24,998 nt of DNA from a virus. The DNA lies in IMG/VR virus record IMGVR_UViG_3300030118_000514, positions 1 through 24,998 of that record; one strand, given 5' to 3'. A program made the translations under genes and the position numbers. A model generated the notes under the pieces. That model did not search any database. It was given only the letters and a program-made list of their open reading frames with translations, and was not told where the DNA came from. Below, one piece after another: positions 1 through 24,998 of this stretch. Positions within the stretch are counted from its first letter, which is position 1. Each line of letters begins with the position of its first letter.

Positions 1-353
1 ACAATACTACCCCCTGTCTCGTCTGTGGTACTACTAGATGTAGTAGTATCGGATTTAAGATATGGGTTGCTTGTTTTTAGGAAATAAAGATTAGTCTGCT
101 TTGCATTATCTTTGTATCGATTCTTCTTTTCTATTGCACCAATATCAAGAAGTTCATTAATCAGCTTGTGAGTGTTTGCTCTGCTAACACCTACTCGGTT
201 TGCCAAAGTGGTAACGCTTGGATAACAAGAGCCGTCTTTTCTATCAGCATAAGTCCATAAGATACAATACAAGTTCTTTGCTCTTGGACTGATGTCTGCG
301 TCTAATATCCATTCAGGTATTATTGCAAAGTAATTATCAGCTTCTATCTTCAT
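1..353 (-). CDS. HTH_36 replication-initiator-like protein (N-terminal part)
   Basis: An open frame starts at ATG 353-351 and runs off the left edge after 117 codons, so only the N-terminal part is seen. The segment around residues 25-75 (ARAKNLYCILWTYADRK, CYPSVTTLANRVGVSR, LINELLDIGAIEK) is a typical HTH_36-type winged helix, as found in phage replisome-organiser and plasmid or phage replication initiator proteins. The visible end is low-complexity Thr/Ser (TTTSSSTTDETGG), probably a linker. An AGGA motif lies a few bases upstream of the ATG. The gene is preceded by a hairpin at 369-404. DNA binding is well supported. A role in replication initiation is inferred from the family. The alternative is a transcriptional regulator. 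Confidence 0.75.
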   Translation of the reverse strand, partial: MKIEADNYFAIIPEWILDADISPRAKNLYCILWTYADRKDGSCYPSVTTLANRVGVSRANTHKLINELLDIGAIEKKNRYKDNAKQTNLYFLKTSNPYLKSDTTTSSSTTDETGGSI

Positions 354-368
354 AATGTCCTATCTATG

Positions 369-404
369 CTTAAGTGAGTACCTTGCGTCAAGATACTCAC
401 TAAG
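369..404 (-). promoter_or_regulatory. Stem-loop in the leader of the HTH_36 gene
   Basis: A long inverted repeat: CTTAGTGAGTATCTTG on the minus strand pairs with CAAGGTACTCACTTAAG across a 3-base loop. There is one G-T wobble in RNA and one bulged A. No U-run follows on the minus strand, so it is not a standard terminator. It fills the gap between the zinc-ribbon gene and the Shine-Dalgarno of the HTH_36 gene, so it could be an operator dyad, an RNA processing site or a translational control hairpin. Confidence 0.55.
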
Positions 405-421
405 CACCGTACTATACCAAA

Positions 422-880
422 TTAGAAGGGAGCTTCTTTTTCAGTAATATTGTCTAATGATTTAGGTTGTACCAAATCAGGTGCAACAAACCCTACCATA
501 ATCTCAGCAGGTGGCTCGTCAGACCAACTAGCGTAAGGAAAACCATTACTTCCTGCCGTGCATTGTTTGTTACCACATTTGAAGTTCGGACTTTTGTCTG
601 ACTTCTTATCTAGTCTGTTGTCATACACCTTTGAAGCACAAGCAGGACATTTATATTCTGCTTGACCCACAGGGCTTCGTGTATCACTCTGAATTGGTGG
701 GCTTGGTTGCTTCGTTGGTGTATTGACAACAGTTTCCTTATTGTTAAAAGGACTTAAAATCCAATTCTGAATTATCTCAGCAGTAGCCAATATTTCAGAT
801 ATATTGTCTGAATCTTTTGCTAACTCAACTGCTCCCTTCAATGCTACCTGTCTTGATATAAGTTTGTCTTTATTGTCCAT
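422..880 (-). CDS. Zinc-ribbon protein, unknown function
   Basis: The product is 152 residues from ATG 880, which has AAAGG about 9 bases upstream and overlaps the preceding HTH gene. An upstream TTG at 904 is open but less likely. The N-terminal third is helical (KLISRQVALKGAVELAKDS), then a Pro/Thr/Gln-rich linker, then a four-Cys module CPAC...FKCGNKQC with the spacing of a zinc ribbon, and an acidic tail ending TEKEAPF. Phage single-strand-binding or replication accessory proteins can have this kind of layout (helical region, linker, ribbon), but I do not recognise a named family. It sits between an HTH gene and the replication-initiator-like gene, so a role in DNA metabolism is plausible. 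Confidence 0.7.
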   Translation of the reverse strand: MDNKDKLISRQVALKGAVELAKDSDNISEILATAEIIQNWILSPFNNKETVVNTPTKQPSPPIQSDTRSPVGQAEYKCPACASKVYDNRLDKKSDKSPNFKCGNKQCTAGSNGFPYASWSDEPPAEIMVGFVAPDLVQPKSLDNITEKEAPF

Positions 881-1091
881 TAGATAAAACCTTTGCACTA
901 CCAACTCTGTTCTCTACCCAAGAGTTATGTTCTCTCCAACCTACCAAAGTACCTATCTTCCAAACAGGTGTTGCTTTGAGTTCAAAGTCAGGTTTTGGTA
1001 ACTTGCCTTGAAACTTCCATTGTGCAACTTCTTGTCTAGTTACTCCTAACCAAGCACCAATCTCAGCAGTTCCCATTATTTCTTGCGTCAT
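870..1091 (-). CDS. AlpA/MerR-like helix-turn-helix protein
   Basis: A 73-residue protein. MGTAEIGAWLGVTRQEVAQW is a clear helix-turn-helix, followed by a short wing (PDFELKATPVWKIGTLVGW) that ends with the typical VW...LVGW motif of AlpA/excisionase-type winged HTH proteins common in actinobacteria and their phages. Its start ATG 1091 overlaps the stop of the upstream membrane-protein gene by four bases (ATGA), and its own end overlaps the zinc-ribbon gene, so the cluster is translationally coupled. It is a candidate transcriptional regulator or excisionase. It could be the protein that reads the AATC-N3-GATT sites in this window, but nothing in the sequence proves that. Confidence 0.75.
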   Translation of the reverse strand: MTQEIMGTAEIGAWLGVTRQEVAQWKFQGKLPKPDFELKATPVWKIGTLVGWREHNSWVENRVGSAKVLSNGQ

Positions 1092-1300
1092 ATTTTCTCC
1101 TTTATAAAGTCAGCAACTTTGATTTCTTTACCTTTTTGTAATTCTAGGTATAACAAATCTAATTCGTTAATAACTTTTTTATTGTTTTTACTTTGTAGTC
1201 TTTTGTTATCTATCCATAACGAAACATAAGCAAGTGTAAGGATTAAGCTAATTAATCCATAGACTGCTAGTCCAAGATAGACCCACTCTTGTATCATCAT
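1088..1300 (-). CDS. Small single-span membrane protein
   Basis: A 70-residue product. Residues about 5-30 (WVYLGLAVYGLISLILTLAY) form one hydrophobic span, followed by a charged, probably helical cytoplasmic tail (KRLQSKNNKKVINELDLLYL). The start is ATG 1300 with GGAG seven bases upstream; a second ATG follows at once. The ribosome-binding site lies inside the end of the preceding 28-codon ORF, whose stop overlaps this start. No family is recognised. Its place among replication and regulatory genes argues against a lysis role. Confidence 0.65.
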   Translation of the reverse strand: MMIQEWVYLGLAVYGLISLILTLAYVSLWIDNKRLQSKNNKKVINELDLLYLELQKGKEIKVADFIKEKI

Positions 1301-1383
1301 TCTTCTTCTCCTATCTCTTGTCCATTTAGGTCAAGCAATACTTCTTCTTCTGTAATTTTATAAATATTGAATATATCTCTCAT
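1297..1383 (-). CDS. 28-residue acidic micro-ORF
   Basis: ATG 1383 to TGA 1297 encodes a 28-residue peptide beginning MRDIFNIYKITEEEVLLDLN and ending GEEE. It fills exactly the gap between two longer genes. The start overlaps the stop of the 89-residue gene (ATGA), and the stop overlaps the start of the membrane protein (ATGATG). GGAG lies seven bases before its ATG. The overlap at both ends and the good Shine-Dalgarno support translation. No function is known. Confidence 0.6.
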   Translation of the reverse strand: MRDIFNIYKITEEEVLLDLNGQEIGEEE

Positions 1384-1649
1384 TCTTCTTCTCCATTGAC
1401 TTCTTCAAACTCAGTATCGTAATCATCTACCACAGGGATTGCTTCCATAACAAGCTGAAACTTAAACTGAGAAAACTTTTCCTTGTTTAAAGTAGCAACT
1501 TCTTGCAGTATTTCAGCAGGTCTCTGATAAGAAAATACAGGTTGTAGGTTTATCCAACCAACTGCTTTGAAATCTTTAGCATAGGTTTGGTCTACGACAA
1601 TATCTACTCGTCCTTGAATAAATCCTGTAAGTGTTACATCTTCTTCCAT
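1380..1649 (-). CDS. Hypothetical protein (89 residues)
   Basis: The start is ATG 1649 with AGGAG five bases upstream. The sequence is MEEDVTLTGFIQGRVDIVVD... with alternating beta-like strands in the first half (FKAVGWINLQPVFSYQRPAE), then a Lys/Phe-rich helix and a strongly acidic tail (VVDDYDTEFEEVNGEEE). No motif or family is recognised. Its last codons (GGAGAAGAAGAATGA) also act as ribosome-binding site for the next micro-ORF. The stop of the upstream gene lies two bases before its start, so it is part of the operon transcribed from about 2010. Confidence 0.6.
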   Translation of the reverse strand: MEEDVTLTGFIQGRVDIVVDQTYAKDFKAVGWINLQPVFSYQRPAEILQEVATLNKEKFSQFKFQLVMEAIPVVDDYDTEFEEVNGEEE

Positions 1650-1650
1650 A

Positions 1651-1980
1651 TCAACTCCTAACAGTTACTTTAAAGTTTCTATCAACAAAATAATCTTTTA
1701 TAAATTTAGTTACATCTTGATTACTAAACCTAAAAGTATTTACACAACTTTGACAATCAACATATTTTTGTCTAGTCGAATTACCTGCGTCTCTACCACA
1801 ACTTGTAGTAGTGCCATAATCGTGATGATATTTTACTGTGTGAACTTTATCTCCAACAACAACACCATTAAATGTTTTGTTGCTTTGTCCAACAGACCTA
1901 TCAAATACACTTGTTTGTGTATCGTAATCTTTTACAAAATACTTGTTTTGGTATTTGTAATCTGTTTTTCTTGTTTTCAT
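1651..1980 (-). CDS. Small putative zinc-binding protein (CGR...VxCxxC)
   Basis: The product is 109 residues from ATG 1980, which has AAGGAG about nine bases upstream; an upstream TTG three codons earlier is unlikely to be used. The middle part carries HTVKYHH, then SCGRDAG and YVDCQSC, giving a His plus Cys-Gly plus C-x2-C arrangement expected to bind one zinc ion. The gene at 24423-24710 shows the same order (H...NCGKR...VCTDC), so the two may be distant relatives. The N-terminus is Tyr/Lys-rich and the C-terminus basic. A promoter with the shared AATC-N3-GATT palindrome lies just upstream at 2012-2040. The function is unknown. Confidence 0.6.
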   Translation of the reverse strand: MKTRKTDYKYQNKYFVKDYDTQTSVFDRSVGQSNKTFNGVVVGDKVHTVKYHHDYGTTTSCGRDAGNSTRQKYVDCQSCVNTFRFSNQDVTKFIKDYFVDRNFKVTVRS

Positions 1981-2011
1981 TCGTATCAACTCCTTTTTAA
2001 ATACATTACCT

Positions 2012-2040
2012 ACATTAATCGCAGATTTAATTTAATGCAA
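2012..2040 (-). promoter_or_regulatory. Promoter with AATC-N3-GATT palindrome (site E)
   Basis: On the minus strand, TTGCAT (2040-2035) is followed after 17 bases by TAATGT (2017-2012). The palindrome AATC-TGC-GATT (2027-2017) lies in the spacer and touches the -10. The same -35 and palindrome occur before genes at 20121 and 24710. It lies between the phosphoesterase stop and the gene starting at 1980. Confidence 0.5.
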
Positions 2041-2047
2041 TCTTTTA

Positions 2048-3280
2048 TTATAAAATTTTTAAATTATCCCAACCGTCTTTAGTAACTGTCATTGTTACTA
2101 CACCTGTTGATGTTGAGTAACCTGTTCTAGTTTGGAAATCAGTAGAAGGACTCATAGCAGGAACTCCCATAATTGTTCTGCCACCTTGTTGTACGGCAGT
2201 AAAGTGGTGGTAATGTCCGTGAACAATCATCTTAGCTAAGCCAACAGGATTATCTCCTGCTTCATTCAATCCAAACATCTGACCCTTCCACCAATTCTCT
2301 ATCTTCTTTGCAGGTGTCCCTGAGCCACTACTTAAATGTCCGTGAGTAAAACCCATAAGGTAACCTTTAACATCAAGTAGAAGATGTGGAGATTCAGGCA
2401 CAATAACTTTTATATTTTTATATTTAGATTCATATACCAAGTCTCCAACCTGTTCTAGTATCTGCAAGTCAAGGTTGTCTAGTTCTTCTGTTGCCAAGCT
2501 CTGCTTACCACTTCTGTTTTGTCCGTGATTAGAAGTAACACCTGACAGAACTACCTTGTAGTTTTGGTCTGCAAAGTTCTTTACAATTTTCCAAAGCAAT
2601 CTTCTTGCAACTGTTATTTGGTCTCGAAGGTGTAAGTCCACATTCCAAATTTGTGATGAGTACCAACCTGATATATCACAGTTCTCTACAATATCTCCAA
2701 GACCAATGATGTAAACTTCATCAATCTTATGACCTGCCTTTTTTAATTCTTTGAGTCTTGCATTAGCAGAGTCAAGTGAATCTAAAACCTTGCTTACAAT
2801 TTCTTCACTACCTTTTCCGTCTCGCTTACCTAGTTGATAATCTGCAACATAGTACATAAAAGCAGTATTACCTTTTTTTATAGGTTGTGATTTAATCTTG
2901 TATGTCTTTATCTCTTTTAGTAGTTTTGCAAAGTCTGTATCAAAGTCAGGAACTTTTTTTCTTATGTCAGCTTTGTAGTACCAAGCCTGTTGAACATTAC
3001 CGTCTCCCATATTCATATCCCAAGTTCTGACTTGTAGGTTGCCTACTATCTCATACTCTTTTGGGTCAAATCCCCATTCACTTAGTAAGGTTGCAAACTC
3101 AGGCTCTTGTTCCTTTGTGCCACGAGAGACTAATGTACCTTTGTTTGTCTTAGGGTCATATTCTGCGTGTGGTTGCCAACCTGTCGGATATTTTTCTTTA
3201 GCTAGAGCTTCATTATGTTTCTTATCGTCATAGCGAGTAAGAAACTGATTAAGATTTTTGGATTCGTTTTTTTTGCTCAT
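2048..3280 (-). CDS. Calcineurin-like metallophosphoesterase
   Basis: A 410-residue protein. The C-terminal two thirds carry the metallophosphoesterase motifs in order: D147-Y-Q149 (ADYQLGK) in place of DxH, GLGDIVEN (D196, N200), SNHGQ (N251-H252), THGH (H313, H315) and VHGHYHH (H354, H356). The N-terminal part (residues 60-110, EWGFDPKEYEIVG and TWDMNMGDG) looks like the extra domain often joined to this enzyme in actinobacterial phages. Such enzymes act on phosphodiesters, including DNA ends or nucleotides; the phage substrate is unknown. The start ATG 3280 lies inside the end of the upstream gene (32-base overlap). The weak Shine-Dalgarno suggests coupling. The DxQ variant of motif I also occurs in phage members as far as I know. 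Confidence 0.85.
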   Translation of the reverse strand: MSKKNESKNLNQFLTRYDDKKHNEALAKEKYPTGWQPHAEYDPKTNKGTLVSRGTKEQEPEFATLLSEWGFDPKEYEIVGNLQVRTWDMNMGDGNVQQAWYYKADIRKKVPDFDTDFAKLLKEIKTYKIKSQPIKKGNTAFMYYVADYQLGKRDGKGSEEIVSKVLDSLDSANARLKELKKAGHKIDEVYIIGLGDIVENCDISGWYSSQIWNVDLHLRDQITVARRLLWKIVKNFADQNYKVVLSGVTSNHGQNRSGKQSLATEELDNLDLQILEQVGDLVYESKYKNIKVIVPESPHLLLDVKGYLMGFTHGHLSSGSGTPAKKIENWWKGQMFGLNEAGDNPVGLAKMIVHGHYHHFTAVQQGGRTIMGVPAMSPSTDFQTRTGYSTSTGVVTMTVTKDGWDNLKIL

Positions 3281-3488
3281 TGATTCTATTTGTTATAGAT
3301 TTTGGAGTTATACCGTCCCAACCACATTCATCAACTAGCCAATTTACTAATGCAGTTGTGTCATTGTAACCTTCTTCGAGAGCTTTTAAAACCTGTTCCC
3401 ATTCAGCTTCACGCTTCTCTGTACCATAAAAATATCCACGCTTGATTGGTGGTCTTTTATATGTCTTTAGATAATCTTTAAGTGCCAT
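3249..3488 (-). CDS. Small putative HTH DNA-binding protein
   Basis: A 79-residue basic protein. The N-terminus is KRPPIKRGYFYGTEKRE; the rest forms two or three helices (EWEQVLKALEEGYNDTTALV and NWLVDECGWDGITPKSITNR) with an HTH-like turn around GITPKSITNRI. It is the first gene of the leftward early-type cluster and overlaps the phosphoesterase gene. An AGGAC motif is four bases upstream of ATG 3488. DNA binding is inferred from composition and predicted fold. A small terminase subunit is another possibility, but the position next to early genes makes that less likely. Confidence 0.55.
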   Translation of the reverse strand: MALKDYLKTYKRPPIKRGYFYGTEKREAEWEQVLKALEEGYNDTTALVNWLVDECGWDGITPKSITNRINEQKKRIQKS

Positions 3489-3584
3489 AAAAGTCCTGTC
3501 TGTTGCTTGTGGTTAGTATATAGACTAAGTGAGACTTCAAGGGTATTTCTAGGGAATTTCTCAAAGTTTTTTTTTGGGCAAAGC

Positions 3585-3604
3585 TAAAAGCCTATAAACA
3601 TTGG
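3585..3604 (+). repeat. 20-base conserved upstream box, copy C
   Basis: TAAAAGCCTATAAACATTGG. Nearly identical 20-mers occur at 20187-20206 (minus) and 24780-24799 (plus). Here it ends 31 bases before the -35 of the promoter at 3636-3669; at 20187 the distance is 30 bases. It is probably an activator, repressor or upstream promoter element. Confidence 0.6.
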
Positions 3605-3630
3605 TTTTATTCTTTATTAAATTTACAAAA

Positions 3631-3648
3631 AATACTTGTATAAGTATT
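3631..3648. promoter_or_regulatory. Perfect palindrome over the -35 of the plus-strand gene
   Basis: AATACTT-GTAT-AAGTATT has seven-base arms and overlaps the TTGTAT -35 hexamer at 3636-3641. It is a candidate operator in addition to the TAATC-TTA-GATTA palindrome at the -10 of the same promoter. Confidence 0.5.
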
Positions 3649-3669
3649 ACAAAGTAGTAATCTTAGATT
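3636..3669 (+). promoter_or_regulatory. Promoter of the plus-strand gene (site C)
   Basis: TTGTAT (3636-3641), a 16-base spacer, TAATCT (3658-3663), then six bases to ATG 3670. The palindrome TAATC-TTA-GATTA (3658-3670) overlaps the -10 and the start. The geometry matches the promoters before 20121 and 24710 and would give a leaderless transcript. The -10 is poorer than the canonical TATAAT. Confidence 0.5.
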
Positions 3670-4047
3670 ATGAAATTAACAAAGAATGAAAAAAGAAGGG
3701 AGTTGATTTCAATGGATAAATTAAACACAATAGACTTAAGCAATAGTCTTGAGCTTCGTAAGTTTGTAAAAGAACTTATTAAAGAAGAAACAGGAGATGA
3801 TGTTGTAGAGAGAGAATATGATTCAAACGACTTATATACTTATACAACAGAATTGACTTGTTGCTATGACGAGCTAGAAGAAGGTTTGACTTATGACTTT
3901 TGTTTAGAGGACGCAGAAGGTAATGTATTTGAAATCTACTGTGGTAGCAAATGCTATCTTCGTAAATATAATGGAGATAAATATTTTTCAGAAGATTATA
4001 CACGAATCACTAAAGAACAGTTTGACGCAATGAGCATTCACGCATAA
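3670..4047 (+). CDS. Accessory protein with own promoter and terminator (moron-like)
   Basis: This is the only plus-strand gene. Two starts are possible. ATG 3670 (125 residues) lies six bases after a candidate -10 and would be leaderless. ATG 3712 (111 residues, MDKLNTIDLS) has AAGGGAG nine bases upstream. The protein is acidic with a helical N-terminus (SLELRKFVKELIKEETGDD) and a beta-rich middle containing Cys pairs (LTCCYDE and YCGSKCY). I recognise no family. It is bracketed by a promoter and a strong terminator and runs against its neighbours, the usual layout of a moron gene expressed independently of the lytic operons. Confidence 0.7.
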   Translation: MKLTKNEKRRELISMDKLNTIDLSNSLELRKFVKELIKEETGDDVVEREYDSNDLYTYTTELTCCYDELEEGLTYDFCLEDAEGNVFEIYCGSKCYLRKYNGDKYFSEDYTRITKEQFDAMSIHA

Positions 4048-4058
4048 ATATTAAAACT

Positions 4059-4092
4059 AAACCCACCTGTTTCGGTAGGTGGGTTTTTTTTA
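4059..4092 (+). terminator. Rho-independent terminator
   Basis: AAACCCACCT (4059-4068) pairs perfectly with AGGTGGGTTT (4077-4086) around an eight-base loop, followed by an unbroken T-run to 4091. It ends the plus-strand gene. On the minus strand the A-rich flank gives a weaker U-rich tail, so it may also stop leftward transcripts, since the minus-strand gene ends at 4090. Confidence 0.9.
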
Positions 4093-4551
4093 TTGTTCCC
4101 AAGTTTCAAGTAAAGCAAAGACAACTTCATCTAACTTATCAAGCTCTACTATAACTAATCCGTTAGAAGTTCCGTCAGGCATAGCAACAAACATAAATGG
4201 TCTTGTATCTCCAATCCTTGTATTAGCGTCAGATTGTTCTTTGGCTTTTTGATATTTAGTCCATAAGGTTTGTACTTGCTTACCTGCTTTGACTTCTACT
4301 CTCACTTCTCCAAGCCAAGATTCTTCGTTACCCATTTGGCTTCTAAATTTTGTGTCAGGTATTCTAAGTTTCTTCCTTGCAAGGTTTTGTTTTCTTCTGC
4401 CTTTGTTCTTGTTAGTTAGTCCACGCTTTTGATTGTCAGACCAACCTTCTCTTTTCTTTACTGTCTTTTGACCCATACCTTGCATACCTTCGTGTTTTCT
4501 CATCTTGTATTCTGTAAAAGTCTCATCTTCTCGCCACTCAATCTTCTTCAT
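4090..4551 (-). CDS. PD-(D/E)XK-like nuclease candidate
   Basis: A 153-residue protein. The first 60 residues are very basic (KKREGWSDNQKRG, NKGRRKQNLARKK), fitting nucleic-acid contact. Residues 80-120 read LGEVRVEVKAGKQVQTLW, with E82 and the pair E86-x-K88 on a beta strand followed by a helix with Lys/Gln, as in the core of PD-(D/E)XK nucleases and Holliday-junction resolvase-like proteins. The end (FMFVAMPDGTSNGLVIVELD) supplies further strands. ATG 4551 has AAGGAG seven bases upstream and overlaps the preceding gene by 14 bases. The nuclease assignment is inferred from motifs; the first Asp of the motif is not certain. Confidence 0.55.
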   Translation of the reverse strand: MKKIEWREDETFTEYKMRKHEGMQGMGQKTVKKREGWSDNQKRGLTNKNKGRRKQNLARKKLRIPDTKFRSQMGNEESWLGEVRVEVKAGKQVQTLWTKYQKAKEQSDANTRIGDTRPFMFVAMPDGTSNGLVIVELDKLDEVVFALLETWEQ

Positions 4552-5098
4552 TCAAAACTCCTTCTAATACATTTAGGCTTACTAAAAAACTATTTACTTG
4601 TTTTAGTTTATCAAATTCATAAGTCGGCACAAGCAAACAATGGGCAAACCATTTATCTCCTTGTTGATTTTCGTTAATTACTTTTACTGTTTTATATTTA
4701 CTGTCTCTTATCCAAGTTACAATGTATGGTTGTAATTTTTTGGGATTCCAATACCTTACAAAGTTGGTTGGATAACTCCAATACATCATAAAGTCTGCAA
4801 AGGTTTTCATCTGACAACCGATTTGTAAGTCGCCATTCTCCTGCTCAATCAGATATTCCAAAGCAATATTCTTTGTTTCTTCTATCTGTGTATCTGTTTT
4901 TACTTCTATGTAATTTGTTTTTAGGCTCTGATTGAAAACCATAAGGTCAGCACCTTGTAATTGTTCATCAATTCTTGTAGCTCTTGCGTGATACTTATTA
5001 CCATTTTCATCTTTTATAAAGTTGTAGTGGTTAAGTATTAGCTTCTCTCCGAGCTTCCCTACTCTGTCTTGCTCTGTAAAGTTGTATTTCTTTATCAC
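4538..5098 (-). CDS. PD-(D/E)XK nuclease-like protein
   Basis: A 186-residue protein starting at GTG 5098 with GAGGAG four bases upstream. The core reads helix GKLGEKLILNHY (E18), then LQGADLMVF (D51), then YIEVKTDTQI (E65-x-K67), then a long helix (EETKNIALEYLIEQE), the order of elements of the PD-(D/E)XK fold. Holliday-junction resolvases, phage endonucleases and restriction-like enzymes share this fold. The following half contains several Trp/Tyr (FMMYWSYPTNFVRYW). It overlaps another nuclease candidate downstream, so the pair may act together in recombination, packaging or host-DNA breakdown. Confidence 0.7.
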   Translation of the reverse strand: MIKKYNFTEQDRVGKLGEKLILNHYNFIKDENGNKYHARATRIDEQLQGADLMVFNQSLKTNYIEVKTDTQIEETKNIALEYLIEQENGDLQIGCQMKTFADFMMYWSYPTNFVRYWNPKKLQPYIVTWIRDSKYKTVKVINENQQGDKWFAHCLLVPTYEFDKLKQVNSFLVSLNVLEGVLNEED

Positions 5099-5144
5099 TC
5101 AACTCCTCGTCTAAATCATCTAATAGTGGTATATCAAAAATCAT
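5031..5144 (-). CDS. Possible 37-residue overlapping ORF
   Basis: ATG 5144 lies within the last codons of the lysozyme-like gene, and the frame ends at TAA 5031 inside the next gene. The peptide begins MIFDIPLLDDLDEELSDKEI and continues with a basic amphipathic stretch (RARQSREARREANT). It covers the only gap between the two genes, but its Shine-Dalgarno is weak (GGAAC close to the ATG), and it overlaps the downstream coding region by 68 bases. It may be real or may only bring ribosomes to GTG 5098. Confidence 0.3.
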   Translation of the reverse strand: MIFDIPLLDDLDEELSDKEIQLYRARQSREARREANT

Positions 5145-5556
5145 AGTTCCAACAATGCTCTGAGCTATACCAATGTTTACCCTTGCCGTCATTATAAAAG
5201 AGCCACGAAGCTATTTTAATATTTAGTAATGGGTCTTTTCTGTCTCCTTCAAAGTTCAGTTTATCCTGCAACCAAGACCAAGTTACATCATTAAACATAA
5301 ACAAACCTTCGTCCATTGTTCCATTGGTATTGTGATTATGTACTGAAGGTCTGCCTGATGATTCACAATAAACAATAAGACTTGCTTGTAAAACATCTTC
5401 AGGCTTAAAGTGTGTCTGCAATACAGGAATCCATTGTTCTACAACTTGGACTTTTTTATATTGCTCCCTGCAATCTAAGTAAGTCTCCATATCACTTGCC
5501 ATTGGTGGCAAAGTTAAGAGACACGCAATCACACCTTCAATAATTAATGAAGGCAT
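5134..5556 (-). CDS. Lysozyme/transglycosylase-like protein with signal peptide
   Basis: A 140-residue protein. The start ATG 5556 has AAAGGAG four bases upstream. Residues 1-20 (MPSLIIEGVIACLLTLPPMA) resemble a secretion signal. Residues 57-95 (ASLIVYCESSGRPSV, EGLFMFNDVTWSWL) match the lysozyme-like fold, with catalytic Glu E65 in CESSG and the GLF-x-F/I-N...W motif typical of transglycosylase/lysozyme domains; the Cys residues may form disulfides. It is likely a peptidoglycan-cleaving endolysin or virion-associated lysin, exported before action. It follows a promoter region and a 36-codon Cys-rich ORF, separate from the DUF5675 lysis gene further right. Confidence 0.75.
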   Translation of the reverse strand: MPSLIIEGVIACLLTLPPMASDMETYLDCREQYKKVQVVEQWIPVLQTHFKPEDVLQASLIVYCESSGRPSVHNHNTNGTMDEGLFMFNDVTWSWLQDKLNFEGDRKDPLLNIKIASWLFYNDGKGKHWYSSEHCWNYDF

Positions 5557-5568
5557 ATCTCTCCTTTA

Positions 5569-5679
5569 TTAAGTTTTTATTTCTTCAAGTTGATTTATTA
5601 TTAAATTAAAATTTATACAATTTATGTCGTTACAAAACAAAGCACCACGAATTGTGGTAAGATGTTTGCCACAGAACAT
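5569..5679 (-). CDS. 36-residue Cys/His micro-protein
   Basis: ATG 5679 has AAGGA about nine bases upstream; the frame ends at TAA 5569. The peptide starts MFCGKHLTTIRGALFCNDIN and continues with CINFNL..., so C3, H6, C16 and C21 could bind a metal (C-x2-H ... C-x4-C). The 43-codon ORF at 8456-8587 has a similar spacing (C-x2-C ... C-x4-C). It is the first gene after the terminator at 5757-5796 and lies 12 bases before the lysozyme-like gene. No named family. Confidence 0.55.
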   Translation of the reverse strand: MFCGKHLTTIRGALFCNDINCINFNLIINQLEEIKT

Positions 5680-5713
5680 ACAACTTGTTCCTTTTACTTT
5701 ATTCACAATAAGT

Positions 5714-5750
5714 ATTATAAATCATAAATTGACGAATCTGTGATTTATAA
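5714..5750 (-). promoter_or_regulatory. Promoter/operator region of the lysozyme-like gene (site F)
   Basis: On the minus strand a TATAAT -10 lies at 5719-5714, about 35 bases before ATG 5679. No good -35 is visible. The region holds AATC-N3-GATT at 5735-5745 and an inverted repeat TTATAAATCA (5715-5724) / TGATTTATAA (5741-5750). The first palindrome is the same type as before four other genes here. Confidence 0.45.
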
Positions 5751-5756
5751 ATAAAA

Positions 5757-5796
5757 AAAAGACCTTAGATACTAGCAATAGCTTCTAAGGTCTTTT
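5757..5796 (-). terminator. Rho-independent terminator of the late operon
   Basis: AAGACCTTAGA (5759-5769) pairs perfectly with TCTAAGGTCTT (5784-5794) over a 14-base loop, and on the minus strand a run of eight T follows. It lies 47 bases past the last gene of the lysis/late module and should stop the long leftward transcript of structural and lysis genes. Confidence 0.9.
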
Positions 5797-5843
5797 GTAT
5801 TAAAAGGTAAAACTATGTCTTAAAACGGCTCTAAATGGCTAAT

Positions 5844-6029
5844 TTACATAGAATATTGAATAATTCCACCAATAAGTATCACAATAAAGGTAGCAGTAGC
5901 CATAAGTTCTGACCTAGAAATCTTTGTATTTACCTTCTCGTGAAGCTCATCAATGCGTGAATTTATCTTATCTTGTCCTTCTAAAACAAGCATTAACATC
6001 TCTTTATTTGTCATTCCACTATCTGCCAT
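5844..6029 (-). CDS. XhlA-like / holin-accessory membrane protein
   Basis: A 61-residue protein. The N-terminal half is a charged, heptad-like helix (MLVLEGQDKINSRIDELHEK), followed by one C-terminal span (ATATFIVILIGGIIQY). This is the layout of XhlA/haemolysin-type proteins that assist holins at the membrane. It starts at ATG 6029 with AAGGAG five bases upstream, and the start overlaps the stop of the 28-codon Cys-rich ORF (TAATG). It is the last gene before the terminator. Assignment is by topology and position. Confidence 0.6.
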   Translation of the reverse strand: MADSGMTNKEMLMLVLEGQDKINSRIDELHEKVNTKISRSELMATATFIVILIGGIIQYSM

Positions 6030-6115
6030 TAGTTCTCCTTACAATGACTGCTTCCGTAATCACAGTTACATATCTGCACAAAAGAGCCGTCATCTTTTTT
6101 AGTTATCAAACACAT
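6029..6115 (-). CDS. 28-residue Cys-rich micro-protein
   Basis: ATG 6115 to TAA 6029 gives MCLITKKDDGSFVQICNCDY followed by GSSHCKEN, with C2, C16, C18, H24 and C25 as possible metal ligands or disulfides. Both ends overlap neighbouring genes as TAATG, so it fills the gap exactly between the two-span membrane protein and the XhlA-like protein. The tight coupling on both sides supports translation. The function is unknown; it could modulate holin timing. Confidence 0.55.
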   Translation of the reverse strand: MCLITKKDDGSFVQICNCDYGSSHCKEN

Positions 6116-6297
6116 TATTTTCTAAATCTAATTGTAATTAACCATATTGCCAAAGTAATTACAGTTGCATAAAAAGTTATCGTCCTAGACGCACCACTCA
6201 AAGTCAATATTGCAATAATCATTCCGACTAATGTCCAAGCAAGATTAAGAGTTTCTTTTATTGCTTCAATCAACCAAGACCACAATTCTTTTATCAA
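6115..6297 (-). CDS. Small two-span membrane protein, holin candidate
   Basis: A 60-residue product with an amphipathic start (MIKELWSWLIEAIKETL), two hydrophobic segments (LAWTLVGMIIAILTL and ITFYATVITLAIWLI) and a basic end (TIRFRK). Size, topology and place in a lysis cluster fit a class II-like holin. ATG 6297 overlaps the stop of the 648-residue gene. There are two other small membrane proteins nearby, so which is the pore former is undecided. Confidence 0.55.
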   Translation of the reverse strand: MIKELWSWLIEAIKETLNLAWTLVGMIIAILTLSGASRTITFYATVITLAIWLITIRFRK

Positions 6298-8240
6298 TTA
6301 AATCTCCTTACTGCTAATGATAAAATTCTTACCATAATTGTCGGCACTATGACTTCCTGTGCCTTTTCCTTTTGCTGAGAACTCATATCATCAGTAATAT
6401 TTGTTAAATTTACTGCGTCTAAATCAACATCAATAATAACACTAAAGTCTCCTTGAGCTAAAGACTCAAAGGTAATTTCTGTTGTAACATCTGCTAAGTT
6501 GTAATCTTCTATCTTAGCGTTCTCAACTGCTCTCTCTACATATTCTTCTACTGCTTTTGCTACTGTCTCATCAGTCTTTACTGCTTCTGCAATAACTTGT
6601 ACATCTTCTGTTTCTGTAAATCCAAGAACTTCTGCCACAACTTCCTGTTGTTCTTCTGTAAGCTCGTCAGCTTTTTCTATTGATTGTTCTACAACTTGAG
6701 CTACAACTTCAAGTACATCTTCGCTAACTTCGTCAAGATTTTCCAATCCTGCGTCATTAACTTCTTCAATGATTTCAACAACTTGTTCTGTTTCAAGTTC
6801 TTCAACTTCAATTTCTTGTATAGCTTCAATCTTTTCTTCTACTTCTTTAACTTCTACTTGTATTTCTTCATCTGTTAATTCAACTTCTTCGACAATGACT
6901 TCATCTTCTTCTTGAATTTCTGTCTCTGACTCGGTGTCATCTGTAAATATTTCTTCGTCCAACTCATCTTCTAATTCTTCTTCTTCTATAACAATTATTA
7001 TTTCTTCAGGTATATCTTCAATAATAATTTCTTCAATGTAAATATCTTCTATTTCTTCAATGTATTCCTGTACTTCAAGTATTGTTTCAACAAACTCTTT
7101 TGCTTCTTCTTCAGTATCAAACTCAAATATTTCGATTTCTTCTTCAAGTTCCAAGAGTTTTTCATCAAACTCCATTTGTCGTTCAAGTTCTTTTTCAGTA
7201 AGCTCATCTTCCACAATGTCAAGTACATCAACATCATCAAAAAACTCGTCTCCGATTTCTTCCACATCTTGTTCTTCAATGTCATATAATTCTAAATCTC
7301 CCCTTGCAACCTGCTCGTCAGTTAATTCTACACCGTATAATTCATAATTCTTTTGTCGTTCATTATCTCTCTCTACCGTTCCGTCTTGTATCTCGTGTTC
7401 TTCATACTCAGCTTCTTCTCCATTATCTAAAATAACAACAAAAATCTCAGGCTCAGGTGGTGGTGGCTCATAAACAACAGGTGGTGGTGGCAAAGTAGTA
7501 GTAGTAGTTGTTGTTGTGGTAGTAGTTGTTGTTGGCTCTATATATTTAAAACTTATGTTATCAACTAAAGTCCAATCATTAAGTGTCAAAGTAAACTTAT
7601 CAATAAAAGTATCTAAGGTTTCTCTAATGTTATAAACAACAACTTCATACATAGATTCAGCAGAAGTAAAAGTTTGTGCTTCTATTATATCTGTTTGTGT
7701 AGTCTCGTCTGTATGCGTATAAGTTACTGTTGATTCATAATTCAAAGCACCTATTGTAAAACCAACTTCATAAATATCTATGTCTAGTTCTTCTTCATCA
7801 ATAGTTGTAGTTTCAGGTAAATCAAATTCATAATCAGCACCTTCTCCACCGTGTTGCCTAAACTCTAAATTTATACAATAGTCAGTACAACCATATTGTC
7901 CTGTCCAAGTGTTATTAATGTCAATGTTATTCTGAACTTCGTTTCCTTGTATATCTAGTTCATCTTCAGGTATAACCATATCTGTACTTTGTTCCCAAGT
8001 CTCAGGCACAGTTGTAGTTGTTGTACTTGTAATTGTTGTGCTAGTTGTAGATGTATTCTCAGGAATTGTTGTTGTAGTTGTAGTTGTTCCGTCAAAAGTC
8101 TCTACTTCTTCTACTTCTCCTTCAGGGATTGTGGTTGTAGTTGTAGTAGTAGTTGTAGTATCTTCTTCAGCTATGACAGGCAAAGGTACTGCTATAAAGC
8201 ACACAGAAGCTATACACAAAAACTTCTTTAGGTTAAGCAC
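6294..8240 (-). CDS. Secreted, extremely acidic protein with Thr-only linkers
   Basis: A 648-residue product starting at GTG 8240, four bases after the preceding stop. Residues 1-24 (MLNLKKFLCIASVCFIAVPL...) are a signal peptide. Then come three tracts of nearly pure Thr (around residues 28-37, 52-58 and 65-78), a compact domain (about 95-235, with C118 and C122 in YGCTDYC), another Thr tract plus Pro-rich stretch (about 239-265), and about 330 residues dominated by Glu/Asp/Ile/Val with helical heptad-like patterns (EEVAQVVEQSIEKADELTEE). The end VPTIMVRILSLAVRRFN is hydrophobic then basic. Thr linkers of this kind are typical of extracellular actinobacterial proteins. No family is recognised. 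It lies between holin candidates. It may act at the cell surface or may be host-derived. Confidence 0.7.
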   Translation of the reverse strand: MLNLKKFLCIASVCFIAVPLPVIAEEDTTTTTTTTTTIPEGEVEEVETFDGTTTTTTTIPENTSTTSTTITSTTTTTVPETWEQSTDMVIPEDELDIQGNEVQNNIDINNTWTGQYGCTDYCINLEFRQHGGEGADYEFDLPETTTIDEEELDIDIYEVGFTIGALNYESTVTYTHTDETTQTDIIEAQTFTSAESMYEVVVYNIRETLDTFIDKFTLTLNDWTLVDNISFKYIEPTTTTTTTTTTTTTLPPPPVVYEPPPPEPEIFVVILDNGEEAEYEEHEIQDGTVERDNERQKNYELYGVELTDEQVARGDLELYDIEEQDVEEIGDEFFDDVDVLDIVEDELTEKELERQMEFDEKLLELEEEIEIFEFDTEEEAKEFVETILEVQEYIEEIEDIYIEEIIIEDIPEEIIIVIEEEELEDELDEEIFTDDTESETEIQEEDEVIVEEVELTDEEIQVEVKEVEEKIEAIQEIEVEELETEQVVEIIEEVNDAGLENLDEVSEDVLEVVAQVVEQSIEKADELTEEQQEVVAEVLGFTETEDVQVIAEAVKTDETVAKAVEEYVERAVENAKIEDYNLADVTTEITFESLAQGDFSVIIDVDLDAVNLTNITDDMSSQQKEKAQEVIVPTIMVRILSLAVRRFN

Positions 8241-8243
8241 CTT

Positions 8244-8456
8244 TTATTTATTATCGAATGTTTGCTTTGGTTTATATTGTTCTAAGCCATTCTGCAACAC
8301 AGACAATCCTGAACTCAAAAACGCAACAAGTAATAATTCAATCATATTTGCGTCAATGATTCCTGATGAGTTTGCTAAATACAAAGAGATTGCAGATTGC
8401 AACCCTGTTCTAAAAGCCTTAGATAAAATAAATTTCCAATATTCTTTATTTTTCAC
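8244..8456 (-). CDS. Putative r1t-type holin
   Basis: A 70-residue protein from GTG 8456. KAFRTGLQSAISLYLAN and IELLLVAFLSSGLSVLQNGL form two hydrophobic segments separated by a short polar turn, with a charged C-terminus. The R-x-x-LQ start of span one and the LS-x-LQN end of span two resemble actinophage r1t-family holins. The start overlaps the stop of the upstream Cys-rich ORF (TAGTG), and its Shine-Dalgarno lies in that ORF's last codons. It probably permeabilises the inner membrane for lysis. Confidence 0.6.
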   Translation of the reverse strand: MKNKEYWKFILSKAFRTGLQSAISLYLANSSGIIDANMIELLLVAFLSSGLSVLQNGLEQYKPKQTFDNK

Positions 8457-8587
8457 TATTCTTCTTCCTTCTTAATTGGGTTGCTTATCAATACCTTACC
8501 ATACATCTTGCATTTTTTTTGCACACACTTAAAACCTACTTTATAAAGTTTGGTTGGGTTGTGGCAAATATGACACTTTAATTTCAA
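8456..8587 (-). CDS. 43-residue zinc-ribbon micro-protein
   Basis: The frame from TTG 8587 (AAAGG five bases upstream) to TAG 8456 reads MKLKCHICHNPTKLYKVGFK then CVQKKCKMYG... and ends KKEEE. Four Cys in the spacing C-x2-C ... C-x4-C are typical of a small zinc ribbon. It fills the gap between the DUF5675 gene and the holin candidate. The last codons GGAAGAAGAATAG provide the Shine-Dalgarno for the holin gene. The start is non-ATG, so confidence is moderate. Confidence 0.55.
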   Translation of the reverse strand: MKLKCHICHNPTKLYKVGFKCVQKKCKMYGKVLISNPIKKEEE

Positions 8588-8599
8588 ACTAACCTTTAT

Positions 8600-9205
8600 T
8601 TAGGTAATATTTCTGCCTTCTAGTTTAGCTTCTAAGATTTTCAGATTCCCATTTATCTCTGAAATTTTTTCATATATGTCATTTGCTCCAATCATATTTT
8701 GTGGAGACTTGTTAGATAATTTAGTTACAGATTCTTCTACTATTTCATTAAGATTAATTTTTGATATTTTTATTGTTACTTCTTTACCTGCTTGTAAAGG
8801 TTTTGCTATTTTATCGTAACACTTTTTGTAAGCGTCTCTTGACCTTCCAATTAAACCGTCTTTACCTAAATCTAAGTCTTGTTGAGTAGAGCCTGTCAAT
8901 ATACAACCTGCCGTATGCTCATCTGTGTTTCCTGAGTGTATCAAGATATATTTAAAATTAGGTACATCTTGTAACTCCAACATTCCATAATGTGTGTTTC
9001 CATATCTTGCTTTATATTTAGTGTGAAAACCACCTTCTTTACGAAACTTTATATTATAAGTTCCTTCAGGAATTGCAGTTTCACTATATACTTTTACATC
9101 TCTTACTTCATCTTCTAAGGTGTAACACTCAAACACACCGTCAATAAAAAGCAGTCCATTTGTTGCGTCCTCGCCAAACTGAACTCTTACAACATCAAGT
9201 TTCAT
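8600..9205 (-). CDS. DUF5675 protein, L,D-transpeptidase-like fold
   Basis: A 201-residue protein. Residues 5-155 match the DUF5675 pattern: RVQFGEDATNGLLFIDG, CYTLEDEVRD, AIPEGTYNIKFR and ILIHSGNTDEHTAGCILTG, with H90 and C101 placed like the catalytic His and Cys of L,D-transpeptidase-related folds. The last 45 residues are a predicted coiled coil (YEKISEINGNLKILEAKLEG). DUF5675 proteins are common in phage lysis or tail regions and are suspected of acting on cell wall; activity is not established. The start ATG 9205 overlaps the stop of the upstream gene (TAATG). It may be the main wall-degrading enzyme or a regulator of it. Confidence 0.75.
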   Translation of the reverse strand: MKLDVVRVQFGEDATNGLLFIDGVFECYTLEDEVRDVKVYSETAIPEGTYNIKFRKEGGFHTKYKARYGNTHYGMLELQDVPNFKYILIHSGNTDEHTAGCILTGSTQQDLDLGKDGLIGRSRDAYKKCYDKIAKPLQAGKEVTIKISKINLNEIVEESVTKLSNKSPQNMIGANDIYEKISEINGNLKILEAKLEGRNIT

Positions 9206-9522
9206 TATTCAGGTTTTGGATTATCGTCTTTGACTTTTTTAATAGCTTTGTACCATTCGCCTGTTTTGTCTAGTTTACCTGCGTCTATGTCCCAATAGAG
9301 TTGGTCTAGTTGGTCTCCAATAGCACCATAGGATTCTTGCCTAGCTTGTATATATCCAAACTGTTGCTCTTCCCATTTTGAGTTACCTAAGTCAATCTTA
9401 GCTTGTGCGTAGTCTGATTCTTCAAACTCCATACGCTCATTATTAATTTGCTTGTACAAAGGCTTAGCAGATTCTATCTCTGCGTCTGCTTCTGTTTGTA
9501 ACTGTTCTTTTGTCTTTGCCAT
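9205..9522 (-). CDS. IGDQLD-motif phage protein (tail-fibre adjacent)
   Basis: A 105-residue, helical, charged protein. The second half carries YGAIGDQLDQLYWDIDAGK and ends AIKKVKDDNPKPE, a pattern seen in many small phage proteins encoded next to tail fibre genes, often annotated as XkdW-like or tail assembly chaperone-like. No signal or membrane span. It has its own Shine-Dalgarno (AGGAG) upstream of ATG 9522 and follows the six appendage paralogues. It is probably an assembly helper for tail appendages; that role is inferred from position. Confidence 0.55.
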   Translation of the reverse strand: MAKTKEQLQTEADAEIESAKPLYKQINNERMEFEESDYAQAKIDLGNSKWEEQQFGYIQARQESYGAIGDQLDQLYWDIDAGKLDKTGEWYKAIKKVKDDNPKPE

Positions 9523-9547
9523 AATTATCTCTCCTTATCTTACTATA

Positions 9548-10066
9548 TTATTTAACAAGTCCATACAACTTAAATGTTCCACTATCAATGTTTCCACTAT
9601 CCATAAAAAAATTTAATCCGTCCACAGAGCTTGTACTTGTGAAAACTCCTCCACCCTGTTGACCTAATAATTCTGGTGTCGAATTAAATTCAATATTTTC
9701 CTTTGTGTGAAATGTAAACTCTGAAGAATTGTTTGCATTAAATATGTACATCAAAACTTGCATACCCTCGCCTGTACCTGTACCAATATTTGTTCCTAAA
9801 TCCCAACTTGTTTCATTAGTTGCAGATTGATTTCCAAAAGAAGCACCAGCTCGTAACAATTTACTAGCTCTATCATAATTTGCAGTAGTATTTGCAGTTC
9901 CACTCTCTGTTACTCTGCACTTTAAATCTTCAACATCAGTATCACATTGTAAATTATTTATAAGTATTTTAAACACATCAAAAGTGCTATCAATACCTGT
10001 CAAAGACACAGAGCTTACTGCACCCGAAACTATTTCCTCATCTATTTTTATTAAACTACCTGCCAT
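9548..10066 (-). CDS. Tail appendage/receptor-binding paralogue S2b
   Basis: A 172-residue, Ser/Thr/Asn-rich, beta-rich protein. It begins MAGSLIKIDEEIVSGAVSSV and shows VSLTGIDSTFDVFKILINN, SGTANTTANYD, NNSSEFTF, QQGGGVF and the end SGNIDSGTFKLYGLVK. The same blocks occur in the gene at 11220-11723 (SLTGVD, SGSADTSSNYD, NNSSEYSF, NGGGLL, TGNITGGTFTLYKVV), its closest partner here. It is the last of six tandem paralogues. Likely a tail-tip or fibre head protein that meets the host surface; this is inferred from repetition, composition and position. Confidence 0.6.
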   Translation of the reverse strand: MAGSLIKIDEEIVSGAVSSVSLTGIDSTFDVFKILINNLQCDTDVEDLKCRVTESGTANTTANYDRASKLLRAGASFGNQSATNETSWDLGTNIGTGTGEGMQVLMYIFNANNSSEFTFHTKENIEFNSTPELLGQQGGGVFTSTSSVDGLNFFMDSGNIDSGTFKLYGLVK

Positions 10067-10578
10067 TATTTAACTCCATATACATTTACTGTTAAATTAT
10101 CGATTGTTCCGCTAACTCTACCAAACTGCATACCTGATAATTGTTCAGCACTCTCGTGCATACCAATAAATTTACTACCTCTACCACCACCAGAATGTTG
10201 AGATGATGTTTGTCCTGAAACAAAAGTAAAGCTAGAACTATCAAAGGGATTATATATATACATTGATACTCCTCCAAAATCATCAGCACCAGAATTAGAT
10301 AAACCAAAATTTGGAATAGATGTTTGATTTTTACCAAACAGTTCAGAAAAACTTGCATTTGCATACATATCTAAAGTCGCGAAATCATATTCACTTGCTG
10401 ATATAACACTTCCTCCACTATCTAAAAATCTTAAAAGATTATAAGTTTGTGCAGAAAAATCGCCCTTAGATATTGAAACAAAATACACATCATATTGAGA
10501 GCTAAAACAATCTGGAACATCAAGCGTACTAACACTACTCCCACTAGCAGATTTTATAAACTGCAAATTTGTAGCCAT
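10066..10578 (-). CDS. Tail appendage/receptor-binding paralogue S2a
   Basis: A 170-residue protein: MATNLQFIKSASGSSVSTLD..., SQYDVYFVSI, RFLDSGGSVISASEYD, YIYNPFDSSSFTFVSGQ, KFIGMHESAEQLSGMQF, end TVNVYGVK. It pairs with 11723-12262, which has RFINSSGSVVSSSVYE, YVFNPTNSSTFTLALGQ and GVGNLEQADFITGFQL at the same places. Overlaps both neighbours as TAATG, so the set is co-translated. Function as for the other paralogues. Confidence 0.6.
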   Translation of the reverse strand: MATNLQFIKSASGSSVSTLDVPDCFSSQYDVYFVSISKGDFSAQTYNLLRFLDSGGSVISASEYDFATLDMYANASFSELFGKNQTSIPNFGLSNSGADDFGGVSMYIYNPFDSSSFTFVSGQTSSQHSGGGRGSKFIGMHESAEQLSGMQFGRVSGTIDNLTVNVYGVK

Positions 10579-11219
10579 TAGAAACTCCGAATACCATATA
10601 GGCTAAAATTTCCACTCTCTAAAGTGCCAGAATTAAAAGCCATAACTTGTATTTTATTCACAGAACTTGCTTGTGGTAAAACTTGACTACCCCAAAAACT
10701 TCTATAAATATCAGAGTTACTATAAACAGAACTGTGTTGTGTGGTAAATGAATACTTTGTACTGTCCAATAAATTATAAAAATATAAATATCCATTTATA
10801 TTACTTCTTGGAACAGAGCTAATTTTAATATTATCAGCAAATCTAAAAGCTGAATTAGAACTTGACCTATTTTCTGAAAAACTACCGTCAGCACCACAAA
10901 TTTGTCTTGCAGTATCATAAACAGAGCCACTCTCTAAAGTGCCACTCTCATAAAGTCTAAATGCTATACCTGTATCATTATCTGATACAGTTCCGTCATT
11001 AACTGTAATTAAATGCACATTGTAATCTTTTAAATCTTGGAACTCAACTGTTGATACAGAACTAGATACAGTAACAGTCTCAATCAATTCTAACTGTCCA
11101 AAGTTTGTCCATTTGTTTTCTTGGTCTAGCTCAATAATTTCTTGTGGTGTAAAAATACCTTTATTATCTCTAAAAGCCTGTTCAACTTCTTTTCCTATGT
11201 AGCCATATTCTTTACTCAT
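10578..11219 (-). CDS. Tail appendage paralogue L2 with N-terminal anchor
   Basis: A 213-residue protein. An extra N-terminal segment of about 40 residues (YGYIGKEVEQAFRDNKGIFT and PQEIIELDQ) precedes the common beta domain (VSSSVSTVEFQDLKDYNVHL, SGTLESGSVYD, YLYFYNLLDSTKYSFTT, LPQASSVNKIQVM, SGNFSLYGIRSF). The gene at 12259-12891 has the same long form (GYIGDTSTSV, NKGILTTQE, LESGNVYH, LYNLGNSSKYSFLTT, LLPQSSKVDGF). The extra segment may attach the appendage to the tail while the shared domain faces outward. It opens the second copy of the long-short-short cassette. Confidence 0.6.
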   Translation of the reverse strand: MSKEYGYIGKEVEQAFRDNKGIFTPQEIIELDQENKWTNFGQLELIETVTVSSSVSTVEFQDLKDYNVHLITVNDGTVSDNDTGIAFRLYESGTLESGSVYDTARQICGADGSFSENRSSSNSAFRFADNIKISSVPRSNINGYLYFYNLLDSTKYSFTTQHSSVYSNSDIYRSFWGSQVLPQASSVNKIQVMAFNSGTLESGNFSLYGIRSF

Positions 11220-11723
11220 CTATACCACCTTATACAATGTAAATGTACCACCTGTAATATTACCTGTATTCATTAACAAATTTACTCCGTCATTACTTTG
11301 TGTTTCTGTAAGTAAACCACCACCGTTAAAACCCCTTATATTATTTGTACTTGCATAAAATGTACTTGTAACATTTAAAAAAGAATATTCACTTGAATTG
11401 TTTAAATTATATAAATAACATAACAAACCTGCATTACCACTTATTGAATTTTGTACAGTTGCAGTTAGTGTAATCTCTGAAGCATTTTGTCTTGAAAAAG
11501 TAGAAAATGACCCATTACTAATTAAATAATGGTGTGTTTCATCATAATTTGAAGAAGTATCGGCACTACCACTTACAGTAAATTGCAATCGTAACTGTGC
11601 ATCGCTTTGTGTTGATAAATTACTTACTGTCAAAAGGTAAACACTATCATCATCAACACCTGTTAGAGATACATTAGCAGTTGAGCTTGTAACTGTGCTT
11701 GTTGCAACTTGCAATAATCCCAT
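11220..11723 (-). CDS. Tail appendage/receptor-binding paralogue S1b
   Basis: A 167-residue protein beginning MGLLQVATSTVTSSTANVSL, with SGSADTSSNYD, CYLYNLNNSSEYSFL, NGGGLLTETQSNDGVNLLM and end GGTFTLYKVV. Partner of 9548-10066. No signal peptide. It contains the only GCATC that I found in the window (11599-11603). Its role is inferred to be a tail-tip adhesin unit. Confidence 0.6.
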   Translation of the reverse strand: MGLLQVATSTVTSSTANVSLTGVDDDSVYLLTVSNLSTQSDAQLRLQFTVSGSADTSSNYDETHHYLISNGSFSTFSRQNASEITLTATVQNSISGNAGLLCYLYNLNNSSEYSFLNVTSTFYASTNNIRGFNGGGLLTETQSNDGVNLLMNTGNITGGTFTLYKVV

Positions 11724-12262
11724 TATGTATCAACCCTTATACCATAACAACGAACTTTTATTTCGCCATAAGTTGCAGTATATCCGTCTTGTAATAATTG
11801 AAAACCTGTAATAAAATCTGCTTGTTCTAAATTACCTACACCAGTCATACCACCACTTTTACCTGTTGAAAAATCATTTTGTGATTGCCCTAAAGCTAAT
11901 GTAAATGTACTTGAATTTGTAGGATTAAAAACATAAAATATACCTGCACCACCCTGCCTTGAGCCATTGTTATAATCAAAAAAACCTAAAAACCTTTCAA
12001 ATAAAACAGTATCGCCTGTACTTCTTAATTGGTTATAATTACTATCTGTTCTTCTATAAAGTAAAGCATTTTCGTAAACACTTGACGATACAACACTACC
12101 ACTAGAATTTATAAATCTTACTGTTAAATTACAATTAGCGTCATAGTCATCAGCTTCTACTTCTATTTTATAAATATCAAAATCAGAAGTAAAAACATCT
12201 GTTATATCTACACTTGCAACACTAGTAGCAATGGTTTCGTTAAGTAATCTTAAATTACTCAT
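11723..12262 (-). CDS. Tail appendage/receptor-binding paralogue S1a
   Basis: A 179-residue protein: MSNLRLLNETIATSVASVDI, DFDIYKIEVE, RFINSSGSVVSSSVYE, RQGGAGIFYVFNPTNSSTFT, GVGNLEQADFITGF, end IKVRCYGIRVDT. Partner of 10066-10578. Its start overlaps the stop of 12259-12891 (ATGA) and its end overlaps the start of 11220-11723. The same beta-rich fold as the other five is expected. Confidence 0.6.
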   Translation of the reverse strand: MSNLRLLNETIATSVASVDITDVFTSDFDIYKIEVEADDYDANCNLTVRFINSSGSVVSSSVYENALLYRRTDSNYNQLRSTGDTVLFERFLGFFDYNNGSRQGGAGIFYVFNPTNSSTFTLALGQSQNDFSTGKSGGMTGVGNLEQADFITGFQLLQDGYTATYGEIKVRCYGIRVDT

Positions 12263-12891
12263 ATATCTTTTACCCCATACAGTTTTGCAGTACCACTAAC
12301 AGTTTTTCCAGTAATAGTTTCTAACAATCTAAATCCGTCAACTTTACTTGATTGTGGTAAAAGTCCACCCCCGAAACTCATTTTTGCAACTCCCCCGTCC
12401 TCCAAAATTCCTCTTGTAGTTAAAAAACTATACTTTGAACTATTCCCAAGATTATATAAATATGCAAAGGCATTTCCATTATCATTTGTACCACTACCAT
12501 AATTACCAATATTTAAAAATATATTATTTCTATTATCATCTTTACTTGCGTCAACAGTACCAGTTGCCTCACCAAATACCATTGCATAATGGTAAACATT
12601 ACCACTTTCTAATACTCCATTTTCATAAAATTGTATGCCCATTGAACTATCACCACCTGACATAATCGTATTTGTAACAGTTAAAAAATGAACATCATAT
12701 TCATCTTCTTTTATGGAAAGAAAATCGATTGTACTAACACCAGAAAAGGTTGTTTCTGTAATAAACTCTAAACTACCACCAAGAAAACCCTGTCGTTCTA
12801 AATCAAAGCTCTCTTGTGTAGTTAATATGCCTTTATTCTTAACCTGTTGTTTGACACTTGTAGATGTGTCTCCAATATAACCGAATGACAT
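12259..12891 (-). CDS. Tail appendage paralogue L1 with N-terminal anchor
   Basis: A 210-residue protein. N-terminal segment MSFGYIGDTSTSVKQQVKNK then GILTTQESFDLERQGFLGG, followed by the common domain (FSGVSTIDFLSIKEDEYDVH, ENGVLESGNVYH, YLYNLGNSSKYSFLTT, GGGLLPQSSKVDGFRLL, end SGTAKLYGVKDI). It opens the first long-short-short cassette and pairs with 10578-11219. Likely the tail-attached subunit of an appendage built from the three genes; this is inference. Confidence 0.6.
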   Translation of the reverse strand: MSFGYIGDTSTSVKQQVKNKGILTTQESFDLERQGFLGGSLEFITETTFSGVSTIDFLSIKEDEYDVHFLTVTNTIMSGGDSSMGIQFYENGVLESGNVYHYAMVFGEATGTVDASKDDNRNNIFLNIGNYGSGTNDNGNAFAYLYNLGNSSKYSFLTTRGILEDGGVAKMSFGGGLLPQSSKVDGFRLLETITGKTVSGTAKLYGVKDI

Positions 12892-12900
12892 AAGAAAAAA

Positions 12901-13230
12901 TTATGTCTGCTTTAGATAATTAATCGTAAAGTCAATACTTGAAGCAGTAGAACATAAACCTTGTATCTTATCTCCTGTGGTTAAAACTACCTTAGTTTCC
13001 CAAACAAGAGTTGTACCTGCTGGAACAGTAACATCATTTAATAAATGTGGAGTTACTGAGCCACCTGATTTAACTATTTCAATATCAATCGTAACATCTT
13101 GACTGCTTGAATTAACATTTGCAAAAGACATTCCGATTATTGTTTCTGTTGTAGATGAGCCTACTGCGTCAAGTAAATCTGCATTACTTGTTCCAAGAGT
13201 TCCTACTACACCTTCTAATACATCTGCCAT
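12901..13230 (-). CDS. Small virion appendage protein
   Basis: A 109-residue, beta-rich protein. VDIEIVKSGGSV-type strands are visible as VTIDIEIVKSGGSVTPHLLN, followed by VTVPAGTTLVWETKVVL, GDKIQGLCSTASSIDFTINY. Proteins of this pattern (VPAG...LEAGDKI...ASSVDV) occur next to fibre genes in many marine and other phages, where they are structural. AGGAAGG lies upstream of ATG 13230. No catalytic motif. Probably a fibre or tail-decorating protein. Confidence 0.55.
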   Translation of the reverse strand: MADVLEGVVGTLGTSNADLLDAVGSSTTETIIGMSFANVNSSSQDVTIDIEIVKSGGSVTPHLLNDVTVPAGTTLVWETKVVLTTGDKIQGLCSTASSIDFTINYLKQT

Positions 13231-13241
13231 ATCTATCCTTC

Positions 13242-13718
13242 CTAGCTAAGAGCTAATACTAATCCTAATGTAACGCCACCTGCTAAATTTGCTATATCTC
13301 CTGCCGTTGTTTTCTTTAAATTGTTACTGTCATCTGCGTCTGCAAAAAGTATAACATCAGCACTTGCAACTGTTCCTGAAGTAGCTTGTGTTGGTGCAAC
13401 GACTAAAGTTGATGAGAATGCACCTGATGTAGCCGTAGCTCCACCTGATAATCCTGAAGTAGAGCCTGTTGTAATAGTTACACCTGTTATGTCTCCTTCT
13501 CCAATAAAATTAACCCAACTTGAGCCGTCATAAAATTGTAGAGTGTTTGTATCTTTTAAGAAACAAAACATACCTTCTGCGTCATTAGTACCTAAAGCAG
13601 TATCTCTAGCTGAAGAATCTGCATAAACTTGTACAACTTGGTCTTGAATAAAAGTCTGAAACTCAGTAGCACTAATTAAATCTCCTGTGCTATAACTTTT
13701 CCAACCTGCTCCTGCCAT
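13242..13718 (-). CDS. Tail fibre-type structural protein
   Basis: A 158-residue protein. The N-terminus GWKSYSTGDLISATEFQTFI and VVQVYADSSARDTALG, EGMFCFLKDTNTLQFYDGSS form the typical opening of phage fibre proteins (W..Y..GDL..A.EF..., EGM..FLKDT..LQ.YDGSSW). The rest is low-complexity Thr/Ser/Ala/Gly (ITTGSTSGLSGGATATSGAF). It ends in a hydrophobic tail (ANLAGGVTLGLVLALS). It follows the baseplate-like gene and probably connects appendages to the tail tip. Confidence 0.6.
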   Translation of the reverse strand: MAGAGWKSYSTGDLISATEFQTFIQDQVVQVYADSSARDTALGTNDAEGMFCFLKDTNTLQFYDGSSWVNFIGEGDITGVTITTGSTSGLSGGATATSGAFSSTLVVAPTQATSGTVASADVILFADADDSNNLKKTTAGDIANLAGGVTLGLVLALS

Positions 13719-13732
13719 ATTAAATTACCTTC

Positions 13733-14998
13733 CTAACTATAAACAAATCTAGTTCCTTCTCCTAGTTTAGCTTGTCCTAATATCCAAGCTGAACTTCCTG
13801 CTGGACTTAATGTAGCCGTCCAACTCCAAGTTTGACTTGAAGCATTTACAGTATGACTTATGGATTCTATCCATAGCTCATCTGTAAAGCTACTGCCGTC
13901 CACATTGACTATCTTAACAGATATTCTGTCTCCGAACTCTCGTCCCAAAACTTGTTCCCAAAGAGATGTATTTTCTCTCGGATTGCAAGTCAATTCGTCA
14001 ATCCTTACAATAGGTAGAGATGTTTCTGCTATCTTCTGTTCAATTATAGACAAAACATCTGAGTCCGAAACATTTATAGTAGTTTTGTTATTTTCTTTTG
14101 CCCTATACTTTAGAACAGAATTAGTGTCAGCTTTGTACTGTACTGAGCCACCACTTCTTTGCCACTCATAAACATTAATTATCTCGTTGTCATCAAAAGA
14201 AGTAGATACATTTGTATAAGGTAAATTGCTACCGTCATTACTAAATATACCTTGAACATTTATAGCTTTGGTATTAGATAATTTATAATCTCTGTTTCTA
14301 AATGTTGCTTTACCGTCTTTTGCCATAAAGAATTGTCCATTTTCAGCAGTTTCACACTCTCTCAAACCTGTAAGAACATTGGTAGTAATAGCTTGTGATA
14401 TTACATTTTTAGTTCCTGTAAGTACATCTCTACGATTACTAGGAAATCCAATAGCATTTAATATTCTAGTAATTCTTGCAGAACTAAGTTCTTGTTCATC
14501 TGTGTAACTTAGTCTTGTTGATAATCCTATTTCAGAAAAACCTGCAAGTCCTAAACGCCAACCAACACCGTCCAACTGTGCTGATTGAAAAATTTTAAAA
14601 GCGTCTACACAAGTAAAAGTAACAATCGAGTCTGCACCTTCAGATATAAACTTGACAGGCACACTTTGTAAAAAACCTTCAAATATTCTGTAAGTTACAG
14701 AGTCATAAGTTGCAGACATTCTAACTCTCTTAAGTGGTTGTATCTTTGTAATTGCATTTGTTGAATCGTAATAAGGGCTTGAAGTATTATTAGGATTAAA
14801 CCTATTGTCAGCATTTGATACTGAAAAACTCATTGTACCTGCAACAAACTCTCCTAATTCATTTGCTCTACCACGCCTTGTTGTAAATGCTCTTAGGAAA
14901 CTTGTTATATCTGTAAAAGATTGTGTTTCATCAAAAGGCTCTGAATCAAAGCCAACTTCAAGTGTTAGTGATACATTGGAATCAAAATTTGCACTCAT
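13733..14998 (-). CDS. Baseplate hub/minor tail protein
   Basis: A 421-residue protein directly after the tape measure gene (4-base-scale overlap at 14998). The N-terminus reads SLTLEVGFDSEPFDE, DITSFLRAFTTRRGRANELG, FSVSNADNRFNPNN, an opening typical of actinophage minor tail proteins that follow the tape measure (ITDYV...RGR...AGT.S..L.N.DR.F.P). The middle (GFPSNRRDVLTG, FFMAKDGKATFRNRD) and the end (GDRISVKIVNVDG, LWIESISHTVN, WTATLSPA) match hub-type proteins. Acts at the distal tail end during assembly and DNA entry. No enzymatic domain seen. Confidence 0.7.
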   Translation of the reverse strand: MSANFDSNVSLTLEVGFDSEPFDETQSFTDITSFLRAFTTRRGRANELGEFVAGTMSFSVSNADNRFNPNNTSSPYYDSTNAITKIQPLKRVRMSATYDSVTYRIFEGFLQSVPVKFISEGADSIVTFTCVDAFKIFQSAQLDGVGWRLGLAGFSEIGLSTRLSYTDEQELSSARITRILNAIGFPSNRRDVLTGTKNVISQAITTNVLTGLRECETAENGQFFMAKDGKATFRNRDYKLSNTKAINVQGIFSNDGSNLPYTNVSTSFDDNEIINVYEWQRSGGSVQYKADTNSVLKYRAKENNKTTINVSDSDVLSIIEQKIAETSLPIVRIDELTCNPRENTSLWEQVLGREFGDRISVKIVNVDGSSFTDELWIESISHTVNASSQTWSWTATLSPAGSSAWILGQAKLGEGTRFVYS

Positions 14999-17451
14999 TA
15001 TACAACTACATTTATACCTTTACGCTGAGCTTGTCTAAGAGCTTCAGCAACGGCTAATTGTACTGATTCTTCTGTTCCTAAAAGATTACCTGTGTTTACA
15101 GTTATTACTGTTCCACCTGCATTTGTTCCAACTCTACCACCTGTTTCTTCTGCAAATCTGTTTACAAAGTTTTGCCCAACTTCTCCAAGTGTTCCAAATT
15201 TTTCTCCTTTTCTATCAGGTATAGGCTTAGAATCTTCTGCTACTTCTTCTAGACCGTCTATAACTTCATTAATATTTGTATCAGGCATTGAGTCGTTACC
15301 AATAGTTCTCCCTGATAAGTTCATAAGTGCGTTAAATTGATTCATTAATGTATCTAAGTCTCCACCAATCAACCTAACTATTTCATTGATACCGTCTTTA
15401 AATTTATTTGCTGACCTTAAATCTTCTAATGCAGAGTCTAACTCTGCTTTTGCTAAAGCCATTTCTAAGATATTACTTGTGGAATCAGCAGTTGCTTCAG
15501 CTAAATCTTCTTGTGCTTTTTGATAGTTTTGTTGAGCTTCTTGTAGTCTCTCAGTTTGTGTAATAACATCTGCTTCTGCTCGTTCTATATTTCTAAGTGC
15601 TTCTTCTTCTTCTCTTGATATTGCGATAGATTGTTCTTCAAGTTCTATCAATCTCTCTCTTGCTACTGCTAATTGAAGTTTTTGTATTTCAGATTTATCT
15701 TCTGCTTCTTCAAGTTTTCGTATTTCTTCTTTTTGTCTTGCAATAGCTAAGGCTTCTTCATTAGTAACTTTTGCACCAAGACCTGATACTCTCTCAAATT
15801 CTTCTTTTGCTTTATTTACTTTTTCATTTGCTTTTTCTAAGTTTGCGTTAGCTTTATTAAGTTTTGTAAGTGCCTTAGCTTCTTTATCAACTAGGTCTAA
15901 TCTATCTTGTTCTATGTCTCTTAGGTTTTGGTAAGCGTCATTAAGTTTTCTTAAAGAATCTAAACCTGCCGTTGCTCTATCTCTTGATAGTTTCTTTTCT
16001 GCTTCTATTTCTTCTTCTGTTAGTTCAATAGATTCTTGTTTTGTGTCGTTAAAACTACTTGTCTCTCTATCTAATTCGTGAGTATTGTTTATTAAATCTT
16101 TTTGTACTAATTCTTGGAATCTCATAGCTTCTGCCATTTCTTTATGAGCTTTTATCATTCCTTGATGTGTGGCTTCTGCTTCATCAACTGTACTTGCATA
16201 TTTTTCATAAACTCTGCCTGAATCTTCAATAAGGAAACCATTTTCTCTTGCAATCTTTGTACCTTCTTCTAGCTTCTTATTGAATTCTGATTGTGGGTCA
16301 AGAACATTAATTATTCCTGAAGCTAACTTATCAAAGAATCCAATAGTAGATTCAAGAGCAGGAGCTAATTTATCAACAATTAATAAACCAATTTCTGAAA
16401 ACTTAGAGCCAAGAATATCTATTTGTCCTTGAAGTGATAGGACTTGTTTATCAGCAACTTCTTGGGTAGTACCACCTGCACCCATTAAAGCGTCTTGATA
16501 TTCTCGTATTTGGTCTCCTGCACCTGACAATATCTTTACTGCGTCTGCAACACCACGATTAAGTCCTAATTGGTCTAATAAAACTGCTTTTTGTTGGTCT
16601 GATAGACCCTTCATACCACCGTCAAGTTCATCTATAACATCTGCTAAATTCTTTAAGTTGCCTTCGTTATCAACAATATCTATATTGAACTTCTTAAATA
16701 CTTCTGAGTTTTTACCTACTGCTCTTGTTGTATCTCTGAGTAACTGATTGAGTTTCTCTCCTGCTTCAGCACCTTTAACACCCCTGTCTGCAAAAGCTGA
16801 TAGTACGGCAACACCTTCTTCGATTGATTTATTTGTAACTTTTAATGCTGAGCCTGACTTAGTTGTAAGTGCTTCTGCAAACTGTTGTACAGAAGCGTTT
16901 GCTAATGTGTTAGCTTTTACCAAGACATCAGTAACTCTTGTAAGGTTTGTTAAGTTTTGTTCTGCGTCTTTGACCGTAAGACCTAATGCAGATTGAGAGT
17001 CAGTAGCCAAGTCAGTAGCAAGTGCCATATCGAACATACCTGCTTGAGCAAACTTGGTAACTTGTGGAAGTGCAGATATAGATTGTTCAGCGTCTAAACC
17101 TGCTGACGCTAGGAAGAAAAATGCTTCTGCTGATTCACTTGCTGATATACGAGATTCTATTGCAACTTGACGAGAAGCCCTTGCCATAGCCAACTGTTGT
17201 TCTTCAGTTGTCTGCATAATTGCAAGAGATTGGTTAAGTTTATCTTCAAAGTCAATAAATTGTCTTGTAGCGTCTGCCAATGCTTTGACAAGGACTGTAC
17301 CAACTGCAACTGCACCTATCTTGGCAACAGTACCGAACTTACTTAACTTGCCACCTGACTCGTCAGTCTTTTTACCCAAAGTGTTCATTTGGGCTTTTGC
17401 TTTATTAAAACCTTCTAATACGAGTTTTATAAGGATATTTGAACTACCCAT
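14998..17451 (-). CDS. Tail tape measure protein
   Basis: An 817-residue protein. The N-terminal third carries a TP901-type tape measure core: FEDKLNQSLAIMQTTEEQQL, FFFLASAGLDAEQSISALPQ, VTKFAQAGMF, LTRVTDVLVKANTLANASVQ. A hydrophobic segment (TVAKIGAVAVGTVLVKALA) is near residue 50. Residues about 470-680 are a long charged coiled coil (LDLVDKEAKALTKLNKANAN, EEIRKLEEAEDKSEIQKLQL). At the usual 1.5 Angstrom per residue this would set a tail of roughly 120 nm. ATG 17451 overlaps the stop of the frameshifted chaperone extension as TAATG, the classical order. Confidence 0.9.
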   Translation of the reverse strand: MGSSNILIKLVLEGFNKAKAQMNTLGKKTDESGGKLSKFGTVAKIGAVAVGTVLVKALADATRQFIDFEDKLNQSLAIMQTTEEQQLAMARASRQVAIESRISASESAEAFFFLASAGLDAEQSISALPQVTKFAQAGMFDMALATDLATDSQSALGLTVKDAEQNLTNLTRVTDVLVKANTLANASVQQFAEALTTKSGSALKVTNKSIEEGVAVLSAFADRGVKGAEAGEKLNQLLRDTTRAVGKNSEVFKKFNIDIVDNEGNLKNLADVIDELDGGMKGLSDQQKAVLLDQLGLNRGVADAVKILSGAGDQIREYQDALMGAGGTTQEVADKQVLSLQGQIDILGSKFSEIGLLIVDKLAPALESTIGFFDKLASGIINVLDPQSEFNKKLEEGTKIARENGFLIEDSGRVYEKYASTVDEAEATHQGMIKAHKEMAEAMRFQELVQKDLINNTHELDRETSSFNDTKQESIELTEEEIEAEKKLSRDRATAGLDSLRKLNDAYQNLRDIEQDRLDLVDKEAKALTKLNKANANLEKANEKVNKAKEEFERVSGLGAKVTNEEALAIARQKEEIRKLEEAEDKSEIQKLQLAVARERLIELEEQSIAISREEEEALRNIERAEADVITQTERLQEAQQNYQKAQEDLAEATADSTSNILEMALAKAELDSALEDLRSANKFKDGINEIVRLIGGDLDTLMNQFNALMNLSGRTIGNDSMPDTNINEVIDGLEEVAEDSKPIPDRKGEKFGTLGEVGQNFVNRFAEETGGRVGTNAGGTVITVNTGNLLGTEESVQLAVAEALRQAQRKGINVVV

Positions 17452-17979
17452 TATCTCATCTTCTTCTTCTTAGCTTCTGCTTCTGCCATAGCTCGTTGTT
17501 TATCTCTCTCTTGTTGTTCTACATAATAAAATGTAGCCCATTGTGAATACTCTAATGATGACATTTTAGTTCGCAGTTCGCCAACTGTCATTCTTAAATC
17601 ACGAGCTAATCTAAATTGAAAAACTAAATCAGGATTCGCTTTTGAAATCTTCAGCTAACGCTGATTCAATCTCGCTTCCTACTCCGTTAAGAGTATTGAG
17701 TTCTGCAAAAATTAAGTCAATGACGGTTGCGTCTTTTTCATACAACTCATCTATTGCTTCATCTGATAGTTCAGGCTCGACAACACTTGCTTTTAATAAT
17801 GCTTTTTGATAATCAAAAGCGTCTGTTGTTTCTCCATTGATTAATCTACCAAGTTCTATTTGCATTTTTTTAGATATGCCTTTGACTTTTATTGATACAT
17901 TCCATTGTGGAATATCAATAGTTTTAGTCGGCACATCAGGTAATGACTTGATGTCATCTAAGTTTAAAATCTTAGCCAT
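17451..17979 (-). CDS. Tail assembly chaperone fusion (gpG-T type, +1 frameshift)
   Basis: A second frame without its own good start runs from the stop of the short chaperone to TAA 17451. It encodes DLVFQFRLARDLRMTVGELR, TKMSSLEYSQWATFYYVEQQ and a Lys-rich end, 59 residues, a typical T-domain (LV.QFRLARDL.MTV.ELR..MS..E...W..FY). Its frame is +1 relative to the short product. The junction reads GAA-TCC-TGA-T (17637-17628), so a +1 slip at TCC before the TGA stop joins them into about 175 residues. Such fusions are needed in small amounts for tape measure packaging. A -2 shift in the preceding A-rich run would also reach the frame. The exact site is inferred. Confidence 0.75.
17629..17979 (-). 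CDS. Tail assembly chaperone, short form (gpG type)
   Basis: A 116-residue protein: MAKILNLDDIKSLPDVPTKT, WNVSIKVKGISKKMQIELGR, YQKALLKASVVEPELSDEAI, DLIFAELNTLNGV. It lies between the tail tube and tape measure genes, where chaperones of siphoviruses are encoded. The pattern of a strand-rich start and helical centre (V.V.G.S......R, .K.L...VVEP.LSDEAI) fits the family. It ends at TGA 17629; a minor fraction of ribosomes probably shifts frame there to make the longer product. GGAG lies about 10 bases before ATG 17979. Confidence 0.8.
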   Translation of the reverse strand: MAKILNLDDIKSLPDVPTKTIDIPQWNVSIKVKGISKKMQIELGRLINGETTDAFDYQKALLKASVVEPELSDEAIDELYEKDATVIDLIFAELNTLNGVGSEIESALAEDFKSES

Positions 17980-18003
17980 ACGCCTAGCTCTCCTTTATCT
18001 TAC

Positions 18004-18414
18004 TTAGTGTGTACCACGAGTTACTGCACCTGAAACTTGAAGGTCTGCTGAATATCCAACTGCGTCTCCGACAGGACTAGAAATAGCATAAGAAGTTAAT
18101 ATTGCTTCTCCTGTATATTTAATCTTGCCACTTGCAGTTCCTTCAGGGCTATATTCATAAGATAGAGTTGCTGATTGTCCAACAACTGCACCAAATATAG
18201 CGTCAGCAGTAGCGTCCCAAAGACCTGCCAATGAAATGGTAGCGTCCTTTAGACCTGCTATATAAGTTTTATTATCTGCACCTAGTGTTGTAGTTTCAGA
18301 TACATCTGCTGTTTCAGGGAAGTCCACATTATTTACAAAAGATGAAATATCAGTCAATGACCCTGAAGCGTTATCAAGTTTAAAAACTGAATCTTTACCG
18401 TGTGTAAATGCCAT
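18004..18414 (-). CDS. Major tail protein (tail tube)
   Basis: A 136-residue beta-rich protein: MAFTHGKDSVFKLDNASGSL, VDFPETADVSETTTLGADNK, YIAGLKDATISLAGLWDATA, YAISSPVGDAVGYSADLQVS, end GAVTRGTH. The pattern (GKDS.F.LD, E.T.FG...K.YI.G..DA..S..G..D) is that of siphovirus tail tube subunits. It is encoded directly before the chaperone genes. A larger paralogue lies next to it (18426-19136). It polymerises around the tape measure protein. Confidence 0.8.
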   Translation of the reverse strand: MAFTHGKDSVFKLDNASGSLTDISSFVNNVDFPETADVSETTTLGADNKTYIAGLKDATISLAGLWDATADAIFGAVVGQSATLSYEYSPEGTASGKIKYTGEAILTSYAISSPVGDAVGYSADLQVSGAVTRGTH

Positions 18415-18425
18415 AAATTTCTCCT

Positions 18426-19136
18426 TTAATTATTTCTTCCAAATCCAACTATAACATTGAAACTTGGGTTTGTTCCACTAACAGTATAAACAACTTTTAA
18501 GTAACGATTAACTGTTGTGCCACTTGCTACTTCTTTGACTTCTGCACCTGCTGATGTCAAAGCAGTAAAAGTTACCAAGTCTGCATAACTAACATTGTCT
18601 GCTGAATGTGTAATCTTTGCATTCAATGTAGGTGTACTTGTTCCTGATACTGATGTAACAACTATAAAAGCACCACCACCATTTGCAGTAGAGCTTCCAT
18701 TATCTCTAGCAGTTCCATTACCTGAAGCCGTTACTGTTGCGTTTTCAAGTACGCTTCCACTAAAGAAACCACTTGCTTGTAAGTCAAAGGTAACTGCTAC
18801 CACATCTCCAACAGGACTTGAAATCCCATAGTTAGTTGTAACACCTTTGCCAAACATACAATCGTCTGTTGCGTCTATTCCGTCATAACCAATGACTGCC
18901 ACTTTGTCATTAGCTCCAACCAAACCTTGAATTATATTATCTGCCGTTGAGTCAAAGAATCCACCAAAAGAAACACTTGCGTCCTTTTCTCCTGCAATAT
19001 AGCTTTTGTTAGAGCTACCAAAAGTAGTAGTCTCTCCAACATCAGCAGTCCTTGAAGGCTCTGCACTATTTAGAAAAGCACTTAAATCGGTTGAGTCTAT
19101 GATTACTTTTGTATCTTTACCGTGAATAAATGCCAT
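18426..19136 (-). CDS. Second tail-tube paralogue with C-terminal domain
   Basis: A 236-residue protein. Residues 1-130 repeat the tube pattern of its neighbour: MAFIHGKDTKVIIDSTDLSA, ADVGETTTFGSSNKSYIAGE, KDASVSFGGFFDSTADNI, YGISSPVGDVVAVTFDLQAS. Residues 135-236 form an extra Gly/Ser/Thr-rich beta domain (GGGAFIVVTSVSGTSTPTLN, VSYADLVTFTALTSAGAEVK, LKVVYTVSGTNPSFNVIVGF), similar in style to Ig-like or discoidin-like decorations on tail tubes. ATG 19136 overlaps the stop of a 13-codon ORF (TAATG). It could be a decorated minor tube subunit mixed with the shorter one, or the two might form different parts of the tail. Confidence 0.75.
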   Translation of the reverse strand: MAFIHGKDTKVIIDSTDLSAFLNSAEPSRTADVGETTTFGSSNKSYIAGEKDASVSFGGFFDSTADNIIQGLVGANDKVAVIGYDGIDATDDCMFGKGVTTNYGISSPVGDVVAVTFDLQASGFFSGSVLENATVTASGNGTARDNGSSTANGGGAFIVVTSVSGTSTPTLNAKITHSADNVSYADLVTFTALTSAGAEVKEVASGTTVNRYLKVVYTVSGTNPSFNVIVGFGRNN

Positions 19137-19177
19137 TATCTACCACCTGTGCAACAACCGTTACCACAACAATCCAT
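19136..19177 (-). CDS. 13-residue four-Cys micro-ORF
   Basis: ATG 19177 to TAA 19136 encodes MDCCGNGCCTGGR. Both ends overlap neighbours as TAATG. AGAGGA lies about nine bases before its ATG. The CC-GNG-CC core could bind metal or form disulfides. Length is too short for statistical proof. Position, coupling and unusual composition argue for translation. Confidence 0.45.
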   Translation of the reverse strand: MDCCGNGCCTGGR

Positions 19178-19254
19178 TATTTTTTTCCTCTTGTTCTTCT
19201 TCTTCTTCTTCTACCTGATGACCTTGAGCCACCATATCCATATCCTTTTGGCAT
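19177..19254 (-). CDS. 25-residue Arg/Gly-rich micro-ORF
   Basis: ATG 19254 has AAGGAG four bases upstream, one of the better ribosome-binding sites of the region. The peptide begins MPKGYGYGGSRSSGRRRRRR and ends TRGKK, extremely basic, with six Arg in a row coded by an AGA repeat. It fills the gap between the gp10-like gene and the 13-codon ORF. It might bind nucleic acid or acidic virion surfaces; there is no homologue I can name. Confidence 0.55.
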   Translation of the reverse strand: MPKGYGYGGSRSSGRRRRRRTRGKK

Positions 19255-19273
19255 ATCACTCCTTATAATACAC

Positions 19274-19828
19274 TTATCTTTTCATTTTCCAAGCCAAAGA
19301 GATTTCTGCTGAAACCCTGCGAGTGATTTTGCGTCTTGCTTTTCTCGTATTTTTTTCGGCTAATAGTAAGAATGGAACTAAGGGAGTTCCTCTCTCGTTG
19401 ATTGATTGTACCACACCCCAAGTGTTCAAGTCTCTTTTTGTAGCCCAATCTTCTATTGGTTGGATTGGTGGATAATGTGGTTTAGTTCTCCAATTTGGAT
19501 TACCCCAATTTTTCCTTCTCTTTGGTGGTGGTGGTTTGTAACCACTTGGTAATCTTCTAAATCTTCCGTGTACAAATTCTGAGTATGGAGCAGTAGCTTC
19601 AACTTGAATCTTCTTAGGTAATCTACCAACCATAGCAACTTGTTTGAAGTCAATAGAGTTTGCTAATGTACCTGTATCTTTTGGTGCAACCTTCTTAGCT
19701 TCTTTTGTAATTACTTCTGCGTGTTCATTCATAAGATGACGCAAAGGAATTAAAGTAAAATTACCATTTTGTAGTTTTCTTTTTAATGGTGTAAAACCTT
19801 CAAAGCTGAAATTTCTATTAGTTGCCAT
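19274..19828 (-). CDS. HK97 gp10-like head-tail/tail completion protein
   Basis: A 184-residue protein. The centre reads HAEVITKEAKKVAPKDTGTL, ANSIDFKQV, EATAPYSEFVHGRF, which matches the HK97 gp10-like pattern (A....AP.DTG.L..SI......Y..FVE.G). A Pro/Arg/Trp-rich insertion follows (YKPPPPKRRKNWGNPNWRTK) and a basic C-terminus. The family joins head connector and tail tube. In this window its neighbour on the connector side is separated by an inserted cassette (19852-20121). Confidence 0.75.
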   Translation of the reverse strand: MATNRNFSFEGFTPLKRKLQNGNFTLIPLRHLMNEHAEVITKEAKKVAPKDTGTLANSIDFKQVAMVGRLPKKIQVEATAPYSEFVHGRFRRLPSGYKPPPPKRRKNWGNPNWRTKPHYPPIQPIEDWATKRDLNTWGVVQSINERGTPLVPFLLLAEKNTRKARRKITRRVSAEISLAWKMKR

Positions 19829-19843
19829 AAAGACATACTAACA

Positions 19844-19874
19844 AAGATTGTTTAGAACTTCTCCAAACAATCTT
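19844..19874 (-). terminator. Hairpin at the end of the inserted single-gene cassette
   Basis: AAGATTGTTT (19844-19853) pairs perfectly with AAACAATCTT (19865-19874) around an 11-base loop that holds the end of the coding region. On the minus strand TTTGTT follows, a weak U-run. It could be an intrinsic terminator with partial read-through, which would let the main operon pass. Confidence 0.55.
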
Positions 19875-20121
19875 GGCAAACAACAAAAGTTTGATTTGTT
19901 GCTTCAAAGTCTGTTCTTAAAAGACTATCAGGGTGTTTTGCATTAGCACCTGTGTTGTAATCACATTCTGACCTATCTTTAAAAGTAAGCATACCGTCAG
20001 GCATTACATACTCGTCATATTCTTCTTGGACACAAACTGTTACTTCTTCGTAGCCGTCTTCCCAAATAACATTACGACCTTGTGCTTTTGCTTTTTCTAA
20101 GGTTTTTATTAATTCATTCAT
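19852..20121 (-). CDS. Small accessory protein with C-terminal VCxDC (moron-like)
   Basis: An 89-residue protein with the start MNELIKTLEKAKAQGRNVIW, further C30 (TVCVQEE), C54 (SECDYNTG) and the end TFVVCQDCLEKF. The end resembles IIDLVCTDCFAKI of the gene at 24423-24710, and both begin MNE with a Lys-rich helix. ATG 20121 lies six bases after a -10, so the mRNA would be leaderless. It splits the head-tail module between the connector and gp10-like genes and has its own promoter and hairpin. Probably zinc-binding; function unknown. Confidence 0.65.
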   Translation of the reverse strand: MNELIKTLEKAKAQGRNVIWEDGYEEVTVCVQEEYDEYVMPDGMLTFKDRSECDYNTGANAKHPDSLLRTDFEATNQTFVVCQDCLEKF

Positions 20122-20156
20122 ACTTAAATATTATATAATCTTTGATTATAATGCAA
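20122..20156 (-). promoter_or_regulatory. Leaderless promoter with ATAATC-N3-GATTAT palindrome (site B)
   Basis: On the minus strand, TTGCAT (20156-20151), a 17-base spacer containing the palindrome ATAATC-AAA-GATTAT (20149-20135), TAATAT (20133-20128), then TTAAGT and ATG 20121. An alternative TATAAT -10 lies two bases upstream of TAATAT. The last 20 bases before and into the gene are nearly the same as at site A (24711-24744). Confidence 0.65.
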
Positions 20157-20186
20157 GTTTTTGCAAAGAAATATACATAAAAAAGG

Positions 20187-20206
20187 TCAATGTTTATAGG
20201 GTTTTA
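20187..20206 (-). repeat. 20-base conserved upstream box, copy B
   Basis: TAAAACCCTATAAACATTGA on the minus strand, 18 of 20 identical to copy C (3585-3604) and to copy D (24780-24799). It ends 30 bases before the -35 of the promoter at 20122-20156. Confidence 0.6.
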
Positions 20207-20223
20207 GAAAAAATTTTAAAAAT

Positions 20224-20862
20224 TTATAAAATATTACCACTCAAAGTGGTCTTTTTGTGTCCTTTAAGTAGGGTTTGAACATCAGGGTCAATCTTGGAGA
20301 ATAACTCGCTGACTCCTGTATTTACATCTCCATAAGTGTTGAATGGAGTATCTTTTCTTTTAAAATATCTTAGTGCTTGTATCAATGTTGCAGTTTTTAT
20401 ATCTTCAGGAACTATTGAATAACCCCACTTTGCAGTTACTTGAACATTGTTTTTGATTGTTGGGTCGAATCTCTCTGAGCTTCTAGTATCAAGAATTGTA
20501 ATTTTATTGAATGGCTCATAGTAAGTTGTGCCACTATCAATTTTAATTATTCTAGGATTGCTTGGCTCAACAATAAAATCTGTATTGATTGTCAAAGTTG
20601 TTTCATAAGTTCCGTCATCATTGTCATCAAGTTTTACAATCAAACCTGTTGTGGTACTTATGTCAGGTACATCAATATAAATACTTGACTTTGGTGTAAA
20701 TACTTTTGCGTTTGCAGAACTATCTTGGTTAAATCTTCTTCCTGTTACTGCGTCTATCAATCTACAAGCTGAGTTGATAGCAGTATTTATATTAAAATCT
20801 TGAGCAGTCCCCGATAGACCAATGTATGCTTTAAAATCGTCCTTATCAACATACTGTGCCAT
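20224..20862 (-). CDS. Head-tail connector (gp6-like)
   Basis: A 212-residue protein. The N-terminus reads YVDKDDFKAYIGLSGTAQDF, then INTAINSACRLIDAVTGRRF, the usual opening of gp6-like/adaptor connectors. Then beta strands (IYIDVPDISTTTGLIVKLDD, ITILDTRSSERFDP, VQVTAKWGYSIVPEDIKTAT) and a helix LIQALRYFKRKDTP typical of this family. It forms a ring under the portal and links head and tail. Position between the capsid and gp10-like genes agrees. Confidence 0.8.
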   Translation of the reverse strand: MAQYVDKDDFKAYIGLSGTAQDFNINTAINSACRLIDAVTGRRFNQDSSANAKVFTPKSSIYIDVPDISTTTGLIVKLDDNDDGTYETTLTINTDFIVEPSNPRIIKIDSGTTYYEPFNKITILDTRSSERFDPTIKNNVQVTAKWGYSIVPEDIKTATLIQALRYFKRKDTPFNTYGDVNTGVSELFSKIDPDVQTLLKGHKKTTLSGNIL

Positions 20863-20869
20863 TTAAGAC

Positions 20870-21061
20870 CTACTTAGATTTATTTTCTTTTGGTTGTTTT
20901 GCTTTTGCTTCTACGAACTTTAGAGCTTTGTATTCTGCGTCAGGCATTTCCCAACCTGCTCTTGCAACAAGTTTTCCTTTACGCCAACCTTTTGGCATAC
21001 CTTCAGCAGACTCTTTACAAAGTCCTTCATCATTCATATAAATATCTTTTTTTAATTTCAT
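20870..21061 (-). CDS. Small basic protein between capsid and connector
   Basis: A 63-residue product from ATG 21061, chosen because AAGGA lies five bases upstream; a longer frame from 21118 would translate through a hairpin. The sequence is MKLKKDIYMNDEGLCKESAE, then GMPKGWRKGKLVARAGWEMP, then DAEYKALKFVEAKAKQ and a Lys-rich end. It lies just before the connector gene. Unknown function; possibly a minor capsid or head completion helper. Confidence 0.6.
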   Translation of the reverse strand: MKLKKDIYMNDEGLCKESAEGMPKGWRKGKLVARAGWEMPDAEYKALKFVEAKAKQPKENKSK

Positions 21062-21077
21062 AATTTCCTTTTTGCTA

Positions 21078-21110
21078 GATGTCCCATTGCCATAAGACGA
21101 ATGGGACATC
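21078..21110 (-). promoter_or_regulatory. Stem-loop after the major capsid gene
   Basis: GATGTCCCATT (21078-21088) and AATGGGACATC (21100-21110) form a perfect 11-base stem with an 11-base loop. It starts about 18 bases past the capsid stop. No U-run follows on the minus strand, so it is more likely an mRNA-stabilising or processing hairpin, or a weak attenuator, than an intrinsic terminator. Confidence 0.65.
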
Positions 21111-21127
21111 AAAGCCATTATTAACTA

Positions 21128-22408
21128 TTAAAAGTTAGTAATAGTACAGAAAGCAGTTGGTCGATAGACAGGGAATCCTAGTCTAACGGTTGCCTTCATA
21201 ACCATAATATCTTTTACGAAGTTTTCATCGTGGGAATCTGACATAGCCACTTCCATACCTTGTCTTGCAACGATATGACAGGCTTGTCCACCACCGAAAA
21301 CACCTACGATTGGAGTTCCAGCAGGTCTAGTTGTATCTAAAACAACAGGGAGTCCCCACATTGTTTGTCCAACTGCACCACCGAACTGTCCTGCTCCCAC
21401 AAAGAGTGGGTTAAGGCTACCACTTGTAGTAACTGCATTTACTTCAGTCACAGTCTGGTACCAATCAGAAGGGTGCATAATTATTGCGTCAGGACTTAAG
21501 AAGCTATCTTTTTGTATTTCTGTGATTGCTTCATAAATTTGTCCGACTCTCTTAAGGTTTCCTGAGAATGATGAGAAATCAAAAGTATTGATTCCTGATA
21601 CATTCAAGATACCTGTTAAGTTTGCACCTGAGCCACCACCTGCAAGTATTTGGTCTCCAACTGCAAGATTAACCATAGTTCTTAATCTTGAGTCAAGATA
21701 ACCACTAACTGCTGATACATCAGCTAACAATTCTTCTGTAACAGGCAAGAATGAGCCAATCTTACGAATGTTCTCTGTCTTTTCTGTAAAAGCAAGTGCG
21801 TTTTCGCCCAAAGCTGAGCCTTCAGCAGTTGCAGATGAGTTGTTAGTAAAGGTGGTTTCTTCAAGATACTTGTATTGGTAAGTATCTGTTGTGATTGTGT
21901 CGATTAAATCAATAACAGTTTGTGGGTTTCTCAATGCAGTAGGAACGATTAAATCGCTTCTTGTAACTGCTGGTGGATAACCTGTCTCTGTTAATGTTGT
22001 TTTTAATTCGACTTTTGGATTCCACTTAAGCTCTGAATTGATGTTCTTTTGCCCATTATCCATAAAACTTTTGTAAGCACTAGAGTCAATGAGTTGGTCT
22101 CCAAGAGTTTGTACCCCTTGTTCTTCCTTCTCGTTGTGAATAGGCATTGATTTTACTTCTTTACCTTTTTCTAATGCTTCTTCAAGTCTTGCTTCTTGGG
22201 TTTCGAGAGCATTTAATTCATTAACTTTTTCATTAAGTTTCTCAATTTCAACATTTCTATCTTCGATAGCTTGTTTTTTCTCAACAGAGATTTCTGAGCC
22301 TTCTTCAAAGGTGTCCTTCATCTCTTTGACTGCGTCAAACTGAGTTTGTCTTAATGCGTGGAGTTCCTGTGTGAGTTCGTTTAATTTACTCAACTTTATC
22401 TCCTTCAT
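21128..22408 (-). CDS. Major capsid protein, HK97 fold
   Basis: A 426-residue protein. The first 100 residues are a charged coiled coil (KLNELTQELHALRQTQFDAV, EIEKLNEKVNELNALETQEA), as in the scaffold-like delta domain removed by the protease. The capsid domain follows: TRSDLIVPTALRNPQTVIDL, TEGSALGENALAF-like stretch around ATAEGSALGENALAF, KIGSFLPVTEELLADVSA, DAIIMHPSDWYQTVTEVNAV, GLPVVLDTTRPAGTPIVGVF, VRLGFPVYRPTAFCTITNF. These are HK97-type signatures. It overlaps the protease gene by 23 bases and follows the typical order. Confidence 0.95.
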   Translation of the reverse strand: MKEIKLSKLNELTQELHALRQTQFDAVKEMKDTFEEGSEISVEKKQAIEDRNVEIEKLNEKVNELNALETQEARLEEALEKGKEVKSMPIHNEKEEQGVQTLGDQLIDSSAYKSFMDNGQKNINSELKWNPKVELKTTLTETGYPPAVTRSDLIVPTALRNPQTVIDLIDTITTDTYQYKYLEETTFTNNSSATAEGSALGENALAFTEKTENIRKIGSFLPVTEELLADVSAVSGYLDSRLRTMVNLAVGDQILAGGGSGANLTGILNVSGINTFDFSSFSGNLKRVGQIYEAITEIQKDSFLSPDAIIMHPSDWYQTVTEVNAVTTSGSLNPLFVGAGQFGGAVGQTMWGLPVVLDTTRPAGTPIVGVFGGGQACHIVARQGMEVAMSDSHDENFVKDIMVMKATVRLGFPVYRPTAFCTITNF

Positions 22409-23195
22409 TAACTATGCCTTGACTTCTTGCCAAGACTTCTTGTGTATTTAGCCAAAGTGCGTCAATACTATCTTTAGGTTGCTCTGTTTCTTCTTCTCCT
22501 AAACCAAGTATGTTGTCTAAATCGTTATAGACTTCTTGGATTCGGTCTTGAATCTGCATAAGAGATTCTTGAGCAGACTTTGACAATTTTTTGCCTTTAT
22601 CTAAGCGTAAAGAAGTAAGTTCTTTTGCTCTGTCTATGAAGTTGTTAATTGTGATAAGCACATTATCAGCTTCATCTGTGAATCTAAGACCTGATTCAAC
22701 ATCTTTTACATCTTTTTCTTTTTGTTCTTTAACTGCAACAGTATAAGTTGATTGATTTGCTCCAACAAGAACAGGAGATACTTCAAACACAGTTGCAGAT
22801 TTTATGTACCTTACTTCCTGTGATTGTCCGTCTTTTTGGAATTGTCCTTGTTCTGCGTCATCAACTTGGAAACCAAAAGACCATTGTTGCAAATCTCCCA
22901 TTGCTTTGACAATTTCATAGGCTTCTTTACCACTATCAGACGACATAATAAACTCGCCTTTGAATGTTGCCTTGTCATCATCTTGAACAATGCGTCCTTT
23001 ACCAATTGGATTCTCCCATTTATGAGACCATACCATTGGTACTTCGCCTTCTAAACCTTTAAATGATTTTAGTGAGTTTGGTAAAACTACATCTCCGTCA
23101 GAATCTACATTATTAAATACAGAGAAAACTGCTTCTACTTTGCCTTCTTTTTCTGTGTCTAGTGCAAAGTCTATTGATTTAAACTCTTTATCCAT
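22386..23195 (-). CDS. Prohead protease, HK97 family
   Basis: A 269-residue protein from ATG 23195, which overlaps the upstream stop (TAATG) and has GGAAGAAG before it; an in-frame start 24 bases earlier has no good site. The core has FSVFNNVDSDGDVVLPN, MVWSHKWENPIGKGRI with H58, and LQQWSFGFQV with S106, the catalytic pair of the assemblin-type fold, then FEVSPVLVGANQSTYTV. The C-terminal 100 residues are helical and acidic. It cleaves the capsid N-terminal domain during maturation. Lies directly before the capsid gene. Confidence 0.92.
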   Translation of the reverse strand: MDKEFKSIDFALDTEKEGKVEAVFSVFNNVDSDGDVVLPNSLKSFKGLEGEVPMVWSHKWENPIGKGRIVQDDDKATFKGEFIMSSDSGKEAYEIVKAMGDLQQWSFGFQVDDAEQGQFQKDGQSQEVRYIKSATVFEVSPVLVGANQSTYTVAVKEQKEKDVKDVESGLRFTDEADNVLITINNFIDRAKELTSLRLDKGKKLSKSAQESLMQIQDRIQEVYNDLDNILGLGEEETEQPKDSIDALWLNTQEVLARSQGIVNEGDKVE

Positions 23196-23455
23196 TATTC
23201 TTCTTCCTTTTCTACCCAAGCTTCGTTTTCTTCTGTGTTAGGGTCGTCTGCAATAAAATGACCTTTGTCATTCCTTGCCCTTACTTTAGTTGCTTCTTGT
23301 AATTTATTTTCCATTTCGGCTTTAGTAATTTTAACAAGCGTACCTTGTTCTACTAACCATTTAATACTTTTTTGTGGAATATCTTTTGCTTCGATAAATT
23401 CGCCTTCAGCAAAATATTTATCTTTGACAGTTATTCCATTTATCACTTCATACAT
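23195..23455 (-). CDS. Small head-region protein (KGHFIADDP motif)
   Basis: An 86-residue protein: MYEVINGITVKDKYFAEGEF, IEAKDIPQKSIKWLVEQGTL, then KVRARNDKGHFIADDPNTEE and the acidic end NEAWVEKEEE. The motif ARxxKGxFxADDPxTxxxNEAW occurs in small proteins beside head genes of several phages. Start ATG 23455 overlaps the tail-terminator-like gene end. Its final codons serve as Shine-Dalgarno for the protease gene. Function unknown. Confidence 0.6.
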   Translation of the reverse strand: MYEVINGITVKDKYFAEGEFIEAKDIPQKSIKWLVEQGTLVKITKAEMENKLQEATKVRARNDKGHFIADDPNTEENEAWVEKEEE

Positions 23456-23862
23456 TATGTAATTATCTCCACGCTAAATTCTACGCCTAAGTAATCAATA
23501 CTATTTACAGTATAAACACCATAATTAGACGCTTCAACAACTCTAGCAGAACTTACAACTCCACCTAAAGTTGAATCTCCTTCAATAGCTGATTTTACAC
23601 TTGTACTACCACTTCCGTCTAAATAGGAATCTAACGAATCTTGCGAGAGTTCTGCGTCCACTCTTGAAACATACATATAGATTGGAATGTTGTAAGTGTC
23701 TGAGCCACGAGACATTGTTGAATCGTATTCCAAAGAACTCATTACACCAACAACTGCCGTAGGTGGCTCTATCGAATCAGGCACAAAAGAAAATACACTT
23801 AAGTCTGAGATAGTTGCTAATCGTGTTTTTAAACCTTCTCTTATGTTAGATAAACTTGCCAT
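23455..23862 (-). CDS. Tail terminator-like protein
   Basis: A 135-residue protein. SLSNIREGLKTRLATISDLS, FSFVPDSIEPPTAVVGVMSS, YNIPIYMYVSRVDAELSQDS, LDSYLDGSGSTSVKSAIEGD, DYLGVEFSVEIIT. The opening (IR.GL..RL.TI..L..., PD.I.PP.AVVG) and the helix-strand order match tail terminator/tail completion proteins of actinophages. The usual place is after the gp10-like gene; here it comes before the prohead protease. The start ATG 23862 follows a terminator, with a TATAGT seven bases upstream that could act as a leaderless -10. Confidence 0.6.
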   Translation of the reverse strand: MASLSNIREGLKTRLATISDLSVFSFVPDSIEPPTAVVGVMSSLEYDSTMSRGSDTYNIPIYMYVSRVDAELSQDSLDSYLDGSGSTSVKSAIEGDSTLGGVVSSARVVEASNYGVYTVNSIDYLGVEFSVEIIT

Positions 23863-23877
23863 AGATATTACTATAAC

Positions 23878-23904
23878 AAAAAAGCCACCTATGTAGGTGG
23901 CTTA
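23878..23904 (-). terminator. Rho-independent terminator of the right accessory cassette
   Basis: AGCCACCTA and TAGGTGGCT form a 9-10 base stem with a very short loop at 23882-23903; on the minus strand six T follow (23883-23878). It closes the two-gene cassette 24710-23924 just before the structural operon starts at 23862. Confidence 0.88.
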
Positions 23905-23923
23905 ATTTGTTTTGTTGTTTTAA

Positions 23924-24412
23924 TTAAAACCAAGTGTCTAAACAAGCGTCTTGCATACCGTGAATCATTCCACCTGTCCATTCGACACAAAGCTCACATT
24001 CTGCAACATATTCTTCGTGTGCAGGAACATCTACTAATTCAACTTTTAGGTCTTTGTAGCATTCTGACATCTCATTATCCCAATGATGTCCAAATCCCCA
24101 CCTGTCAATAAGTTCTAATTGTTGAATCCAACCTTGACCGTCTTTACTAATAATTAAACCTGAAGGTGCATTGTTCTCTATTCCATAAGAAAAATCGTGG
24201 TCGTAAGCTACACACTCATACCATTTATCATCTGATAAATAATTTTCCTTCCAAGTTACCTTCATAATTTGGTTGTCTGTTTTTAGTTCTGATAGTTTTT
24301 TTATATCAGATACTAGCTTTGTAATTCTACGGTCTTTGCCGTAGCTTCCGTCTTGGAATATAGTTACGTATGGTTTGTTTGACATTTTGTCTCCTTTTTT
24401 TGTTTCATTCAT
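23924..24412 (-). CDS. Accessory protein of the right cassette
   Basis: The product is 162 residues from ATG 24412 (GGAG eight bases upstream, overlapping the stop of the gene before). A second start at 24385 has AAGGAG five bases upstream and gives 153 residues (MSNKPYVTIFQDGSYGKDRR). The protein is rich in Trp, Asp, Glu and contains KWYECVAYDHDF, GHHWDNEMSECY and YVAECELCVEW, so it may bind a metal. No family recognised. Together with 24423-24710 it forms a promoter-two genes-terminator unit outside the structural operon. Confidence 0.6.
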   Translation of the reverse strand: MNETKKGDKMSNKPYVTIFQDGSYGKDRRITKLVSDIKKLSELKTDNQIMKVTWKENYLSDDKWYECVAYDHDFSYGIENNAPSGLIISKDGQGWIQQLELIDRWGFGHHWDNEMSECYKDLKVELVDVPAHEEYVAECELCVEWTGGMIHGMQDACLDTWF

Positions 24413-24422
24413 TTTTTTTCTC

Positions 24423-24710
24423 CTATATCTTTGCAAAACAATCTGTGCAAACTAAGTCAATAATTTTTACTTCCTTTGCTATTTCAAGTTCTGCTTTTTC
24501 AATTACCAAGTCATACCAATCGATTGAGTTTTCTAATGCAACTCTTTTACCACAGTTCATTGAGCCAATCCAAGTGCTTTGATTCATAGTCTTTTGAATA
24601 TGAAATTCAGTTACCTGTGTGATTTGACCTTTTCTACCGTTAAATGTCATCATATTGAGACCTAGTTCTCTTGCTTCTTTTACTTTGTTTAGTTTGTTTG
24701 TTTCATTCAT
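24423..24710 (-). CDS. Small putative zinc-binding protein, leaderless start
   Basis: A 95-residue protein from ATG 24710, six bases after TATAAT, so without a leader and without Shine-Dalgarno; an ATG 15 bases upstream lies inside the promoter. It begins MNETNKLNKVKEARELGLNM and has FHIQK, SMNCGKRVALENS and the end IIDLVCTDCFAKI, giving H, C-G and C-x2-C as likely zinc ligands. The same order is seen at 1651-1980, and the ends resemble 19852-20121. Function unknown. Actinobacterial phages often encode such small H...CGR...VxCxxC proteins. Confidence 0.65.
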   Translation of the reverse strand: MNETNKLNKVKEARELGLNMMTFNGRKGQITQVTEFHIQKTMNQSTWIGSMNCGKRVALENSIDWYDLVIEKAELEIAKEVKIIDLVCTDCFAKI

Positions 24711-24744
24711 ACTTAAATTATACATAATCTTAGATTATATGCAA
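24711..24744 (-). promoter_or_regulatory. Leaderless promoter with ATAATC-N3-GATTAT palindrome (site A)
   Basis: On the minus strand TTGCAT (24744-24739), a 16-base spacer that is almost wholly the palindrome ATAATC-TAA-GATTAT (24738-24724), TATAAT (24722-24717), TTAAGT, then ATG 24710. A protein bound to the palindrome would sit between -35 and -10 and so should block RNA polymerase. Same layout as site B at 20122-20156. Confidence 0.7.
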
Positions 24745-24779
24745 GTATTAATAGTCAAAATCACTATAAATCAGTTCTG

Positions 24780-24799
24780 TAAAAGCCTATAATCATTGA
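24780..24799 (+). repeat. 20-base conserved upstream box, copy D
   Basis: TAAAAGCCTATAATCATTGA, 18-19 of 20 positions shared with the copies at 3585 and 20187. It lies 35 bases upstream of the -35 at site A but in the opposite orientation relative to that promoter. Confidence 0.6.
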
Positions 24800-24803
24800 T
24801 TAT
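24789..24803. promoter_or_regulatory. Palindrome ATAATC-N3-GATTAT (site D)
   Basis: ATAATC-ATT-GATTAT, perfect dyad, overlapping the 20-base box copy D. A TATAAT follows at 24814-24819 on the plus strand, without a matching -35. It is probably an additional operator for site A or for transcription toward the right. Confidence 0.5.
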
Positions 24804-24866
24804 TTTAGGTATGTATAATTTATTTTATTTTTTTTTATTTTTTTTTGGTATTTTTCACTATAAAAA

Positions 24867-24932
24867 GCAGATAGCTGACCCTTCGGAGTTGATTGCTGAT
24901 TGAATGAAACAAAGGGTCAGCTTCTTATCTGC
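24867..24932. ncRNA. Long imperfect hairpin in a non-coding stretch
   Basis: GCAGATA plus GCTGACCCTT (24867-24883) pair with AAGGGTCAGC plus TATCTGC (24912-24932), 17 base pairs interrupted by a 4-base bulge (TTCT), with a 28-base loop. On the minus strand TTTTT follows the stem, so it might be a large-looped terminator for genes to the right. On the plus strand TATAAA lies just before it. No gene is seen from 24733 to the right edge; this region holds only site D, a T-rich stretch and this structure. Confidence 0.4.
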
Positions 24933-24998
24933 GTGTTTAATGATACAAGCTATTAAACTATCTAATCTTAATATATAAAATTATCTGTGCAATATCTA

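Follow-up and report, generated by a model that had tools for sequence, protein, structure and literature searches.

Phage fibres are almost always homotrimers. Experimental precedents exist for three consecutive genes of ~200 amino acids (aa) that make a heterotrimer (PMC13252515, PMC12724248). In mycobacteriophage Mysterious, gp35, gp36 and gp37 form a baseplate heterotrimer, described in a cryo-EM preprint, that mainly builds the baseplate cage (PMC13252515). In Dishui Lake virophage 2 (DSLV2), the co-expressed proteins of a tripartite tail assemble as a heterotrimer, which attaches to host cells (PMC12724248). In pelagiphages, C1q genes have been proposed as receptor-binding proteins (PMC3909814), and the three-gene sets of HTVC010P, HTVC019P and HTVC034P discussed below are annotated "hypothetical protein".

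The window analysed here, a stretch of 24,998 nucleotides from a marine phage, carries six tandem genes, two triads of subunits A, B and C, in a locus that directly follows the tape-measure gene (PF10145) and the gene of the 421-aa tail protein (Table 1). A first-pass annotation had described the six as long-short-short, twice, and the open reading frames were found exactly so. Its term "tail appendage" was an interpretation; the position after tail genes is observed. The motifs it listed were present: GYIG starts A1 and A2, YxxNPxxSSxFT occurs in both B proteins, and SGxAxTxxNYD, NNSSExxF and GGG occur in both C proteins. One further B motif, given as RFxxSGSV, was slightly misstated, the actual sequences being RFINSSGSV and RFLDSGGSV (that is, RFxxSxGSV). 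The GGG motif is also present in A1 and is not confined to C. The 109-aa gene next to the triads is absent from the single-triad MPLG phages examined. We used the 421-aa tail protein as the query for finding syntenic relatives. An Rfam search of the window returned no RNA family.

Table 1 Features of the triad locus and its borders, in order of decreasing coordinate
Feature	Coordinates	Strand	Remarks
421-aa tail protein	13733..14998	-	
Conserved 158-aa gene, upstream	13242..13718	-	fixed left border of swap slot
Conserved 109-aa gene, directly upstream of triads	12901..13230	-	
A1, triad 1 first subunit, 210 aa	12259..12891	-	N-terminal anchor and family beta-sandwich core
A1 anchor segment, residues 1-37, MSFGYIGDTSTSVKQQVKNKGILTTQESFDLERQGFL	12781..12891	-	
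B1, triad 1 second subunit, 179 aa, without anchor	11723..12262	-	4-base ATGA overlap with A1
C1, triad 1 third subunit, 167 aa, without anchor	11220..11723	-	1-base TAATG overlap with B1
A2, triad 2 first subunit, 213 aa	10578..11219	-	adjoins C1, zero overlap
A2 anchor segment, residues 1-40, MSKEYGYIGKEVEQAFRDNKGIFTPQEIIELDQENKWTNF	11100..11219	-	anchor type distinct from that of A1
B2, triad 2 second subunit, 170 aa	10066..10578	-	1-base overlap with A2
C2, triad 2 third subunit, 172 aa	9548..10066	-	1-base overlap with B2
105-aa gene directly downstream of triads, phrog_1787	9205..9522	-	
DUF5675 gene	8600..9205	-	fixed right border of swap slot

The window resembles the Mysterious type, a siphophage with three consecutive overlapping genes of ~200 aa downstream of tail genes. 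In place of Mysterious we read its cluster relative Acadian (JN699007), whose gp35-37 were equated with those of Mysterious by gene number, size and cluster, not by sequence comparison; they are 209, 202 and 206 aa long, consecutive, and overlap by 4 bases. The Mysterious heterotrimer is a beta-sandwich held by an N-terminal arm, a build resembling the one proposed below for the window triads. Unlike the window, the Mysterious type has one set, a gp37 that is not recognisably paralogous to gp35 and gp36, and a baseplate-cage role. Acadian gp35, gp36 and gp37 were rejected as true homologs (HMM E 1.8 for gp35 and 0.46 for gp37, no match for gp36; hhalign probability 0.1%). DSLV2 shares with the window three consecutive paralogs of ~200 aa and position-specific clades; it differs in being a virophage, not a tailed phage, with one set and a T4 gp37-like needle bearing a collar domain. 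Our C2 model is compact and all-beta, and no gp37-like needle fold with a collar was among the 50 PDB Foldseek matches listed.

Each of the six genes pairs with its positional counterpart in the other triad, as the first-pass annotation had claimed. Smith-Waterman z scores (300 shuffles) are 29-36 for same-position pairs (A1-A2 35.6, B1-B2 28.6, C1-C2 32.6) against 7-20 for all others (7.4-19.9 over the twelve cross pairs). The cross-pair scores are far above chance, so all six proteins are homologous; this homology was also seen in a protein search of the phage's own record. In trees of relatives, B and C form clades with supports of 100/99 and 98/87, respectively; class A is interrupted by pelagiphage genes, which attach inside it, and so does not form a clean clade. 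A tree in which neighbouring genes are closest, the outcome named beforehand as contrary to the pairing, is rejected by the AU test (p 0.0008).

The proteins of the three-gene sets of HTVC010P, HTVC019P and HTVC034P are members of this family too (HMM domain E 5e-28 to 2e-33). As in the window, their genes overlap or are closely spaced and adjoin tail genes; unlike in the window, all three genes carry an N-terminal piece of ~20 aa. One set is usual in pelagiphages; contigs L113 and L138, which are related, have two. Pelagiphage triads form a clade of their own (100/100), distinct from A, B and C. Trees that group pelagiphage gene 2 with B, or gene 3 with C, were rejected (AU p 0.003 and 1.5e-5, respectively), which suggests that pelagiphages reached three genes by a second, independent path. 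Judged by reading, the C1q genes of PMC3909814 seem to be different from the triad genes: the C1q-looking HTVC019P gene is a separate one of 155 aa, and the support from that study is therefore indirect.

Genes with only the family domain occur as 3 or 6 per run, never 1, 2, 4 or 5, in 129 distinct complete runs, which are phylogenetically non-independent and in which single-domain genes were separated from longer ones by a cut at 228 aa chosen after the data were seen. Pelagiphage sets obey the rule too (3 or 6 in complete runs holding single-domain genes). Outside these sets, copies of the domain belong to longer genes, each with an N-terminal part of its own, and the domain starts of the two classes overlap slightly, one single-domain gene (L225) starting at residue 60 and the longer class beginning at residue 56. 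Longer genes found alone have a tail-fibre-like xYIG/FIG N-terminus, except in L099. All 45 window-type six-gene runs have the order ABCABC, with gene overlaps at 162 of 180 junctions within triads against 7 of 45 between them. Across these 45 genomes, the Mantel r of divergence is 0.32-0.57 within triads (all p ≤ 0.002) and -0.01 to 0.19 between triads; it is 0.09 for the adjacent C1 and A2 as against 0.52 for the non-adjacent A1 and C1, and linkage breaks exactly at the A2 anchor. These patterns indicate that the triad is a unit and each set is inherited as one block. Single genes are sometimes exchanged alone (B1, 85%, L093/L089; C2, 87%, L092/L010; C1, 89%, L091/L092), so the subunits are not strictly locked together.

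Each triad is probably one heterotrimeric receptor-binding tail appendage of three subunits, one of each, anchored by A. We infer the heterotrimer from the multiples of three, the single anchored subunit (the N-terminal anchor is on A only, and the B and C sequences open with the first strand itself), the linked divergence inside each triad and the precedents above; virion location, receptor binding and two receptors are likewise inferred. A, B and C would have a common beta-sandwich fold and be arranged, one copy of each, round a pseudo-threefold axis, held by conserved N-terminal and C-terminal strands, and the trimer would be docked to the tail through the anchor that A alone carries. Translation of A, B and C would be coupled by their overlapping start and stop codons, and the host-binding surface would be the variable loops of a hypervariable beta-sandwich head. 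The window phage would have two docking positions, each filled by one of two diverged triads; two unlike adhesins would therefore be displayed on the virion, and they might recognise two receptors or variants of a single receptor. The two distinct anchor types and the independent inheritance of the triads fit the idea of two receptors. If A, B and C were instead three separate homotrimers (six in this phage), paralogs in an array and each its own adhesin, they would follow the rule for phage fibres. The swaps of single subunits speak for this, as do longer single-gene proteins that end in this domain, HTVC034P gp39 and ct7QV12 (338 aa), which are likely homotrimers. We consider it unlikely: runs of 1, 2, 4 or 5 genes would be permitted, yet none was seen in the 129; B and C lack an anchor and start at the first strand; and divergence is linked only within triads.

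The A1 anchor, modelled as short helices with low confidence (pLDDT 44-67), is near-invariant among close relatives with differing cores. In two relatives, L010 and L013, the flanking genes are 96-100% identical and the anchors 74-100%, against 35-64% for the triad cores, and column entropy peaks at segments 41-50, 91-100 and 121-130. The A anchor recurs, diverged, on glycine-rich single-gene fibres from outside the family that occupy the same slot (E 3e-10 in L027, 3e-7 in L054). The locus has what is looked for in receptor-binding proteins: one domain is hypervariable while the rest of the tail locus is conserved, and this domain is exchanged with other fibres. It is improbable that the triad proteins are structural parts of the baseplate or decorations of the head, not receptor-binding; the cage built by the Mysterious heterotrimer would be a model for such a role, but within a locus with near-identical neighbours nothing varies nearly as much as the cores, and relatives fill the slot with fibres bearing the same anchor, both as host-recognition parts should. 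Recombination alone, with the conserved anchor DNA of A1 and A2 as crossover sites, triads exchanged as complete blocks and subunits without functional contact, would account for order and linkage within triads. Anchors more conserved than cores, the break at the A2 anchor and the ~12 flips of slot content (two triads, one triad or other fibres) on the tail-gene tree speak for it. We consider it improbable, as it leaves unexplained a count that is always a multiple of three and the fact that pelagiphage triads, which are separate and have different N-terminal pieces, follow this rule as well; recombination can operate alongside heterotrimer formation.

The AlphaFold2 model of C2 is all-beta and compact (pLDDT 94.7), and its structure neighbours in a viral library include tail-fibre, Stf and collagen-type proteins. 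Foldseek against the PDB gave no confident fold match (TM < 0.4), so the trimer geometry proposed above is not borrowed from a homolog. The best match was galectin-8 (E 1.2e-4, TM 0.35-0.38), a resemblance too weak for a galectin-type head to be adopted, and no C1q/TNF chain was among the 50 matches listed. Pfam returned nothing above chance for the six proteins, and a PDB sequence-profile search gave chance matches to staphylococcal nuclease only. The alignment of the six proteins offered no stretch of sufficient conservation for a profile search of viral contigs. phrog_14820, which carries no assigned function, aligns with 151 residues of C2 (E 6.6e-10); the other five subunits did not match it at E ≤ 10. 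A scan of genome contigs for the host found no relatives, and the family was absent from the ~15-kb stretches read of Pontimonas phiPsal1 and Microcystis Mae-JY09, the nearest named phages by tail protein.

In a 148-row tree, nearly all B1 and C1 proteins fall in clades apart from B2 and C2, from which we conclude that the triad duplication is ancient and common to a large group of marine phages. It has been lost or swapped repeatedly. The first pass had proposed that a whole triad was duplicated and its copies later specialised, and trees, gene order and linkage all show that pattern; alternatively, the second triad may have been imported already diverged.

We see about an even chance that heterotrimeric adhesins of three paralogs, reached at least twice independently, are used both by pelagiphages and by a large group of siphophages of the ocean, and that phages such as this one display two of them and exchange subunits and triads separately, giving combinatorial host recognition. 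With strict threes, an anchor on a single subunit and two sets per genome that are inherited independently, this widespread family is a testable case of heterotrimeric and combinatorial recognition in abundant marine viruses. It also points to a likely function for the "hypothetical" genes of HTVC010P and related phages, which are in culture and open to direct tests. Elsewhere in the window, the capsid protein is closest to actinobacteriophage capsid proteins.

The window carries six tandem genes on the minus strand, arranged head to tail as the first-pass annotation had described them (in order of transcription A1, B1 and C1, forming triad 1, and A2, B2 and C2, forming triad 2). That annotation had also paired them one by one between the halves. 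In local alignments scored against shuffled sequences, each protein indeed has its positional counterpart in the other half as closest partner (z of 28.6 for B1-B2, 32.6 for C1-C2, and 35.6 for A1-A2, which takes in the N-terminal anchor common to both), whereas every other pair gives 7.4-19.9. Because all pairs score well (7.4-35.6), the six genes form one family. Trees of the core domains alone reproduce the grouping by position class, and the contrary arrangement with neighbouring genes closest, in which the window's triad-1 genes group together, was rejected by the AU test (p 0.0008).

Relatives (contigs with L-numbers) were gathered using a conserved 421-aa tail gene of the window as query, which yielded 80 syntenic viral contigs; others were added via C1, one pelagiphage gene, one single-triad gene and three A2 alignments. 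A profile of the six genes finds family members in most contigs collected, and matches pelagiphages HTVC019P, HTVC010P and HTVC034P. Single-domain genes (below a cut of 228 aa, chosen after inspection) number three in 53 and six in 46 of 129 distinct complete runs, which share kinship, the count of independent events differing from 129. In six runs, three single-domain genes stand beside one or two longer genes, and one run has three, a longer gene and three. None of the 129 has one, two, four or five; the remaining 23 places hold a lone longer gene of 230-367 aa that brings an N-terminal part of its own. Class profiles give the order ABCABC in 45 of the 46 six-gene runs, the remaining one being pelagiphage-type. 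Two pelagiphage-like contigs, L113 and L138, suggest that triads also doubled outside the window's group. In L099 and L100 the domain forms the C-terminal head of longer proteins, a likely homotrimeric form of the same head.

Features of the window and of related viral contigs
Contig	Position (strand)	Feature	Remark
Window	5134-5556 (-)	140-aa protein	SLT transglycosylase-like domain (PF01464, E 8.8e-6)
Window	6294-8240 (-)	648-aa protein	likely signal peptide, long poly-Thr stretches, Glu-rich half
Window	9548-12891 (-)	six family genes	two triads
Window	13733-14998	conserved tail gene	query
Window	21128-22408 (-)	major capsid protein	PF05065
L027	5068-5985	glycine-rich single-gene fibre in triad slot	then 94-137-aa gene
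L054	3436-4296	glycine-rich single-gene fibre in triad slot	then 94-137-aa gene
L071	2593-3600	glycine-rich single-gene fibre in triad slot	then 94-137-aa gene
L059	11330-12223	glycine-rich single-gene fibre in triad slot	then 94-137-aa gene
L031	10286-11185	border gene, 299 aa (158 aa in window)	slot without triad or separate fibre gene
L113	2572-6250	six genes, two triads	pelagiphage-like
L138	970-5724	two triads as 3+longer fibre+3	pelagiphage-like
L099	7500-8516	338-aa single-gene protein, family domain as C-terminal head	podovirus ct7QV12
L100	6623-7696	357-aa single-gene protein, family domain as C-terminal head	HTVC034P gp39

Among 45 distinct genomes with six genes, identities computed pair by pair for each of the six cores gave Mantel correlations of 0.41, 0.52 and 0.57 within triad 1 and 0.39, 0.37 and 0.32 within triad 2 (all p <= 0.002), versus -0.01 to 0.19 between triads (0.09 for the adjacent C1-A2). 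The break reflects the triad boundary and not distance, since A1 and C1, two genes apart, reach 0.52. Most genomes have 1- or 4-base overlaps inside triads, with an overlap at 162 of 180 such junctions against only 7 of 45 C1-A2 junctions; together with the linkage break, this pattern marks the triad as the unit. The within-triad linkage could alternatively be caused by crossovers in the conserved anchor DNA that starts A1 and A2.

In a 78-row core tree, B and C each form a clade (100/99 and 98/87, respectively) that includes both triads and single-triad phages; A is unseparated from the pelagiphage sequences, themselves one clade (100/100). By the AU test, a grouping of pelagiphage gene 2 with B is rejected (p 0.003), and so is one of pelagiphage gene 3 with C (p 1.5e-5). 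Positions are strongly clustered within pelagiphage triads, which seem to have reached the three-gene state separately or to have been homogenised since. In a 148-row tree, clades separate from B2 and C2 hold 25 of 26 B1 and 21 of 23 C1 sequences, and the two triads therefore split long before these phages diverged. Of the proposal that a whole unit had been duplicated, the old separation of two position-paired triads stands; the second triad may have arisen equally by ancient tandem duplication or by ancient import.

The N-terminal extension is confined to A and has several types. In the closest relatives, L010 and L013, the A1 anchor is 97-100% identical and the cores 35-64%, with flanking genes at 90-100% and the downstream DUF5675 gene at 81%. 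The anchor motif also heads unrelated glycine-rich fibre genes in the same slot between conserved flanking genes (E 3e-10 in L027, 3e-7 in L054; a weak match, E 0.03, in L070, L071 and L073), and several of the tabulated slot fibres bear it. L027 has in series such a fibre and a triad whose A is of A2 type. In single-triad phages A mostly starts MPLG, as does the L059 fibre. On the tail-gene tree, two triads versus one or none requires 12 changes, slot state in truncated contigs being assigned by anchor type. The slot is a cassette site, probably for host-recognition parts. The small gene after the slot fibres may encode an assembly or tip protein, and the enlarged border protein of L031 may itself hold the recognition part.

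The C2 model is a compact all-beta domain (pLDDT 94.7); that of A1 has the same core and a poorly predicted first 40 residues with two short helices. Solved structures gave no confident match to the predicted fold. Many predicted viral proteins match, several of which bear names such as tail fibre, Stf or collagen repeat. Variability (C2 numbering) peaks in segments 41-50, 91-100 and 121-130 and is lowest near the first strand. Some columns are class-specific, most clearly residue 116, where A has Lys (85%), B has Ser (79%) and C has Glu (84%); a Lys/Glu contrast at equivalent positions would fit an asymmetric trimer, though only as a hint. Most likely, translation of A, B and C is coupled and their products fold into one heterotrimer, which A docks to the tail, with loops on every one of its heads serving to bind the host surface; on this model the phage of the window has two appendages of this kind.

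Experimentally established heterotrimers from three consecutive ~200-aa genes include mycobacteriophage Mysterious gp35/36/37 (PMC13252515, preprint) and one of virophage DSLV2 (PMC12724248). Heterotrimeric tail parts encoded in this way are already known. Phage Acadian, which we take to belong to the same mycobacteriophage cluster as Mysterious, matches it in gene numbers, gene sizes and 4-base overlaps. We found no sequence relation between Acadian gp35-37 and the present family, so the comparison is one of kind, not descent. As far as searchable papers show (few of them preprints or subscription papers), the family, the strict occurrence of its genes in multiples of three, its presence in pelagiphages and the two-set form with independently inherited sets are new.

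Elsewhere in the window, the capsid protein is nearest, among named isolates, to those of Mycobacterium and Gordonia phages (27%), and the tail protein weakly matches Pontimonas phage phiPsal1; these similarities hint at a marine actinobacterial host. The 140-aa SLT-like protein is a candidate lysis or entry enzyme. Counterparts of the 648-aa protein (572-722 aa) occupy the same place in L015, L027, L031, L052 and L054.
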